Source: Deltaproteobacteria bacterium
GTDB lineage: Bacteria; Myxococcota; Myxococcia; Myxococcales; Anaeromyxobacteraceae
Assembly (NCBI GenBank): GCA_016214955.1
Contig: JACRMN010000007.1
Span: forward strand, 1-64,000
Direction of reading: 5' to 3'
DNA length: 64,000 nt
Of the stretch, positions 1-64,000 are shown in pieces; positions within the stretch are counted from its first letter, which is position 1; every line of letters begins with the position of its first letter. The notes below the pieces were generated by a model that saw only the letters and a list, made by a program, of their open reading frames with translations, was not told the DNA's origin and searched no databases. The position numbers and the translations under genes were made by a program.

Positions 1-83
1 TCGCGGGCGGCGACGTAGACGTCGAGGGACTGGAAGGGAAGGCGAGAAGAATCGGGAACGACCTGCGTGAGCGTGATGGCCAT
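1..83 (-). CDS. Partial N-terminus, probable four-helix-bundle (S23-type) protein
   Basis: Only the first 27 codons lie in the window; the gene continues past the left edge. The ATG at 83 is preceded by a strong ribosome binding site (AAAGGAGG, 5 nt before the start), so this is a real translation start. The visible peptide contains LPFQSLDVYVAAR, which resembles the opening 'F..LDVY..A' signature of the small four-helix-bundle/23S-associated protein family. That family has no firm biochemical role. It is divergent from the sigma factor at 352, with a hexamer repeat between them. The family call rests on one short motif and is moderate at best. Confidence 0.5.
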   Translation of the reverse strand, partial: MAITLTQVVPDSSRLPFQSLDVYVAAR

Positions 84-130
84 GACGGCCTCCTTTCGCC
101 CCGCCGAAGGAGGCCGGCATGGCCGAAGGC

Positions 131-322
<192 letters not shown>

Positions 323-351
323 CCCGCCCGGAGTGCTAGGATTCCCCTCCC

Positions 352-927
352 ATGTCCCCCGAGCTGGAAGAGCGCCTGCGCCAGCTGCTCGCCGGCGGCG
401 ATCTGCGCGCCACCGCCACCGAGGCCATCCGCGGCTACGGCCCGCAGGTCCTCCAGGTGCTGCGGGCCATGCTGCGGGACGAGGCCGACGCCCGCGAGGC
501 CTTCTCCCAGTTCGCCGAGAACCTGTGGAAGGGCCTCTCCACCTTCCGCGGCGAGGCCTCCTTCAAGACCTGGGCGCTGCGGCTGGCCTGCAACGCCGCG
601 AGGAACCAGCGCGACGAGGCCTGGCGCCGCCGCGGGCGCCGCTTCGCCACCGGCGAGGCCTCGGCCATCGCCGAGGAGGTCCGCACCCGCTCGGTGGTGC
701 GGGTGGAGCTGCAGCGGCAGGCGCTCGACAGGCTGCGCCAGGCGCTCAGCGTCGAGGAGCAGTCGCTCCTGGTGCTGCGGCTCGACCAGCAGCTCTCCTG
801 GAACGAGGTGGCCGACGTGCTGGCCGAGGAGGGAAAGCCGGCCGAGCCGGCCGCGCTGATGAAGCGCTACGAGCGCATCAAGGAGCGGCTCGGCAAGCTG
901 GCGCGGGAGCAGGGGCTGGTGGACTGA
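352..927 (+). CDS. RNA polymerase sigma factor, ECF/sigma-70 type
   Basis: A 191-residue protein of typical ECF sigma size. An N-terminal region-2-like segment (about residues 15-90) includes FRGEASFKTWALRLACNAARN, the region 2.3/2.4 pattern that melts and reads the -10 element. A C-terminal region-4 helix-turn-helix (about 120-190) includes LVLRLDQQLSWNEVADVLAE, which reads the -35 element. It would direct RNA polymerase to a specific regulon. No anti-sigma factor is adjacent: the next gene is a convergent cytochrome whose stop codon is 1 nt away. The hexamer repeat ends about 30 nt upstream and may affect its expression. The regulon is unknown. Confidence 0.88.
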   Translation: MSPELEERLRQLLAGGDLRATATEAIRGYGPQVLQVLRAMLRDEADAREAFSQFAENLWKGLSTFRGEASFKTWALRLACNAARNQRDEAWRRRGRRFATGEASAIAEEVRTRSVVRVELQRQALDRLRQALSVEEQSLLVLRLDQQLSWNEVADVLAEEGKPAEPAALMKRYERIKERLGKLAREQGLVD

Positions 928-928
928 C

Positions 929-1792
929 TCACGGCCTGACCTCCTGCAGGCAACGCACCGCGGCGGCGCCGCCCTTGGGCTGCAGCGAGGCCGCCCCGTC
1001 GGCGAGCCGCACCACCTGCGCCTTCTCCCCCTGCTCGGCGCTGGTCCAGTAGCTGCCGGCGTCGGCGCCGAGGAGCGGGGCGCAGGCCGGGCTCTGGGCG
1101 CAGGGGCGGCAGCCGCGGCCGCCCTCGGCACAGCCCAGCAGGCCGTGCAGCTCGGCCGGCGCCGGCAGCCGGTAGCCCTCGGGGCAGTGGCCCGGCGCCT
1201 CGGCCCAGGACACCGCCGCGGCGGCGCCGTCGCAGCGCTTGCCGGTCCAGCGCTGGCCCGCCGCGCAGCGCAGCCAGGAGAGGGCGGTGCCGGGCTGCCG
1301 CTCGGCGTCGTAGCGGCCGTGCAGCACGCCGCTGCCGATGCCCTTCTCGTGGCAGACCTTGCAGGCCGCCAGCAGGCGCTCGCCGCCGCGCTGCGCCTGG
1401 TGGCAGCCGCGGCAGTAGTCGTGGAAGAGGATGGAGCGGTGGTCGATGGCCCCGTCGGGCTTGAGCGCCGCCACCGGACGGGCGGCCTTGCCGCCGATCA
1501 CCCGCGGCGCCTCGCCGAGCCCGACGTGGCAGAGGGTGCAGCGCATCGCCTGGAGCTGGGCGGCAGAGGTGGGCTCGTCGCCGGCGAGCGTGTGGTGGCA
1601 GTCGCGGCAGCGGATGAGCGTGCCGTCGGGGCGCTTCCTGCGGCCGTGGTCGGCGTGGCGGAAGATCACCGCGCCCAGCTTGCCGGGGACGTGATCCACC
1701 TCGATGACCTCGCGCCCCCGCGGCACCTCGGCGGCGCGGGCCTGAGGGGCGAGGGCCCAGAGCAGGGCCAGCCAGCGGAGGGCTCGGAGCAT
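929..1792 (-). CDS. Tetrahaem cytochrome c with C-terminal DUF1566 (Lcl-type) domain
   Basis: A 287-residue exported protein. Residues 1-20 form a signal peptide ending AQARA. Four CxxCH haem motifs follow: CRDCH, CTLCH, CRGCH and CKVCH, within about residues 58-150. Several extra histidines (HADH, HDY) could serve as distal ligands, as in class III cytochrome c7/c3-like modules. From about residue 165 the protein switches to a DUF1566-like domain: an N-terminal GxxW(T)GKxCDG segment, GYRLPAPAELHGLL, and SYWTS. The predicted location is the periplasm, with a role in electron transfer; the partner is unknown. The pairing of a tetrahaem module with DUF1566 is unusual. The gene is convergent with the sigma factor. 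Confidence 0.85.
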   Translation of the reverse strand: MLRALRWLALLWALAPQARAAEVPRGREVIEVDHVPGKLGAVIFRHADHGRRKRPDGTLIRCRDCHHTLAGDEPTSAAQLQAMRCTLCHVGLGEAPRVIGGKAARPVAALKPDGAIDHRSILFHDYCRGCHQAQRGGERLLAACKVCHEKGIGSGVLHGRYDAERQPGTALSWLRCAAGQRWTGKRCDGAAAAVSWAEAPGHCPEGYRLPAPAELHGLLGCAEGGRGCRPCAQSPACAPLLGADAGSYWTSAEQGEKAQVVRLADGAASLQPKGGAAAVRCLQEVRP

Positions 1793-1938
1793 GTGAGGAT
1801 TCTGGCGGTGGTTTCACCGTCCGGCAACTGCTGCGGCCGCTTCTCCGCAGGACCGGGTGGGCCGCCTCGACCGCGGGATGCGCCTCCACCCGACAGCGCC
1901 CCACCTTGGCCGGAGCCGGCCGCTGCACCGGCGGCACA

Positions 1939-3015
1939 ATGGAAGCCTTGTCCGAGCTCCCCGTCACCGTGCCGCCGGGCGAGACGCCCGCCGCCCGCTG
2001 GGGGCGGCGCGCCCTCACCTTCCCCGGCGTGGCGCTGGGCCTCGCCCTGCTCCTCGCCGCCGCGCCGCTCCTCCTGCCCCTGGCCGCGGCCGTCGACCTC
2101 CTGCGACGCGCCCGCTTCGCCACCGCCCGCGCCTACCTGGTGGTGCTCCTCTACCTCTCGCTGGAGGTGGGTGGGCTCGTCGGCCTGGGGCTGCTCGTCG
2201 CCGGCGGCGCGGCCCGGGGCGACCGAGCCCGGCTCTTCCGCTTCCAGCGCACCTGGGCTGCGGTGGCGCTGCGGGCCATCCGCTGGATCTTCTCGCTGCG
2301 CCTCGAGGTCGTCGGCCTCGAGGGGCTACGGCACGGGCCCATCCTCCTCATGGGCAACCACACCAGCATGGCCGACGTGCTCCTGCCGGCGGCGCTGGTG
2401 GAGGGTGCGCTCGGCTACCGCCTCCGCTACGTGGGCAAGCTGGGCCTCGTCTGGGATCCGTGCGTGGACGTGGCCGTCCACCACCTGCCCTACGTGATGG
2501 TGCGCCGGGGCGCCGAGGACACACCCGGCGACGTGGCCCGGATGCAGGCGCTGCTCGTCGGCCTGGGGCCCGACGAAGGCGTGTTCCTCATGCCGGAGGG
2601 CACGCGCTTCACGCCGGAGCGGCAGGGGCGGATTTCCCGGGGGAACGGCCCGGTGGCCGACCTGGCGCGCCGCCTCCCCCACACTCTGCCGCCCCGCCTC
2701 TCCGGCGTGCTCGGCCTCCTGGAGCGCAACCCGGGGGCCGATCCCTGCTTCATGGCCCAGGTGGGGCTGGACGGCGTGCGCTCGCTGGCCGACGTCTGGG
2801 ACGGGGCCCTCATCGGTCGTACACTCAAGGTGGAATTCTGGCGGGTCCCGTGCTCGGAGGTGCCGCGGGACCGCGAGGCGCAGGCCGCCTGGTTCCTCCG
2901 GCAATGGGAGCGGATCGATGCCTGGGTGGGGCGTGAGCGCGAGGCGGCCGCTGGCGCCGTGCGTCACGACCCATCTCCTCGCCCGCCCCGGAGGGACGGC
3001 CGCTCCGGGCCCTGA
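1939..3015 (+). CDS. Membrane-bound PlsC-type 1-acylglycerol acyltransferase family protein
   Basis: A 358-residue protein. Two hydrophobic N-terminal segments (about residues 30-50 and 65-90) precede an acyltransferase domain. The catalytic HX4D motif is H141-T-S-M-A-D146, and a later FLMPEGTRF block matches the glycerolipid-binding FPEGTRS motif of the family. The expected role is acyl transfer to a lysophospholipid or related lipid at the inner membrane. I start it at the ATG at 1939 (MEALSEL) rather than an upstream in-frame ATG at 1906, which adds a non-conserved Gly-rich extension. A second, more canonical PlsC lies at 29167-29937. Substrate is unknown. Confidence 0.8.
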
Positions 3016-3054
3016 TGGGGAGGGCCGTTGCCGGGAGGCGCCGCGAACGACAGC

Positions 3055-3087
3055 ATTCGCCTCACCGCCGAGTTTGGACGGGCGAAT
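3055..3087. promoter_or_regulatory. Inverted repeat upstream of coxS (candidate operator)
   Basis: ATTCGCC at 3055-3061 is matched by its exact reverse complement GGCGAAT at 3081-3087, separated by 19 nt. It ends 41 nt before the coxS start, inside an otherwise non-coding 113-nt gap. This is where an operator or a leader hairpin controlling the molybdenum hydroxylase operon would be expected. No protein is assigned to it. Confidence 0.3.
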
Positions 3088-3128
3088 CCGGCCGCGGGAA
3101 CCAGCGCGGCCATTTCACGGAGAGGCAC

Positions 3129-3599
3129 ATGCCCTCGATTTCCCTCCGGGTGAACGGGAAGAGCGTGCGCGCCGAAGTCGAGGGGCGCACCCTGCTCGTG
3201 GAGCTGCTGCGCGAGAAGCTGGCTCTCACCGGCACCCACGTCGGCTGCGATACCAGCCAGTGCGGTGCCTGCACCGTCCACGTGGACGGGCGGTCGGTGA
3301 AGAGCTGCACCATGCTGGCGGTGGAGGCCGACGGGCGCGAGGTGACCACCATCGAGGGGCTCGCCGGCGCCGACGGCAAGCTCTCGCCGGTGCAGGCCGC
3401 CTTCGCGGAGCACCACGGCCTGCAGTGCGGCTTCTGCACGCCGGGCATGGTGATGAGCGCCACCGATCTGGTGCGCCGCAACCCCGGCGCCACCGAGGCC
3501 CAGATCCGGGAGTGGCTGGAGGGCAACCTCTGCCGCTGCACCGGCTACCACAACATCGTGAAGGCCGTGAAGGCCGCGGCCCAGGCCGGAGGGAAGTAG
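3129..3599 (+). CDS. coxS: Molybdenum hydroxylase [2Fe-2S] small subunit (CoxS-like)
   Basis: A 156-residue subunit carrying two [2Fe-2S] clusters, as in all xanthine dehydrogenase/CO dehydrogenase family enzymes. The plant-ferredoxin-like cluster is bound by C40, C45, C48 and C60 ([10 protein letters not shown]). The second cluster is bound by C100, C103, C135 and C137 (CGFC ... CRC), an all-helical domain. It passes electrons from the molybdopterin site in CoxL to FAD in CoxM. The start at 3129 follows a GGAGAGG ribosome binding site. coxL begins 2 nt after the stop, so the two genes are translationally linked. It has the standard family length. Confidence 0.93.
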
Positions 3600-3601
3600 C
3601 C

Positions 3602-5959
3602 ATGGCCCAGGGTGGAATCGGCAGTTCCGTGAAGCGCAAGGAGGATGCCCGCTTCCTCACCGGCAGGGGCACCTACGTCGACGACATCGTGAGGCCGGGA
3701 CAGACCCACGCGGTCTTCGTCCGCTCCCCCCACGCCCACGCGAAGATCAAGGCGGTGAAGACCGCCGAGGCGCTGAAGGCACCGGGCGTGGTGGCTGTCC
3801 TCACCGGCGCCGACCTGGCGGCCGACAAGGTGGGCAACCTGCCGGCGGGGTGGCTCATCCACTCCAAGGACGGCACGCCCATGGTCGAGCCGGGCCACAT
3901 GGCGCTGGTGGCCGACAAGGTCCGCCACGTCGGCGACCAGGTGGCGGTGGTGGTCGCCGAGACCAAGGACCAGGCCCGCGAGGCCGCGGCGCTGGTGGAG
4001 GTGGACTACGAGCCCCTGCCGGCGATGGTGGGCCTCGCCCAGGCCATCGCCCCGGGCGCGGCCCTGGTCCACGACCAGGCCAAGGCCAACACCTGCTACG
4101 ACTGGCACCTGGGCGACAAGGCGGCCACCGACGCCGCCTTCGCCAAGGCCCACAAGGTCGTCACCCTCGACCTGGTCAACAACCGGCTCATCCCCAACGC
4201 CATCGAGCCCCGCGCCGCCATCGGCGAGTTCGACCGCGTGACCGGCGACCTGACGCTCTACACCACCAGCCAGAACCCGCACCTCATCCGGCTGCTGCTC
4301 TCCGCCTTCACCATGGGCGTGCCGGAGCACAAGCTGCGGGTGGTGGCCCCCGACGTCGGCGGTGGATTCGGCTCCAAGATCTTCCACTATGCCGAGGAGT
4401 TCGTGACCCTGTGGGCAGCCCGCCGCATCGGGCGGCCGGTGAAGTGGACGGCGACGCGCTCCGAGGCCTTCATGTCGGACGCCCACGGCCGCGACCACGT
4501 CACCCACTGCGAGCTGGCGCTCGACAAGGAGGGCCGGTTCCTGGGCCTGCGCGAGCGCACCCTCGCCAACATGGGGGCCTACCTCTCGCAGTTCGCCCCC
4601 TCGGTGCCCACCTACCTGCACGCCACGCTGCTGGCCGGCTGCTACACCACCCCGGCCATCTACTCGGAGGTGCGGGCGGTCTTCACCAACACCGTGCCGG
4701 TGGACGCCTACCGCGGCGCCGGCCGGCCCGAGGCCACCTACCTCATCGAGCGGCTGGTCGACGTCGCCGCCCGCGAGATGGGCATGGACCGGGTGGACAT
4801 CCGGCGCAAGAACCTCATCCCCAAGGACAAGTTCCCCTACCAGACGCCGGTGGCCCTGCAGTACGACAGCGGCGACTACCAGGCCACGCTCGACGCCGCC
4901 CTGAAGAAGGCCGACTGGGCCGGCTTCGAGAAGCGCCGCGCCGAGGCCAAGGCGCGCGGCAAGCTCCGCGGCATCGGCATCTCCACCTACGTGGAGGCCT
5001 GCGGCATCGCCCCCTCGGCGGTGGTCGGAGCCCTGGGCGGACGGGTGGGCCTGTGGGAGTCGGCCCACGTCCGCGTCCACCCCACCGGCAGCATCACCAT
5101 CTTCACCGGCGCCCACAGCCACGGCCAGAGCCACGAGACCACCTTCGCCCAGCTGGCCGCGGAGAAGCTGGGCGTCTCCACCGACCAGGTGGAGGTGGTC
5201 CACGGCGACACCGCCAAGAGCGCCTTCGCCATGGGCACCTACGGCTCGCGCTCCCTGGCGGTGGGCGGCACCGCCATCGTCAACGCCATCGACAAGATCA
5301 TCGCCAAGGGGAAGAAGATCGCCGCCCACCTGCTCGAGGCCAGCGAGGGCGACGTCGACTTCAAGGACGGCAAGTTCACCGTCCGGGGCACCGACCGCGC
5401 CAAGGCCTTCGGCGAGGTGGTGCTGGCCGCCTACATCCCGCACAAGTACCCCGCCAACCTGGAGCCGGGCCTGGAGGAGTCGGCTGTCTACGACCCCAAG
5501 AACTTCACCTTCCCGGCCGGCTGCCACATCTGCGAGGTGGAGATCGACCCCGACACCGGCGTCACCCAGGTGATCGCCTTCACGGCCGTGGACGACGTGG
5601 GCACCGTCATCAACCCCATGGTCGTCGAGGGTCAGGTCCACGGCGGCGTGGCCCAGGGCATCGGCCAGGCGCTCCTCGAGGGGGCGCAGTACGACGACCA
5701 GGGGCAGCTGCTCTCCGGCTCCTTCCTCGGCTACACCATGCCGCGGGCCGGCGACCTCCCCAGCTACCAGGTCGGCACCGAGGTCACCGCCTGCACCCAC
5801 AACCCGCTGGGCGTGAAGGGCGTGGGCGAGGTGGGAGCCATCGGCTCGCCGCCGGCGGTCATCGGAGCCGTCTGCGACGCCATCGGCGTCCGCCACATCG
5901 AGATGCCGGCCACCCCCGAGCGCGTCTGGCGCGCCATCCGCGACGCGAAGAAGGCCTAG
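3602..5959 (+). CDS. coxL: Molybdenum hydroxylase large subunit, form II CoxL-like
   Basis: A 785-residue molybdopterin-binding catalytic subunit. It has the family landmarks GGGFGSK (Mo-co region) and a C-terminal GVGE with the general-base glutamate near E743. The active-site loop reads AYRGAGR (residues 369-375), which is the form II signature. True aerobic CO dehydrogenases (form I) carry AYRCSFR with the Cu-binding cysteine, absent here. CO oxidation is therefore doubtful, and hydroxylation of an aromatic, heterocyclic or aldehyde substrate is as likely. It is encoded between coxS and coxM. The cytoplasmic heterohexameric (LMS)2 complex is inferred from the family. Confidence 0.9.
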
Positions 5960-5971
5960 GGAGAGGACGCC

Positions 5972-6766
5972 ATGCAGGATTTCTCGTTCCACAAGCCGCA
6001 GAACCTGGCCGCCGCCGTCGACACCCTGAAGAAGCGCCCCGAGGCCAAGGCGCTGGGAGGCGGGCAGAGCCTCATCCCGGTGATGAAGCTCGGCCTTGCC
6101 GCCCCGAGCGACCTCGTCTCCGTGGCCGGCCTGGCCGAGCTGCGGGGCATCAAGGTCGACGGGAAGGAGCTGGTGGTGGGCGCGGGCATGACCCACGCCG
6201 AGGTGGCCGACTCGGCCGAGGTGAAGAAGGCCATCCCGGCGCTGGCCGCCCTCGCCGGCCACATCGGCGACGCCCAGGTCCGCAACCGCGGCACCCTGGG
6301 CGGCTCCCTGGCCCACGACGACCCGGCCGCCGACTACCCGGCGGCGGTGCTGGCGCTCGGCGCCACGGTGGTCACCGACAGGCGCAAGATCGCCGCCGAC
6401 GACTTCTTCCGGGGGCTCTACCAGACCGCCCTGGGCGCCGACGAGATCGTCACCTCGGTGCGCTTCCCCATCCCGGAGAAGGCGGCCTACGCCAAGTTCG
6501 CCCACCCGGCCTCCAAGTTCGCGCTCGTCGGCGTGATGGTGGCCAAGGGGCCCGCCGGCGTGCGGGTGGCGGTGACCGGCGCCGGGCCCGGCGTGTTCCG
6601 CCAGGCCGACATGGAGCGGGCGCTGGGCGGCCGCTGGGCCGCCGACGCGCTGGCCGGCGTGGCGGTGAAGGCCGAGGGCCTCAACGCCGACCCCTATGGC
6701 AGCGCCGAGTACCGGGCCCACCTCATCGGGGTGATGGCGCGGCGCGCGGTGGCCGCCGCCGGCTAG
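5972..6766 (+). CDS. coxM: Molybdenum hydroxylase FAD-binding medium subunit (CoxM-like)
   Basis: A 264-residue subunit. The two FAD-binding signatures of the family are present: [12 protein letters not shown] near residues 29-40 and [16 protein letters not shown] near residues 98-113. A C-terminal CO_deh_flav_C-type region follows. It accepts electrons from the iron-sulfur subunit and passes them to an external acceptor. It starts 12 nt after the coxL stop, preceded by GGAGAGG. The gene order S-L-M differs from the classic M-S-L order of Oligotropha-type form I CO dehydrogenase and fits other form II clusters. Length is slightly short for the family (about 270-290). Confidence 0.9.
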
Positions 6767-6784
6767 GCGCGCTACACCAGCCGG

Positions 6785-7702
6785 GTGAGCCCCATTCCCC
6801 TCCCCTCCTCGGTCGACGAGGTGCTCCGGCTCCTCGCGGCCGGGGACTACGTGGCCGACCGCAGCCTGGCCACCGCGCTGTTCCTCTCGCTGAAGCTCGG
6901 CCGCCCCCTCTTCCTGGAGGGCGAGGCCGGGGTGGGCAAGACCGAGGTGGCCAAGGTCCTGGCGAAGGGGCTGGGCCGCCGCCTCATCCGGCTGCAGTGC
7001 TACGAGGGGCTCGATCTCTCGCAGGCCGCCTACGAGTGGAACTACCCGCGGCAGATGCTGGAGATCCGCATCGCCGAGGCGGCGCATACGCTCGATCGCG
7101 CCCGCATCGAGCACGACCTCTTCTCCGAGCGCTTCCTGGTGCGGCGCCCGCTCCTGCAGGCGCTGGAGGCGGACCCGGCCGGCGCGCCGGTGCTGCTCAT
7201 CGACGAGCTCGACCGCACCGACGAGCCCTTCGAGGCCTACCTGCTGGAGGTGCTCTCCGACTTCCAGGTGACCATCCCCGAGATCGGGACGGTGCGGGCC
7301 GCCTCGCCGCCGCTGGTGGTGGTGACCTCCAACCGCACCCGCGAGGTCCACGACGCCCTGAAGCGGCGCTGCTTCTACGCCTGGGTGGACTTCCCCGACG
7401 CCCAGCGCGAGCTCTCCATCCTGCGGGCCAAGGTGCCGGCCGCCTCGGAGCGGCTCTCCCGCGAGGTGGTGGGCTTCGTGCAGAAGCTCCGGGCCAAGGA
7501 CCTCTTCAAGATCCCCGGCGTGGCCGAGACCCTCGACTGGACGAGCGCGCTCATCGCCCTCGATCGCACCCGGCTCGACGTCGAGGCGGTGGAGAGCACC
7601 CTCGGGATCCTGCTCAAGTACCAGGACGACATCGCCCGCGTGCGCGGCGCCGAGGCCGAGGCGCTGCTGGCCGCCGCCACCGCCGGGCCGGCCGGGACGT
7701 GA
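6785..7702 (+). CDS. coxD: MoxR-type AAA+ ATPase (CoxD-like)
   Basis: A 305-residue MoxR-family ATPase with Walker A GEAGVGKT (residues 46-53), Walker B LLIDELDR (about 137-144) and a sensor-1 TSN motif. In characterised cox clusters, CoxD is a chaperone-like ATPase needed to mature the molybdenum/copper active site with CoxE. Here it starts at a GTG 18 nt after coxM and is followed 28 nt later by a VWA-domain gene, the usual MoxR-VWA pair. It is expected to be cytoplasmic and membrane-associated. Because CoxL lacks the Cu-binding cysteine, its job here may be sulfuration or cofactor insertion only. Confidence 0.9.
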   Translation: MSPIPLPSSVDEVLRLLAAGDYVADRSLATALFLSLKLGRPLFLEGEAGVGKTEVAKVLAKGLGRRLIRLQCYEGLDLSQAAYEWNYPRQMLEIRIAEAAHTLDRARIEHDLFSERFLVRRPLLQALEADPAGAPVLLIDELDRTDEPFEAYLLEVLSDFQVTIPEIGTVRAASPPLVVVTSNRTREVHDALKRRCFYAWVDFPDAQRELSILRAKVPAASERLSREVVGFVQKLRAKDLFKIPGVAETLDWTSALIALDRTRLDVEAVESTLGILLKYQDDIARVRGAEAEALLAAATAGPAGT

Positions 7703-7730
7703 CCGCGCCCCTCGCCAGGCAGGGCGACCC

Positions 7731-8936
7731 TTGAGCACCGGCGGGCAGCTCGCCTCGCGGGTGATGCACTTCGCCCGGGCGCTCCGCGGCGCCGGCCTGC
7801 CCATCGGCCCGGGCCGGGTGCTCGACGCGGTGGAGGCGGCCGCCGAGGTGGGCCTGGCCCGGCGCGACGACTTCTACTGGGCGCTCCACGCGGTGCTGGT
7901 GAGCCGCGTCGAGCACCACCCGCTCTTCCACGAGGCCTTCGACCTCTTCTGGCGCGACGACCCGCTGCCGGGCGGGCTGGAGCTGCTCCTGCCGCGCGCC
8001 CAGGTGCCGCCGCGGGAGCGGCCGCCGGTGACCCGGCGGCTCGCCGAGGCGCTTCCCGCGCCGCCGGCGGACAGGGCGGTCGTTCCCTCGAAGCGCATCG
8101 AGGTGGACGCGGTGCTCGCCTGGTCGGACCGCGAGGCGCTGCGCACCAGGGACTTCGACCAGATGTCGGCGGCCGAGGTGCGCGAGGCGGAGCGGGCGGT
8201 GGAGCGCATGCGGCTCTCGGTGGAGGAGGTCCCCACCCGCCGCCACCGCGGCGACCCGCGCGGCGAGCGGGTGGACCCCCGCGCCAGCCTGCGGTCGGCG
8301 CTCCGCGCCGGGAGCGACGCCATCCCGCTGCGCTTCCGCACCCTCACCTCCCGGCCGCCGGCGGTGGTGGCGCTGTGCGACGTCTCGGGCTCGATGGCCC
8401 GCTACGCCCGGATGCTGCTGCGCTTCCTGCACGCCCTCTCGCGCGACCGCCCCCACGTCCACGCCTTCACCTTCGGCACCCGGCTCACCGCGGTGTCGCG
8501 CCAGCTTCGCCACCGGGACGTGGACCAGGCCATGGCGGCGGTGGGGAAGACGGTGCAGGACTGGGAGGGCGGAACCCGCATCGGCGAGTCGCTGCGGGAG
8601 TTCAACCTGCGCTGGTCGCGGCGGCTCCTGGGCCAGGGGGCCATCGTGCTGCTCTTCACCGACGGGCTCGACCGCGGCGACCCGGTGCTGCTGGGTGCCG
8701 AGACCGAGCGGCTGCGCCGCTCCTGCCGGCGGCTGCTGTGGCTCAACCCGCTGCTGCGCTACGAGGGCTTCGAGCCGCTGGCCAGCGGCGTGAGGGCCAT
8801 GCTGCCCCACGTGGACGAGTTCCGCCCGGTGCACGACCTGGAGAGCCTGGGGCAGCTCGCCGGAGCGCTCTCGGGGGCGAGGTGCGCGTCTGCCCACACG
8901 CCGCGCGCCATGGGAATACGGCACGCGGCCCCCTGA
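7731..8936 (+). CDS. coxE: VWA-domain protein (CoxE-like), partner of the MoxR ATPase
   Basis: A 401-residue protein. The N-terminal half resembles the CoxE family (DDFYWALHAVLV.R). From about residue 210 there is a von Willebrand A domain with a MIDAS metal site, DVSGSM (residues 217-222), and a downstream FTDGLDRGD. CoxE works with CoxD in post-translational maturation of the hydroxylase. The chosen start is a TTG at 7731; an internal ATG at 7764 (MHFARAL) is an alternative. It is the last cox gene of the plus-strand operon. The next gene on the same strand is an unrelated membrane acyltransferase. Confidence 0.87.
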   Translation: MSTGGQLASRVMHFARALRGAGLPIGPGRVLDAVEAAAEVGLARRDDFYWALHAVLVSRVEHHPLFHEAFDLFWRDDPLPGGLELLLPRAQVPPRERPPVTRRLAEALPAPPADRAVVPSKRIEVDAVLAWSDREALRTRDFDQMSAAEVREAERAVERMRLSVEEVPTRRHRGDPRGERVDPRASLRSALRAGSDAIPLRFRTLTSRPPAVVALCDVSGSMARYARMLLRFLHALSRDRPHVHAFTFGTRLTAVSRQLRHRDVDQAMAAVGKTVQDWEGGTRIGESLREFNLRWSRRLLGQGAIVLLFTDGLDRGDPVLLGAETERLRRSCRRLLWLNPLLRYEGFEPLASGVRAMLPHVDEFRPVHDLESLGQLAGALSGARCASAHTPRAMGIRHAAP

Positions 8937-8994
8937 CCCGGGGTGAGCGAAGGCGGCGCCGCTGGGATACGCTGGGCGGAACTGGAGGGCTGCC

Positions 8995-10176
8995 ATCCCC
9001 ACCGCGAACACCTCGCCTCGTGACGACTACCTCGACAGGCTCCGCAGCGTGCTGATGCTGCTGGGGATCCTGTCGCACGCCTCCGACGTGTTCGAGGTCC
9101 AGGGCAACTGGCTCATCCGCGCGCCCCAGACCTCGCAGGTCTTCAACGTCATGGGCATCGCCATCATGCACTTCCGCATGCCGGCGTTCTTCGTGGTCGC
9201 CGGGTACTTCTGCCACCTGGGACTCCGCAAGCGCAGCACCTCGAGCTTCCTGCGCTCCCGCGCCGAGCGGCTCCTGGTACCTCTCGTGGTGACGGGGCTG
9301 ACCCTCAACAGCGTCCAGACCCTCATCGCCGAGACCCACGCCGGGCGCGGGAGCGGCGCCGTCGCGCGCCTGCTGAGCGTCGGCTACTGGACCCACGGGC
9401 AGTGGGTCGCCCACCTGTGGTTCCTCATCTTCCTGGCCGCCTACACGCTGGCGGCGGCGGGCCTCCACGCGGCCTTCCGCCGGGTGTCCAGGCGCCCGAT
9501 CTGGCCCCGCTGGCTCCCCTCGTGGGAGGGGGCCCTCTCCGGCGGCCGCTTCCTCGTGCTCCTCCCGCTCGTGACCGTCGCCGCCGACTACTTCGGCGGG
9601 CTGGTGGCGCGCCCGGCCGCGGCGGTCTTCCCGCTGGTGGACGCCAGCGAGATGGTGGAGTTCGTGCCCTACTTCGCCTTCGGCATGATCGCGGCGGCGC
9701 GGCCGGCGCTGCTCTCGACGTTCCTCGAGGTGCGCCGCTGGCCGCTGCTCGCCGCCGGCGCGGCGACCGCTGCGGGCTTCGCGCACCTCGTCCGCCAGGA
9801 TCGGAGTCACGCCGAGCTGTTCCTCTACCTGTACGGCAGCGCGTTCATCACCTGGGCCCTGGTGGCTGCCTGCTTCCAGGCGTTCCGGCGGTGGGGAAAC
9901 CGTCCCTCGCCGGTGTTCGCCTACCTGGCGGAGGGCTCCTACACCATCTACCTGGTGCACCACCTGGCCGTCGTCGCCCTCGGCGCCTGGATCGTCGGCT
10001 GGCCGCTCGGCGTGGGCGCGCAGTTCCTCGTCCTGGTGGCGGCGGTCACCGTTGTCTCCCTCTCCTTCCACCACTTCCTGGTGCTCCGGATCCCCACGCT
10101 GCGGTACCTGCTCAACGGGCGCCGCCCGACGATACCGGCGCCGAGCGCGGACGCAGCCGTGCCGGCGTCGAGCTGA
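8995..10176 (+). CDS. Acyltransferase 3 family membrane protein (OpgC-like)
   Basis: An integral membrane protein of about 393 residues with roughly ten hydrophobic segments. It begins with the family's conserved opening DDYLDRLRSVLMLLGILSHA, followed by HFRMPAFFVVAGYF. Such proteins transfer acyl groups, often succinyl or acetyl, onto exported glycans. The conserved opening lies before the first ordinary start (GTG 9049), so that start would truncate helix 1. The frame is open from 8947. A GGAGG at 8984-8988 sits 6 nt before an ATC at 8995, which I take as the likely start; CTG 8962 is the other option. No link to the cox genes is evident beyond strand and proximity. Confidence 0.72.
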   Translation: MPTANTSPRDDYLDRLRSVLMLLGILSHASDVFEVQGNWLIRAPQTSQVFNVMGIAIMHFRMPAFFVVAGYFCHLGLRKRSTSSFLRSRAERLLVPLVVTGLTLNSVQTLIAETHAGRGSGAVARLLSVGYWTHGQWVAHLWFLIFLAAYTLAAAGLHAAFRRVSRRPIWPRWLPSWEGALSGGRFLVLLPLVTVAADYFGGLVARPAAAVFPLVDASEMVEFVPYFAFGMIAAARPALLSTFLEVRRWPLLAAGAATAAGFAHLVRQDRSHAELFLYLYGSAFITWALVAACFQAFRRWGNRPSPVFAYLAEGSYTIYLVHHLAVVALGAWIVGWPLGVGAQFLVLVAAVTVVSLSFHHFLVLRIPTLRYLLNGRRPTIPAPSADAAVPASS

Positions 10177-10217
10177 CGAGTCGGCTCACCGCCCCGCGCG
10201 CTCGGGCTCCCCGCGCG

Positions 10218-10817
10218 CTACCTCTTCCCGGTCAGCCTGCCGAAGAAGGCCTGGAGCACCGCCCAGAGGGCGCCCAGCACCAGCGGCACGATCTTCACCG
10301 GCTGCGCCACCGGCAACGGGGCCGCCTCGGCCGGCGCGCCGCCGCCGGCGGCCGCTGCGGCCTCCGCCTCCAGCGTGGCCTTCACGCACCCGGCGAACTG
10401 CGCGAAGAGCTGGTGCGAGACCTGCTCGATCATCCCGCGGCCGAGCTGGACCAGCCGTCCGACCACGTCCACGTCGGAGGTGACCCTCACCTCCACCTCG
10501 CCGCCGGGGAGCGGCGTGAGCGTGCTCTCCATCGCCATCCTGGCCGAGCCGGTGCCGGTGCTCTCGCGCCCCTCGCCGGTCATGCGCACGCGGCGGGCGG
10601 CGGCGTCCACCTCCTCCAGGATCACCTTGCCCTTGTAGGAAACGGTCACCGGGCCGACCTTCACCTTCACGGCCCCGTGGAAGGTGCGCTCGTCCGCCAC
10701 CTCGGTGAGCTCGGCGCCCGGCAGGCAGGTCACCACCCGCCGCGGGTCGATGAGGTAGGCCCAGACGCTCTCCACCGGCGCGCGGACGGTGAACCGCTCC
10801 TCGATCCTCTGCCCCAT
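10218..10817 (-). CDS. coxG: SRPBCC/CoxG-type carbon monoxide dehydrogenase accessory protein
   Basis: A 199-residue protein. Residues 1-145 form an SRPBCC (START-like) fold of the CoxG type: RAPVESVWAYLIDPRRVVTCLPGAEL, then SYKGKV and the C-terminal SDVDVVGRLVQLGRGMIE. An Ala/Pro linker leads to a C-terminal hydrophobic helix (VPLVLGALWAVLQAFF) that could anchor it to the membrane. CoxG has been implicated in recruiting CO dehydrogenase to the membrane and delivering electrons to quinone. The ATG at 10817 has a GGGAGGT ribosome binding site. It is the last gene of the minus-strand maturation operon and is convergent with the acyltransferase. Confidence 0.87.
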   Translation of the reverse strand: MGQRIEERFTVRAPVESVWAYLIDPRRVVTCLPGAELTEVADERTFHGAVKVKVGPVTVSYKGKVILEEVDAAARRVRMTGEGRESTGTGSARMAMESTLTPLPGGEVEVRVTSDVDVVGRLVQLGRGMIEQVSHQLFAQFAGCVKATLEAEAAAAAGGGAPAEAAPLPVAQPVKIVPLVLGALWAVLQAFFGRLTGKR

Positions 10818-10822
10818 CGACA

Positions 10823-11248
10823 CTACCTCCCGGCCCGGGCGATGGCCTCGCCCAGGGCCTCGAACGGCAGCACCGCGCAGCGGCGCCGGCTCTTCACCGA
10901 TCGCACCGGCTCGAAGACCGCGAGCTCGGCGAAGCGCCCCGCGGGCGGAGGCGCTCCGTCCAGCATCGCCACCAGCCCCTCGCGGGCGGCGGCGATCTCC
11001 TCCCCGGTGCTCCCCGGCCCGAGCCGCCCCAGGATGGCGGCCGAGGCCTGGCACAGCAGGCAGCCGCGCACCTCGTGGGCCAGGGCGGCCACCTTGCCCC
11101 CCTCGAGCCGCACGTCCACCGTCACCCGGTCGCCGCAGAGCGGGTTGTCCACCACGGCGGTGCCGCCCGGCGCCTCGAGCCTGCCGGCCCCGGTGGCCTC
11201 GCGGGAGAGGCGCACCAGTGCGTCGTGGTAGATGTCGTCGGCGCTCAC
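10823..11248 (-). CDS. NifU/IscU-like iron-sulfur scaffold protein
   Basis: A 141-residue SufU/IscU-type scaffold: IYHDALVRLSR at the N-terminus, then NPLCGDRVTVDV (first cluster Cys), CLLCQASAAIL (second Cys pair) and a late Cys in KSRRRCAVLPFEAL. The three Cys regions match the cluster-assembly ligands of the family. The GTG start at 11248 overlaps the xdhC stop in a GTGA tetranucleotide. Placement between xdhC and coxG suggests it serves assembly of the [2Fe-2S] clusters of CoxS, or sulfur transfer to the molybdenum cofactor. An Fe-S scaffold inside a cox maturation operon is not a standard component. Confidence 0.85.
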   Translation of the reverse strand: MSADDIYHDALVRLSREATGAGRLEAPGGTAVVDNPLCGDRVTVDVRLEGGKVAALAHEVRGCLLCQASAAILGRLGPGSTGEEIAAAREGLVAMLDGAPPPAGRFAELAVFEPVRSVKSRRRCAVLPFEALGEAIARAGR

Positions 11249-11949
11249 GCGGGCTTCGACCCCGCCGGCTTCCGCAGCTTCTCCACCAGCTGGGAGAGGA
11301 TGGAGATGGCCATCTCGCCGGGCGAGACGGCGCCGATGGGCAGCCCCACCGGGCCGCAGATGCGGGCCAGCTCGGCCTCCGGGAACCCCTGGCGCCGCAG
11401 CCGCTCGCGGCGGGCCTCCTGGGTCTTCTTGCTGCCCAGCGCCCCCACGTAGAAGGCGTCGGAGCGCAGCGCCGCCACCAGCGCCGGATCGTCGATCTTC
11501 GGGTCGTGGGTCATGGTGACCACCGCGGTGCGGCGATCGACGCCGATGCGCTTCAGCGCCTCGTCGGGCCACTCGGTGGAGAGCGGGATGCCGAGGAAGC
11601 GCTGCTCGGTGGCGAAGGCGCGGCGCGGGTCCACCACCAGCACGTCGTAGCCGGCGAGCTGGGCCATGCGCCCCAGCGACTGGGCGATGTGCACCGCCCC
11701 CACCACCACCAGCCGCACCGGCGGGTGGAAGACGCGGAGGAAGACCGTGCCGCCGGGGCCGTCCCACTTCTGCGAGCGGTCGGCGTCGGCCGCCTCGCGG
11801 CAGGCGGCCACCAGCGCGGGATCGACGCCGGCCTCGGGCGCGTAGGGGTGGACGAGTCGCGCGGCGCCGCTCGCGAGATCGGTGCAGAGCACCACGCTGC
11901 GCTTCTGCTCGACGTCGGCGAGGAGCTGCGAGAGGAGCTCGGGCTTCAT
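11245..11949 (-). CDS. XdhC/CoxI family protein, Rossmann C-terminal half
   Basis: A 234-residue protein of the XdhC/CoxI family, containing the nucleotide-binding C-terminal half. A Rossmann-like motif LVVVGAVHIAQSLGRMA is near residue 100, followed by VVTMTHDPKIDDPALVAAL and the family block FYVGALGSKKTQEARRERL. C-terminal ICGPVGLPIGAVSPGEMAISIL is also diagnostic. XdhC binds molybdenum cofactor and assists its sulfuration and insertion into XDH-type enzymes. Usually the N-terminal XdhC_CoxI domain is in the same chain; here it is the preceding separate gene, overlapping by ATGA. A short additional N-terminal region (1-90) has no clear assignment. Confidence 0.87.
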   Translation of the reverse strand: MKPELLSQLLADVEQKRSVVLCTDLASGAARLVHPYAPEAGVDPALVAACREAADADRSQKWDGPGGTVFLRVFHPPVRLVVVGAVHIAQSLGRMAQLAGYDVLVVDPRRAFATEQRFLGIPLSTEWPDEALKRIGVDRRTAVVTMTHDPKIDDPALVAALRSDAFYVGALGSKKTQEARRERLRRQGFPEAELARICGPVGLPIGAVSPGEMAISILSQLVEKLRKPAGSKPA

Positions 11950-12266
11950 CCGATCTTCTCCACGTAGACCTGGATGGTGCCGCCGCAGGCCAGCCCCACC
12001 TCCCAGGCCCTGTCGTTGGTGACGCCGTACTCCAGCAGCCGGTGCTTGCCGTCGGCGATGGCCGCCACCGCCTCGGCCACCACGGCGCCCTCGATGCAGC
12101 CGCCCGAGACCGAGCCCACGAACTCGCCGCGCTCGTTCACCGCCAGCAGGCTCCCGGCCGGCCGGGGGGCCGAGCCCCAGGTGCTCACCACCGTGGCCAG
12201 GGCCACGCCCACGCCGGTGCGGCTCCAGGCCGCAACCTGGTGGAGCACGTCCGAGTGATCGCTCAT
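11946..12266 (-). CDS. XdhC_CoxI N-terminal domain protein, standalone
   Basis: A 106-residue protein consisting only of the XdhC/CoxI N-terminal domain: VALATVVSTWGSAPRPAGSLLAV, then GSVSGGCIEGAVV with the conserved GGC cysteine thought to bind the molybdenum cofactor, and a late CGGTIQVYVE. It should work with the Rossmann-half protein encoded next, whose ATG overlaps its stop (ATGA at 11946-11949). Its own ATG at 12266 overlaps the mocA stop in the same way, so mocA, xdhC-N, xdhC-C and the NifU-like gene form one chain of overlapping genes with probable translational coupling. Confidence 0.88.
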   Translation of the reverse strand: MSDHSDVLHQVAAWSRTGVGVALATVVSTWGSAPRPAGSLLAVNERGEFVGSVSGGCIEGAVVAEAVAAIADGKHRLLEYGVTNDRAWEVGLACGGTIQVYVEKIG

Positions 12267-12865
12267 CGCCCGTCTCCTTCGCCGAGCCGGGACCTCGCCC
12301 GCTCGTAGTCCGCCGGCACGTCCAGGTCGGCCAGGGCCGACTCCGGGCAGGCCACCTTCTCGGCCCGCCCCCAGTGGCGCCGCACCAGCTCACGCCCCCG
12401 CCCTTCCCCCTCCCCGCCTCGAAGCTCGGGCAGGAGGCTCCGATCGTACAGTGTCGGCGGGGCCGGGATCTCGCCATACAGGGCCGTCACCAACGGGGCC
12501 CGGGTCTCCTGGTACCGCGAGACCACCTGGCGGATGAGCGCCGCCTCCACGCCCGGCATGTCGGCCAGCAGCACCACGACCGCCTCGGCCCCCTCGGGAA
12601 CCGCCTCGGCGCCGGCCGAGAGCGAGGTGTTGATACCCAGACGGTGGCGCGGGTTGCGGACCGCGCGCACCGGCAGGCCGGCCAGCTCCGCCTCCGCCCG
12701 GTCGGCCTCGTGGCCCAGCACCACCAGCACCGGATCGAGCCCCGCGGAGAGCGCCGTCCGGGCCGCGCGGCGCAGCACCGACTCGCCGCCGAGCGGCAGC
12801 AGCACCTTGTTCCGGCCCATGCGGGTGGCCGAGCCTGCGGCCAGGAGGATTGCAGCCACCGCCAT
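12263..12865 (-). CDS. mocA: MobA-like NTP transferase (MocA-type molybdenum cofactor cytidylyl/guanylyltransferase)
   Basis: A nucleotidyltransferase of 200 residues. The NTP-binding signature LLAAGSATRMGRNKVLLPLGG is at the N-terminus, and the metal-binding LLADMPGV motif is near residue 90. MocA transfers CMP to Mo-molybdopterin, giving the dinucleotide cofactor used by CO dehydrogenase-type enzymes. This matches the hydroxylase encoded opposite. I start at ATG 12865 (MAVAAIL), preceded by AAGGA; an in-frame ATG at 12901 is possible but adds unconserved residues. It is the first gene of the minus-strand maturation operon. Confidence 0.86.
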   Translation of the reverse strand: MAVAAILLAAGSATRMGRNKVLLPLGGESVLRRAARTALSAGLDPVLVVLGHEADRAEAELAGLPVRAVRNPRHRLGINTSLSAGAEAVPEGAEAVVVLLADMPGVEAALIRQVVSRYQETRAPLVTALYGEIPAPPTLYDRSLLPELRGGEGEGRGRELVRRHWGRAEKVACPESALADLDVPADYERARSRLGEGDGR

Positions 12866-12986
12866 CCCATCCTTGTACAGAGAGGTCCCGGGCGGCGCCA
12901 CCCGCCCCGGGCGGGCCAGCCACCGCGCCCTTCGCGGCGGGGGCCCCGGCCGCTATCCTCGTCGCTCACGTCCTTCCGGAGGCCGC

Positions 12987-14024
12987 ATGCTGGAGTTGCC
13001 CTGCGTCGTGGAGCGCCTGGAGCTCCTCGATCCCCATGGTGCCCGCGCCGAGCAGGTGGTGGAGCAGCGCATCGACCCGCTCACCGGCACGGTGGCCTCG
13101 GTCAACTCCGCGCTGGGCGAGAAGGCCAGGGCCTTCGCGGCCGGCACCGACGAGCAGGTGCTGGCCGAGCTGGAGGTCCGCTCCCGCACCGGCTGCCCCT
13201 TCTGCAGCGCCGGCGAGAAGGGCACCCGCTACCTGCCCTCCTTCGCGCCCGAGGGGCAGATCCGCCGGGGCCGCTCCCTGGCGATGCCCAACCTCTTCGG
13301 CAAGTCGCGCTACGACTCGGTGGTCATCATCGACACCGCCGCCCATGTGCTGCGCCCCTCGCAGCTCGCCCCCGCCTCGCTGCAGAGCGCGCTGCTCACG
13401 GCGGTGGAGGTGCTGCGCCGGGTGCGCTCCGCGGAGCCGGCGCTGGCCCACCACCTCCTGGGCATGAACTTCCTCCAGCCCGGCGGCTCGAGCGTGCCCC
13501 ACCCCCACTTCCAGCTGCAGATCCGCGGCGTGCCCTTCTCGGCGCCGGCCCGGATCCTGGCGCGCGGCGCCGAGTACCGGGCCCGCGAGGGGCGGAGCTA
13601 CTGGCGCGACCTCACGGAGAAGGAGCAGGCCGAGAAGGTTCGCTGGCTCGGCCGCGTCGGCCCGGTGGAGTGGCTGGTGGCCTGGGCCCCCTGCCTGCAG
13701 CGCGAGGTCTGGGGCCTGTTGCCCGGCGTGGGGAGCTTGCTGGAGCTCGACGAGGGGGCGGCCCGCGGCTTCGCGGAGGGCATCGTCAAGGTGGTCTCCT
13801 ACTACGAGAGCATCGACAACCACCCCTTCACCCTGGCCTTCTTCTCCAGCCCGCAGCCGGACCAGGGCGGTGCCCACGAGCTGCAGGTGCGGATCTGCGC
13901 CCGCCCGGGCCTGCGGGCCACCTACAACAACTACGACACCTGGTTCGCCCCGCTCCTCGGCGGCGACGGCGCTCACGTCGAGATCCCGGAGCGATACGCC
14001 GCCGAGCTCCAGGCCCGCTGGTGA
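12987..14024 (+). CDS. HIT-superfamily protein related to galactose-1-phosphate uridylyltransferase
   Basis: A 345-residue protein. Residues 70-73 form a CPFC metal-binding-like motif (RTGCPFCSAGEK). Residues 170-177 read VPHPHFQL, the HPH active-site block of GalT/HIT nucleotidyl transferases, where a histidine carries the nucleotidyl group. A second conserved-looking block (NNYDTWFAPLLGG) is near the C-terminus. It may transfer or hydrolyse nucleotide-sugar or nucleotide-phosphate bonds; the substrate is unknown. No galactose pathway gene is adjacent. The ATG at 12987 follows a CCGGAGG ribosome binding site. It is divergent from mocA. Confidence 0.75.
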   Translation: MLELPCVVERLELLDPHGARAEQVVEQRIDPLTGTVASVNSALGEKARAFAAGTDEQVLAELEVRSRTGCPFCSAGEKGTRYLPSFAPEGQIRRGRSLAMPNLFGKSRYDSVVIIDTAAHVLRPSQLAPASLQSALLTAVEVLRRVRSAEPALAHHLLGMNFLQPGGSSVPHPHFQLQIRGVPFSAPARILARGAEYRAREGRSYWRDLTEKEQAEKVRWLGRVGPVEWLVAWAPCLQREVWGLLPGVGSLLELDEGAARGFAEGIVKVVSYYESIDNHPFTLAFFSSPQPDQGGAHELQVRICARPGLRATYNNYDTWFAPLLGGDGAHVEIPERYAAELQARW

Positions 14025-14074
14025 TCGGGAGGCGCCCGGCGTTCCGCCCGGGGTCCGCTGCCCGGAGCGACGGT

Positions 14075-14092
14075 GCGGGCGGCGTCGCCCGC
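14075..14092. terminator. Stem-loop between convergent genes
   Basis: A perfect 7-bp stem, GCGGGCG/CGCCCGC, with the 4-nt loop GCGT. It is 50 nt past the GalT-like stop and 50 nt past the convergent tatA stop. There is no T tract on either side, so its role as an intrinsic terminator for either gene is uncertain. Confidence 0.35.
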
Positions 14093-14141
14093 GCGAGCGG
14101 GAGCGCGGCCCGGGAGGGCAGGCGCCTCGCCGCTCCTCCTG

Positions 14142-14372
14142 CTAGCGGCGCGCGCTGGCGACTGGCTTCTGCTGCTCGGTCTGCACCGGGGACACGCCCT
14201 CGGGGAGCCGCGCCTGCTCGGCCGGCGGCTCCTCCTCCCGCTCGGTGGTGGCCTTGCGGAAGCTCCGGATGCCCTTGCCCAGCGCCTCGCCCAGCTGCGG
14301 CAGCTTCTTGGGGCCGAAGATCAGCAGCACCACCGCGAGGATCAGAAGGATCTCACCCATTCCCAGACGCAT
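14142..14372 (-). CDS. tatA: Twin-arginine translocase subunit TatA/TatE
   Basis: A 76-residue protein with the full TatA layout: a single transmembrane helix (about residues 5-20, [15 protein letters not shown]), the conserved [10 protein letters not shown] hinge, an amphipathic helix ([15 protein letters not shown]) and a charged, Pro-rich tail. TatA multimers form the pore that exports folded proteins across the inner membrane. I place the start at ATG 14372, 8 nt after GGAGG; the upstream ATG at 14378 is only 2 nt from it. No tatB or tatC is nearby, so it is a solitary tat gene here. Confidence 0.92.
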
Positions 14373-14804
14373 GACCATCTCCTCCGGCAGCGGCGCCGCC
14401 GCTCCAGAACGATCTACAGCGGCGCCCGCCTCCCGGCCAGTCCCCGGTCACCCTCGGGGGAGGGGCGAGCCCCCCACACCCCCGGAGCCGCCGAGCTCGC
14501 CGGGAAATGGCCGGGCGGGGAGCGCCACCTGCGGCGCGGCGCTCCCCGGCCCTCCGTTCCCGGCCTGGAGTCGCCCAGATCGGCCCAGCCCGCCCGCTCA
14601 CCGCGTCGCGCCCTCCAGCGCCGGGCGTCCGGACCTTCCTGGGCGCTCGACGGGAGCACACCGGCGGAGGCGGGGCTGCGCGTCCATGAGCGCGGGGCAC
14701 GGCGCGGGGGTCATCGCCTGCTGGCGCGGAGCCGGCGGGCGCGCGCCCCGCTCCCGGGAGGAGCGGGGCTGCGGCGACCGGGCCCGACCAGGGGCGAGCG
14801 GCCG
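14373..14804. other. Intergenic stretch, no gene seen
   Basis: This 432-nt stretch lies upstream of tatA and downstream of the minus-strand gene at 14805. Open frames here are compositionally biased Arg/Pro/Ala peptides with no conserved motif or plausible ribosome binding site. It contains the tatA leader (GGAGGAG at 14379-14385) and no obvious terminator or operator. Confidence 0.6.
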
Positions 14805-15449
14805 TCAGCCGGCCTTGTAGACCCCGTCGAGGCGGGTGCCCAGCATGCCCGCCTCCATGGAGCGCGGATCCACGGGCGTGAGGCCTCGCTTCATCCGCGG
14901 CGTGAGGATGGGGCGGTGGCGGAGGGCGTCGAGCCTTTCGGAGATGACCGGGAGGGGATCGTCGCGGAACATCCAGCGCTGCCTGTCGAACTGGCGCAGG
15001 TGGAGCAGGCCGGAGTAGGCGCGCAGCGTCTTCTCGCCCTCGAGGTTGAAGTAGCCCTCGAAGTAGGAGAGCACCAGCTCGCGCAGCGTGCGGTGGATGG
15101 GCTCGCGGAAGCGCAGGCCGACGAAGTTGGACTTGGCCACCGCCCCGTAGCAGCCGTTGGCGCGGAAGACCGCGAGCACGTGGTCGTCGTCGCGGTCGGC
15201 CCACATGTCGAGGAGGAGCGGCGGGTGGCCGAGCTCGCGGAGCGCCGCGGCGGCGAAGAGGGCGCCGTCGAAGCAGTGGGCGCGCCGCTCCACCATGACG
15301 TTGCGGGGACAGGCGGCCTTCTCCTCGGCGCGGTAGGCGAGGCCGTCGAGATAGGCCTGGACGCCGGCCGGGTTCCGGAGGCGGCGAAGGAGTGCGCGCT
15401 CTCCCGGGGTCCAGCCGTCGCGTCCCCGCTTCGTTCCGGTCTGGCTCAC
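14805..15449 (-). CDS. Uncharacterised protein, transglutaminase-like Cys/His arrangement
   Basis: A 214-residue protein with no signal peptide. A conserved-looking block AHCFDGALFAAAALRELG (Cys59) is followed by DRDDDHVLAVFR (His90) and GAVAKSNF. This Cys then His spacing and the surrounding hydrophobics resemble transglutaminase-like or papain-fold cysteine enzymes, but the third catalytic residue is not clear. The rest (SYFEGYFNLEGEKTLRAYS) is not recognised. The start is a GTG at 15449, 8 nt after GAGAGGAG. It stands alone, divergent from the large cytochrome, with a 452-nt gap between them. Function is unknown. Confidence 0.7.
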   Translation of the reverse strand: MSQTGTKRGRDGWTPGERALLRRLRNPAGVQAYLDGLAYRAEEKAACPRNVMVERRAHCFDGALFAAAALRELGHPPLLLDMWADRDDDHVLAVFRANGCYGAVAKSNFVGLRFREPIHRTLRELVLSYFEGYFNLEGEKTLRAYSGLLHLRQFDRQRWMFRDDPLPVISERLDALRHRPILTPRMKRGLTPVDPRSMEAGMLGTRLDGVYKAG

Positions 15450-15901
15450 GCCCCGCTCCTCTCGCGAGATGGGCGCGCAGTCTACCCTGCCGGGACGGCC
15501 CGGCGGCTGGATGCCCTGGACGGAGGCGCTTTTCGCGGCACGATCGGGCTCGGAAAGCGGGATGGCCCCCGGTGGACGAGATCACTCCGGGTAAGGGCTC
15601 CTGAGGACTCCGAGCGGGGGAGACCGTCTTGATCGAGGCGGGTCCCAGCGTACCTGTTGGGTTCACGCCGCGTCGCAGCATCCTTGTTTTCGTCCGTGAA
15701 TTCAACGTGTAGTGATGGGTAGACCGATGTCGGCACCCATCGATTCGCAATTGATCTCGCGCTCTTCGAGGCCGGGGTGGCTGTCCCGGGGTCATGGTAT
15801 GCGGCGACTTGTTCAGCCCAGGCCGTCGGGGGTAGTTTGGCGCCTCCTCATTGCGGGATTTTGGCGGGGGCGGGGTGCCCTCAATTTCACCAGGGGTGCA
15901 C
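15450..15901. other. Long divergent promoter region upstream of the giant cytochrome
   Basis: This 452-nt gap is less GC-rich than its surroundings from about 15640 on. Small open frames in it have no motifs. It should hold the promoters of the 15449 minus-strand gene and the 15902 cytochrome. The clearest structure is the imperfect palindrome at 15739-15755, listed separately. I looked for the cyclic-dinucleotide GEMM riboswitch known upstream of some Geobacter cytochromes and did not find its GGGACGCAAAGC-type core. Confidence 0.55.
15739..15755. promoter_or_regulatory. Imperfect palindrome, candidate operator for the multihaem cytochrome
   Basis: The 17-bp sequence ATCGATTCGCAATTGAT has symmetrical arms ATCnATT and AATnGAT around a 3-nt centre, in a relatively AT-rich part of the leader. 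It lies about 150 nt upstream of the cytochrome start. The spacing suits a dimeric regulator one helical turn apart. The regulator is unknown. Confidence 0.35.
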
Positions 15902-18900
15902 ATGCGGTCTATTCGTGGGCTTCTCTCAGCCTCGCTCGGCGCGGCGGCCTTGCTCCTGGCCACCGGCTGCGGCGGCCAGAAGGTCGACACCACCGCCAGG
16001 CGCCCCCAGGGGGCCGGCAGCTGCACCGACTGCCACGGCAGCGCCGGCGGCGGCAACTCGGCGCCGCCCCGGACCAGCAAGGGCGCCACCGCCACCACCG
16101 ACCCGGGGGTCGGGGCCCACGACGCCCACGTCCTCGCCGGCCCGCTGCGCCGGGCCATGGCCTGCTCGGAGTGCCACCCCACCCCCGAGACGGCAGCCGC
16201 TCCGGGCCACGACAACGGCGTGGTCGAGGTGGTGTTCGGCGGCCTGGCCAACGCCGGAGGCGCGACCCCGGTCTGGAATCGGACCGCCACGGCCACCGCC
16301 CCCGCCCTCTCCTGCTCGGCCACCTACTGCCACGGCGGCACGCTCCACGACGGCCTCAACCGCCAGCCCGTCTGGACCAAGGTGGACGGGACGCAGGCCA
16401 CCTGCGGCACCTGCCACGCCATCCCGCCGACCTGGAGCGGCCATCCCGACGTGACGGCGCTCGCCGGCTACGACGCGGCGGCGCCCGCCCGGTCGTGCAA
16501 CCAGTGCCACCCCTCCACCGTGGACGCGGCCGGGAACATCGACGTCGCCGGCGGCAAGCACATCGACGGCATCCTGCAGATCGGCGCCAAGGCCTGCACG
16601 CTGTGCCACGGCGATGCCACCCGCACCCCGCCGGCGATCGCGCCGTCGCCGCCCGGACAGGGGAGCGGCTTCACCTTCGCCGCCGGCGCGCACCTGGCCC
16701 ACCTGCAGGGGACGACCCTGGCGGCCACGCCGGTGGCCTGCAGCGAGTGCCACCCGCAGCACCTCTCCATGGCCGGCCACCCGCAGAACGGGACGGCCGG
16801 CCCCAAGGCGCCGGCGCGCATGGCCTGGGGCGCGCTCTCCAGCGCCGGCGGGTCGGTGCCCACGCTGGTGACCGGCGGCGCCTCGCCCACCTGCTCCACC
16901 ACCTACTGCCACGGGGCCACGCTGGCCGGCGGCAGCAACACCGCGCCCGCCTGGAACGCCGGGCCGGCGGCCGCCGCCTGCGGCGCCTGCCACGGCATCC
17001 CGCCCACCATGGCGCCTGCCGGGCCGCACCCGGACATCACCGGCGAGCCCGGCTACAGCGCCGCCACGCCGCAGCGCGCCTGCTACAACTGCCACCCGGG
17101 CACGGTGGACTCGAACGGCAACCTGCTCGCCGCGGGCGGGTTCCACCTGAACGGCTACGTGGACCTTTTCACCGACGGCGGCAACCCGCCCCAGCCCCGC
17201 ACCTGCACCACCTGCCACGGCGACCCTGCGAAGGCGGTGGTCATCCACGCCGCCCCGCCCAAGGCGGTGGGCGGCGCCACCGCCACCTCCGACCGCGGCG
17301 TGGGCGCCCACGACGCCCACCTGCGCGATGGCCTGCTCTCGGTGGCCATGACCTGCAACCAGTGCCACCCCACCGTCACCAACACCGACCACGCCGCGGT
17401 GGGCGGGGCCGTCAACGGCCACGTGGTCGACATGGCCTTCGGACCCCTGGCCACCAACCTCGGCACCTCCTGGCCCACCTGGAACGGAGGCCCGCGCTAC
17501 GACGCCACCGGCAGCCGCGTGGGCTGCGGCCCGAACGGCGGCGACTGCACCTGCTCCTCCGTGTACTGCCACGGCGACGGCCTCACCGGCGGCTCCCACG
17601 TGAAGCCGCTCTGGACCGGCGGCGCCGCCGAGGTAGCGGCCTGCGACTCGTGCCACGGCGTCCCGCCGCCCTCGCCCCACGTGGCCCGCCTCGACTGCGG
17701 CACCTGCCACGCCGGCTACACCAGCAGCACGGTCAACCTGGCCGCCCACGTGAACGGGGTCGTCGACGCCACCACACTGGCCTGCACCGTTTGCCACGGC
17801 GACGCCACCCGCACGCCGGCGACCGCGGCGGCCGCGCCGCCCATGGACACGCAGGGCCGCGTCGTCGCCAGCGCCCGCGGCGTCGGCGCCCACGAGCGGC
17901 ACCTGGTGGACGGCCTGCTGCGCCGCGCCATGCCCTGCAGCGAGTGCCACGTCGTGCCCACGGTGATGGACCACGCCAACGGCGCCGTGGACATGGTGTT
18001 CGGCCCCCTGGCGCGCACCGCCGCCGCCCAGAGCGCCCAGCCCACCTGGAACCCCACCAGCCTGACCTGCTCCTCGGTCTACTGCCATGGCGCCACGCTG
18101 GGTGGCGGCACCGGCAAGCAGCCCGTCTGGACCACCGTGGACGGCACCTACACCCGGTGCGGCAACTGCCACGGCATCCCGCCTCCGGCTCCGCACGTGA
18201 ACAGCCTGCTCTGCGGCGGCTGCCACCCGGGCTTCACCAGCACCACCGTCAACCTGGTCACCCACATCAACGGCACCGTGCAGACCGACACCGCCTGCAC
18301 CAACTGCCACGGCACCGCGGGCCGGACACCGCTCGCCGCCGCCGCCGCGCCGCCCACCGACCTGCACAGGGGCACCTCCACCACGCTGCGGGGCGTGGGC
18401 GCCCACCAGGCCCACCTCACGGCCGGGACCCTCTCCGTCGCCATGGCCTGCAGCGAGTGCCACACCGTGCCGGCCAACGTGAACAACCACCCCAACAACG
18501 CCCTCGACGTCACCTTCGGCCCGCTGGCCCGCGGGAGCGGCGCCGCACCGGTGTGGAACGGGAGCGGCACCACGCCGGCCCTCACCTGCTCGGCCACCTA
18601 CTGCCACGGCGCCACGCTCACCGGCGGGACCCTCACCGCCCCGGCCTGGACCAGGGTGGACGGGACGCAGGCCGCCTGCGGCACCTGCCACGGGGTGCCG
18701 CCGCCCACCCCCGAGCACACGGGCATGACCGTCGCCACCGACTGCGCCACCTGCCACGGGACGGGCTACTCCGGCGCCGCCGTGACCGGCGCCGCGCTGC
18801 GCATCCACGTGGACGGCCAGGTCCAGGCCAGCGGGGCCTGCTCCTCCTGCCACGGCGACGCCAACAACCCGGTGGCAGCCGCCGCCTCCGCGCCGCCGCT

Positions 18901-20065
18901 GGCGCTCGCGACCTCGGGGGCCGACCGCACCTCGACGTCGGTCCGCGGCGTCGGCGCGCACCAGGCCCACCTCGTCGGCAGCGCCACGGCGCCGCCCATC
19001 GCCTGCTCCGAGTGCCACCCGGTGCCCTCGACCTCCGGGGTGGCCGGGAGCCACCGCAACGACGTGACCGACGTTGTCTTCGGCCCGCTCTCCAGGACCG
19101 GTGGCGTGACGCCGGTGTGGAACGGGACCGGCACCACCCCGCCCCTCACCTGCTCGGCCACCTACTGCCACGGGGCCACGCTCTTCGGCGGCACCGGGAC
19201 GTCGCCCGTCTGGACCACCGTCGACGGCAGCTTCAAGGCCTGCAGCTCCTGCCACGGCATCCCGCCGCCCTCCACCTCGCCCAGCAACCACCCGACCAGC
19301 AACGGCACCGACTGCGGCTCCTGCCACGCCGGCTACACCGCCACCACCGTCGACCTGGCGCTCCACCTCGACGGCAAGGTCGACGCCACCGGCGGGAGCT
19401 GCAGCTCCTGCCACGGCGACGCCAACCGGACGGCGGTCACCGGCGCCGACGCCCAGGTGAAGTCGGCGCCGCCCAAGGACCACCGCGGCAACACCACGGT
19501 GACCTCGCGCGGCGTGGGGGCCCACATCGCCCACGTCAACAAGGGCACCGGTGCCATCGCCGCGCCGATCGCCTGCGCCGAGTGCCACGTGGTCCCGGCG
19601 ACCGTCTCGGCGCAGAACCACAACAACGGCTCCACCGAGATCGTCTTCGGCCCGCGCTCCAGGACCGTGACCAAGCCGACGGCCACCACGCCGGCGGCCG
19701 GCACCGTGACGCCCGCCCCGGCCTACAACACCACCAGCCTGGGCTGCTCGGCCACCTACTGCCACGGCAACTACTCCTCGCCAGGCCACCCCAACGGCAA
19801 GACCGGCGAGACCCCGGCCTGGAACGCCACCGGCGGCCTTTCCTGCACCTCCTGCCACGCGGTGCCCACCGACAGCTGCCACCCGCCGCGCTTCAACCAC
19901 GAGGGCGGCAACAGCTGCTCCAGCTGCCACAGGGACACGAACTCCGCGGGAACGGCCATCACCAACCCGGCGCTGCACGTGAACGGCGTCGTGAACGGGA
20001 AGTGCACCGACTGCCATTCGGGGGCCGCCGCCGGCTCGAGCGAGAACCGGACCTGCGTCCCCTAG
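15902..20065 (+). CDS. Giant multihaem lipoprotein cytochrome (CxxxxCH/CxxCH repeat family, about 36 haem sites)
   Basis: A 1387-residue exported lipoprotein. Residues 1-22 form a signal peptide ending in a lipobox (LLLATGC, Cys23 lipidated). I count 29 CxxCH motifs and 7 CxxxxCH motifs (CSATYCH, CSTTYCH, CSSVYCH), 36 potential haem c sites. They fall in seven tandem units of about 160-190 residues with the order GVGAHxAHL, CSECH, VxFGPLA, PxWN, CSxTYCHG, CGTCHGIPP, CxxCHxGYT, HVNG, CxxCHGD. This matches the Geobacter-type CxxxxCH...CxxCH family that includes outer-surface cytochromes used in extracellular electron transfer. No porin or partner cytochrome is adjacent. It is probably monocistronic, with a strong hairpin after the stop. 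Confidence 0.92.
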   Translation: MRSIRGLLSASLGAAALLLATGCGGQKVDTTARRPQGAGSCTDCHGSAGGGNSAPPRTSKGATATTDPGVGAHDAHVLAGPLRRAMACSECHPTPETAAAPGHDNGVVEVVFGGLANAGGATPVWNRTATATAPALSCSATYCHGGTLHDGLNRQPVWTKVDGTQATCGTCHAIPPTWSGHPDVTALAGYDAAAPARSCNQCHPSTVDAAGNIDVAGGKHIDGILQIGAKACTLCHGDATRTPPAIAPSPPGQGSGFTFAAGAHLAHLQGTTLAATPVACSECHPQHLSMAGHPQNGTAGPKAPARMAWGALSSAGGSVPTLVTGGASPTCSTTYCHGATLAGGSNTAPAWNAGPAAAACGACHGIPPTMAPAGPHPDITGEPGYSAATPQRACYNCHPGTVDSNGNLLAAGGFHLNGYVDLFTDGGNPPQPRTCTTCHGDPAKAVVIHAAPPKAVGGATATSDRGVGAHDAHLRDGLLSVAMTCNQCHPTVTNTDHAAVGGAVNGHVVDMAFGPLATNLGTSWPTWNGGPRYDATGSRVGCGPNGGDCTCSSVYCHGDGLTGGSHVKPLWTGGAAEVAACDSCHGVPPPSPHVARLDCGTCHAGYTSSTVNLAAHVNGVVDATTLACTVCHGDATRTPATAAAAPPMDTQGRVVASARGVGAHERHLVDGLLRRAMPCSECHVVPTVMDHANGAVDMVFGPLARTAAAQSAQPTWNPTSLTCSSVYCHGATLGGGTGKQPVWTTVDGTYTRCGNCHGIPPPAPHVNSLLCGGCHPGFTSTTVNLVTHINGTVQTDTACTNCHGTAGRTPLAAAAAPPTDLHRGTSTTLRGVGAHQAHLTAGTLSVAMACSECHTVPANVNNHPNNALDVTFGPLARGSGAAPVWNGSGTTPALTCSATYCHGATLTGGTLTAPAWTRVDGTQAACGTCHGVPPPTPEHTGMTVATDCATCHGTGYSGAAVTGAALRIHVDGQVQASGACSSCHGDANNPVAAAASAPPLALATSGADRTSTSVRGVGAHQAHLVGSATAPPIACSECHPVPSTSGVAGSHRNDVTDVVFGPLSRTGGVTPVWNGTGTTPPLTCSATYCHGATLFGGTGTSPVWTTVDGSFKACSSCHGIPPPSTSPSNHPTSNGTDCGSCHAGYTATTVDLALHLDGKVDATGGSCSSCHGDANRTAVTGADAQVKSAPPKDHRGNTTVTSRGVGAHIAHVNKGTGAIAAPIACAECHVVPATVSAQNHNNGSTEIVFGPRSRTVTKPTATTPAAGTVTPAPAYNTTSLGCSATYCHGNYSSPGHPNGKTGETPAWNATGGLSCTSCHAVPTDSCHPPRFNHEGGNSCSSCHRDTNSAGTAITNPALHVNGVVNGKCTDCHSGAAAGSSENRTCVP

Positions 20066-20089
20066 CGCCGGGGTAGAGTCGGTGGCTCC

Positions 20090-20113
20090 GCCGCCGGGCA
20101 CGCGCCCGGCGGC
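20090..20113. terminator. Perfect 10-bp stem-loop between cytochrome and acyl-CoA dehydrogenase
   Basis: GCCGCCGGGC (20090-20099) pairs perfectly with GCCCGGCGGC (20104-20113) across the loop ACGC. It is 24 nt after the cytochrome stop and ends 2 nt before the GGGAGG ribosome binding site of the next gene (start 20126). No T run follows. It may act as a terminator or as a leader structure that modulates the downstream gene. Confidence 0.5.
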
Positions 20114-20125
20114 CCGGGAGGTCCC

Positions 20126-21922
<1,797 letters not shown>

Positions 21923-21950
21923 GGGGGGGGTCTCTGCTACACGGGGGCCT

Positions 21951-23615
21951 GTGCCCTTCCCGCCCGCGACCCACCCGGCCCTGGCCCGAGCCCTCGAGGC
22001 GCGAGGCTACGCCGAGCCCACCCCGGTCCAGTCCGAGGTCATGGCCGAGGGGCTGCGCGGGCGCGACCTCCTCGTCTCCTCCCGGACCGGCTCCGGGAAG
22101 ACGGTCGCCTTCGGCCTGGTGCTCGGCGACACCCTCCTCGCCGACGAGCCCGCCCTCCCTCCCGCCGCCGCGCCCCTGGCCCTGGTCATCGCCCCCACCC
22201 GCGAGCTCGCCCTCCAGGTGCAGCGCGAGCTCTCCTGGCTCTACGGCCGCGCCGGCGGGCGGGTCGCGAGCTGCGTCGGCGGCATGGATCCCCGGCGCGA
22301 GGCCCGGACCCTCGCCGACGGCGCCCACCTCGTCGTCGGCACGCCGGGCCGGCTCTGCGACCACCTGGCCCGCAAGCAGCTCGACCTCTCCGCCCTGCGC
22401 GCCCTGGTGCTCGACGAGGCCGACGAGATGCTCGACATGGGCTTCCGCGAGGAGCTCACCACCATCCTCGACGCCGCGCCCGCCGAGCGCCGCACCATCC
22501 TCTTCTCCGCCACCCTGCCGCGCCCCATCCTCGACCTGGCGCGCCGCTACACCCGCGAGCCGGCCCGCGTCGCCGCCACCCCCGAGGGCGAGGCCCACGA
22601 GGACATCTCCTACCGGGCCCACCTCGTCGCCCCGCGCGAGCGGGAGCACGCCGCCGTCAACCTCCTGCGCCACCTCGACCCGGCCAGCGCACTCCTCTTC
22701 CGCGCCACCCGCGAGGCGGTGGCCCACACCGCCGCCAGCCTCTCCGAGCGTGGCTTCGAGAGCGTGCCCCTCTCCGGCGAGCTCACCCAGGCCGAGCGCG
22801 CCCGGGCGCTGAAGGCCCTCCGCGACGGCCGCGCCCGGGTGCTGGTGGCCACCGACGTGGCCGCCCGCGGCCTCGACCTCCCCGGCATCGAGCTCGTCCT
22901 CCACCTCGACCTGCCTCGCGACGCCCAGGCCCTCCAGCACCGCAGCGGCCGCACCGGGCGCGCCGGCAAGAAGGGGCTCGCCGTCCTGCTCTGCGCCCCT
23001 GCCGAGCGCTACCGCCTCACCCGCATGCTCTCCGAGGCCGGCATCGCGCCCGAGTGGCAGCCCCTGCCCTCCAGCGACGAGATCCGCGCCGCCGACGAGC
23101 GCCGCCTGGCCGAGGAGGTCGCCGCCCCCGGCTCCGAAGGCGTGCCCGCCTTCACCGAGGAGGAGCTGGCCGCGGCGCGGCGGCTGCTCGAGGCCAGCGA
23201 CCCGGTGCGCGTGGCCGCGGCGCTGGTGCGGCGCGAGCGGGCCCGCCTGCCCGCGCCCGAGGAGCTCACCGAGAGCGCCGGCGTCTCCCGCCAGGCCCCC
23301 CGCCCGCCCGGCAAGCGGCGCCAGGCCCCGCCCGCCGAGGTGGCCTGGTTCCGCGTCAACCTGGGCCGCGAGAAGAAGGCCGATCCGCGCTGGCTCCTGC
23401 CGCTGCTCTGCCGCCGCGGCGACGTCACCCGCGAGCAGATCGGCAAGATCGTCATCCTCCCCCACGAGACGCGCTTCGAGGTGTCCCGGGCCGCCGCCGA
23501 GCACTTCGCCGCCGCCGCCCGCAAGGTGGACCCGCGGGCCCGCGACGTCCGCATCGGGCCGCTGCGCGAGGCGCCGGCGCGGCGACCCGCGGCGGGCACC
23601 CACGGGAAGAGCTAG
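21951..23615 (+). CDS. DEAD-box RNA helicase with DbpA-type RNA-binding C-terminus
   Basis: A 554-residue ATP-dependent RNA helicase. A Q motif (YAEPTPVQ, residues 20-27), Walker A SRTGSGKT (44-51), VLDEADEMLDMGF (DEAD), SAT, and the C-terminal RGLD and HRSGRTGRAG motifs are all present. Residues about 465-545 (WFRVNLGREKKADPRWLLPLLCRRGDVT ... IGKIVILPHETRFEV, cited in two parts) match the DbpA RNA-binding domain that targets helicases to 23S rRNA in ribosome assembly. It is therefore probably a ribosome-biogenesis helicase of the CsdA/DbpA group. The start is a GTG at 21951, 28 nt after the acyl-CoA dehydrogenase stop. Confidence 0.9.
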   Translation: MPFPPATHPALARALEARGYAEPTPVQSEVMAEGLRGRDLLVSSRTGSGKTVAFGLVLGDTLLADEPALPPAAAPLALVIAPTRELALQVQRELSWLYGRAGGRVASCVGGMDPRREARTLADGAHLVVGTPGRLCDHLARKQLDLSALRALVLDEADEMLDMGFREELTTILDAAPAERRTILFSATLPRPILDLARRYTREPARVAATPEGEAHEDISYRAHLVAPREREHAAVNLLRHLDPASALLFRATREAVAHTAASLSERGFESVPLSGELTQAERARALKALRDGRARVLVATDVAARGLDLPGIELVLHLDLPRDAQALQHRSGRTGRAGKKGLAVLLCAPAERYRLTRMLSEAGIAPEWQPLPSSDEIRAADERRLAEEVAAPGSEGVPAFTEEELAAARRLLEASDPVRVAAALVRRERARLPAPEELTESAGVSRQAPRPPGKRRQAPPAEVAWFRVNLGREKKADPRWLLPLLCRRGDVTREQIGKIVILPHETRFEVSRAAAEHFAAAARKVDPRARDVRIGPLREAPARRPAAGTHGKS

Positions 23616-23690
23616 CCCGTCGCCATCGTGCCCCTTGCGCGCCGCCCGCAGCCGGCGTACGCACAACCGTTTACCGCCCCGGAGTCGCCC

Positions 23691-24782
23691 ATGGACCCCC
23701 GCCTCCCCCACCTCCTCGCCGCCGCCGGCGCCGCCCTCGCTCTCTCGGGCTGCGGCGCCCGCGCCGAGAAGGCCACCCTCCCGCCCGCCGGCGCCGTCGC
23801 CCGCGCCGTCCGCGTGGCCAAGCCCTCGGGACGCATCGAGACCGGCCTGGCCCGGGCCACCGGCACCGTCCGCGCCCGCGAGGACGCGGTGCTCTCCGCC
23901 AGGGCCACCGGCCAGATCGCCCGGCTGCTGGTGGGCGTCGGCAGCCGCGTGCGCCGCGGCCAGCCGCTGGTGGAGATGGACGCCACCAACGCCCGCATCG
24001 GCCTGCAGAACGCCCAGGCGATGGAGCGCCTGGCGGCCGCCGGCCTGGCCATGGCCGAGAGGGACATGCAGCGCAGCAAGGGGCTGCACGCCGAGGGCAG
24101 CTTGCCCGACGCCGCCTGGGAGAAGGTCCAGACGGCCCGCGACGTCGCCGCCGCCCAGCACGACCAGGCCCGGGCCGCCCTGCGCGGCGCCGAGCAGCTC
24201 CTCTCCGACATGACGCTCACCGCGCCCTTCGATGGCACCGTCACCGCCCGGCACCGCAACGCCGGCGACACCGTCACCCTGATGCCGGTCTCCCCCATCT
24301 TCTCCCTCACCGACCTGGATCACCTGGAGGTGAGGCTGGCGGTGCCCGAGGCCATCGAGGGCTTCGCCCGCCCCGGCCAGCAGGCCACCGGGGTCACCAC
24401 CCCCGGCGGCCAGCAGCTGCAGGTGAAGCTGCGGGTGAAGAACGGCGTCGTCGACCCCGCCTCCCGCACCATCGAGGTGCTGGCCGACGTGCTCCAGGTG
24501 GCCGGGCCGGCCCTGCGGCCGGGCACGCTGGTGCAGGTGGACCTGGGCACCTTCTCCGAGAAGGGCGCCCTGTTCGTCCCCACCACCGCGCTGCGCACCG
24601 ACGGCAAGGAGACCTACGTCCTCGTGGCCCAGAACGGCAAGGCCGAGCGCCGCCCGGTGGAGGCCACGCCCGTGCACCCCGGCACCATGGAGGTGCGGCG
24701 CGGGCTCGACGCCACCGCCGACGTCATCCTCGACCCGGGCTCGCTGGCCGCCGGCGACGCCGTCGTCCCGCTGGCCAACTAG
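23691..24782 (+). CDS. RND efflux periplasmic adaptor (membrane fusion) lipoprotein
   Basis: A 363-residue adaptor. The N-terminus is a lipoprotein signal (ALALSGCG, lipobox Cys). It has the membrane-fusion architecture: a lipoyl-like half (ARATGQIARLLVGVGSRVRRGQPL), an alpha-hairpin rich in Ala/Gln (about residues 90-160), the second lipoyl half (LTAPFDGTVTARHRNAGDTV) and a beta-barrel (LEVRLAVPEAIEGFARPGQ). It bridges the inner-membrane RND pump encoded 9 nt downstream to an outer-membrane channel. I start at ATG 23691; an upstream in-frame ATG at 23628 would hide the lipobox signal. No TolC-type gene is adjacent. Confidence 0.88.
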   Translation: MDPRLPHLLAAAGAALALSGCGARAEKATLPPAGAVARAVRVAKPSGRIETGLARATGTVRAREDAVLSARATGQIARLLVGVGSRVRRGQPLVEMDATNARIGLQNAQAMERLAAAGLAMAERDMQRSKGLHAEGSLPDAAWEKVQTARDVAAAQHDQARAALRGAEQLLSDMTLTAPFDGTVTARHRNAGDTVTLMPVSPIFSLTDLDHLEVRLAVPEAIEGFARPGQQATGVTTPGGQQLQVKLRVKNGVVDPASRTIEVLADVLQVAGPALRPGTLVQVDLGTFSEKGALFVPTTALRTDGKETYVLVAQNGKAERRPVEATPVHPGTMEVRRGLDATADVILDPGSLAAGDAVVPLAN

Positions 24783-24791
24783 GGCACCGCC

Positions 24792-27881
<3,090 letters not shown>

Positions 27882-27890
27882 GCGCCCGCC

Positions 27891-29162
27891 GTGCTTCCCC
27901 ACGAGCTCACCGCCGCGGAGGCCGTACCGCTCCTGGCCCGCGGCAACCTCACCGCCGAGGCGCTGGTGCGCGCCTGCCTGGAGCGCATCGCCGCCGAGGA
28001 GCCGCGGGTCCAGGCCTGGGAGCACCTCGACGCCGGTCTGGCGCTCTCCCGGGCGCGGCAGGCCGACGCCGCCGGCCGCCCTGGCCCGCTCCACGGTCTG
28101 CCGGTGGGCGTGAAGGACGTCATCGACACCGCCGACATGCCCACCGCTCGCGGCAGCCCGCTCTTCGCCGGGCGTCGCCCGGCGGCCGACGCCGCCTGCG
28201 TGGCGGCGCTGCGGCGGGCCGGGGCGGTGGTCCTCGGCAAGACGGTGACCACCGAGCTCGCCTACTACGCCCCCGGGAAGACCCGGAACCCGCACGACCC
28301 GGCCCGCACTCCGGGCGGCTCCTCCAGCGGCTCGGCGGCGGCGGTGGCGGCCTGCATGGTGCCGGCCGCCCTCGGGACCCAGACCGCCGGCTCCACCATC
28401 CGCCCGGCCTCCTTCTGCGGCGTGGTGGGCCTGAAGCCCAGCCACGGCCTGGTCTCCCTGGAGGGCGTCTCGCCCTTCGCCCCGGTGACGCTCGACACCA
28501 TCGGCCTCTTCACCCGCAGCGCCCGCGACCTGCCGCTGCTCCTGGCGGCCCTGGGCGCCCCGATCCTGGGGGCCCAGGTTCCCGCTCGGCCGCGGATCGG
28601 CGTGGCGCGCACCGAGGCCTGGCCCCTGGCCGGCCAGGCGTCGCGCGAGGCCGTGGCGCGGGCCGCCCGGGCCCTGGCCGCCGCCGGCGCCGAGGTGGAG
28701 GATGCGCCCGACGACTGGACCGGCCTCTCCGAGGCCCAGCGCACGGTGATGGCCTTCGAGGCCGCCGCCGCCTGGGGCGAGACCGCCGCCCGCGAGGGCG
28801 CCCGCCTCTCGCCCCAGTTCCGCGAGATCGTGGCCGCCGGCGCCGCCGTGGCCCCGGCCGCCTACCGCGAGGCCCGGGCGCTGGCGGCCGCGGCGCGGGC
28901 CCGCCTCCCGGCCGTCTTCGCCCGCTTCGACGTGCTCCTCGGCGCCAGCGCGCTGGGAGAGGCGCCTCCCGGCCTGGGCGCCACCGGCGACCCGGCGATG
29001 AACCGCATCTGGACCCTGCTCGGCCTGCCCTGCCTCTCGCTGCCGGCCGGGCGCGGCCCGGCGGGGATGCCGGTGGGCGTCCAGCTCGTCGGGCCTCCGG
29101 GAGGCGACGAGCTGCTCGTGGCCGCGGGCCGCTGGGCCGAGGCGGCCCTGGCCGGCTGCTGA
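27891..29162 (+). CDS. Amidase signature family hydrolase
   Basis: A 423-residue amidase with the Ser-cisSer-Lys triad. Catalytic Lys75 is in PVGVKDVIDT. The Gly/Ser motif PGGSSSGSAAAVA (142-153) supplies the cis-Ser. QTAGSTIRPASFCG (164-177) supplies nucleophile Ser168. It hydrolyses an amide such as an aryl/alkyl amide, allophanate or a peptide amide; the substrate is not predictable. It lacks the length and partners of GatA, and no gatB/gatC is near. The start is a GTG 9 nt after the RND pump gene. It is convergent with the PlsC gene, whose stop is 4 nt away in a short palindrome. Confidence 0.88.
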   Translation: MLPHELTAAEAVPLLARGNLTAEALVRACLERIAAEEPRVQAWEHLDAGLALSRARQADAAGRPGPLHGLPVGVKDVIDTADMPTARGSPLFAGRRPAADAACVAALRRAGAVVLGKTVTTELAYYAPGKTRNPHDPARTPGGSSSGSAAAVAACMVPAALGTQTAGSTIRPASFCGVVGLKPSHGLVSLEGVSPFAPVTLDTIGLFTRSARDLPLLLAALGAPILGAQVPARPRIGVARTEAWPLAGQASREAVARAARALAAAGAEVEDAPDDWTGLSEAQRTVMAFEAAAAWGETAAREGARLSPQFREIVAAGAAVAPAAYREARALAAAARARLPAVFARFDVLLGASALGEAPPGLGATGDPAMNRIWTLLGLPCLSLPAGRGPAGMPVGVQLVGPPGGDELLVAAGRWAEAALAGC

Positions 29163-29166
29163 GCGA

Positions 29167-29937
29167 TCAGCGCGACGCCGGTGCCGCAGGCGCGGCGGCC
29201 ACGGCCGACCCGGCCTGGAGCTCCAGCACCGCCGCCTCGATGCGGCCGCGCACCTCGGCGGTGAGGCGGGCCACGTCGTCCTCGCCCATGCCGGCCGTCT
29301 CCACGGGCGCCAGCAGCCGCGCGCGCACCCGCGCCGGCCGCACCCAGGGGCTTCCCTTGGGCATGCCCTCCGCGGCGCCGTGGATGGCGATGGGCAGGAT
29401 GGGCACGCCGGCGTCGATGGCCAGCTTGAAGGCCCCGGGCTTGAAGGGGAGCATCTTGCCGTCGCGGCTCCGCGTGCCCTCGGGGAAGAGCATCACGTGC
29501 ATGCCGCGGCCGAGGTACTCCCGGGCCCGGGCCATGGCGTCCCTGCCGCTCGCCGCCTGGCCGCGGTTCACCGGGATGTCGCCGGAGAGCCGGAACATCC
29601 AGCCGATCCAGGGGATGGAGAAGAGCTCCTTCTTGGCGACCCACTTCATCTCCCGCGGCACGCGCGAGAGCATGAAGATGTCGAGGATCGACTGGTGGTT
29701 CGAGACCACCACGTAGGCCCTGTCGTCGGCCGGCCACGCCCCCTCGATGCGGATGCGCCAGTAGGGGAAGGTCCAGGTGGCGAAGGCCGCCAGCAGCCGC
29801 AGGAAGCGGCCGGCGATGCGGCGGTTGCGGTCGAAGGGCCAGGTGACCACCACCAGGACGGCCAGCAGCGGCAGCCAGAGGAAGATCGCGGCGAAGGTCA
29901 GCAGGTAGGCGATGGCGGCGACGACGGGGACGAGCAC
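29167..29937 (-). CDS. plsC: 1-acyl-sn-glycerol-3-phosphate acyltransferase (PlsC-like)
   Basis: A 256-residue acyltransferase. Residues 1-35 are hydrophobic (membrane anchor), followed by the HX4D motif SNHQSILD and FPEGTRSRDG, the classic PlsC acyl and glycerophosphate sites. Block III (DIPVNRG) and block IV (VPILPIAIHG) are also present. It converts lysophosphatidic acid to phosphatidic acid at the inner membrane. The start is a GTG at 29937; no good ribosome binding site is seen, but upstream in-frame codons are non-conserved. The Ala-rich C-terminal tail is ordinary for GC-rich genomes. It is more canonical than the acyltransferase at 1939. Confidence 0.88.
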   Translation of the reverse strand: MLVPVVAAIAYLLTFAAIFLWLPLLAVLVVVTWPFDRNRRIAGRFLRLLAAFATWTFPYWRIRIEGAWPADDRAYVVVSNHQSILDIFMLSRVPREMKWVAKKELFSIPWIGWMFRLSGDIPVNRGQAASGRDAMARAREYLGRGMHVMLFPEGTRSRDGKMLPFKPGAFKLAIDAGVPILPIAIHGAAEGMPKGSPWVRPARVRARLLAPVETAGMGEDDVARLTAEVRGRIEAAVLELQAGSAVAAAPAAPASR

Positions 29938-30093
29938 GCCGCGAGCATCGCATGGGTTTCCCTCTCCGGAGCGGTCCTGGCAACGCGGGACACCAGGCGG
30001 CAGGCACCCCTCGGGGCCTGCCGGCGCACCCGCAACAGGCCGTCGACGGCGGGCCGGACCCGTGCTCTCATGCGCCCACTTCAGGGAGACCCC

Positions 30094-31971
30094 ATGCGCG
30101 CACGCCTCCTCCTCGCCGTCCTCGCCCTCGCGTCCCTCGCCCCGCCCGCCCTCGCCCGGGAGCGGTCGGAGATCCCGGAGAAGTACACCTGGAACCTCCG
30201 GGACTTCTTCCCGTCGGACCAGGCCTGGCAGAAGGCGCGCGACGACTTCCGCGCCCGGCTCCCCGGCATGGCCGCCCACCGCGGGCACCTCGGCGACTCG
30301 GCCGAGGCGCTGCAGCGGGGGCTCGACGCCATGTTCGACCAGCAGCTGGCCCTCGAGCGGCTGGCCGTCTACGCCTTCACGCGCAGCGACGAGGACACCC
30401 GCGCCGACGCGCCGAGGGCCATGCGCCAGGAGGTGCAGCAGCTCAACACCGAGCACGGCGCCTCCGTCTCCTTCGTCCGCCCCGAGATCCTGGCCATCGG
30501 CCCCGAAAAGGTCCGCGCCTTCCAGTCGGGCCGGAAGGAGCTCGCGCCCTACCGCCAGTACCTGGACGACGTGCTGCGCTGGAAGCCGCACACGCTGGGT
30601 CCGGCGGAGGAGAAGGTGATCGCCGAGGCCTCGGCCCTGCAGGGCAGCCCCGCCTCCGTCTACGGCGTGCTCAAGGACGCCGACCTGCCCTGGCCCACCG
30701 TCAAGCTCTCCACCGGCGAGGTCCGGCTCGACGCGGCCGCCTTCACCCTGCACCGCGCCGACCGCAACCGGGAGGACCGCGCCAAGGTCTTCGAGGCCTA
30801 CTTCGGCGCCTTCAAGACCTACCAGCGGACCTTCGGCGCCACGCTCTACGGACAGCTCCGGGCCCACGTCTTCGAGAAGAACGTGCGCGGCTTCGCCTCC
30901 ACGCTCGACCTGGCGCTCTTCCGCGACGCCATCCCGGCCAGCGTCTACCGGCAGCTCGTCGCCGACGTCCGCGGGAGCCTCCCCACGCTCCACCGCTACC
31001 TCAAGCTGCGCCAGCGCATGCTGGGCCTGCCCAAGCTCTCGTACATCGACCTGTACGTGCCGCTGGTGGAGAAGGTGGACCTGACCTTCACGCCCGAGGA
31101 GGCGATGAAGATCACCCTCGAGGCCTTCGCGCCGCTCGGCAAGCCCTACACCGACGTGCTCCGCAAGGGCTACGAGAGCCGCTGGACCGACTTCCTCCCC
31201 TCCACCGGCAAGCGGCCCGGCGCCTACTCCTGGGGCGTCTGGGGCGTGCACCCCATCCAGCTCCTCAACTTCAACGGCCAGTACGACGACCTCTCCACGC
31301 TGGCGCACGAGGCCGGCCACTCGGTCCACCGCTACCTGTCCGACACCACCCAGCCCTACGCCTCGTCCGACTCCGCCATCTTCGTGGCCGAGGTCGCCTC
31401 CACGCTCAACGAGCAGCTCCTCTTCCAGCACATGATGGCGCGCACCAAGGACGACCCCACCCGGCTGGCGCTCCTCGGCGAGCTGCTCGACCGGATGCGC
31501 GGCACGCTCTTCCGCCAGGCGATGTTCGCCGAGTTCGAGCTCGCCATCCACGAGGCGGCCGAGAAGGGCGAGTCGCTCACCGGCGAGAAGCTCTCGGCCC
31601 TCTACCTGGGGCTGGCCCGCGAGTACCACGGCCACGCCCAGGGGGTGTGCCAGGTGGACGACTTCATCGGCCAGGAGTGGGCCTACATCCCCCACTTCTA
31701 CCGGGACTTCTACGTCTACCAGTACGCCACCAGCCTCACCGCCTCCATCGCCTTCGCCGAGGCCATCCAGGCCGAGGCGGCCGCCGGCAAGACCGACACC
31801 CGCGACCGCTACCTCGCCATGCTCAAGGCCGGCGGCTCCCGGTATCCGATCGAGCTCCTGCGCACCGCGGGCGTCGACCCCACCACCTCGGCGCCCTTCC
31901 AGGCCTCGATGAAGGTGATGAACCGGGTGATGGACGAGATGGAGCGCATCCTCGCGAAGCAGGGGCACTGA
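30094..31971 (+). CDS. pepF: Oligoendopeptidase F, M3 family, with signal peptide
   Basis: A 625-residue zinc peptidase. The metal site HEAGH is at residues 405-409 with downstream Glu in VAEVASTLNEQLL, as expected for M3. The N-terminal part (SEIPEKYTWNLRDFFPSDQAW) is the typical PepF opening. Unlike the usual cytoplasmic PepF, residues 1-21 look like a cleavable signal peptide (LLLAVLALASLAPPALA), so it may act in the periplasm or outside the cell on oligopeptides. ATG 30094 follows GGGAGA; an in-frame ATG at 30070 is an alternative start. Two tandem hairpins follow the stop. Confidence 0.9.
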   Translation: MRARLLLAVLALASLAPPALARERSEIPEKYTWNLRDFFPSDQAWQKARDDFRARLPGMAAHRGHLGDSAEALQRGLDAMFDQQLALERLAVYAFTRSDEDTRADAPRAMRQEVQQLNTEHGASVSFVRPEILAIGPEKVRAFQSGRKELAPYRQYLDDVLRWKPHTLGPAEEKVIAEASALQGSPASVYGVLKDADLPWPTVKLSTGEVRLDAAAFTLHRADRNREDRAKVFEAYFGAFKTYQRTFGATLYGQLRAHVFEKNVRGFASTLDLALFRDAIPASVYRQLVADVRGSLPTLHRYLKLRQRMLGLPKLSYIDLYVPLVEKVDLTFTPEEAMKITLEAFAPLGKPYTDVLRKGYESRWTDFLPSTGKRPGAYSWGVWGVHPIQLLNFNGQYDDLSTLAHEAGHSVHRYLSDTTQPYASSDSAIFVAEVASTLNEQLLFQHMMARTKDDPTRLALLGELLDRMRGTLFRQAMFAEFELAIHEAAEKGESLTGEKLSALYLGLAREYHGHAQGVCQVDDFIGQEWAYIPHFYRDFYVYQYATSLTASIAFAEAIQAEAAAGKTDTRDRYLAMLKAGGSRYPIELLRTAGVDPTTSAPFQASMKVMNRVMDEMERILAKQGH

Positions 31972-31973
31972 CC

Positions 31974-32022
31974 CGGCCCCTTCGGGGCCGTCGTCTGCGA
32001 GGCCGAGCCCGCCCCCGGGCTC
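31974..32022 (+). terminator. Tandem stem-loops after pepF
   Basis: The first hairpin starts 3 nt after the stop: CGGCCCC (31974-31980), loop TTC, GGGGCCG (31984-31990). The second is GAGCCCG (32005-32011), loop CCCC, CGGGCTC (32016-32022). Both stems are perfect at 7 bp. The first is followed by TCGTCT, a weak T-containing tail. Together they probably end pepF transcription and insulate the polysaccharide operon at 32198. Confidence 0.6.
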
Positions 32023-32197
32023 TCCGGCATCCGAGCACCGCACCACGCCCGCGGCAGACGGTCGCGGACGTCACCCTGCGTGATGGCGGCGGGCGCGCCG
32101 GCACATCCACCCACCTCGATCCCGGACCGGGCACCCCAGAAGGACGTGGCTCGGCGCCCGCTTCGGGTGTCAACAGGTCCGGGAGGCGGGGAGGACC

Positions 32198-33070
32198 ATG
32201 AGACCCACGGCACTGGTGACGGGCGTCGGCGGCCCGGCGGGAAGGGCCGGCGCCGCGTGGCTGGCGGAGCGCGGCTACCGCGTGGTGGGCACCGACATCC
32301 GCGAGGTCCCCTCGCCGGCCGCCGTGCTCCGGGTGGTGCCGCCGGCCCGCGACCCGGCCTTCGCGGAGGCGCTCCTGCGGGTCGCCGAGGAGGAGGGCGC
32401 CGGCATCGTCATCCCCACCGTCACCGAGGAGCTGCCTCTGGTGGCCCGGCTGCGCCCGGCGCTGCGGGCCCGGGGCATCGCCTGCACGGTCTCCGATCTC
32501 CCCGGCATCGACGTGGCCGGCGACAAGCTCCTCACCGCCGAGCAGCTCCGCGCCAGCGGCGTGCAGGCGCCCGACACCTTTCCCGGGGCCACCCCCCGCG
32601 CCGCCCTGCTCGTCACCCTCGGGCTCCCGCTGCTCTCCAAGCCGCGCTTCGGGCGCGGCGGGCGCGGCGTGCAGGTCCACCGGACGGAGGAGGAGGTGGT
32701 CCGCGCCGGCCCCGACGAGGTGGTCTGGCAGGCCTTCCTCCCGGGCGAGGAGTACGACGTGAACCTCTTCCTGGAGCGGGACGGGACCGCGCCCGCGGCG
32801 GTGACGCTGCGCAAGACCGGCCTGCGCGAGGGGCTGGTGGGCAACGCCATCGCGGTGGAGCGGGTGGACCGGCCCGACGTGGCGGCGCTGGGAGTTGCCG
32901 CCGGGCGTGCGCTCGGCCTCTTCGGACCGCTCGACGTGGACATCCGGATGGGAACCGACGGGGTGCCGGCCGTGCTGGAGGTGAACGCGCGGCTCGGCGC
33001 CAACGTCCTGTCGGCGCGCGAGGTGCTGGTGGCCCTCGACGACGCCTGGAGGAACGGAAGATGCGCTTGA
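32198..33070 (+). CDS. ATP-grasp ligase, first gene of the polysaccharide-like operon
   Basis: A 290-residue ATP-grasp protein. An N-terminal Rossmann-like pre-ATP-grasp segment (ALVTGVGGPAGRAGA) precedes an ATP-grasp fold: LLSKPRFGRGGRGVQVH (ATP-binding Lys and glycine-rich loop), VWQAFLPGEEYDVNLF, and the metal-binding C-terminal VLEVNARLGANVLSA. It resembles CarB-like/PylC-like ligases that join a carboxylate to an amine. The ATG of the next gene lies within its last codons (10-nt overlap), so the two are translationally coupled. A possible role is attaching an amino acid or carboxylate to an exposed hexosamine amine, which is only an inference from the operon. RBS is GGGGAGGACC. Confidence 0.75.
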   Translation: MRPTALVTGVGGPAGRAGAAWLAERGYRVVGTDIREVPSPAAVLRVVPPARDPAFAEALLRVAEEEGAGIVIPTVTEELPLVARLRPALRARGIACTVSDLPGIDVAGDKLLTAEQLRASGVQAPDTFPGATPRAALLVTLGLPLLSKPRFGRGGRGVQVHRTEEEVVRAGPDEVVWQAFLPGEEYDVNLFLERDGTAPAAVTLRKTGLREGLVGNAIAVERVDRPDVAALGVAAGRALGLFGPLDVDIRMGTDGVPAVLEVNARLGANVLSAREVLVALDDAWRNGRCA

Positions 33071-34362
33071 CCCTCGCCCTCACGCTGGCCCTGGCCCTGG
33101 CCGGCACCCTGCCGGCACCCGCCGCCGGGCAGGATGCCGCCGGCCTCTCGGCGCGCGGCGACGCCCTGCGCAGGGCCGGCGACTACGACGGCGCGGTGGA
33201 GGCGCTGCGGGCCGCCATCGCCGCCGGCGACCGCTCGGCCGAGACCTGGAAGCGCCTGGGCTGGGCCGAGAAGGCCCGCCGGCGCTACGCCGCCGCCGGG
33301 GAGGCGCTCGCGCAGGCGATCCTGGCCGACCCCCGGGACCGGGAGGCGCAGGACGACCTCGCCGACCTGCGGCGCAGCCGCGGCCTGCGGCTCTCGGGCT
33401 GGCTGGGCGGCGACGAGCCCGGCACCTCGAAGCAGGCCGTCAACGCCGAGCTCTGGTACGGCGGCCTCGACCGGCTGGAGCTCAAGGGCGGCTACGGCTA
33501 CAGCGACGCCATCTTCTACGAGTCGCAGAAGGGCTTCGCCACCGCCTACTGGTTCTACGCACCCGACTCCTACCTCCAGGCCGACCTCACCTACCGCGGG
33601 TACTCCTACCCGGCCCAGCAGAACGGCACGCCGCCCAACCCCGACACCACCTCCTACGAGCAGGCGCCGCGGGCCACGCTGGAGCTGCAGCACTGGTTCG
33701 GCCGCGGCCTGCGCACCACCCTCGCCTACCAGCTCTACGCCCCCACCTTCGCCCACGACACCTCGACGCGCATCTGGAACCACAAGCTCACCGGCGAGGT
33801 GATGGTGCCGCTCCCGGGCGGCTTCCGCGCCGGCGCGCTGCTCGGGGCCCTGCGCGACCCCGACCCGAAGAAGACCCTCATCCGGAACCGGGACATCCCC
33901 GGCCTGGGCCCGGTGGGCAGCGACGGCAACTGCGACCCCGCCACCGCCCCGGCCACCTGCGCCGCGGCCACGGCCGTGGTGTACAAGGTCGAGCCGCTCT
34001 TCGGCGGGTTCGTGGGCTTCGAGGCCTCGCGCTGGGGGCTGGAGGTCCGGGGGATCACCAACCGCGACCTCGACGCCAGCTACTCCTTCTCGCTGCTCAC
34101 CACCCTCTCGGTCCAGCCGTTCGATCGCGCCGAGGCCGTGCTCGCCTGGGTCCACGACCGCTACGCCACCATCTCGGCCTTCTCCGGCAGGAGCGGCGAC
34201 GTGCTCTGGGCCTCCGGCCGCTACTGGGTGCTGCCCTGGGTGGCGGCGGGCGGCGGCGTGAAGTGGGTCAACAACCCCAGCCCGCAGAGCCGCACCGACC
34301 CGGGCTGGCGCAACTCGGCCACGCTGCTCCTCAACCTCGAGATCCGCACCGGCCTCTTCTAG
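33061..34362 (+). CDS. Exported TPR and outer-membrane beta-barrel protein (PgaA/YaiO-like)
   Basis: A 433-residue protein with a signal peptide (residues 1-24, ending PAAGQ). Residues 28-110 hold two to three TPR-like helical pairs (LSARGDALRRAGDYDGAVEALRAA cited in part). From about residue 125 the sequence becomes alternating, aromatic-rich strands (YGGLDRLELKGGYGYSD, YLQADLTYRGYSYP) that end in a terminal Phe (RTGLF), typical of an outer-membrane barrel. This TPR-plus-barrel order recalls PgaA, which exports poly-N-acetylglucosamine. A disordered-looking Pro/Thr loop and a Cys-containing loop interrupt it. It overlaps the ATP-grasp gene and is 6 nt from the next gene. Export of the operon's glycan is the likely job. 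Confidence 0.72.
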   Translation: MRLTLALTLALALAGTLPAPAAGQDAAGLSARGDALRRAGDYDGAVEALRAAIAAGDRSAETWKRLGWAEKARRRYAAAGEALAQAILADPRDREAQDDLADLRRSRGLRLSGWLGGDEPGTSKQAVNAELWYGGLDRLELKGGYGYSDAIFYESQKGFATAYWFYAPDSYLQADLTYRGYSYPAQQNGTPPNPDTTSYEQAPRATLELQHWFGRGLRTTLAYQLYAPTFAHDTSTRIWNHKLTGEVMVPLPGGFRAGALLGALRDPDPKKTLIRNRDIPGLGPVGSDGNCDPATAPATCAAATAVVYKVEPLFGGFVGFEASRWGLEVRGITNRDLDASYSFSLLTTLSVQPFDRAEAVLAWVHDRYATISAFSGRSGDVLWASGRYWVLPWVAAGGGVKWVNNPSPQSRTDPGWRNSATLLLNLEIRTGLF

Positions 34363-34368
34363 CCGCCG

Positions 34369-36195
34369 ATGGCCCGCCCCCTCCCGCTCCTCGCCGCCGC
34401 GCTCCTGGCCGCCGCCGGCGAGGGGCGAGCGCTCGCGCCGCTGGCGCCCCTGGCCCTGGCCCAGGGCCGCAGGGCGCCCGAGGGCGAGCCAGCCGCCGGC
34501 CCGGCGATGAGGCCCACCATCGAGGGGCTGCGCCGCTACGCCGAGGCGCAGGTGCGGGCCCGCAAGCTCCCCGAGGCCATCCACGCCTACCAGCAGATCC
34601 TGCGGATGGCGCCGGGCGACGACGACGCCCTGGCCCACCTGGCGCAGCTCCAGGCCTGGAGCGGCGACCACGACCGGGCCATCGTCCTCTACCGCGACGC
34701 CATCGCCCGCCGGCCCGGCGACCTCGGGCTCCGGAGCGATCTCGCCGACGTGCTCACCTGGGCGCGGCGGCTCGAGGAGGCGGAGCGGCTCTACGAGGAG
34801 GTGCTGGCCCGCGACCCGGAGCACCACGAGGCGCTCAAGGGGCTGGCCCGGGCGCGGCTGCTGCACGGCGACGCCGCCGGGGCCGCCGGCGCGCTGGCGC
34901 GGGCCCTGGCCCTCTACCCCGACGACGCCGACCTCCACCGCGAGAGCGCCCGGCTCCACACCCAGACCGGCGAGCTCGACAGGGCGGTGGAGGAGCTGCG
35001 GGCGGCGACCCGGCTCCTGCCCGGCGAACCGTCGCTGCTGCGCCAGCTCGGCGAGGTGCTGCTGCAGAAGAAGGACTTCGCGGCCGCCGCCGGGGTCTGG
35101 ACCCAGGTGGCGCAGCTCGAGCCCGAGTCGCCGGCCGCCCAGGTGGCCCTGGCCCGGGCCTTCCTGGGCATGGGCAAGCTGGCCGCCGCCCGCGAGCACG
35201 CCGACCTGGCGCTGCGCCTCGGCCCGAGCGACGCCGCCGCGGCGCAGGTCTCGGCGGAGCTCTCCCGCGAGGCGGGCCTGGCGCCGCTTCGCACCGCGGG
35301 CGAGTGGTTCGAGGTGCTGGCCTACGTCTCGCTCCTGCCTCTGGTGCTGCTGGTGGCCCGGAAGACCCGGCGCTCGCTGCGCCGCCGGCCGGCCGCCTGG
35401 ACCTTCGCCATCTACGTGGCCCCGGCCTTCATCCTCCTCAACGTCGTCTCCCACTTCGCCCGCGGCTGGCTCGCCCGCTGGGTGGACGTCCGCATCTTCG
35501 AGGCCGCCACCGAGGTGGTGCTGTTCCTGGGCCTGGGGGCGGCCTTCCTGGCGGTGCTCCGGGCCGAGCCGCCGGTGCGCGAGTTCGCCGACCAGGTGGT
35601 GCTGGCCATCGGCGCCCACCCCGACGACGTCGAGCTGGGGTGCGCGGGCTTCCTTGCCAAGCTCAAGGCCAGCGGCGCCCAGGTCCACGCGCTCACCCTG
35701 ACCCGCGGCGAGCAGGGCACCTCGGGCGGCGACCGGGTGGGCGAGGCCCGGCGCGCCGCCGCCTTCCTGCGGCTCGACGGCCACGAGGTGCTCGACCTGC
35801 CCGACACCGGGCTCTCGGACCAGGTGCCGGCGGTGAAGGCCGCCATCGAGGCCCGGGTGAAGGCGCTCCGGCCCACCCTGGTGCTGACCCACACCGACGT
35901 GGACGTGCACGGCGACCACCGGGCGGTCCACGCCGCCACCCGCGAGGCGGCGCGAGCGGTCCCGACGCTGCTGTGCTACGAGGACGTTTCCACCACGGCG
36001 CAGTTCACCCCCAACCTCTACGTGGACATCGGGAGCTACCTCGACGACCACCTCCGGGCCTGCGCCTTCCACCAGAGCCAGGCCCACCGGAGCTACATGG
36101 ATCCGCAGGTCATCCAGGGGCGCGCCGCCCACCGGGGGATGCAGATCGGAGCCCACTTCGCCCTGGCGTTCCGGGCGGTGAGCCTGATCCGCTGA
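34369..36195 (+). CDS. TPR protein with membrane anchor and PIG-L (LmbE-like) deacetylase domain
   Basis: A 608-residue fusion. Residues 1-30 look like a signal or anchor; residues 50-310 hold about seven TPR units. Three hydrophobic segments follow (around 320-335, 350-370, 385-400), with RKTRRSLRRR between the first two, so by the positive-inside rule the TPRs are periplasmic and the C-terminus cytoplasmic. Residues 410-605 form a PIG-L domain: AHPDDVE (H417, D419, D420) and HGDH (H514-H517), the zinc site of GlcNAc N-deacetylases. It therefore probably deacetylates a hexosamine precursor or nascent chain. The next gene, the GT2 synthase, starts 3 nt later. Confidence 0.82.
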   Translation: MARPLPLLAAALLAAAGEGRALAPLAPLALAQGRRAPEGEPAAGPAMRPTIEGLRRYAEAQVRARKLPEAIHAYQQILRMAPGDDDALAHLAQLQAWSGDHDRAIVLYRDAIARRPGDLGLRSDLADVLTWARRLEEAERLYEEVLARDPEHHEALKGLARARLLHGDAAGAAGALARALALYPDDADLHRESARLHTQTGELDRAVEELRAATRLLPGEPSLLRQLGEVLLQKKDFAAAAGVWTQVAQLEPESPAAQVALARAFLGMGKLAAAREHADLALRLGPSDAAAAQVSAELSREAGLAPLRTAGEWFEVLAYVSLLPLVLLVARKTRRSLRRRPAAWTFAIYVAPAFILLNVVSHFARGWLARWVDVRIFEAATEVVLFLGLGAAFLAVLRAEPPVREFADQVVLAIGAHPDDVELGCAGFLAKLKASGAQVHALTLTRGEQGTSGGDRVGEARRAAAFLRLDGHEVLDLPDTGLSDQVPAVKAAIEARVKALRPTLVLTHTDVDVHGDHRAVHAATREAARAVPTLLCYEDVSTTAQFTPNLYVDIGSYLDDHLRACAFHQSQAHRSYMDPQVIQGRAAHRGMQIGAHFALAFRAVSLIR

Positions 36196-36198
36196 GCG

Positions 36199-38634
36199 AT
36201 GACCCTCCTCGCCGCCCTGTTCTGGGCCTTCGGCCTGACGGTCTTCGTCCTGGGACTGCAGGGGCTGCTCTACTTCCCGCTCACCGTCGCCTACGAGGTG
36301 TGGAAGCGCCGGGCGCTGGCCCGGCTCCCGCCCTTCACCGGCAGGGTCACGGTGGTGGTGCCGGCCTACAACGAGGGGCGGACCATCCGCCTGGCCCTCG
36401 AAACGCTGCTGGAGTCGGAGGGCGTGGACCTGGAGGTGGTGGTGGTGGACGACGGCTCCACCGACGGCACCGCCGACCTCGTCCAGGACCTCCACGACCA
36501 GGGGCGCATCCGGCTCCTGCGGCAGGCCAACGCCGGCAAGGCCCGCGCCCTCGACGCCGGCATCGCCGCCGCCACCGGCGAGGTGGTGCTCTACACCGAC
36601 GCCGACAGCCTCTTCTACCGGCGCACCGTGGCCCAGATGGCCCGCTGGTTCGCCGACCCGGCCATCGACGCGGTCTGCGGCAACGACGCGCCGCTGCGGG
36701 CCGGCACCGGGCTGCAGAAGCTCCTGGTCATCACCACCCACATCGGCACCGGCTACGTGCGCCGCGCCCTCTCGCTGCTGCGCTGCCTGCCCATCATCTC
36801 CGGCAACCTGGGGGCCATCCGCCGCCGGGTGCTGCAGGAGATCGGCGGCTTCCGGCCGATCTGGGGCGAGGACCTGGAGATCACCTGGCGGCTCCAGGCC
36901 CACGGCAAGCGCATCGTCTTCGACCCCGAGCCGGCGGTGCTGGCCGACTGCCCCGCCACCTTCGCCGCCCTGTGGAAGCAGCGGGTCCGGTGGGTGCGCA
37001 GCTACCTCAAGATCGCCTGGCTGCACCGCGGCCTCTTCTTCCGCCGCGCCGCCTTCCCCTTCTCCCTCTACCTGCCGGTGAACTTCGCCAACATGGCGCT
37101 GGTCCCGCTGCTGCAGACCGCGCTCTTCCTGGCGCTGCCGCTGGCGCTGACCCAGGGCTGGCTGCGGCCCGGCGGGACCTGGGAGGTGCTTGCCTGGCTG
37201 GGCCTGCCGTTCTTCGCCGCGGTGGCCGTCTACTCCATCCTGCTCGACCGGGAGCCGGGGGACCTCCGCTACCTGCCGTGGGGGCTGTGGATCCTGCCGG
37301 TCTCCTACTTCTTCAACGCCGTTGTCTTCTACTCATGGTGGAAAGAGATGCGCCGAGCCGAGGAGAAGTGGGAGAAGATCGGGCGGCTGGGGCCGGCCCC
37401 GGCCGCGCCGCGCGCCTGGGCCTTCGCCGCCGCCCTGGTGGCGGTGGCCCTGGCCGGGGCGGCCGCCACCTGGACGGTGATGGTGCGCCGCGAGCAGGAG
37501 CGGGCGCCGCCGCCGGCGCCGCAGGTGCTGGGGGCCGAGGCGGCCCGGCCCGCCTTCCAGCTCTCCCTCTCCACCCACTTCGACGCCTGGCCCGACTGGC
37601 GCGACGCCACCCGCCAGCTCCTGTCGCGGCCGGTGGTGGGGATGGTGGACATGGTGGGCGTCGGCGCCGGGCGCACCGAGTGGACCTACTTCCGCTGGGA
37701 GGGGCACGAGGACCGCTGGTCCAACCACCAGAAGGGAGAGGCCCGCGACCTGCTGCGCACCGCCACCGAGGAGCTGCGGCGGCGCGGCCACCGGGTGGCG
37801 GCCTTCATCGACCTCTACGCGCCCCAGTGGATCGCGGGCCACCCCGGCACCGCCGCCGTGCAGGTGAACGGCAAGCCGCACGCCGAGCAGGTGAGCCTGG
37901 CGGAGCTGTGCGAGGGGCGCTTCGGCGACCTGGTGCTGGAGATGGTGGAGTACCTCGCGGCCCACTACCCCGTCGACGCGGTGGACCTGACGGAGGCCTC
38001 CTACGGCGACACCTCCTATGGAGAGGCCGACCTGGACTCCTACCGCCGGGTCACCGGCAGGAAGGCCTGGCCCCGCGACTGGCGCGGCCGCGTCGACGTG
38101 AACGACCCCAGCGTCTGGGAGTGGAAGACCCGGCTCTTCACCGGCTTCGTGGCCCGCGCCGCCGAGGCCGCCCACCGCCACGGCAAGCTCCTCTACGTGG
38201 ACGTGGCCGCGAGCTGGAAGGACCTGTCGCGCGACGGCCGCGACCACGGGCAGGACTACCGCGAGCTCCTGCGCCACGCCGACCACCTGGTGGTCTGGGA
38301 CTACTGGGTGCTGGAGGGCCAGCCGCCGGAGGCCTCGAAGGCCCTGGCCGAGCGGCTGGGCGCGGTGCTGCCGCCGGGCCGCTGGACGCTGTCGCTGGGC
38401 CTGTGGGGCCCGGGGGGCCGCCCGGTCACGCCCGAGGAGCTGGCGCAGGGGCTGGCCTTCTCGCTGGCGGGCGGAGCCCGGCGCATCTGGGTGACGCCCA
38501 ACGACCAGCTCAGGCCTCCCCACTGGGAGGAGATCCTGCGCGCCTGGATCGTGCCGGTGAAGCCGCCGCGCCCGGCCCCCGCATCGGTCCCCACCCCTGC
38601 GGGCCTGCCCCCGGCCGCGCCCGAGAAGCGGTAG
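36199..38634 (+). CDS. Processive GT2 glycosyltransferase fused to a periplasmic glycosidase-like domain
   Basis: An 811-residue fusion. N-terminal TM helix (3-30); cytoplasmic GT2 domain (45-265) with DDGS (84-87), TDAD (133-136), GED (223-225) and QRVRW (261-265), the full motif set of processive synthases such as PgaC or hyaluronan synthase. Three TM helices follow (about 275-380), then a fifth (about 405-425) that puts the C-terminus in the periplasm. Residues 450-790 resemble a TIM-barrel glycosidase (STHFDAWPDW, FIDLYAPQW, DLTEASYGDTSYGE, YVDVAASWKDL), like the C-terminal PgaB hydrolase region. It would make and perhaps trim a hexosamine glycan. It sits between the PIG-L gene and yqgE. 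Confidence 0.8.
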   Translation: MTLLAALFWAFGLTVFVLGLQGLLYFPLTVAYEVWKRRALARLPPFTGRVTVVVPAYNEGRTIRLALETLLESEGVDLEVVVVDDGSTDGTADLVQDLHDQGRIRLLRQANAGKARALDAGIAAATGEVVLYTDADSLFYRRTVAQMARWFADPAIDAVCGNDAPLRAGTGLQKLLVITTHIGTGYVRRALSLLRCLPIISGNLGAIRRRVLQEIGGFRPIWGEDLEITWRLQAHGKRIVFDPEPAVLADCPATFAALWKQRVRWVRSYLKIAWLHRGLFFRRAAFPFSLYLPVNFANMALVPLLQTALFLALPLALTQGWLRPGGTWEVLAWLGLPFFAAVAVYSILLDREPGDLRYLPWGLWILPVSYFFNAVVFYSWWKEMRRAEEKWEKIGRLGPAPAAPRAWAFAAALVAVALAGAAATWTVMVRREQERAPPPAPQVLGAEAARPAFQLSLSTHFDAWPDWRDATRQLLSRPVVGMVDMVGVGAGRTEWTYFRWEGHEDRWSNHQKGEARDLLRTATEELRRRGHRVAAFIDLYAPQWIAGHPGTAAVQVNGKPHAEQVSLAELCEGRFGDLVLEMVEYLAAHYPVDAVDLTEASYGDTSYGEADLDSYRRVTGRKAWPRDWRGRVDVNDPSVWEWKTRLFTGFVARAAEAAHRHGKLLYVDVAASWKDLSRDGRDHGQDYRELLRHADHLVVWDYWVLEGQPPEASKALAERLGAVLPPGRWTLSLGLWGPGGRPVTPEELAQGLAFSLAGGARRIWVTPNDQLRPPHWEEILRAWIVPVKPPRPAPASVPTPAGLPPAAPEKR

Positions 38635-38643
38635 GCTGGGGCG

Positions 38644-39258
38644 GTGAAGAAGCCGCCGAGAGAGGACGAGGCACGGGGCGAGAGCGGGCTGGCGCCGGGG
38701 TTCCTGGTGGCCTCGCCCTCGCTGCGCGACCCCAACTTCCAGGGCTCGCTGGTGCTGATGGCGCGCCACGACGCCGAGGGCTCCCTGGGCTTCGTGGTCA
38801 ACCGCGCCGCCGAGGTGCGGTCCGGCGACGTGCTGCAGGCCGTGGATCCGCAGCTCCGGGCGGTCTCCCGGGCCATGGGACGCGACCAGGTGCCGGTGCT
38901 GGTGGGCGGCCCGGTGCAGCCGGAGCGGCTCTGGATCCTGTGGCGCCCGGGCGTGGTCCCGGCCGGCGAGGAGGACCTGCGCGTCGCCGGCGGCCTGGCG
39001 GTGGGCGGCTCCAAGGCGCTGCTCGAGGCGGTGTCCTCCAACGACGACGCCGGGCCCTACCAGCTCCTGCTGGGGTACGCCGGCTGGGGGCCGATGCAGG
39101 TCGAGAGCGAGGTCGCCGCCGGCGCCTGGATCCCGCTCGGCCTGATGGAGGACCTGGTCTTCGACGTGCCCATGGAGGAGCGCTGGGACGAGGCGGTGCG
39201 CCGGCTCGGCCTGCCCCCGGGCGGCTTCACCGTGGGGAGCGGCGGGGCGATGGCGTAG
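38644..39258 (+). CDS. yqgE: YqgE/AlgH family protein (UPF0301)
   Basis: A 204-residue protein of the YqgE/AlgH family. It has the conserved opening GFLVASPSLRDPNFQGSLVLMARHD and GSLGFVVNR, and a central VLVGGPVQPERLW. The family has been linked to alginate regulation (AlgH) and to transcription, but its biochemical role is unsettled. It starts at a GTG 9 nt after the GT2 gene and so probably belongs to the same operon. An N-terminal Lys/Glu-rich extension (1-18) precedes the usual start of the family. It is cytoplasmic by sequence. Confidence 0.9.
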   Translation: MKKPPREDEARGESGLAPGFLVASPSLRDPNFQGSLVLMARHDAEGSLGFVVNRAAEVRSGDVLQAVDPQLRAVSRAMGRDQVPVLVGGPVQPERLWILWRPGVVPAGEEDLRVAGGLAVGGSKALLEAVSSNDDAGPYQLLLGYAGWGPMQVESEVAAGAWIPLGLMEDLVFDVPMEERWDEAVRRLGLPPGGFTVGSGGAMA

Positions 39259-39306
39259 CCGCCGATCCCCGGCGCCACCCGCGCGGCCGCCCGCGGTCCC
39301 GCGCCT

Positions 39307-40011
39307 TCATCGCTTCCCCAGCCTCGCCAGCGCCGCGATCCAGAGCCTGACCTCGCGCCGGGTGAGCGCGGCGCGCCGGAGCGTGGCCGCGAGGTCGCGC
39401 ACCGCGTGCCGCTCCGGGCCGGCCAGGAACCCGCCCTGGCGCAGCGCCAGGCGCAGGAGCTCCTCGGCCCGCAGCAGCTCCGCGTCGGTGGCCGCGGCGG
39501 CGCGGGGCGGCGGCGGCCGGTCGGCGGCGGCGAGCCGGGCGGCGCGGGCCTCCCAGGCGTAGACCGCCACCGCCTGCGCCAGGTTGAGCGAGGGCTGGTC
39601 CGGCGCGGTGGGGATGGCCGAGAGGGCGTCGCAGCGCTCGACCTCGGCGTTGGTGAGACCGCTGCGCTCGTCGCCGAACACCAGGGCGGTGGTGCCCGCC
39701 CGCCCCAGCGCCAGCCGGGCCACCTCGCCGGGGAGGAGCCGGCGCTTGCCCCGCACCTTGCGGCTCGAGGTTCCGATCACCAGGCTGCAGTCGGCCACCG
39801 CCTCGTCGAGGGAGCGGCAGAGCCGCGGCCTGTCGAGCAGCTCCTCGGCGTGGACCGCCACCCGGCGGGCGGTGGGGAAGTCGTGGGTGCCGAGCTCGCA
39901 GATGGCCCAGTCGGAGAGGCCGAAGTTCTTCATGGCCCGGGCCACCGCTCCCAGGTTCTCCGGGTTGCGCGGGCGGAGCAGCACCAGGCGCAGCGGCGGC
40001 GCCGCGCTCAC
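39307..40011 (-). CDS. trmJ: TrmJ-like SpoU-family tRNA/rRNA methyltransferase
   Basis: A 234-residue SPOUT methyltransferase. Motif 1 is LVLLRPRNPENLGAVARAMKNFG, motif 2 is ALVFGDERSGLTNAEVERCD, and motif 3 is SLNLAQAVAVYAWE (cited in parts under the residue limit), the trefoil-knot signatures of the TrmH/TrmJ group. It probably 2'-O-methylates tRNA at position 32, with AdoMet as donor. C-terminal residues 170-234 are a helical extension as in TrmJ. The GTG start at 40011 overlaps the upstream HAD gene stop in a GTGA tetranucleotide, so the two are coupled. It is convergent with yqgE. Confidence 0.87.
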   Translation of the reverse strand: MSAAPPLRLVLLRPRNPENLGAVARAMKNFGLSDWAICELGTHDFPTARRVAVHAEELLDRPRLCRSLDEAVADCSLVIGTSSRKVRGKRRLLPGEVARLALGRAGTTALVFGDERSGLTNAEVERCDALSAIPTAPDQPSLNLAQAVAVYAWEARAARLAAADRPPPPRAAAATDAELLRAEELLRLALRQGGFLAGPERHAVRDLAATLRRAALTRREVRLWIAALARLGKR

Positions 40012-40676
40012 CGCGCCGCCTCCAGGAGCCGCACCAGCCCCGGCACCTCGCCGATGGCGGCGAGCAGGTGGGCCGGCCGGGCCTGGAGCAGCACCTCGTG
40101 GGCGCTCGCCCCCCAGAGCGCCGCGGCGGTGGTCACGCCGGCGGCGTTGCCGGCGGCGATGTCATGGGGCGAGTCGCCCACCAGCAGCGCCTCCTCGCGC
40201 GTGCGGTCGAGCCTGCCCAGCAGCAGCCGCACCGGCGCCGGGTCGGGCTTGTGCTCCGGGAGGGAGTCGGCCCCCACCACGGCGTCCACGAAGGGCGCCA
40301 GCCCCGTGAGCCGCAGCGACTTCCAGGCCGGCTCCTCCCACTTGGCGGTGACGATGCCCACCGGGTGGCCCGCGGCCCGCAGGCCCGACACCACCTCCAC
40401 CGCGCCGGAGAACGGGCGGGTCATCTCGTCGTGGTGGGCCCAGAAGTACTCGCGGTAGCGGGCCACCAGCGGCTCCACCTGCTCGGGCCGCCCGGCCAGC
40501 TCCTCGATCTGCACCCGGAGCGGCTTGCCGATGCCGGCGATCCAGTCGGCGTCGGTGGGGCGGCGGCCCGGGTGCTCGGCGAAGGCGTGGCGGGCCGAGG
40601 CCAGGATGAGCTCGATGGTGTCGACGAGCGTGCCGTCGAGGTCGAAGAGCAGGGCCAGGGGGCGGGGCTTGGTCAC
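40008..40676 (-). CDS. HAD-superfamily phosphatase (phosphoglycolate phosphatase-like)
   Basis: A hydrolase of 222 residues. Motif I LFDLDGTLVDT (nucleophile Asp), motif II IVTAKW, motif III with Lys in EHKPDPAPV, and motif IV LLVGDSPHDIAAG are all present, with a C1 cap (about 20-85). This is the Gph/PpaX type that removes phosphate from phosphoglycolate, pyrophosphate or similar small molecules. I start at GTG 40676 (VTKPRPLALLF), about 16 nt after GGGGAGGAGG. ATG 40721 in the same frame is possible but lies before that purine tract. It is coupled to the trmJ-like gene by GTGA overlap. Confidence 0.85.
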   Translation of the reverse strand: MTKPRPLALLFDLDGTLVDTIELILASARHAFAEHPGRRPTDADWIAGIGKPLRVQIEELAGRPEQVEPLVARYREYFWAHHDEMTRPFSGAVEVVSGLRAAGHPVGIVTAKWEEPAWKSLRLTGLAPFVDAVVGADSLPEHKPDPAPVRLLLGRLDRTREEALLVGDSPHDIAAGNAAGVTTAAALWGASAHEVLLQARPAHLLAAIGEVPGLVRLLEAAR

Positions 40677-40814
40677 GGGGCCGCCAAGGTAGCCCTCCTC
40701 CCCGTTCGCGGGGAAGGGCATGCACGCCCGGCACCCCGGCGCGGCCGAGCACGCGGCCAGGCCTCCCGCCAGGGGCAGGAGGCAGGAGCCCGGGAAGGCA
40801 GCGCCGCTAGGCAA

Positions 40815-40843
40815 GAGGGGCCAGCCCCCTGGGCCGGCCCCTC
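40815..40843. terminator. Intrinsic-terminator-like hairpin between divergent-ending genes
   Basis: GAGGGGCC (40815-40822) pairs perfectly with GGCCCCTC (40836-40843) over a 13-nt loop that can itself pair. It lies 28 nt beyond the stop of the subtilase gene (minus strand, ends 40871). On that strand it is followed by TTGCCTAG. On the plus strand it is followed by TCTCGTTCCTT. It is best read as the subtilase terminator. Confidence 0.6.
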
Positions 40844-40870
40844 TCTCGTTCCTTCAGGCGTCCCGCGCGG

Positions 40871-43441
40871 CTAGCGCTGCACGGCGATCACCGGCGAGGT
40901 CCAGGTCTCCCAGTGCGCCGGGTCGAACGGGTGGCCGAGCGCCTTCAGCACCGAGATCCTGGCCACGTAGTTGCCGTTGGCCAGGGTGAGGGTGCGCCTG
41001 CCCTTGGTGACCACGCCGTCCCAGGTCCAGGCGAAGAAGCCGCCGGCGGTGGAGTTGCGCGGCAGGTACTCGTCGGTGGAGGCATGCCCCAGCCACTTCG
41101 TGCCCGCCTCGTCGTAGATGTCGATCTCGAAGAGGCGCGAGTGGTGGTCGAGGTGCACCAGGAAGAAGGGCACGTCGTCGCCAACCATGGTGTAGACCCA
41201 GTCGGCCGGGCCGGTGACCTTGTAGAGGGAGCCCTGGTCGAAGCCCGCCAGCCACGGGAAGCCGTTGGCGGTCGGCGCCAGCACCTGGATCGACTGGTAG
41301 TCGCCGACGAACCCGGCGTAGGGCACGCGCAGCGGCGCGCCGCCGTCGTCGGGCGTGAGCACCACGTAGCCTCCGTAGATGGCCTTGTCGGGCTCGGTCG
41401 GCGGGGTGATGGTCACCTCGATCTCCGCCTCACCCCGGGCCGGGACCGTGACCGTGGGAGCCGGGAAGGTCACGGTGGCGTCGGAGAGGTAGAAGGTCGG
41501 GGTGAAGGTGCTGGCCGCGCTGACCGTGTTCTCGTAGGAGAGCGCATAGGTCACCGCCTTGCGGCTGCGGTTCTCGATCTCCAGCTCGCGGGTGACCGGG
41601 CCCGACTGGCTCTCGCCCAGGGCCAGCTTGGCCGGCGTGATGCGCACGCTGGAGAGCACGGCCTGATCGATCTGCACCATGCCGGCGCCCTGCCGGCCGA
41701 CCATGTCGAGATGGCCGGCTCCGGGGTTGCCCCACCAGGGCTTCGGGTCGGCGCTGTTCTGGAGGATGCCCCGGACCTCGCGGGCCGGGGTGTGGGGCCG
41801 GGCCTCGAGCAGCAGGGCCACGGCGCCGGCCACGTGCGGGGAGGCCATCGAGGTGCCGGAGAGCGTGGCGTGGCCGCCCTGCTCCAGCGGGTAGGTGCTG
41901 TAGATGCTGCCGCCGGGCGCGCCCAGGTCGGGCTTCAGGTCGAGGTCCGGCGAGAGGCCGTAGGAGCTGAAGCTGGAGATGAGGCCGCCGGTGGCGCTGG
42001 GGAAGCTCCCCTGGCTGGCGGTCCAGGTGATCTCGGTGGCCCCGGCGGCGATGCGGGCTCCGATCGCGCGGCCATCCGCCTGCGTGATGGCCACGAAGGG
42101 GATGGTGATCGGGACGGCTCCGACAACCGTCGGGCTGACGCGGCCGGTCCGGTCGTTGTAGAGGACCACCGCGGCCGCGCCGGCGGCCTGGGCATTGGCC
42201 GCCTTGACGTGGAAGGTGCAGCCGCCTCGCACGATGAGGGCCACCTGGCCGGAGAGGCTCCCGGCCGGGAGGGCCGCGCAGGCCGTGCCGGCAGCGGCCA
42301 GTGGCGCCGAGCCCGAGGTGGGGGCCGGCGGCGCGCCGGTCGCCGCGCCGTAGCCGACCGCGAGGCCGTCGGGCGAGACGGTGAAGTACGGCAGGTAGTC
42401 GTGGGTGTTGTCGAAGGAGGCCACGCCGATGACGTCCTTGCCCAGGCCCGGGGAGCCGGCCGAGTACAGGCCGCTGGCGCCGCTGTTGCCGATGGAGGCC
42501 ACCACCACCACGCCCTTCCTCACCAGCCGGTTGGCGGCCACGGCGGTCGGGTACTGGGGCCAGGTGAAGGCCGAGCCGATGCTCATGTTGACCACGTCCA
42601 TGCCGTCTTCCAGCGCCTTCTCCATGGCGGCGATCATCACGTCGGCGGTGGTCGAGCCCCCGCAGCCGAACACGCGGTAGGCGCCGATCTTCACCCGCGG
42701 AGCGACGCCGGTGACCAGGCCGTTGGCGCCGATGATGCCGGCGACGTGGGTGCCGTGGCCGGCGCAGTCGTCGGGGAGGGCGTCGGGGGTGGTGGTCAGG
42801 TTGAAGGTGGGCGAGGTGTCGTCGGCGTTGAAGTCGTCGCCCACGAAGTCCCAGCCGGTCACCACGCGGGCGTTGGGGAAGTCGGTGCTGTTCTGGGCCG
42901 GGACGCCGCTGCCGCCCAGGTCGGCGTTGTCGTAGTCCACGCCGGTGTCGATGACGCCCACCTTCACGCCGCGGCCGGTGAGGCCGAGCTGGGAGTGGGC
43001 CACGTCGGCGCCGGTCATGGCCAGGGCCGTGAAGAGCTCGGGGCTCGGGGCGGCGGTGGCCTGCGGGGCCGGGATGGAGATCACGGGGGTGAGCGACTTC
43101 ACGCCGGTCATCCGGCGCAGCTTGCCCAGCTCGGAGGGCTTCACCCTCACCGAGAAGCCGTTGAACAGGGTGCGGAAGGCGTGCCGCTCGGCGTAGCTCA
43201 CGCCGCCGCGGGCCGCCTCGGCGCGGAAGCCTGCCTGCTCGGCGGCCACCGCTGCGGCGCTGCCGCCCTCGGCCTCGGGCGCGCCCGCCAGCTCCACGAA
43301 CCAGAGCCGCGGGGTCTCGTCCACCATCGCTCCCGGCGCGGAGGCGGGCACCGCCGTGAGCGGCTGCAGCTCGGCCACCGCGGCCTGGGCCACCGTGGCC
43401 GAAAGCGCCGCGGCGAGTACTGCGAGGAGCTTCTTCGTCAT
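40871..43441 (-). CDS. Secreted subtilisin-like serine protease (S8) with PA domain
   Basis: An 856-residue exported protease. Residues 1-24 form a signal peptide (LLAVLAAALSATVAQA). An inhibitor-I9-like prodomain (about 45-120) follows. The S8 catalytic residues are Asp165 (VIDTGVD), His229 (GHGTHVAG) and Ser531 (GTSMASPHVAG). A PA (protease-associated) insertion lies around residues 370-450 (GQVALIVRGGCTFHVKAANA). The C-terminal 260 residues form Ig/Fn3-like beta domains, as in lactocepin/C5a peptidase relatives. It would degrade extracellular protein, as expected for a myxobacterial predator or scavenger. ATG 43441 follows GGGAGG. A strong hairpin lies in its 5' leader and another after the stop. 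Confidence 0.92.
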   Translation of the reverse strand: MTKKLLAVLAAALSATVAQAAVAELQPLTAVPASAPGAMVDETPRLWFVELAGAPEAEGGSAAAVAAEQAGFRAEAARGGVSYAERHAFRTLFNGFSVRVKPSELGKLRRMTGVKSLTPVISIPAPQATAAPSPELFTALAMTGADVAHSQLGLTGRGVKVGVIDTGVDYDNADLGGSGVPAQNSTDFPNARVVTGWDFVGDDFNADDTSPTFNLTTTPDALPDDCAGHGTHVAGIIGANGLVTGVAPRVKIGAYRVFGCGGSTTADVMIAAMEKALEDGMDVVNMSIGSAFTWPQYPTAVAANRLVRKGVVVVASIGNSGASGLYSAGSPGLGKDVIGVASFDNTHDYLPYFTVSPDGLAVGYGAATGAPPAPTSGSAPLAAAGTACAALPAGSLSGQVALIVRGGCTFHVKAANAQAAGAAAVVLYNDRTGRVSPTVVGAVPITIPFVAITQADGRAIGARIAAGATEITWTASQGSFPSATGGLISSFSSYGLSPDLDLKPDLGAPGGSIYSTYPLEQGGHATLSGTSMASPHVAGAVALLLEARPHTPAREVRGILQNSADPKPWWGNPGAGHLDMVGRQGAGMVQIDQAVLSSVRITPAKLALGESQSGPVTRELEIENRSRKAVTYALSYENTVSAASTFTPTFYLSDATVTFPAPTVTVPARGEAEIEVTITPPTEPDKAIYGGYVVLTPDDGGAPLRVPYAGFVGDYQSIQVLAPTANGFPWLAGFDQGSLYKVTGPADWVYTMVGDDVPFFLVHLDHHSRLFEIDIYDEAGTKWLGHASTDEYLPRNSTAGGFFAWTWDGVVTKGRRTLTLANGNYVARISVLKALGHPFDPAHWETWTSPVIAVQR

Positions 43442-43795
43442 ATGGGACCTCCCTGGTCGATCCGGATGTTGCGGTGCGAGCCGTCTCGCGCCCTGCGCGC
43501 GCCGGCTGCGCGCGCGCCGGCGCCGAGCTTCCGGCTCGGCGCAGTCGCGCTGGAACCCCCCTCGGTGCGATGCTGAAGGTGTGAGAATGCCCCAGGTGGA
43601 CTCCGCCATCGCACATCCCGTGAGGGGTGGCCCCGGAAGGCCCGGCCGCCGCGGATCGCCGAAGACCCACCTCTCGCGAGACGCTGGATTTCCTCCCGAT
43701 TCCCGATGTCGAATCCTGCGTCAACCTGCCGCGTCACCGGCCATCCTGTCCCCAGATCACGGCTCACGACGCGCGCCCGCGTCCATTCACCACGC
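43442..43795. other. Divergent intergenic region between subtilase and rsmE
   Basis: A 354-nt gap holding the promoters of both divergent genes. Small frames here show no motifs. It contains the tandem GCGCGCGCCGGC direct repeat near 43495-43520 and the 9-bp hairpin at 43520-43542, which lies in the transcribed leader of the protease if the promoter is further out. No recognised regulator site was found. Confidence 0.5.
43520..43542. promoter_or_regulatory. Perfect 9-bp inverted repeat in subtilase leader
   Basis: GCGCCGAGC (43520-43528) pairs perfectly with GCTCGGCGC (43534-43542) across TTCCG. It lies 80-100 nt upstream of the protease ATG at 43441. It could be a leader hairpin affecting mRNA stability or an operator for a dimeric regulator. 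There is no T tract, so a terminator is unlikely. Confidence 0.4.
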
Positions 43796-44524
43796 GTGAA
43801 TCTCCTCCTCCTCGATCCGGCCGAGCTGGCAGCCGGCTCCTCGACCTGGCTCTCCGGCCGGAGGGCCGGGCACCTCCTCGACGTGGTCAAGGTCTCCCCC
43901 GGCGCGCGCGTGCCGGCCGGCGTCCTGGGCGGGCTCATGGGCGAGGCCGAGGTGCGCGAGCTGCGCGGGCGCGAGGTGCGGGTGGAGGTGCGGCTCGACC
44001 GCGATCCCCCTCCGCCCTCGCCGGTGTCGCTGCTCGTGGGCATGCCGCGCCCCAAGGTGCTGCGCCGCCTGCTGCAGGCGGTGGCCGCGGCCGGGGTGAA
44101 GCGGCTGGTGCTGCTGGGGGGCTGGCGGGTCGAGCGCGCCTACTTCGGCTCGCCCGCCCTGGCCCCGGAGGCCATCCTCGCCGAGCTCCGGCTCGGCCTG
44201 GAGCAGGGGCGCGACACCGTGCTCCCGGAGGTCCGGGTGCGCCGCCTCTTCAAGCCCTTCGTCGAGGACGAGCTCGACGCGCTGCTGCCGCCCGGCAACC
44301 GGCTCCTGGCCCACGAGGGCGCGAGCGCGCCGCTCGAGTCGCTCGCGCCGGCACCCGGGCCGGCGGCGCTGGCCATCGGGCCCGAGGGCGGGTTCACACC
44401 CTACGAGACGGAGCGGCTCGCCGAGCGCGGCTTCCGCTGCTTCTCGCTCGGCCCCCGGGCCCTGCGCGTGGACGGCGCCGTGGCCTTCGGCCTGGGCCAG
44501 GTCGAGATGTGGCTGCGGCGGTAG
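43796..44524 (+). CDS. rsmE: 16S rRNA (uracil1498-N3)-methyltransferase RsmE
   Basis: A 242-residue SPOUT methyltransferase with the RsmE layout: an N-terminal PUA-like domain (LSGRRAGHLLDVVKVSPGARV) and a C-terminal knot with the signatures LAIGPEGGFTPYETERL and FSLGPRALRVDGA (the usual LR-ETA block is LRVDGAVAFG here). It methylates U1498 of 16S rRNA. The start is the GTG at 43796 (VNLLLLDP); longer in-frame starts add a Pro/Arg-rich, non-conserved leader. The change of the usual ETA to DGA in the last motif is a small departure from the family. Confidence 0.85.
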   Translation: MNLLLLDPAELAAGSSTWLSGRRAGHLLDVVKVSPGARVPAGVLGGLMGEAEVRELRGREVRVEVRLDRDPPPPSPVSLLVGMPRPKVLRRLLQAVAAAGVKRLVLLGGWRVERAYFGSPALAPEAILAELRLGLEQGRDTVLPEVRVRRLFKPFVEDELDALLPPGNRLLAHEGASAPLESLAPAPGPAALAIGPEGGFTPYETERLAERGFRCFSLGPRALRVDGAVAFGLGQVEMWLRR

Positions 44525-44555
44525 CGATCTACGGACTTCCCATGGTCGCGGGCGC

Positions 44556-45518
44556 CTAGACCTTCCCGTCCGCCCCCACCGTCAGGATCTCGGCCCCGTC
44601 CCGGTTCACGTGGACGGTGTGCTCGAACTGGGCGGCACGCTTCCCGTCCACCGTCACCGCCGTCCAGCCATCGGGCCAGACCACGTGCTCGGGCGAGCCC
44701 ATGGTCAGCATGGGCTCCACGGTGAAGAACATCCCCTCCTCCATCACCGTCCGCGCCCGGGAGTCGTAGTAGTGGAGGATCTGCGGCTCGAGGTGGAACT
44801 CCTCGCCGATGCCGTGGCCGCAGAAGGTCCGCACCACGCCGTAGCCGTGGGCGGTGGCGTGGGCCTCGATGGCCTTGCCGATGTCGGAGATCGGCCGGCC
44901 CGGCTTCACCGCCTCGATGCCCCGCAGCATGCACTCGCGGGTCACCCGGACCAGCCGGGCCGACTCGGCGTCGATGGGGCCGACCGGGTAGGTGGCGCTG
45001 CAGTCGCCGTGGAAGCCGTCGAGGTAGATGGTGACGTCGAGGTTGACGATGTCGCCCTTCTCCAGCGGCCGGCTGTCGGGGATGCCGTGGAGGATCACCT
45101 CGTTCACCGAGGTGCAGAGCGACTTGGGGAAGCCGTTGTAGTTGAGCGTGGACGGGAAGCCGCCGCGCGCGATGTACCCCTCGTGCACGATGCGGTCGAT
45201 CTCGTCGGTGGTGACGCCCGGCGCCAGGGCCGCCGCCCCCTCGGCCATCACCTCGGCGGCGGCGCGGCAGGCCCGGCGCATCCGGCGCAGCCGCTCCGCG
45301 GGGTCGGCCAGCCGCGGCACCGGGCGGGGGCGGCCGGTCTGGGCGTAGTTGGGCCGGGGGATGTGGGGCGGCACCGGCCGCCGGGGCCCGACCAGGCCGG
45401 CGCGCACCGCCCCGGCGTGGACCGGCCTCTCGCCGACGGCGTCCTGGTCGCGGTGGCACTTCTTGTACTTCCTGCCGCTGCCGCACCAGCAGGGCTCGTT
45501 GGCTCCAGGGCCTCGCAT
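44556..45518 (-). CDS. map: Type I methionine aminopeptidase with N-terminal SEC-C motif
   Basis: A 320-residue aminopeptidase. Residues 1-25 carry a SEC-C-type zinc motif (PCWCGSGRKYKKCH), which can tether the enzyme to the ribosome. After a Pro/Arg-rich linker, the pita-bread domain has all metal ligands: the Asp pair in VNLDVTIYLDGFHGDCSATY (cited in part), His in CGHGIGEEFH, Glu in FFTVEPML and Glu in QFEHTVHV. It removes the initiator methionine. The ATG at 45518 follows AGGGG and keeps the SEC-C motif; a longer frame from 45593 is unlikely. It lies 31 nt from the rsmE stop (convergent) and is divergent from the aminotransferase. Confidence 0.93.
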   Translation of the reverse strand: MRGPGANEPCWCGSGRKYKKCHRDQDAVGERPVHAGAVRAGLVGPRRPVPPHIPRPNYAQTGRPRPVPRLADPAERLRRMRRACRAAAEVMAEGAAALAPGVTTDEIDRIVHEGYIARGGFPSTLNYNGFPKSLCTSVNEVILHGIPDSRPLEKGDIVNLDVTIYLDGFHGDCSATYPVGPIDAESARLVRVTRECMLRGIEAVKPGRPISDIGKAIEAHATAHGYGVVRTFCGHGIGEEFHLEPQILHYYDSRARTVMEEGMFFTVEPMLTMGSPEHVVWPDGWTAVTVDGKRAAQFEHTVHVNRDGAEILTVGADGKV

Positions 45519-45653
45519 GCTGCCCCTGGTGTAAGCGGAACCGGGCCGGCACGCAAACCGGAGGCCGGCGGCCCGGAGGTGCGGCCGCTCCATCCTCGAC
45601 CGCCGGGGCCGGCCGCTCTATCATCGTCGCCCCTTCATCCCCCCGGAGGCCCC

Positions 45654-46841
45654 ATGGCGCCCGTTTCCGAGCTCAACCCGCCCGCCCGCCTGCTCCTCGG
45701 CCCTGGTCCGAGCCCGGTGCACCCCCGTGTGCTGCGCGCCATGTCCACGCCGCTGCTCGGCCACCTCGACCCCGACTTCCTCGGGATCATGAACGACGTC
45801 CAGGCCCAGCTCCGCGAGGCCTTCGGCACCAAGAACCCCTTCACCATCGCCATCTCCGGCACCGGCTCGGCCGGCATGGAGGCGGCGCTCGTCAACCTCC
45901 TCGAGCCCGGCGACACCGCCATCGTCTGCGTCGCCGGCGTGTTCGGCAGCCGCATGGCCGACATCGTGGGCCGCTGCGGCGCCAAGCTGGTGAAGCTGGA
46001 GACGCCCTGGGGCCAGGTCACCGACCTCGCCCGCATCGAGGAGGCGCTCAAGACCAGCGGCCCGGTGAAGGTGGTGGCGGTGGTCCACGCCGAGACCTCC
46101 ACCGGCGCCCAGCAGCCCATGGAGGGGCTCGGCAAGCTCTGCCACAAGCACGGCGCGCTGCTGGTGGTGGACACCGTCACCTCCCTCGGCGGCGTGCCGG
46201 TGGAGGTGGATGCCTGGGAGGCCGACGGCGTCTACTCCGGCACGCAGAAGTGCCTCTCCTGCCCGCCGGGCCTGGCGCCGCTCACCTTCTCGCCGCGCGC
46301 CCTCGACGTCATCAAGGCCCGCAAGACCAAGTGCCTGTCCTGGTACCTCGACTGCTCGATGATCGCGGACTACTGGGCCGACGGGAAGCGCGCCTACCAC
46401 CACACCGCGCCCATCACCATGGTCTACGCCATCCGCGAGGCGCTGCGCATCGTGCTGGAGGAGGGGCTCCCGGCCCGCTTCGCCCGGCACCGCCGCCACT
46501 CGGCGGCGCTGATGGCCGGCCTGGCGACGCTGGGCTGCGCTCCGCAGGCGCAGGAGGGCCACCGGCTGCCGTCGCTCAACTGCATCCAGGTGCCGGCCGG
46601 CGTCGAGGAGGCCCCCATCCGCAAGAAGATCCTGCTCGAGAACGGCATCGAGATCGGCGGCGGCCTCGGCCCCCTCGCCGGCAAGGTCTGGCGCATCGGG
46701 CTCATGGGCTACGGCTCCAGCCAGGAGAACGTGCTCGCCGTGCTCGCCGCGCTGGAGCAGCAGCTCCAGAAGGCGGGCCGCCCGGTGAAGCTCGGCGCCG
46801 CCGGAGCTGCCGCGCTGACGAGCTACGCCGCCGCCGGGTAG
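45654..46841 (+). CDS. Alanine-glyoxylate/serine-pyruvate type aminotransferase (class V)
   Basis: A 395-residue class V PLP enzyme. It opens with LLLGPGPSPVHPRVL, typical of AGT/serine-glyoxylate aminotransferases. SGTGSAGMEAAL binds the PLP phosphate; VVDTVTSLGG carries the Asp that binds the ring nitrogen; YSGTQKCLSCPPG carries the Schiff-base Lys. It transfers amino groups between alanine or serine and glyoxylate or pyruvate. The substrate cannot be fixed from sequence. ATG 45654 follows CCGGAGG. A palindromic hairpin follows its stop. There is no glyoxylate-pathway partner here. Confidence 0.9.
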   Translation: MAPVSELNPPARLLLGPGPSPVHPRVLRAMSTPLLGHLDPDFLGIMNDVQAQLREAFGTKNPFTIAISGTGSAGMEAALVNLLEPGDTAIVCVAGVFGSRMADIVGRCGAKLVKLETPWGQVTDLARIEEALKTSGPVKVVAVVHAETSTGAQQPMEGLGKLCHKHGALLVVDTVTSLGGVPVEVDAWEADGVYSGTQKCLSCPPGLAPLTFSPRALDVIKARKTKCLSWYLDCSMIADYWADGKRAYHHTAPITMVYAIREALRIVLEEGLPARFARHRRHSAALMAGLATLGCAPQAQEGHRLPSLNCIQVPAGVEEAPIRKKILLENGIEIGGGLGPLAGKVWRIGLMGYGSSQENVLAVLAALEQQLQKAGRPVKLGAAGAAALTSYAAAG

Positions 46842-46895
46842 GTCGACCTCCCGGGACCCGTCCACGGCGACGCGCGCCTCGGCCGCCGGGAAATC

Positions 46896-46930
46896 GCGGT
46901 CGGGGTCGGGGTCGGGGCCCGCGCGGGCCC
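46896..46930. terminator. Short GGGGTC repeat and palindromic hairpin after the aminotransferase
   Basis: Three hexamers (GCGGTC, GGGGTC, GGGGTC; 46896-46913) of the same type as the 131-322 tract lead into GGGCCC (46915-46920), loop GCGC, GGGCCC (46925-46930), inside a 16-bp palindrome. It is followed by a pyrimidine-rich stretch (TCTCCCCTCCCTTCC). It may terminate the aminotransferase transcript. It sits 55 nt after that stop and 46 nt before the next gene. Confidence 0.5.
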
Positions 46931-46976
46931 TCTCCCCTCCCTTCCTCCGCGCCCCGGCCGCGCGCTACAACCGGGC

Positions 46977-47519
46977 ATGGCTCGGATCCTGGTCATCGGC
47001 CTCGGCAACGTCCTCCTCGGCGACGAGGCGCTGGGCCCCGAGGTGGTGGCCCTGCTGGAGTCGCGCTACCTGCTCCCCGACGGCGTCGAGGCGCTGGAGA
47101 TCGGCACCCAGGGGCTCGACCTCGTGCCCTTCATCTCCGGCTGCGAGGTGCTGGTGGTGGTGGGCTCGCTCCACGGCAAGGGAAGGCCGGGGGAGGTGCG
47201 GGTGCTCGACCGCGAGGCGGTGATGCGCAACGACGCCGAGTACCGCATGAGCCCCCACGCCTTCGGGCTGCGGGGCCACCTGCTCACGCTGGAGTTCGGC
47301 GGCGGCGCGCCGCGCGAGGTGGTCGTGGTCGGCGCCATCCCCGAGGACGTGGAGCTTCGCAGCGGCCTCACGCCCGCGCTGAAGGGCGCGGTGCCGGCGG
47401 TGCTGGAGGCGCTCGTGCAGGTGCTCTCGCGGCTCGGGGCCGCCCCCGCGCTGCGCCCGGAGCCGCTGCCGCTCCGGCTCTGGTGGGACGAAACGGCAGG
47501 GAGCCAGCCGGGCGGGTAG
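46977..47519 (+). CDS. Hydrogenase maturation endopeptidase homologue (HyaD/HybD family) lacking a metal ligand
   Basis: A 180-residue protein aligned by eye over its full length with HybD, the protease that trims the NiFe-hydrogenase large subunit after nickel insertion. It keeps LVIGLGNVLLGDEALGPEV (Glu16 ligand equivalent) and MSPHAFGL (His93 equivalent). In HybD the third ligand is Asp62 in IADAI; here that region reads VVVGSLHGKGRPG, so the Asp is replaced. A further acidic site is Glu in ALEIGTQG. No hydrogenase subunit is in the window. It may serve a distant hydrogenase with altered chemistry, or have lost protease activity. Confidence 0.8.
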   Translation: MARILVIGLGNVLLGDEALGPEVVALLESRYLLPDGVEALEIGTQGLDLVPFISGCEVLVVVGSLHGKGRPGEVRVLDREAVMRNDAEYRMSPHAFGLRGHLLTLEFGGGAPREVVVVGAIPEDVELRSGLTPALKGAVPAVLEALVQVLSRLGAAPALRPEPLPLRLWWDETAGSQPGG

Positions 47520-47640
47520 GCTCCGCGGGCGGGCCCACCCCAAGATCCCGGGCCGGGCCGAATGCCGCGAGCCGGCGCGAGGCCCAGATCTGCAGGGTCG
47601 CCCACCACGCCCGGGAGGGGCGCGGCTGCAGAGGTGCCCG

Positions 47641-48338
47641 ATGATCGCCCAGAGCGGCGAGCGCACCGCGCCCGCCCCGCGATCCCCCAGCGTCGCGCCC
47701 GATCCGCGCTTCGCGGCGGAGGTCGTCGCCGGGCTCTCGTCCCGGCCGCGCTCCGTGCCGTCGCGCTGGCTCTACGACCGGCGAGGCAGCCGGCTCTTCC
47801 AGCGCATCACGCGGCTTCCCGAGTACTACCTGACGCGCTGCGAGGAGGAGATCCTGGCCCTCCAGGGCGGCGAGGTCACCCGGACGCTCGCGGGGCGCCC
47901 CTGCACGGTGGTCGACCTGGGGGCCGGCGACGGCCACAAGACGCGGCTGTTGCTGGAGCGCCTGGTGGCGGGAGGCGGCCCGGTGTCCTATACGCGCCGG
48001 TGGACCTCTCCGTGGAGGCACTGCGCAGCGCGGCGCGCGGCGTCCGCTGCGCCGGGCTCCCGGTCCGCCTGCGGCCGGTGCGCGCCGAGTGGGTCGACGG
48101 GCTGCGGCACCTCCAGGAGGCGGAGGGCGTGCGCCTGGCGCTCTTCCTCGGCTCCTCCATCGGCAACCTGGAGCGGGGAGACGCCGCGGAGCTGCTCTCC
48201 GCGCTGCGGCCCGGCGACCTGGCCCTGGTCGGCTTCGATCTGGTGAAGGCGCGGCCGCTGCTCCAGGCGGCCTACGACGATGGACGGGGAGTCACCCGGG
48301 CCTTCAACCTCAACCTGCTGGCGCGCATCAACCGGGAG
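47641..48338 (+). pseudogene. egtD: Broken ergothioneine methyltransferase EgtD: frameshift and 3' truncation
   Basis: The first 115 or so codons match EgtD (histidine N-alpha-trimethylase): SRWLYDRRGSRLFQRITRLPEYYLTR and CTVVDLGAGDGHKTRLLLERL, cited in parts, the SAM site. Near 47985 the frame breaks: GTGTCCTATACGCG would need loss of one TA (or gain of one base) to read VSYAPVDLS. The second frame then matches the rest: FLGSSIGNLERG, DLALVGFDLVKA, AYDDGRGV and AFNLNLLARINRE. Homology stops at 48338, short of the family's C-terminal third, exactly where an antisense VOC gene ends. EgtD trimethylates histidine to hercynine; this copy cannot make a full protein. Confidence 0.85.
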
Positions 48339-48711
48339 CGTCCTGGTGGATGCAGAGGATGTTGCCCTCGGAGTCGTGGAACCAGGCCGCGCGCTCGCTC
48401 CCGAGCACGCAGACCCCCTGCTCGGTCTTCAGGCCGGGGAGGTCGTACTCCTCGAAGCGGACGCCGCGCGCCCGCAGCGCCCGCATCTCCGCGGCCAGGT
48501 CTCGCACCTCGAAGGAGAGCGCCGTGTGGTCGGCGCTCGTCGGGGTGGCGCGCTGGTAGAGGGCGAAGCTGTGGCCGGCGCCCTCGTAGCGCGCCTCGCC
48601 GTTCTCCCGGACCCGGGCGGCGGGCAGCCCCAGGGTCTCCTCGTAGAAGCGGCGCGCGCGGGACATGTCCGTCACCGGCAGCATGGCGGTGGCCTTCGAG
48701 CGATCGAGCAT
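48328..48711 (-). CDS. VOC family protein (glyoxalase/bleomycin-resistance fold)
   Basis: A 127-residue protein with the VOC beta-alpha-beta-beta-beta repeat: MLPVTDMSRARRFYEETLGL in the first half and WFHDSEGNILCIHQ at the end, with possible metal residues Glu and His in the second half. Such proteins include metalloenzymes such as glyoxalase I and drug-binding proteins; no specific role is assigned. ATG 48711 follows GGAGGAGG, an excellent ribosome binding site. Its last few codons, including the stop, read antisense into the egtD remnant, so the gene ends exactly at a rearrangement joint. A 7-bp hairpin (48729-48749) lies in its leader. Confidence 0.82.
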   Translation of the reverse strand: MLDRSKATAMLPVTDMSRARRFYEETLGLPAARVRENGEARYEGAGHSFALYQRATPTSADHTALSFEVRDLAAEMRALRARGVRFEEYDLPGLKTEQGVCVLGSERAAWFHDSEGNILCIHQDAPG

Positions 48712-48827
48712 GGCGTTGCCTCCTCCCTCCGGCGCTTTCCTAGCGCCGGCCGCGGCGCCGCGACCGGTGCCGCAGGGGGCGCTCCGGCCAGGGCCGAGCG
48801 GGCTTTGACACCCGGCCGGGAGGGGGC

Positions 48828-49075
48828 GTGAGGGCGGCCTCCTCACCGCCTCGGGCCGATCGGGCTGCGCACCTCCGGGAGGTGCGCGCCGCCACCCTCC
48901 GCCTCTGCGAGCCGCTCGAGGTGGAGGACATGGTGGTGCAGTCGATGCCCGACGCCAGCCCCGGGCGCCGCTCTTCAACTCCTACTACCTGGCGGCCGGC
49001 CCGCGGCATCCCCGGCCCGAGCGCGGGCTTCTCACCCGCGCCTGGCGCGATGAGGTCCGCGCCGCCACCGGATCC
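48828..49075 (+). pseudogene. egtB: Remnant of ergothioneine synthase EgtB, internally deleted and truncated
   Basis: A GTG with a GGGAGGGGG ribosome binding site opens a frame matching the EgtB N-terminus: HLREVRAATLRLCEPLEVED and MVVQSMPDASP (DinB_2-type domain). After ASP (about 48962) the expected WHLAHTTWFFE block and about 25 residues are missing. The match resumes in another frame at 48965 with APLFNSYYLAAGPRHPRPERG and LLTRAWRDEV, then ends near 49075, losing the iron-binding and FGE-sulfatase-like domains. EgtB makes the C-S bond of ergothioneine. With the egtD remnant, it marks a decayed ergothioneine locus. Confidence 0.8.
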
Positions 49076-49170
49076 GTTCCGGCCGGGCCGGCGTCGCCAC
49101 GAAGACGCGCTCCAGCCCCGGAAGCGGCAGCCACCCGCGCGCCCGCCCCGATGGTACCCTGCGTGCGCTC

Positions 49171-49956
49171 ATGTCCTATCGCTGGCTGCTCTGGATCCTG
49201 CTCGCCTCCCTGACGGGGCGGCCCCTCCTCTCCCTGGTGGTGGTGCTGCTCGTCTGGTGGGCCACCGACCGCTTCACCTTCCAGCTCCTGCCCGACCCGT
49301 TCCGGTGGCTGGCCCGGAGGAAGCGGGAGCGCCAGCTCCGCCGCCTGCTCGACGCCAACCCCGCCGACCGCCGCTCCCGGCTCGAGCTGGCCCAGCTGCT
49401 CCTCGACCGCGGCCAGCCGGCGGAGGCCGCGGCGCTGGTGCGCCAGAACGTCGAGGCCGGCGACGAGGACCTGCACACCGCCTTCGCCCTGGGCGCGGCA
49501 CTGGCCCGCAGCGGCGACCGCCAGCGGGCAGAGCCGGTGCTCGACGTGGCCCGCCGCCTCGACCCGGCCTTCCGCATGGGCGACATCGACCTCGAGCTGG
49601 GCCGCCTGCGGGTGCGGGCCGGGGACCTCGCCGGCGCGGAGGAGCCGCTGCGGCGGCTGGTGGCGGCCCGGCCCGGCACCGTCGAGGGGCGCTGGCTGCT
49701 GGCGCGCGCGCTCGACGGCGTGGGCCGGCGCGAGGACGCGGCGCGGGTCCGCGAGGAGGCCTGGCGCGAGTACCAGGGGCTGCCGCGCTTCCGGCGCCGC
49801 CCCGAGCGCCCCTTCGCCTGGCGCATCAAGCCCTGGCGCCCGGCGCTGGTGGCGCTCCTGCTGCTCCTCGCCGGCGCCGCCTCGGCGCGCCTCCTCTACC
49901 CCACCGTGGCCGGGCTGGCCCGCGACCTCGAGGGCAGCTCGCAGCTCGACGAGTAG
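49171..49956 (+). CDS. Membrane-anchored TPR protein
   Basis: A 261-residue protein. Residues 3-33 form one or two N-terminal hydrophobic helices (LLWILLASL, LLSLVVVLLVWWA). Residues 50-190 form about four TPR-like helix pairs (DRRSRLELAQLLLDRGQPAEAAAL, cited in part). Residues 220-240 form a C-terminal transmembrane helix (ALVALLLLLAGAASARLL). The TPR region is preceded by a basic ARRKRERQLRR. It probably scaffolds a complex at the inner membrane; no partner is indicated. It is convergent with the HDOD gene, 3 nt apart. The ATG at 49171 lacks a strong ribosome binding site. Confidence 0.75.
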   Translation: MSYRWLLWILLASLTGRPLLSLVVVLLVWWATDRFTFQLLPDPFRWLARRKRERQLRRLLDANPADRRSRLELAQLLLDRGQPAEAAALVRQNVEAGDEDLHTAFALGAALARSGDRQRAEPVLDVARRLDPAFRMGDIDLELGRLRVRAGDLAGAEEPLRRLVAARPGTVEGRWLLARALDGVGRREDAARVREEAWREYQGLPRFRRRPERPFAWRIKPWRPALVALLLLLAGAASARLLYPTVAGLARDLEGSSQLDE

Positions 49957-49959
49957 CCG

Positions 49960-52440
49960 TCAGCGCGCCAGCACCTGGGCGCGCTGCTCGGCCTCGCGCA
50001 GGTCGGTGGCCAGCGCGCGCACCGCCGGCACGCCGAAGCCCAGCGCCCGGGCGCTCTGAAGGACCTCGCGCGCCGCCCGGGCGCCCACCGCCGGGTCGCG
50101 GAGCCAGGCGAGCGCCGAGGTGAGCCGGACGAGGTGCAGGTCGAGGTGCTCGGGGTCGGCCGGGACCTCGTCGTCGTGGTGGCGGGCGGCCATCTCCTGC
50201 AGCCACTCCGGCAGCCCCCAGCGGCCCAGCGCCGCGGCCCCCACCTCCACGTGCACCTGCTCCAGCGCCCTGTCGGCCACGGCGATGGAGGTGAGGTGGT
50301 CGGAGCTCTCCGAGGTGAGCCGCGCCAGCGCCTGCAGCGCCAGGGCCCGGCCCACGTCGTGGAGCAGCCCGCCCAGCCAGACGTGATCGCTGCGGGCGCC
50401 GCGGAGGCGCAGCGCCGCGGCCGAGGCGGCGGTGGCCACCGCCACCGCACGGGTGAAGAGCGCGGTGGTGCGGCGCCCCTTGTCGGCGGCCGCACCGCTG
50501 GCCGGGTCGAGGAGCTTGCGGGCCGCGACGGCGCTCGCCACCCGACCCACCTCCTCCATGCCCAGCCGCGCCACCGCGTCGCGGACCGAGCCCACCTCGG
50601 AGACGCCGCGGAAGGCGGCCGAGTTGGCCACCCGGACCACGTCGGCCGCCAGCGCCGGATCGCGGGAGATGAAGCCGGCGACGCTGGTGGCGTCGGCCCT
50701 GGGGCTGTGCACCAGCTCGACGATCTGCAGGGCCACGGCCGGGAAGGCGATGAGCTCGGCGGCGGCCGCCGCCGTCTCCTGGAGGCTGCCGGCGAGCTGG
50801 GCCTGCGAAGGCTGGTCCTCGGCAGGCGGCGGGGGCGGCTCGGCGGGGATCTCCACCTTGAGCGCCCTGGCCAGCGCGGCGAAGGGGTGCTCGGGCACCG
50901 GCGGGACGGCGGGCGCCGGCGCGACAGCGGCGTCGGCAGCGGCAGCGGCCTCCGGCGGAGGGGCGGCGGGTGGCGCGGCCTCTGGCTTGGCCTCGGCGGG
51001 CAGCTTGCCGCCGCCGCGCAGCGCGCTCCAGGCGCGGGCCAGCCAGCCGGACCGGACGGACGCGGCGGCCGGCGCGGGCGCTGCCGGGACCGCCTCGGCG
51101 GCCGGGGCCACGGGGGTGAGCGCCGGCTCGCGCACCGGCGTGAGCTGCGGCTCGGGCGGAGGGGCAGGCGGTGGCGGCGGCGGGCCTGGGCGCGCTGGCG
51201 TGAGCACCGGGTCGAGCGGCAGCGCCACCTTCTTCCTCGGCGGTGGTGGCGGCGGCGCCTCGGGCTCGGCAGGCTCCTCCGGCTGCACGGCCCCTTCCGG
51301 CGGCACGATCTCCGCCACCGGAGCGGTCCCCTCCTCGGCGGCTGCCGCCGTCTCCGCGGCCGCCTCGGGCGCGGGCTCCGCCTCCTGGGCGGCCCGGACC
51401 GCGGGCTCGGCGGCAGCGTCGGCGATCTCGGCCGCCGGCGCAGGTCCCGTCGCCTCGGCGGCGGCCTCCGGTCCCGGTGTGGGAGTTGCCGCCGTCGGCT
51501 TCGCGGGCGTGAGGGCCGGCCCGGCCTCCTGCGGCGCGGCCTCCCGCCCCGGGCTCCCGGCGGGCCCGGGCGCGCCGCGGGCGGGCGTCAGGGCGGGCGT
51601 GAGGCCGGAGCTCGCAGCCGGAGCCGCGGGCGGCGCCGACGGGCCGAGGGCCGCGCGCAGCGAGAGGCCGGCCGCCTGCACGGTGGCCTCGGCGTGGCCG
51701 CCCTCCTCCACCTCGGAGTAGGCGGCCAGCGCCCGGAGCAGCGCCGCGGCCATCACCAGGTCGGCCGTGACCATGGCTGCCACCCGTCCGTGCCGCTTGC
51801 GCTGCGGCGTGGGGACGCGCGGGAGCGTGTAGGCCTCGCCGATGACCTCGGCGGCCCAGGCCGGCTCACGCTCCATGTCGACGATCATGCCGGCGAGCTC
51901 CAGCAGCTTCTCGGCCCGCTCCGAGCTGGGGAGCCCCTGCAGCTTCTTCAGCGTGGCCGGCTCGTCGCACAGCGCCAGGCCGGGGAAGCGGGTGCCGTCG
52001 CCGCCCAGCACCGATACCTCGCCCTGGATCTGGACGCGCCCCTCCTCGAAGAGCACGTGGAGCTTGTCCTCGGGCCCCACCAGCTCCCAGGTGTGCGCGC
52101 CCCAGAAGGCGGCGGCCGCCTCCAGGAAGGCCGCGATGGCGCCGGCCTTGGAGGCGCCGTGGGCGACGCCGGTGGCGAGCTCGTAGGCGAGCGTGGCCCG
52201 CAGCTGCAGGAGACCGGCCGGCAGCGGCGCCACCGTGAGCCCCAGCCCCTTGGCCGCGCCGGCGAGCGCCTCCTCGCAGGCGATGGGCTGCCCGGGCGAC
52301 TCGGCCTGCAGCGCCGCGAGCCCCTCGCGGTCGCCGGGAGACATGTGGATGCGGGGCGCGCCGCCCTCGGCCAGGCCGACGTAGGCGTAGACCGGGGTCC
52401 CGGTGGAGGTGATGGGGCCGAGTCGGAAGGCGTGGATCAT
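49960..52440 (-). CDS. HDOD-domain protein with long Pro/Ala linker and repeated LTP motifs
   Basis: An 826-residue protein in three parts. Residues 1-265 are an unassigned globular domain (VYAYVGLAEGGAPRIHMSPGD at the start). Residues 270-540 are a low-complexity Pro/Ala/Glu linker with six LTP motifs, four reading LTP[AV][RK]. Residues 545-826 form an HDOD domain: LIAFPAVALQIVELV, DPALAADVVRVANSAAF and WLGGLLHDVGRALAL. HDOD proteins are signal-transduction HD relatives, often linked to motility, cell-cycle or stress regulation, usually without confirmed enzymatic activity. No signal peptide is present. It is located between a TPR gene and pyc without an obvious operon. Confidence 0.83.
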   Translation of the reverse strand: MIHAFRLGPITSTGTPVYAYVGLAEGGAPRIHMSPGDREGLAALQAESPGQPIACEEALAGAAKGLGLTVAPLPAGLLQLRATLAYELATGVAHGASKAGAIAAFLEAAAAFWGAHTWELVGPEDKLHVLFEEGRVQIQGEVSVLGGDGTRFPGLALCDEPATLKKLQGLPSSERAEKLLELAGMIVDMEREPAWAAEVIGEAYTLPRVPTPQRKRHGRVAAMVTADLVMAAALLRALAAYSEVEEGGHAEATVQAAGLSLRAALGPSAPPAAPAASSGLTPALTPARGAPGPAGSPGREAAPQEAGPALTPAKPTAATPTPGPEAAAEATGPAPAAEIADAAAEPAVRAAQEAEPAPEAAAETAAAAEEGTAPVAEIVPPEGAVQPEEPAEPEAPPPPPPRKKVALPLDPVLTPARPGPPPPPPAPPPEPQLTPVREPALTPVAPAAEAVPAAPAPAAASVRSGWLARAWSALRGGGKLPAEAKPEAAPPAAPPPEAAAAADAAVAPAPAVPPVPEHPFAALARALKVEIPAEPPPPPAEDQPSQAQLAGSLQETAAAAAELIAFPAVALQIVELVHSPRADATSVAGFISRDPALAADVVRVANSAAFRGVSEVGSVRDAVARLGMEEVGRVASAVAARKLLDPASGAAADKGRRTTALFTRAVAVATAASAAALRLRGARSDHVWLGGLLHDVGRALALQALARLTSESSDHLTSIAVADRALEQVHVEVGAAALGRWGLPEWLQEMAARHHDDEVPADPEHLDLHLVRLTSALAWLRDPAVGARAAREVLQSARALGFGVPAVRALATDLREAEQRAQVLAR

Positions 52441-52567
52441 GCGCGCCGGGTGGCCGCGCTGGAACCGCGCTCACCAGCGGCCGGGCCTCACGATAACACG
52501 GGCCCCCGGGCCCTTCCCCTTTCCGGCCCCGCCCGCCGGGCGAGCGCCGGGGGCCGCGGGGCGCGGC

Positions 52568-55500
52568 CTACGCGAAGACCACCAGCAGGTCGTCCTTCTC
52601 GACCTTGGCCCCCTCGGCGTACTTCACCTCGGCGACCGTGGCGTCGGCCCTGGCCTTGACGTTGGTCTCCATCTTCATGGCCTCGGTGACCAGCAGCACC
52701 TGGCCGGCCTTCACCGGGTCGCCGGGCTTCACCGCCAGGCGGACGATCTTGCCGGGCATGGGGGCGCCGAGGTGGTGCGGGTTGCCCTTCTCCGCCTTGG
52801 GACGGGCGGCGCCGTCCTTGCCCACGGTCAGGTCGCGGACCGTGACCGAGCGCCCCTCGCCGTTGAGCTCGAAGAAGAGGTCGCGGGTGCCGTCCTTCTG
52901 CACCGGGCCGACGTTGACGAGCCGGACGATGAGCGTCTTGCCGGCCTCGATGTCGATGCTCACCTCCTGGCCCGGCGCCATGCCGTAGAAGAAGGCCGGG
53001 GTGGGGATCACCGAGGTGTCGGAGTACTCCTGCCGGTGCTGATCGAACTCGGCGAAGACCGATGGGTAGAGCAGGTACGAGGCCAGCGCCTTGTCGTCCA
53101 CCGGGTGGCCCACCTTGGCCTCGGCCTTCTTGCGCTCGGCGCCGAGGTCGGCGGGCTCGAGCAGCTCGCCGGGCCGGTGGGTGATGGGCTCCTCGCCCTT
53201 GAGCACCACCTCCTGCAGCTCCCTGGGCCACCCGCCGTGCGGCTGCCCCAGGTTGCCCTTCAGCATCCCGACCACCGACTCGGGGAATGCCAGATCCCTG
53301 CCCTTCTGGAAGACGTCCTCGGGCTGCAGGTCGTTCTTCACCAGGAACATCGCCATGTCGCCCACCACCTTGGAGGAGGGGGTGACCTTGATGACGTCGC
53401 CGAAGAGCAGGTTGACCCGGTGGTACATCTCCTTGCACTCCTCCCACCTGTCGAGGAGGCCGAGCCCGGCCACCTGCGGCTTGTAGTTGGAGTACTGACC
53501 GCCCGGGATCTCGTGGTGGTACACCTCGGCGGTGCCGCTCTTCAGGCCCGATTCGAAGGGCGCGTAGAACTCCCGCACCCCCTCCCAGTAGTCGCTGAGC
53601 TGCTGGAGGCCGCGCACCTCGAGCCCCGGATCCCACTCGGTGCCCCGGAGCACGGCGTTGAGGGTGTTGAGGTTGGGCTGGGCGGTGAGGCCCGAGAGCG
53701 AGGAGAGGGCCGCGTCCACCACGTCCACGCCGGCCTGGGCGGCTTCCAGCAGCGTGGCCCCGGCGAAGCCGGAGGTGTCGTGGGTGTGGAGGTGGATGGG
53801 GATGCCCACCTCCTGCTTCAGCGCGGCGACGAGCTTGCGGGCGGCGAAGGGCTTGAGGAGGCCGGCCATGTCCTTGATGCCGAGGACGTGCGCGCCCATC
53901 TTCTCGAGCTGCTTCGCGAGGTCGACGTAGTAGGCGAGCGGGTACTTGTCCCGCTTCGGGTCGGTGATGTCGCCCGTGTAGCACATGGCCGCCTCGCAGA
54001 CCGCGCCCGTCTTGCGGATGGCCTCCATGGCGACCTCGAGGCCGCGGGTCCAGTTGAGGGCGTCGAAGACCCGGAAGACGTCGATGCCGCTCCGGGCCGC
54101 CTCCTCGACGAACTTCTGCACCACGTTGTCGGGGTAGTTGGTGTAGCCGACGGCGTTGGAGCCGCGCAGCAGCATCTGGAAGAGGACGTTGGGCACCGCG
54201 GCCCGCAGCTTGTGGAGCCGGTCCCAGGGGTCCTCGCGCAGGAAGCGCATGCAGACGTCGAAGGTGGCGCCGCCCCACATCTCCAGCGAGAAGAGGCCGC
54301 TGCCGAGCCGCGCGGTGGCCGGGGCGATCTGCAGCAGGTCGTGGGTGCGCACCCGGGTGGCCAGCACCGACTGGTGGGCGTCGCGCCAGGTGGTGTCGGT
54401 GACCAGCAGCCTCTTCTGCTCCTTCACCCAGCGGGCCAGCCCCTCGGCGCCGCGCTCCTTCAGGATCTGGCGGGTGCCGTCCGGTGGCGGCACGGCGCGG
54501 TCCACCACCGGCTGGCGCGCCGGCGCCAGGCCGGTGGGGTCGAGCCGCTTCACCACGCCCGGGGCGCCGTTGACGGTCACCTCGCCCAGGTAGGCGAGCA
54601 GGCGCGAGCCGCGGTCCTGCTTCCGGCGCACCTGGAGCAGCTCGGGGTGGTTGTCGATGAAGCCGGTGTCGCAGTTGCCGGCCACGAAGGTGGGGTGGGT
54701 GACCACGTTCTCGAGGAAGCCGAGGTTGGTCTTCACGCCGCGCACCCGGAACTCCTGCAGGCAGCGGTGCATGACGTGGGCCGAGGCCTGGAAGGAGAGG
54801 CCCCAGGTGGTCACCTTCACCAGCAGCGAGTCGTAGTGCGGGGTGATGACCGCGCCGCCGTAGGCGCTGCCGGCGTCGAGCCGCACGCCGAAGCCGCCCG
54901 GCGAGCGGTAGGCCTTCACCACGCCGAAGTCGGGGGCGAAGCCGTTCTGCGGATCCTCGGTGGTGATGCGGCACTGGATGGCGTGGCCGCGGAGCTGGAT
55001 GGCCTCCTGCGAGGGGATGCCGACGTCGGCCAGGGTGGCGCCCTCGGCGATCTGGATCTGCGCCTGCACCAGGTTGCGGCCGGTGATGGCCTCGGTGACG
55101 GTGTGCTCCACCTGGATGCGGGGGTTCATCTCGATGAAGTAGAAGCGCCCCTCGCGATCGAGCAGGAACTCGACGGTGCCGGCCGAGCGGTACTTCACCA
55201 GCGCCGCGATCCGGAGGGCCGCCTGGCAGATCTCCTCGCGCTGCTTCGGCGAGAGGCAGAGCGCCGGCGCGAACTCCACCACCTTCTGGTGGCGCCGCTG
55301 GATGGAGCAGTCGCGCTCGAAGAAGTGGACCAGGCCGCCGTGGCTGTCGCCCAGCACCTGGACCTCGATGTGCTTGGGGTTCTCGATGTAGCGCTCCAGG
55401 AACACGGTGGGGTCCCCGAAGGAGGCCTGGGCCTCGCTGCGCGCCGAGGTGAGCCCCTGCACCAGCTCCTCGCGGTTGCGGGCCACCCGCATGCCGCGCC

Positions 55501-56008
55501 CGCCGCCGCCGGCCGCCGCCTTGACGATGAGCGGGTAGCCGTGGGCCTTGGCGAAGAGGAGCGCGTCCTCCTCGTGCTCGATGGGGCCGGGGGTGCCCGG
55601 GACCACCGGCACGCCGGCGGCGATGGCGGCCTTGCGGCCGGCCACCTTGTCGCCGAGCTTGCGCTGCATCTCGGCGGTGGGGCCGACGAAGACGAGGCCG
55701 GCGGCCTCCACCTTCTCGGCGAACTCGGCGTTCTCGGAGAGGAAGCCGTAGCCGGGGTGGATGGCGTCCACCTCGGCCCGCCTGGCGATGGAGATGATCT
55801 CGTCGATGCCGAGGTAGGCGTCGATGGGCTTCTTGCCCTTGCCCACCAGGTAGGCCTCGTCGGCCTTGTAGCGGTGGAGGCCGAGCTTGTCCTCGTCGCT
55901 GTAGATGGCCACGGTGCCGATGCCCAGCTCGGTGGCGGCGCGGAAGATGCGGATCGCGATCTCCCCGCGGTTGGCGGCCATCAGCTTCTTGATCTTCCTC
56001 GGCGTCAT
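52568..56008 (-). CDS. pyc: Pyruvate carboxylase, single-chain
   Basis: A 1146-residue biotin enzyme of full family length. Residues 5-460 form the biotin carboxylase domain (ATP-grasp; MAANRGEIAIRIFRAA, HPGYGFLSEN, AAAGGGGRGMR). Residues 535-800 form the carboxyltransferase TIM barrel (GGATFDVCMRFL, HLHTHDTSG, the metal site). Residues 1070-1146 form the BCCP domain with biotinyl Lys1112 in EAMKMET. It carboxylates pyruvate to oxaloacetate, feeding the TCA cycle and gluconeogenesis. It probably works with the ferredoxin-dependent 2-oxoacid oxidoreductase downstream. The ATG at 56008 is well supported by the conserved start IKKLMAANRGE. Confidence 0.95.
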   Translation of the reverse strand: MTPRKIKKLMAANRGEIAIRIFRAATELGIGTVAIYSDEDKLGLHRYKADEAYLVGKGKKPIDAYLGIDEIISIARRAEVDAIHPGYGFLSENAEFAEKVEAAGLVFVGPTAEMQRKLGDKVAGRKAAIAAGVPVVPGTPGPIEHEEDALLFAKAHGYPLIVKAAAGGGGRGMRVARNREELVQGLTSARSEAQASFGDPTVFLERYIENPKHIEVQVLGDSHGGLVHFFERDCSIQRRHQKVVEFAPALCLSPKQREEICQAALRIAALVKYRSAGTVEFLLDREGRFYFIEMNPRIQVEHTVTEAITGRNLVQAQIQIAEGATLADVGIPSQEAIQLRGHAIQCRITTEDPQNGFAPDFGVVKAYRSPGGFGVRLDAGSAYGGAVITPHYDSLLVKVTTWGLSFQASAHVMHRCLQEFRVRGVKTNLGFLENVVTHPTFVAGNCDTGFIDNHPELLQVRRKQDRGSRLLAYLGEVTVNGAPGVVKRLDPTGLAPARQPVVDRAVPPPDGTRQILKERGAEGLARWVKEQKRLLVTDTTWRDAHQSVLATRVRTHDLLQIAPATARLGSGLFSLEMWGGATFDVCMRFLREDPWDRLHKLRAAVPNVLFQMLLRGSNAVGYTNYPDNVVQKFVEEAARSGIDVFRVFDALNWTRGLEVAMEAIRKTGAVCEAAMCYTGDITDPKRDKYPLAYYVDLAKQLEKMGAHVLGIKDMAGLLKPFAARKLVAALKQEVGIPIHLHTHDTSGFAGATLLEAAQAGVDVVDAALSSLSGLTAQPNLNTLNAVLRGTEWDPGLEVRGLQQLSDYWEGVREFYAPFESGLKSGTAEVYHHEIPGGQYSNYKPQVAGLGLLDRWEECKEMYHRVNLLFGDVIKVTPSSKVVGDMAMFLVKNDLQPEDVFQKGRDLAFPESVVGMLKGNLGQPHGGWPRELQEVVLKGEEPITHRPGELLEPADLGAERKKAEAKVGHPVDDKALASYLLYPSVFAEFDQHRQEYSDTSVIPTPAFFYGMAPGQEVSIDIEAGKTLIVRLVNVGPVQKDGTRDLFFELNGEGRSVTVRDLTVGKDGAARPKAEKGNPHHLGAPMPGKIVRLAVKPGDPVKAGQVLLVTEAMKMETNVKARADATVAEVKYAEGAKVEKDDLLVVFA

Positions 56009-56167
56009 CGTCGGCTCCCCGGCTGCCAGGCATGGCGCGGCGCGTCAGGGCCGGGCAGGCCTCCCCGCTCACGGGGAGGACCTCCCTGTGACCGGCCGAC
56101 GCGCTGAATTCGGAAGGCGGCATGAGAGCACATTCGAAGGAGGGAAGTCGAGAGGGGGCGCCTCCCC

Positions 56168-56785
56168 TCACCCTCCCGCCAGCAGCCTCACGCCGAACCC
56201 GATCATGGCCACGCCGGCCACGCGGTCGAGCCAGTGGAGCCGCTCCCGGAGGAGCTGGCCGGCGGCGGCGCTGGAGGCCGCTAGCGCGAGCGAGGAGTAC
56301 CAGCCGAGGCTGAGCAGCGGCAGCATCAGCACCGCCGCCACCTGCCAGCGCACCGGCAGGTGGACGACGCCGGTGGCGGTGAAGACGCTGGTGAAGTAGG
56401 CCAGCGACTTGGGGTTGGTGAGGTTGGTGACGAAGGCCACCCGCACGATGGAGGCGGCCGGCGGCGGCGGCTCGGCCCGAGCCCGCGCGCCGCGGAGCGA
56501 GTCGCGCAGCATGGAGAGGCCGAGCCAGCAGAGGTAGGCGCCGCAGCCGACCTGGAGCGCCAGGGCGGCGCGGGGCGCGGCGCGGAGCAGCGCCCCGGTG
56601 CCGGTGAGGCCGGCCACCGCCCAGAGCAGGCCGGCCGGCAGCAGGCCCGCGGCGGCCAGGAAGCCGAGCCGCCGCTCGCGGGCGGCGCTGCGGATGACAA
56701 GCAGCACGTTGGGCCCCGGCGAGATGGCCGAGAGCAGGTGCACCGCCGCCAGCAGCGCCAGCGTCTGCAGGGGGCCAGGGCCCAC
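56168..56785 (-). CDS. LysE/RhtB family amino acid exporter
   Basis: A 205-residue inner-membrane protein with about six hydrophobic segments and the LysE-family opening HLLSAISPGPNVLLVIRSA. The conserved TNLTNPKSLAYFTSVF block is near residue 120. Members export amino acids such as lysine, homoserine lactone or threonine. The GTG at 56785 is the start; the first residues MGPGPLQTLALL form the first helix. It is separated by 9 nt from the upstream thioesterase on the same strand, so they may be cotranscribed. The substrate is unknown. Confidence 0.88.
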   Translation of the reverse strand: MGPGPLQTLALLAAVHLLSAISPGPNVLLVIRSAARERRLGFLAAAGLLPAGLLWAVAGLTGTGALLRAAPRAALALQVGCGAYLCWLGLSMLRDSLRGARARAEPPPPAASIVRVAFVTNLTNPKSLAYFTSVFTATGVVHLPVRWQVAAVLMLPLLSLGWYSSLALAASSAAAGQLLRERLHWLDRVAGVAMIGFGVRLLAGG

Positions 56786-56794
56786 GCCGGCCGC

Positions 56795-57262
56795 TCAGCC
56801 GTCCACCCGCCAGTGCTTCCGCTCCTCGGCCCAGGCGGCGGCCACCTCGGGCGGCGGGCGCGTCATGAGCGCCTCGGCCTGGGCGGTCACGGTGCCGTCG
56901 GCGAGCCGGATCTCGGCCTCGGCCTGGGAGCGGGAGCCGGAGCGGCGGGTGATGCGGGCGGCGACGACGATGGGCTGCCCGGTGGGCGTGGGCTGGCGGA
57001 AGGTCACGGTGATGCGGCCGGTGACCAGCAGGTCCTCGAAGCCGCCGGCGAGGAGCGCGGTGCGGGCCATGGCCTCGTCGAGGAGCGCGGTGACGATGCC
57101 GCCGTGGACCACGCCGGGGTAGCCGTTGAAGGCCTCGCCCACCACCGTCTCGCTGCGCACCTCGCCCCTCTCCCGGTCGGCGATCCAGCGGGCGTGCAGC
57201 CCGAGCGCGTTCTCGCGGCCGCAGACGAAGCAGGAGCGGGAGCTGGGCTGGACCTCGGGCAT
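56795..57262 (-). CDS. PaaI/YbgC-type hotdog thioesterase
   Basis: A 155-residue single-hotdog protein. An N-terminal CFVCGRENALGLH motif precedes the fold, as in one branch of the PaaI-like thioesterases. The core contains GYPGVVHGGIVTALLDEAMA, with the catalytic-loop HGG and Asp/Glu positions, then LLVTGRITVTFRQP. It should hydrolyse an acyl-CoA or phenylacetyl-CoA type thioester; the substrate is not predictable. ATG 57262 follows GGAGGTCTCC. It probably shares an operon with the LysE exporter. The unusual Cys-x-x-Cys N-terminus may bind metal. Confidence 0.88.
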   Translation of the reverse strand: MPEVQPSSRSCFVCGRENALGLHARWIADRERGEVRSETVVGEAFNGYPGVVHGGIVTALLDEAMARTALLAGGFEDLLVTGRITVTFRQPTPTGQPIVVAARITRRSGSRSQAEAEIRLADGTVTAQAEALMTRPPPEVAAAWAEERKHWRVDG

Positions 57263-57337
57263 GGAGACCTCCGGGAGGAGCGCGCAGCATACCGCGGACG
57301 GCGCGGCGGGCGCGCTTCACTCCGGGAGGACCGGGCG

Positions 57338-57991
57338 CTACCCGCCGGCGAGCCGCTGCTGGGGCCCGCTCCGGGGCGGCGCGGGCACGTGGGCCCGCTC
57401 CAGCACCCTGGTGCCCATCAGCGCCTCGCCGCCGCGGTCGGCCGGGAGCTGGGTCGCCTCGACCGGCTCGCCGAGCTTGTCCTTGGGCTGGAACAGGAAG
57501 CCGAGCGAGTGGTACTTGCCGTCGGGGCCGAGCGGCGCCCAGCCCACCAGCCGCTTCCCCTCGCGCCACACCACCCAGGCCGGCGCCCACTGCTTGCCCG
57601 GGATCCAGGTCCAGCCGGCCAGCGCGTCGACGAACCAGCGCCCGAAGTGGTAGGTCGCCCAGCCCCACGGTTCGTCGGAGACCCAGTACCAGCCCTGCTC
57701 GGTGTGGGACCAGCGCCCCTTCTGGTATGGCCGCCAGTCGGGGCCCACGTTCCTGGGCTTCCAGGCCCGACCCCACTTGGAGTGAATGTACCACTCGCCC
57801 AGGGGCTCGAGCGCCTCGGCGAAATCGTCAAGCGCCACCGGCTCCTGCGCCACGGCCTTGCGCGGCAGACCCCCCTTGCGCCCCCGCGGCGCGCCGGCTT
57901 CTGCGGCGGCCGGCCACAGGAGCAGGAGCGCGGCGCCGAGGGCGCAGAGCAGGGAGGTGGGAGGCGGGCGCGGCGCCACGCCCCCTGGCAC
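57338..57991 (-). CDS. Secreted Trp-rich repeat protein (DUF6600-like)
   Basis: A 217-residue exported protein. The signal peptide occupies roughly residues 1-32 (LLCALGAALLLLWPAAAEA). The mature part contains repeated aromatic motifs, LGEWYIHSKWGRAWKP, DWRPYQKGRW, GWYWVSDEPWGWATYHFGRW and WTWIPGKQWAPAWVVWR, the hallmark of DUF6600-type surface or periplasmic proteins. No enzyme residues stand out. The annotated GTG at 57991 and an in-frame GTG at 57979 are both possible starts; neither has a clear ribosome binding site. Its function is unknown. It stands alone between the thioesterase and the kor operon. Confidence 0.78.
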   Translation of the reverse strand: MPGGVAPRPPPTSLLCALGAALLLLWPAAAEAGAPRGRKGGLPRKAVAQEPVALDDFAEALEPLGEWYIHSKWGRAWKPRNVGPDWRPYQKGRWSHTEQGWYWVSDEPWGWATYHFGRWFVDALAGWTWIPGKQWAPAWVVWREGKRLVGWAPLGPDGKYHSLGFLFQPKDKLGEPVEATQLPADRGGEALMGTRVLERAHVPAPPRSGPQQRLAGG

Positions 57992-58021
57992 AGCAGGATG
58001 CGGGCCAGGGGGGCGCGGGGC

Positions 58022-59074
58022 CTACCGGTAGCTCTCCATGATCGCCGCCAGCGCCTCCCGCGACGGCCGGGTCCGCGCCGGCGGCAGCGTGCCCAGCGGC
58101 TCCTCGGGAAGCTGCAGGAGATCGAGGAAGGTCGGCGCCGCGGGGTCCACGTAGAGCACGCCGGTGAGCACCTCGCCCTTCCCGTGGGCCTCGGCCATGC
58201 GGGTGAGGGCCCGAACCCGGTCGCGCGGATCGTAGCTCTCGTCGAGCTTGCGCAGCCGCAGCGTCGAGCCGTCGTGCAGGCGCACGTCCACCGCCGCGCC
58301 GGGCGCGTAGTCCACGCTGATCTCCTCGTAGGCGGGCACGAAGGAGACCTCGTGCAGCGGCTCGTCGTGGTCCTTCATGTAGGCGTAGGACTTGGTCGAG
58401 CCCTCGTGGTCGTTGAAGGTGACGCAGGGGCTCACCACGTCGAGCAGGGCGGTGCCCTTGTGCGCCACCGCCGCCCGGAGCATGGCCGAGAGCTGCTTCT
58501 TGTCGCCGGAGAAGGATCGCCCCACGAAGCTGGCGCCGAGCTGCACCGCAAGGGCGCAGGTGTCGATGGCCGGCAGCTCGTTCACCACCCCCGACTTGGA
58601 GGTGGAGCCGGCGTCGGCGGTGGCGCTGAACTGCCCCTTGGTGAGGCCGTACACGCCGTTGTCCTCGATGACGTAGATCATCGGCAGGTTGCGCCGCATG
58701 GCGTGGACGAACTGGCCCATGCCGATGGAGGCCGAGTCGCCGTCGCCGGAGACGCCGAGGGCCAGCAGGTTCCGGTTGGCGAGCAGCGCGCCGGTGGCCA
58801 CCGCCGGCATGCGCCCGTGCACGGCGTTGAAGGCGTGCGACCGGCTCATGAAGTAGGCCGGGCTCTTGGAGGAGCAGCCGATGCCGGAGAACTTGGCCAC
58901 CCGCTCCGGCGGCACGCCCATCTCGAACATGGCGTCGAGGATGCGCTCGCTGATGGCGTTGTGGCCGCAGCCGGCGCAGAGCGTGGTGCGCCCGCCCTTG
59001 TAGTCGGCGAGCGTGAGCCCGAGGCGGTTCTGCCTGGGGGCGGCCGGGGCGGGGGTCTTGGGGGTCTCGGCCAT
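58022..59074 (-). CDS. korB: 2-oxoacid:ferredoxin oxidoreductase beta subunit
   Basis: A 350-residue TPP-binding subunit. CAGCGHN (33-39) and GIGCSSKSP ligate a 4Fe-4S cluster and position TPP. GDGDSASIGMG (110-120) and EDNGVYGLTKGQ form the TPP/Mg2+ motif. With KorA it oxidatively decarboxylates a 2-oxoacid (2-oxoglutarate or pyruvate) with CoA, reducing ferredoxin. It starts 2 nt after the korA stop, so the pair forms one transcription unit. C-terminal residues 280-350 are more variable and may bind the acceptor. The substrate is not fixed by sequence; the label is the commonest KorAB type. Confidence 0.88.
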   Translation of the reverse strand: MAETPKTPAPAAPRQNRLGLTLADYKGGRTTLCAGCGHNAISERILDAMFEMGVPPERVAKFSGIGCSSKSPAYFMSRSHAFNAVHGRMPAVATGALLANRNLLALGVSGDGDSASIGMGQFVHAMRRNLPMIYVIEDNGVYGLTKGQFSATADAGSTSKSGVVNELPAIDTCALAVQLGASFVGRSFSGDKKQLSAMLRAAVAHKGTALLDVVSPCVTFNDHEGSTKSYAYMKDHDEPLHEVSFVPAYEEISVDYAPGAAVDVRLHDGSTLRLRKLDESYDPRDRVRALTRMAEAHGKGEVLTGVLYVDPAAPTFLDLLQLPEEPLGTLPPARTRPSREALAAIMESYR

Positions 59075-59076
59075 GG

Positions 59077-60855
59077 CTAGCCCTCCCTGGCGGCGATCTC
59101 GGTGGTGAGGCTGCGCGCGTCGAGCGGCAGCCCGGTGATGTGGGCCACGGGCCGGAGCCGGGTGAGGAGCCCGGCCGGCAGCTCGATCCGGAGCATCTGG
59201 TGGAGCTGCCCGTCGCGGTTCTGGTCCACCACGTAGACCCGCTCGTGCGCGGCCACGAACTCCCGCACCGCGTCGGCGAAGGGGAAGGCCCGCACCCGCA
59301 GGTGGTCGGTGGCGAGCCCCCTCTCCCTCGCGAGCTGGGTGCGGCTCTCGTCCACCGCGTAGCGGCTGGTGCCACAGGAGAGGATGCCCACCTGGTTGCC
59401 GGCGCCGTCGCGCTCCGGCTGCGGGGCGACGGCGCGGGCGCCGTCGATCTTGCGCGCCAGCCGGGCCATGTTCCGTTCCCAGTCGTCGGGCCGCTCCGAG
59501 TACTGGGCCCTGTCGTTGTGGCCGGTGCCGCGGGTGAAGTAGGCGGCGGCCGGGTGGTCGGTGCCGGGCAGCGTGCGCCAGCCGATGCCGTCGCCGTCCA
59601 CGTCGGCGTAGCGGGCGAAGGAGCCGGCCTTCTCCAGCGCCTCCTTCGACAGCACCTTGCCCCTGTCGAGCGGCCTCTCGGGGTAAGGGAACGGGTCGGT
59701 CATCCACACGTTCATGCCGAGATCGAGGTCCGAGAGGACGAAGACCGGCGTCTGGAACCGCTCCGCCAGGTCGAGGGCCTCGCCGGCCATGGTGAAGCAC
59801 TCCTCCACCGAGCCGGGGATGAGGACGATGTGCCTGGTGTCGCCGTGGGAGAGGTAGGCGGTGGAGAGGAGGTCCCCCTGGGCGGTGCGGGTGGGGAGCC
59901 CGGTGGAGGGGCCGACCCGCTGCACGTCCCAGATGACCGCCGGGATCTCGGCGAAGTAGCCGAGCCCCACGAACTCGGACATCAGCGAGATGCCGGGCCC
60001 GCTGGTGGCGGTCATGGCGCGGGCGCCCGCCCAGCCGGCGCCGATGACCATGCCCACCGCCGCCAGCTCGTCCTCGGCCTGGACGATGGCGAAGGTGGCC
60101 TTGCCGTCCGGGCCCATGCGGTGCTTCCGGCAGGCGGCGATGAGCGACTCGGTGAGCGAGGAGCTGGGGGTGATGGGGTACCAGGCCACCACCGTCACGC
60201 CGCCGAACATCGCGCCCAACGCCGCGGCGGCGTTGCCGTCGATGAGCAGCTTCCCGCGGGTCGCGTCCATGCGCTCGACGCGGAGTGAATCGCGCTTCGG
60301 CAGCTTCTCCTGGGCGTAGGCCAGGCCGGCGCGGGCGGCGGCCAGGTTCAGGTCCACCGCCTTCTTCTTGCCGCCGAACTGCTTCTGGATGGCCCTCTCC
60401 ACCTCGGCCATCTCGATGCCGAGCAGGCTCGCCACCACGCCCACGTAGGCCATGTTGCGGAGCAGCTTGGCGAGCCGCGCGTCGCTCGACACCGGCCGGA
60501 CCACGGCGTCGAAGGGCACCGGGTAGAAGGTGAGGTCGTCGCGGAGGGCCGAGAGGCCGAGCGGCTCGTCGTAGACCACGGCCGCTCCCGGGGGCACGCC
60601 GGCGACGTCCTCGCGCGACGTCTCCGGGTTCATGGCCACCAGGAGGTCCACCTCCTTCTTGCGGGCCAGCCAGCCCTCGGCGCTGGTCCGGATGGTGTAC
60701 CAGGTGGGCAACCCGGCGATGTTCGAGGGGAAGAGGTTCTTGCCCGAGACCGGGATGCCCATCTGGAAGAGCGCCCGGAGCAGCACCGAGTTGGCGCTCT
60801 GGGAGCCCGAGCCGTTGGCGGTCGCCACCTGCAGGGAGAAATCGTTGATGCGCAT
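59077..60855 (-). CDS. korA: 2-oxoacid:ferredoxin oxidoreductase gamma-alpha fused subunit
   Basis: A 592-residue fusion of the gamma (CoA-binding, residues 1-190) and alpha (pyrimidine-binding) domains, as in KorA/OorA-type enzymes. The gamma part shows QVATANGSGSQSANSVLLRAL; the alpha part shows WYPITPSSSLTE, AMTATSGPGISLMSEFVGL and VQRVGPSTGLPT. It begins at ATG 60855 (MRINDFSLQ); a longer frame reaches 60978 but those residues are not conserved. A palindromic FNR-type box lies 43-56 nt upstream, so anaerobic control is likely. KorAB feeds electrons from the TCA cycle into ferredoxin, suited to anaerobic or reverse TCA flux. Confidence 0.9.
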   Translation of the reverse strand: MRINDFSLQVATANGSGSQSANSVLLRALFQMGIPVSGKNLFPSNIAGLPTWYTIRTSAEGWLARKKEVDLLVAMNPETSREDVAGVPPGAAVVYDEPLGLSALRDDLTFYPVPFDAVVRPVSSDARLAKLLRNMAYVGVVASLLGIEMAEVERAIQKQFGGKKKAVDLNLAAARAGLAYAQEKLPKRDSLRVERMDATRGKLLIDGNAAAALGAMFGGVTVVAWYPITPSSSLTESLIAACRKHRMGPDGKATFAIVQAEDELAAVGMVIGAGWAGARAMTATSGPGISLMSEFVGLGYFAEIPAVIWDVQRVGPSTGLPTRTAQGDLLSTAYLSHGDTRHIVLIPGSVEECFTMAGEALDLAERFQTPVFVLSDLDLGMNVWMTDPFPYPERPLDRGKVLSKEALEKAGSFARYADVDGDGIGWRTLPGTDHPAAAYFTRGTGHNDRAQYSERPDDWERNMARLARKIDGARAVAPQPERDGAGNQVGILSCGTSRYAVDESRTQLARERGLATDHLRVRAFPFADAVREFVAAHERVYVVDQNRDGQLHQMLRIELPAGLLTRLRPVAHITGLPLDARSLTTEIAAREG

Positions 60856-60897
60856 GTCCGGGATCGTTTTGGGAGAGTGGGCGCTTAGCCCTTGAAC

Positions 60898-60911
60898 TTG
60901 ATTTGCGTCAA
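60898..60911. promoter_or_regulatory. FNR/CRP-type palindromic site in the divergent korA/FAD-oxidoreductase promoter
   Basis: TTGATTTGCGTCAA has the FNR-family arrangement TTGAT-N4-ATCAA, with one mismatch (GTCAA for ATCAA); the arms extend by one C/G pair to CTTGA...TCAAG. It sits in the locally AT-rich centre of the 263-nt divergent region. Its centre is about 50 nt from the korA start and about 214 nt from the FAD-oxidoreductase start. Oxygen- or redox-dependent control of one or both genes is inferred from the motif, not shown. Confidence 0.55.
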
Positions 60912-61118
60912 GTCTAGTCCCGGGCGCACTTTCTGCCGGGCCCGCCCGGGGCGCACGGCGATCCCCGGTGCCGGACATGTTCCAACCGGCTGGAATGACT
61001 GGAGGTCGCCAGAGCCACCCCGGGCACGGGATCTGCTTCGTGAATCTGGTAAGGTGCGTCCCCTTTCGGCCCCGGATCCGTGCCCGCCCCGGGCCCCAGC
61101 CCCGACCCCAACGCCACG

Positions 61119-64000
61119 ATGAGCGCCGCCGACAGCTACCGAGAGATCCCGTTCAACTACACCTCGGCGGACGACCGGCTGCTGGTGCTGCAGCTCCTCG
61201 GCGAGGAGACCTGGCAGAAGCTCGAGGCGCTGCGCAGCCGCCGCGTCACCGGCCGCTCGGCCCGGCTGCTGCTCCGGGTCTTCGGCGAGCTGGCCATCCA
61301 CCGGCGCAACCCCTTCCTCTTCCAGGAGCTGCTCGACGGGCCCGCCCGCCGCCGGCGCCTGTTCCGCCACCTGGCCGCCGACCTCCAGGTCGTCTTCCAG
61401 GGCGCGGCCGGCGAGCCCCTGGTGCTGGAGGTGCTGGAGAGCACCCGCCGGCTGGTGGCCGCCTTCGAGCGGGAGGTGGCCGCGGCGCCGGGCGAGCGGC
61501 AGCGCATCCTGGCGGCGCTGGCCCCGGTGGTGGGCAAGGACTGCGTCCTCTTCGACCCGTTCACCCTGGTCTCCCACGCCACCGACGCCACCGACTGGCG
61601 CCTGCACCTGCCGGTGGCGGTGGTGATGCCCACGACCGAGGCGCAGGTGGCCCCGCTCCTCGCCGGCATCGCCGGCCTGGGCCTCTCGGCAATCCCCCGC
61701 GGCGCCGGCACCGGCCTCACCGGCGGCGCCGTGCCGCTCGCCCCTCACTGCGTGGTGGTCAACACCGAGCGGCTCAACCGCGTGCTGGCGGTGGAGGAGC
61801 GCGACTTCCCGGCCGCGGGGCAGCGCGCGGCGGTGATGCGGGTCGAGGCCGGCTGCATCACCGAGAGGGCCATGGAGGAGGCGGCCCACCGCGGCCTGGT
61901 CTTCGCCACCGACCCCACCAGCGCCTGGGCCTGCACCATCGGCGGCAACGTCGCCGAGAACGCCGGCGGCAAGATGGCGGTGCTCTGGGGCACCTGCATC
62001 GACAACCTGCTCTCCTGGCGCATGGCCATGCCCTCGGGCGCCACCTGGACGGTGCGCCGCCTCGACCACCGGCTCCGCAAGATCCTCCCCGACGACCGGC
62101 TCACCTGGGCGGTGGAGGACGCGGACGGCAAGCCGGTGCGCACCATCGCCCTGCGCGGCGACCAGATCCGGCGCAACGGGCTGTGGAAGGACATCACCAA
62201 CAAGGCGCTGGGCGGGCTGCCGGGCGTGCAGAAGGAGGGCACCGACGGCGTCATCACCTCGGCCGAGTTCGTGCTCTACCGCCAGTACGAGTCCTCGGCC
62301 ACGCTCTGCCTGGAGTTCTTCGGCCCCGACATGGAGGAGGCCAGCGAGGTGGTGCTGGCCCTCTCGGCCGCCTTCCCCAACGAGGGGAAGGAGGTGCTGC
62401 AGGCGCTGGAGCACTTCGACGACGAGTACGTGAAGGCCATCGGCTACCAGGTGAAGGCGCCGCGCGCCGAGACGCCGCGGGCGGTGCTGCTCATCGACGT
62501 GGTGGGCCACTCGGCCGAGGAGACGGGCCGCGGCGTGGAGCGCATCCGCTCCATCCTGGCGCCGCACGGGAACACGCTGATGTTCGTGGCCCGGGACGCC
62601 GCCGAGGCCAAGCGCTTCTGGGCCGACCGCAAGCGGCTCGGCGCCATCGCCGCCCGCACCAACGCCTTCAAGCTCAACGAGGACGTGGTGCTGCCGCTGC
62701 CGGCCCTGGCCGAGTTCGCCCGCTGGATCGAGCGGGAGAACCTGGAGGAGGAGCGGCACAACCAGGAGCGGCTGGTGGAGCGGCTCCAGGCCTTCCTGGA
62801 GGAGGCGCCGGCGCCCGAGGAGGGGGCCTGGGTGCCGGAGCGCGTGGCCCGCGCCGCGCGCCGCTGCGCCGAGGCCCGCGCGGCGCTCTCCGCCGCCGGC
62901 GAGCGCGACCTGCGCGGCGGGGCGGTGCTGGCGGCCCTGCGCCGCGACCTCGACGAGTACCTGCGCGGCACCAAGGGGCTGGCCGAGGGCATCGCCGCCG
63001 CCTGGAAGGAGGTCCGCGGCCGGCTGGTGGTGCTCGCCACGCACATGCACGCCGGCGACGGCAACGTCCACGTCAACATCCCGGTGATGTCCAACGACCG
63101 GGTGATGATGCGGCGGGCCGAGCGGGCGGTGGACCGGGTGATGGAGAAGGTGGCCTCGCTCGGCGGCGTCTGCTCCGGCGAGCACGGCATCGGGGTCACC
63201 AAGCTCAAGTACCTGGAGCCGGAGATCGTCGAGGCCCTCAACGCCCACCGCCGGGCCCTCGATCCGCGGGGGATGATGAACCCCGGCAAGCTCGCCGACC
63301 GCTCCCTCACCGAGCGCATCTTCACCCCCTCCTTCAACCTGCTGGAGCTCGAGGCCCGCATCCTCCAGCACGGCAAGCTGGAGGAGCTGGCGCTCTCCAT
63401 CGCCAAGTGCGTGCGCTGCGGCAAGTGCAAGCCCGACTGCTGCGTCTACCACCCGGGCCGGGGGATGTTCTTCCACCCCCGCAACAAGAACCTGGCCATC
63501 GGCTCGCTCATCGAGGCCCTGCTCTACGAGGCCCAGCGGGAGCGCACCACCGGCTTCGAGCTGCTGCGCTGGCTCGAGGAGGTGGCCGACCACTGCACCC
63601 TCTGCCACAAGTGCGAGAAGCCCTGCCCGGTGGACATCGACACCGCCGAGGTCTCGGTGCTGGAGCGGGAGATCCTCGCGACCCGCGGCTTCAAGCGGCA
63701 GAAGGCGGCGACGCGCGCCACGCTCTCGTACCTCGACAGCCGCTCGCCCACCTACAACGCCCTCTTCCGCGCCGGCTTCGTCCGGCTCGGCGGCTCGCTG
63801 CAGCGCGCCCTCACCAGGGTGGTGGGTCCGGCCTCGGCCGGCGGCTCGAAGCCCTACCACCTGCAGCTCCTCCAGTCGCCCGGCCCCCGGGCCGACCCGG
63901 AGACGCTGCGGGACCTCTTGCCCCCCTGCCGGCCCGACCAGGTGCAGGTGCTGGAGCCGGAGGGCGAGGCAACGGCCACCGCCTTCTACTTCCCGGGCTG
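61119..64000 (+). CDS. Large FAD-linked oxidoreductase with 4Fe-4S centres, partial (DUF3683/GlcD/Dld-like)
   Basis: The gene starts at ATG 61119 and is still open at the window end (960 residues visible). An N-terminal helical region (1-140) resembles DUF3683. FAD_binding_4 follows, with PRGAGTGLTGGAV near residue 195 and IGGNVAENAGG near 275. The C-terminal FAD-oxidase domain has HMHAGDGNVHVNIPV and GGVCSGEHGIG. Two 4Fe-4S motifs are CVRCGKCKPDC (about 765) and CTLCHKCEKPC (about 826). The visible end, AFYFPG, suggests the start of a CCG (heterodisulfide-reductase-like) domain. It probably oxidises a 2-hydroxyacid such as D-lactate or glycolate into the quinone pool. It is divergent from korA. 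Confidence 0.87.
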   Translation, partial: MSAADSYREIPFNYTSADDRLLVLQLLGEETWQKLEALRSRRVTGRSARLLLRVFGELAIHRRNPFLFQELLDGPARRRRLFRHLAADLQVVFQGAAGEPLVLEVLESTRRLVAAFEREVAAAPGERQRILAALAPVVGKDCVLFDPFTLVSHATDATDWRLHLPVAVVMPTTEAQVAPLLAGIAGLGLSAIPRGAGTGLTGGAVPLAPHCVVVNTERLNRVLAVEERDFPAAGQRAAVMRVEAGCITERAMEEAAHRGLVFATDPTSAWACTIGGNVAENAGGKMAVLWGTCIDNLLSWRMAMPSGATWTVRRLDHRLRKILPDDRLTWAVEDADGKPVRTIALRGDQIRRNGLWKDITNKALGGLPGVQKEGTDGVITSAEFVLYRQYESSATLCLEFFGPDMEEASEVVLALSAAFPNEGKEVLQALEHFDDEYVKAIGYQVKAPRAETPRAVLLIDVVGHSAEETGRGVERIRSILAPHGNTLMFVARDAAEAKRFWADRKRLGAIAARTNAFKLNEDVVLPLPALAEFARWIERENLEEERHNQERLVERLQAFLEEAPAPEEGAWVPERVARAARRCAEARAALSAAGERDLRGGAVLAALRRDLDEYLRGTKGLAEGIAAAWKEVRGRLVVLATHMHAGDGNVHVNIPVMSNDRVMMRRAERAVDRVMEKVASLGGVCSGEHGIGVTKLKYLEPEIVEALNAHRRALDPRGMMNPGKLADRSLTERIFTPSFNLLELEARILQHGKLEELALSIAKCVRCGKCKPDCCVYHPGRGMFFHPRNKNLAIGSLIEALLYEAQRERTTGFELLRWLEEVADHCTLCHKCEKPCPVDIDTAEVSVLEREILATRGFKRQKAATRATLSYLDSRSPTYNALFRAGFVRLGGSLQRALTRVVGPASAGGSKPYHLQLLQSPGPRADPETLRDLLPPCRPDQVQVLEPEGEATATAFYFPG

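Follow-up and report, generated by a model that had tools for sequence, protein, structure and literature searches.

The window, by which we mean the whole 64,000-nucleotide stretch of DNA analyzed here, belongs to a genome of 30 contigs and 5.3 Mb from a myxobacterial family; among named relatives, a congeneric Myxococcales MAG is closest, with 73–74% identity in the synthase. Open reading frames and Pfam domains define five genes at positions 32198–39258, all on the forward strand, with junctions of -10, +6, +3, and +9 nt in that order (Table 1). The tight packing and the domain calls of an earlier, sequence-only reading were confirmed, as Pfam assigns ATP-grasp_3, TPR, TPR with PIG-L, GT2, and DUF179 to the five products. 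The barrel gene starts at the ATG at 33061, thus overlapping the ligase gene by 10 nt. On the upstream side, 226 nt separate the ligase gene from the end, at 31971, of a gene for an M3 peptidase; a 749-aa open reading frame at 29952–32201 was discarded as an out-of-frame artefact overlying the peptidase gene. A SpoU methylase gene on the opposite strand lies downstream. Elsewhere in the window, we noticed an AcrB-type RND pump gene followed 9 nt on by an amidase-family gene (24792–29162) and, on the reverse strand, a gene encoding a large S8-family subtilase that contains PA and Fn3-like domains (40871–43609).

Table 1. Features of the cassette in the window and its counterparts elsewhere. Coordinates without a locus label refer to the window.
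Feature	Location	Strand	Evidence or content
ATP-grasp ligase gene	32198–33070	+	Pfam ATP-grasp_3, 4.5e-14
TPR/barrel gene	33061–34362	+	signal peptide, TPR matches, AF2 barrel model
TPR-3TM-PIG-L gene	34369–36195	+	Pfam PIG-L, 1.8e-26; TPR
PIG-L catalytic domain (predicted cytoplasmic)	35602–35949	+	genome profile match, 1.6e-27; topology
GT2-TM-glycosidase fusion gene	36199–38634	+	Pfam GT2, 1.6e-29
Glycosidase-like domain	37570–38580	+	AF2 model, Foldseek
YqgE/AlgH (DUF179) gene	38644–39258	+	Pfam, 1e-37
Cassette, window's genus	L003/L024		all four genes, same order
Cassette, window's genus	L023		all four genes, same order
Cassette, another genus of the same family	L021, L022		all four genes, same order
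Cassette, Nitrosomonadales MAG	L006		all four genes, same order
Cassette, genome sampled within the phylum to which an Acidobacteria MAG belongs	L039		all four genes, same order
Arthrobacter four-gene version	L037 (NZ_AP024649.1 810000–828000), 6627–10889		1-Mb plasmid, unannotated

Conserved synteny had been set beforehand as a test of the operon, and the first four genes proved to be collinear across phyla. Six loci keep the complete order and strand. They belong to Myxococcota, to a Nitrosomonadales MAG, and to one genome of an Acidobacteria-centred set, so that identical order is found in Myxococcota, Acidobacteriota, and Pseudomonadota, the named genomes being mostly MAGs; at three further loci (L004, L005, and L025) the cassette is partial and runs to the contig ends. 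Recurrence of this arrangement in other phyla, strand included, shows that the clustering is more than chance. Identity to the window proteins also drops roughly in parallel for all four proteins, as one would expect of genes that move as a unit. Few genomes have the cassette, which occurs in 6 of 145 genomes of the order and in 2/396 and 1/398 genomes of two other phylum sets, where the counts include the locus serving as the centre of each set. The glycosidase domain, sought in 193 and 398 genomes, was confined to those already having a fused-synthase match, and a search of viral contigs for encoded relatives found none. The flanks vary among the sites checked outside the genus, with PAP2, TauE, an Mla-type transporter, and Fe-S oxidoreductases as neighbors; the PAP2 phosphatase gene lies immediately upstream of the L021 cassette on the same strand (14688–15677, reverse) and was not seen beside other copies. 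The fifth gene had been counted as a member of the system, which the comparison contradicts: YqgE adjoins the cassette only in the window's genus, and it is situated apart both in a genome without the cassette (G036) and in one carrying the cassette on a different contig (G120). We therefore regard YqgE as a local neighbor.

The fusion protein of 811 residues consists of the GT2 domain, a transmembrane (TM) segment at residues 411–429, and then a glycosidase-like TIM barrel predicted to be extracytoplasmic. The GT2 domain contains VDDGS (83–87), DAD (134–136), GED (223–225), and QRVRW (261–265), and the aspartate, DxD, GED, and QxxRW motifs are present in every cassette homologue, including that of Arthrobacter. 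Together with the TM helices, these motifs identify a processive GT2 enzyme, in agreement with the earlier proposal of a PgaC-like synthase. PgaC_IcaA (TIGR03937) is indeed its best NCBIfam model, but the match of 138–140 bits (3.4e-40) falls far below the curated cut-off of 422, and no protein in the genome exceeds the PgaC family cut-off. PNAG (poly-beta-1,6-N-acetylglucosamine) therefore cannot be assumed, and we rejected it as the default product. Judging from the sequence, the polymer may be one of an aminosugar.

The C-terminal third of the fusion protein has no significant match in Pfam, where GHL10 and GHL6 stay below the cut-off (the best GHL10 match among homologues being 1e-4), and a search of PDB entries by sequence alone returned nothing significant. 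A confident AF2 model of the domain computed with four homologues (pLDDT 85.9, pTM 0.88) shows alternating strands and helices. Foldseek against the whole PDB identified the C-terminal domain of E. coli PgaB (GH153) as the top match (E-value 6.6e-10, TM-score 0.67), and PgaB structures account for seven of the best nine matches. The hhalign alignment with E. coli PgaB is colinear over 245 columns, which is not significant alone. The model fits the proposed fusion of a hydrolase domain to the synthase, and the likeness to the PgaB C-terminal domain is one of structure only. E599 (domain residue 142), invariant in all homologues covering the position, aligns with D466 of E. coli PgaB and is a candidate catalytic residue. 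In Bordetella PgaB, D474 of the H473-D474 pair is the probable catalytic residue (PMC5933820); since D466 follows His465, it probably equals this pair when the numbering is transferred. The catalytic His-Asp pair of PgaB is replaced by Thr-Glu in the cassette domain, and the substrate or mechanism may therefore differ. Hydropathy of the GT2 C-terminal segments is ambiguous; we placed the glycosidase outside because it has its own TM anchor and takes a lipoprotein form in Arthrobacter.

The TPR/barrel protein has 433 residues with an N-terminal signal and a C-terminal Phe. Its AF2 model, of moderate confidence (pLDDT 70.5, pTM 0.60), comprises TPR-type helices followed by 16 strands, the strand number of the PgaA and BcsC barrels. 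Foldseek placed PelBC, BcsC, DcaP, and PgaA among the best five PDB matches with TM-scores of 0.3–0.45; PgaA (4y25) ranked fifth at 0.33–0.45, followed by general porins at comparably low TM-scores. From this model, the protein is predicted to be an exopolysaccharide export porin, and the operon would combine a TPR protein with an outer-membrane barrel, the latter by prediction, as synthase-dependent exopolysaccharide systems do. A relationship to YaiO was considered and rejected (hhalign probability 0.4% over 36 columns, with a two-sequence YaiO alignment), and the YaiO model gave no match in a Pfam search of the barrel.

The PIG-L protein has a signal peptide, a periplasmic TPR domain (about residues 50–300), three TM segments (312–330, 342–360, and 379–397), and the PIG-L domain (412–608). 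AHPDD (416–420) and HGDH (514–517) form the AHPDD...HxDH metal site of PIG-L/CE14 deacetylases, and the motif is found in all homologues. TM topology was called from hydropathy and charge. A K/R-rich loop with 5–8 K/R within 15 residues follows the first TM segment in 6/6 Gram-negative homologues scanned (the window's own, L003, L004, L005, L006, and L039), and two further TM segments lie between this loop and the PIG-L domain. All three TM segments are also found in the Arthrobacter protein, although its charge signal is weaker. Because the TPR domain is exported and the loop after the first TM segment is rich in K/R, the PIG-L domain is predicted, from the charge pattern and the homologues, to reside in the cytoplasm alongside the ATP-grasp ligase. 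This location does not match PgaB-style periplasmic deacetylation; in the PNAG and Pel systems the deacetylase acts outside the cytoplasm. The idea that PIG-L had simply taken the place of the periplasmic PgaB deacetylase found no support, as the charge topology points to a cytoplasmic location. A divergent PNAG system with PIG-L in place of CE4, deacetylation of the polymer in the periplasm, and ATP-grasp as an accessory, which comes close to the sequence-only reading, would account for the PgaC-like GT2, the PgaB-C-like hydrolase, and the PgaA/BcsC-like porin. However, the cytoplasmic topology of PIG-L in all Gram-negative homologues scanned, the distance of GT2 from the PgaC cut-off, and the ATP-grasp gene at every locus with a contig covering its position make such a system quite improbable. 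Another PIG-L gene in the genome (G000:C23:82662-83006) is 28% identical and is not linked to the cassette.

The best family matches of the PIG-L domain are BshB1 and MshB-type small-glycoside deacetylases, and GT2 has a weak match to HpnI. Both are compatible with a glycolipid or small glycoside as the product (GPI, hopanoid-glucosamine, or thiol-like), in which GT2 would add HexNAc to a lipid, PIG-L would deacetylate it, and ATP-grasp would acylate it. We find this very doubtful, because GT2 has the processive QxxRW motif and the cassette includes a PgaB-like external hydrolase as well as a TPR-barrel porin of the exopolysaccharide type.

The ATP-grasp ligase (290 residues) has no signal peptide and is predicted to be cytosolic; E. 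coli YaiS likewise lacks a signal peptide. The ligase motifs DK (109–110), KPRxxRGGRG (148–157), QxFLPGEE (178–185), and LEVNARLGAN (260–269) are intact in 8/8 homologues, including Arthrobacter, and the signature residues of ATP-grasp carboxylate-amine ligases are in place, namely the conserved Lys, the Gly-rich loop, and the metal ligands of the E-x-N motif. The family match is to PRK12767, which is carbamoyl-phosphate-synthase-like, and the nearest PDB entry is 2pn1. The constancy of the gene across the loci makes the ligase part of the system. With the deacetylase and the ligase both predicted in the cytoplasm, the arrangement fits a deacetylate-then-acylate order as in mycothiol and bacillithiol synthesis (MshB-MshC and BshB-BshC), where a PIG-L deacetylase frees the glucosamine amine and a separate cytosolic ligase acylates it. 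Unlike the cassette, those pathways produce small thiols with a different glycosyltransferase and without export, and neither MshC nor BshC is known to be an ATP-grasp enzyme.

Plasmid NZ_AP024649 of Arthrobacter sp. StoSoilB13, the sole plasmid with the glycosidase domain among the 72,556 searched, carries consecutive genes for a 3TM-PIG-L protein, an ATP-grasp ligase, a GT2 synthase, and, as a protein of its own, the glycosidase-like part, which bears a lipoprotein-type signal. Identity to the window's counterparts is 40% for the ligase, 41% for the synthase, and 31% for the glycosidase-like protein. The cluster contains neither the TPR nor the barrel protein, as expected in a cell without an outer membrane. 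The enzymatic core of PIG-L, ATP-grasp, GT2, and glycosidase is therefore separable from the outer-membrane export parts, and the ligase, being kept, belongs to this core. The Arthrobacter version thus tells the polymer-making genes from the export-only genes and offers an isolate for testing. A sigma-factor-like gene (L037 4949–6463) precedes the cluster. The retention of the PIG-L/ATP-grasp pair in a Gram-positive, the ligase without a signal peptide, and the predicted cytosolic PIG-L would also suit remodelling of a soluble donor, a special case of the reading we favor, in which cytosolic PIG-L and ATP-grasp convert, for example, UDP-HexNAc via UDP-HexN into an N-acyl form polymerised by GT2. 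This special case seems unlikely to us, as PIG-L has a membrane anchor, retained even in Arthrobacter, that a soluble donor would not require; the anchor makes a nascent chain or a lipid-linked substrate more plausible than a soluble nucleotide sugar.

Building on the gene content, gene order, conservation, predicted folds, and catalytic motifs observed here, we propose that the cassette produces a synthase-dependent exopolysaccharide from an N-acetylhexosamine, the amines being deacetylated and re-acylated cytoplasmically, with PgaB-like trimming and TPR/barrel export, and that the four genes form a self-contained, horizontally spread unit. We give these two statements, taken jointly, about an even chance. 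The GT2 synthase would polymerise a sugar, which we infer to be an N-acetylhexosamine, at the inner membrane and extrude the chain. On the cytoplasmic side, the membrane-anchored PIG-L domain might strip the N-acetyl group, acting either on the donor sugar or on the chain as it grows, and the ATP-grasp ligase might put a different acyl or aminoacyl group on the freed amine, its presumed substrate. Outside, the PgaB-like glycosidase domain would trim or process the chain, which might be steered across the outer membrane by the TPR arm that the PIG-L protein extends into the periplasm, together with the TPR-barrel protein. More tentatively, and with some doubt on our part, the cassette might represent a new class of secreted polysaccharides, in which a PIG-L/ATP-grasp pair deacetylates hexosamines within the cell and re-acylates or possibly aminoacylates them before export, encoded by a mobile cassette common to Gram-negatives and actinobacteria. 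If deacetylation has indeed moved inside and been joined by an amide ligase while the plan of synthase, hydrolase, and porin is kept, the secreted polymer would bear N-substituents not described for PNAG-type polymers.

Among known systems, we class the cassette with those making synthase-dependent exopolysaccharides, as a variant of these rather than as a PNAG system. It shares with pgaABCD of E. coli a GT2 synthase and a deacetylase and, as judged from the models, may also share a TPR and barrel exporter and a hydrolase of the GH153 fold. The Pga-like logic that the sequence-only reading had seen in the operon largely survives for GT2, the hydrolase, and the barrel, for which PelB, BcsC, and PgaA are among the top five matches, but not for a periplasmic PIG-L or for YqgE. 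PIG-L, predicted to be cytoplasmic, stands where pga has a CE4 deacetylase, and Pfam found no CE4 domain (PgaB-N/IcaB) in the five proteins. The hydrolase is joined to the synthase in the cassette, whereas it is joined to the deacetylase in pga. The cassette also adds ATP-grasp and lacks a separate PgaD gene. The Pel and cellulose systems (PelBC and BcsC) resemble it in the TPR and barrel exporter and in the structural matches; however, their synthase and modification enzymes differ, and in the cassette the TPR attached to the barrel is short while that of the PIG-L protein is long. A survey of synthase-dependent exopolysaccharide operons makes no reference to PIG-L in its main text, and the PgaB glycosidase domain is reported there from Gram-negative clades only (PMC7112194). 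Our search of the open-access literature found no description of a PIG-L and ATP-grasp exopolysaccharide cluster, although this does not prove that none exists.

A partial precedent is the yaiS-yaiP-yaiX-yaiO cluster of E. coli, for which we found no characterisation in the literature, as far as searched. It unites a PIG-L protein (YaiS, 35% identical to that of the cassette), a GT2 (YaiP, 31%), and a barrel in one cluster. Unlike the cassette, it has no ATP-grasp ligase, glycosidase, or TPR arm; YaiO shows no relationship to the cassette barrel, the broken acyltransferase YaiX stands where the cassette has the ligase, and a scan of YaiP found neither the GED nor the QxxRW pattern. The cluster lies at 380069–384616 in E. 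coli K-12 (L035), where IS2 interrupts yaiX. On an Enterobacter mori plasmid (L034), genes for a PIG-L deacetylase, an acetyltransferase, and a YaiO barrel are located near each other.
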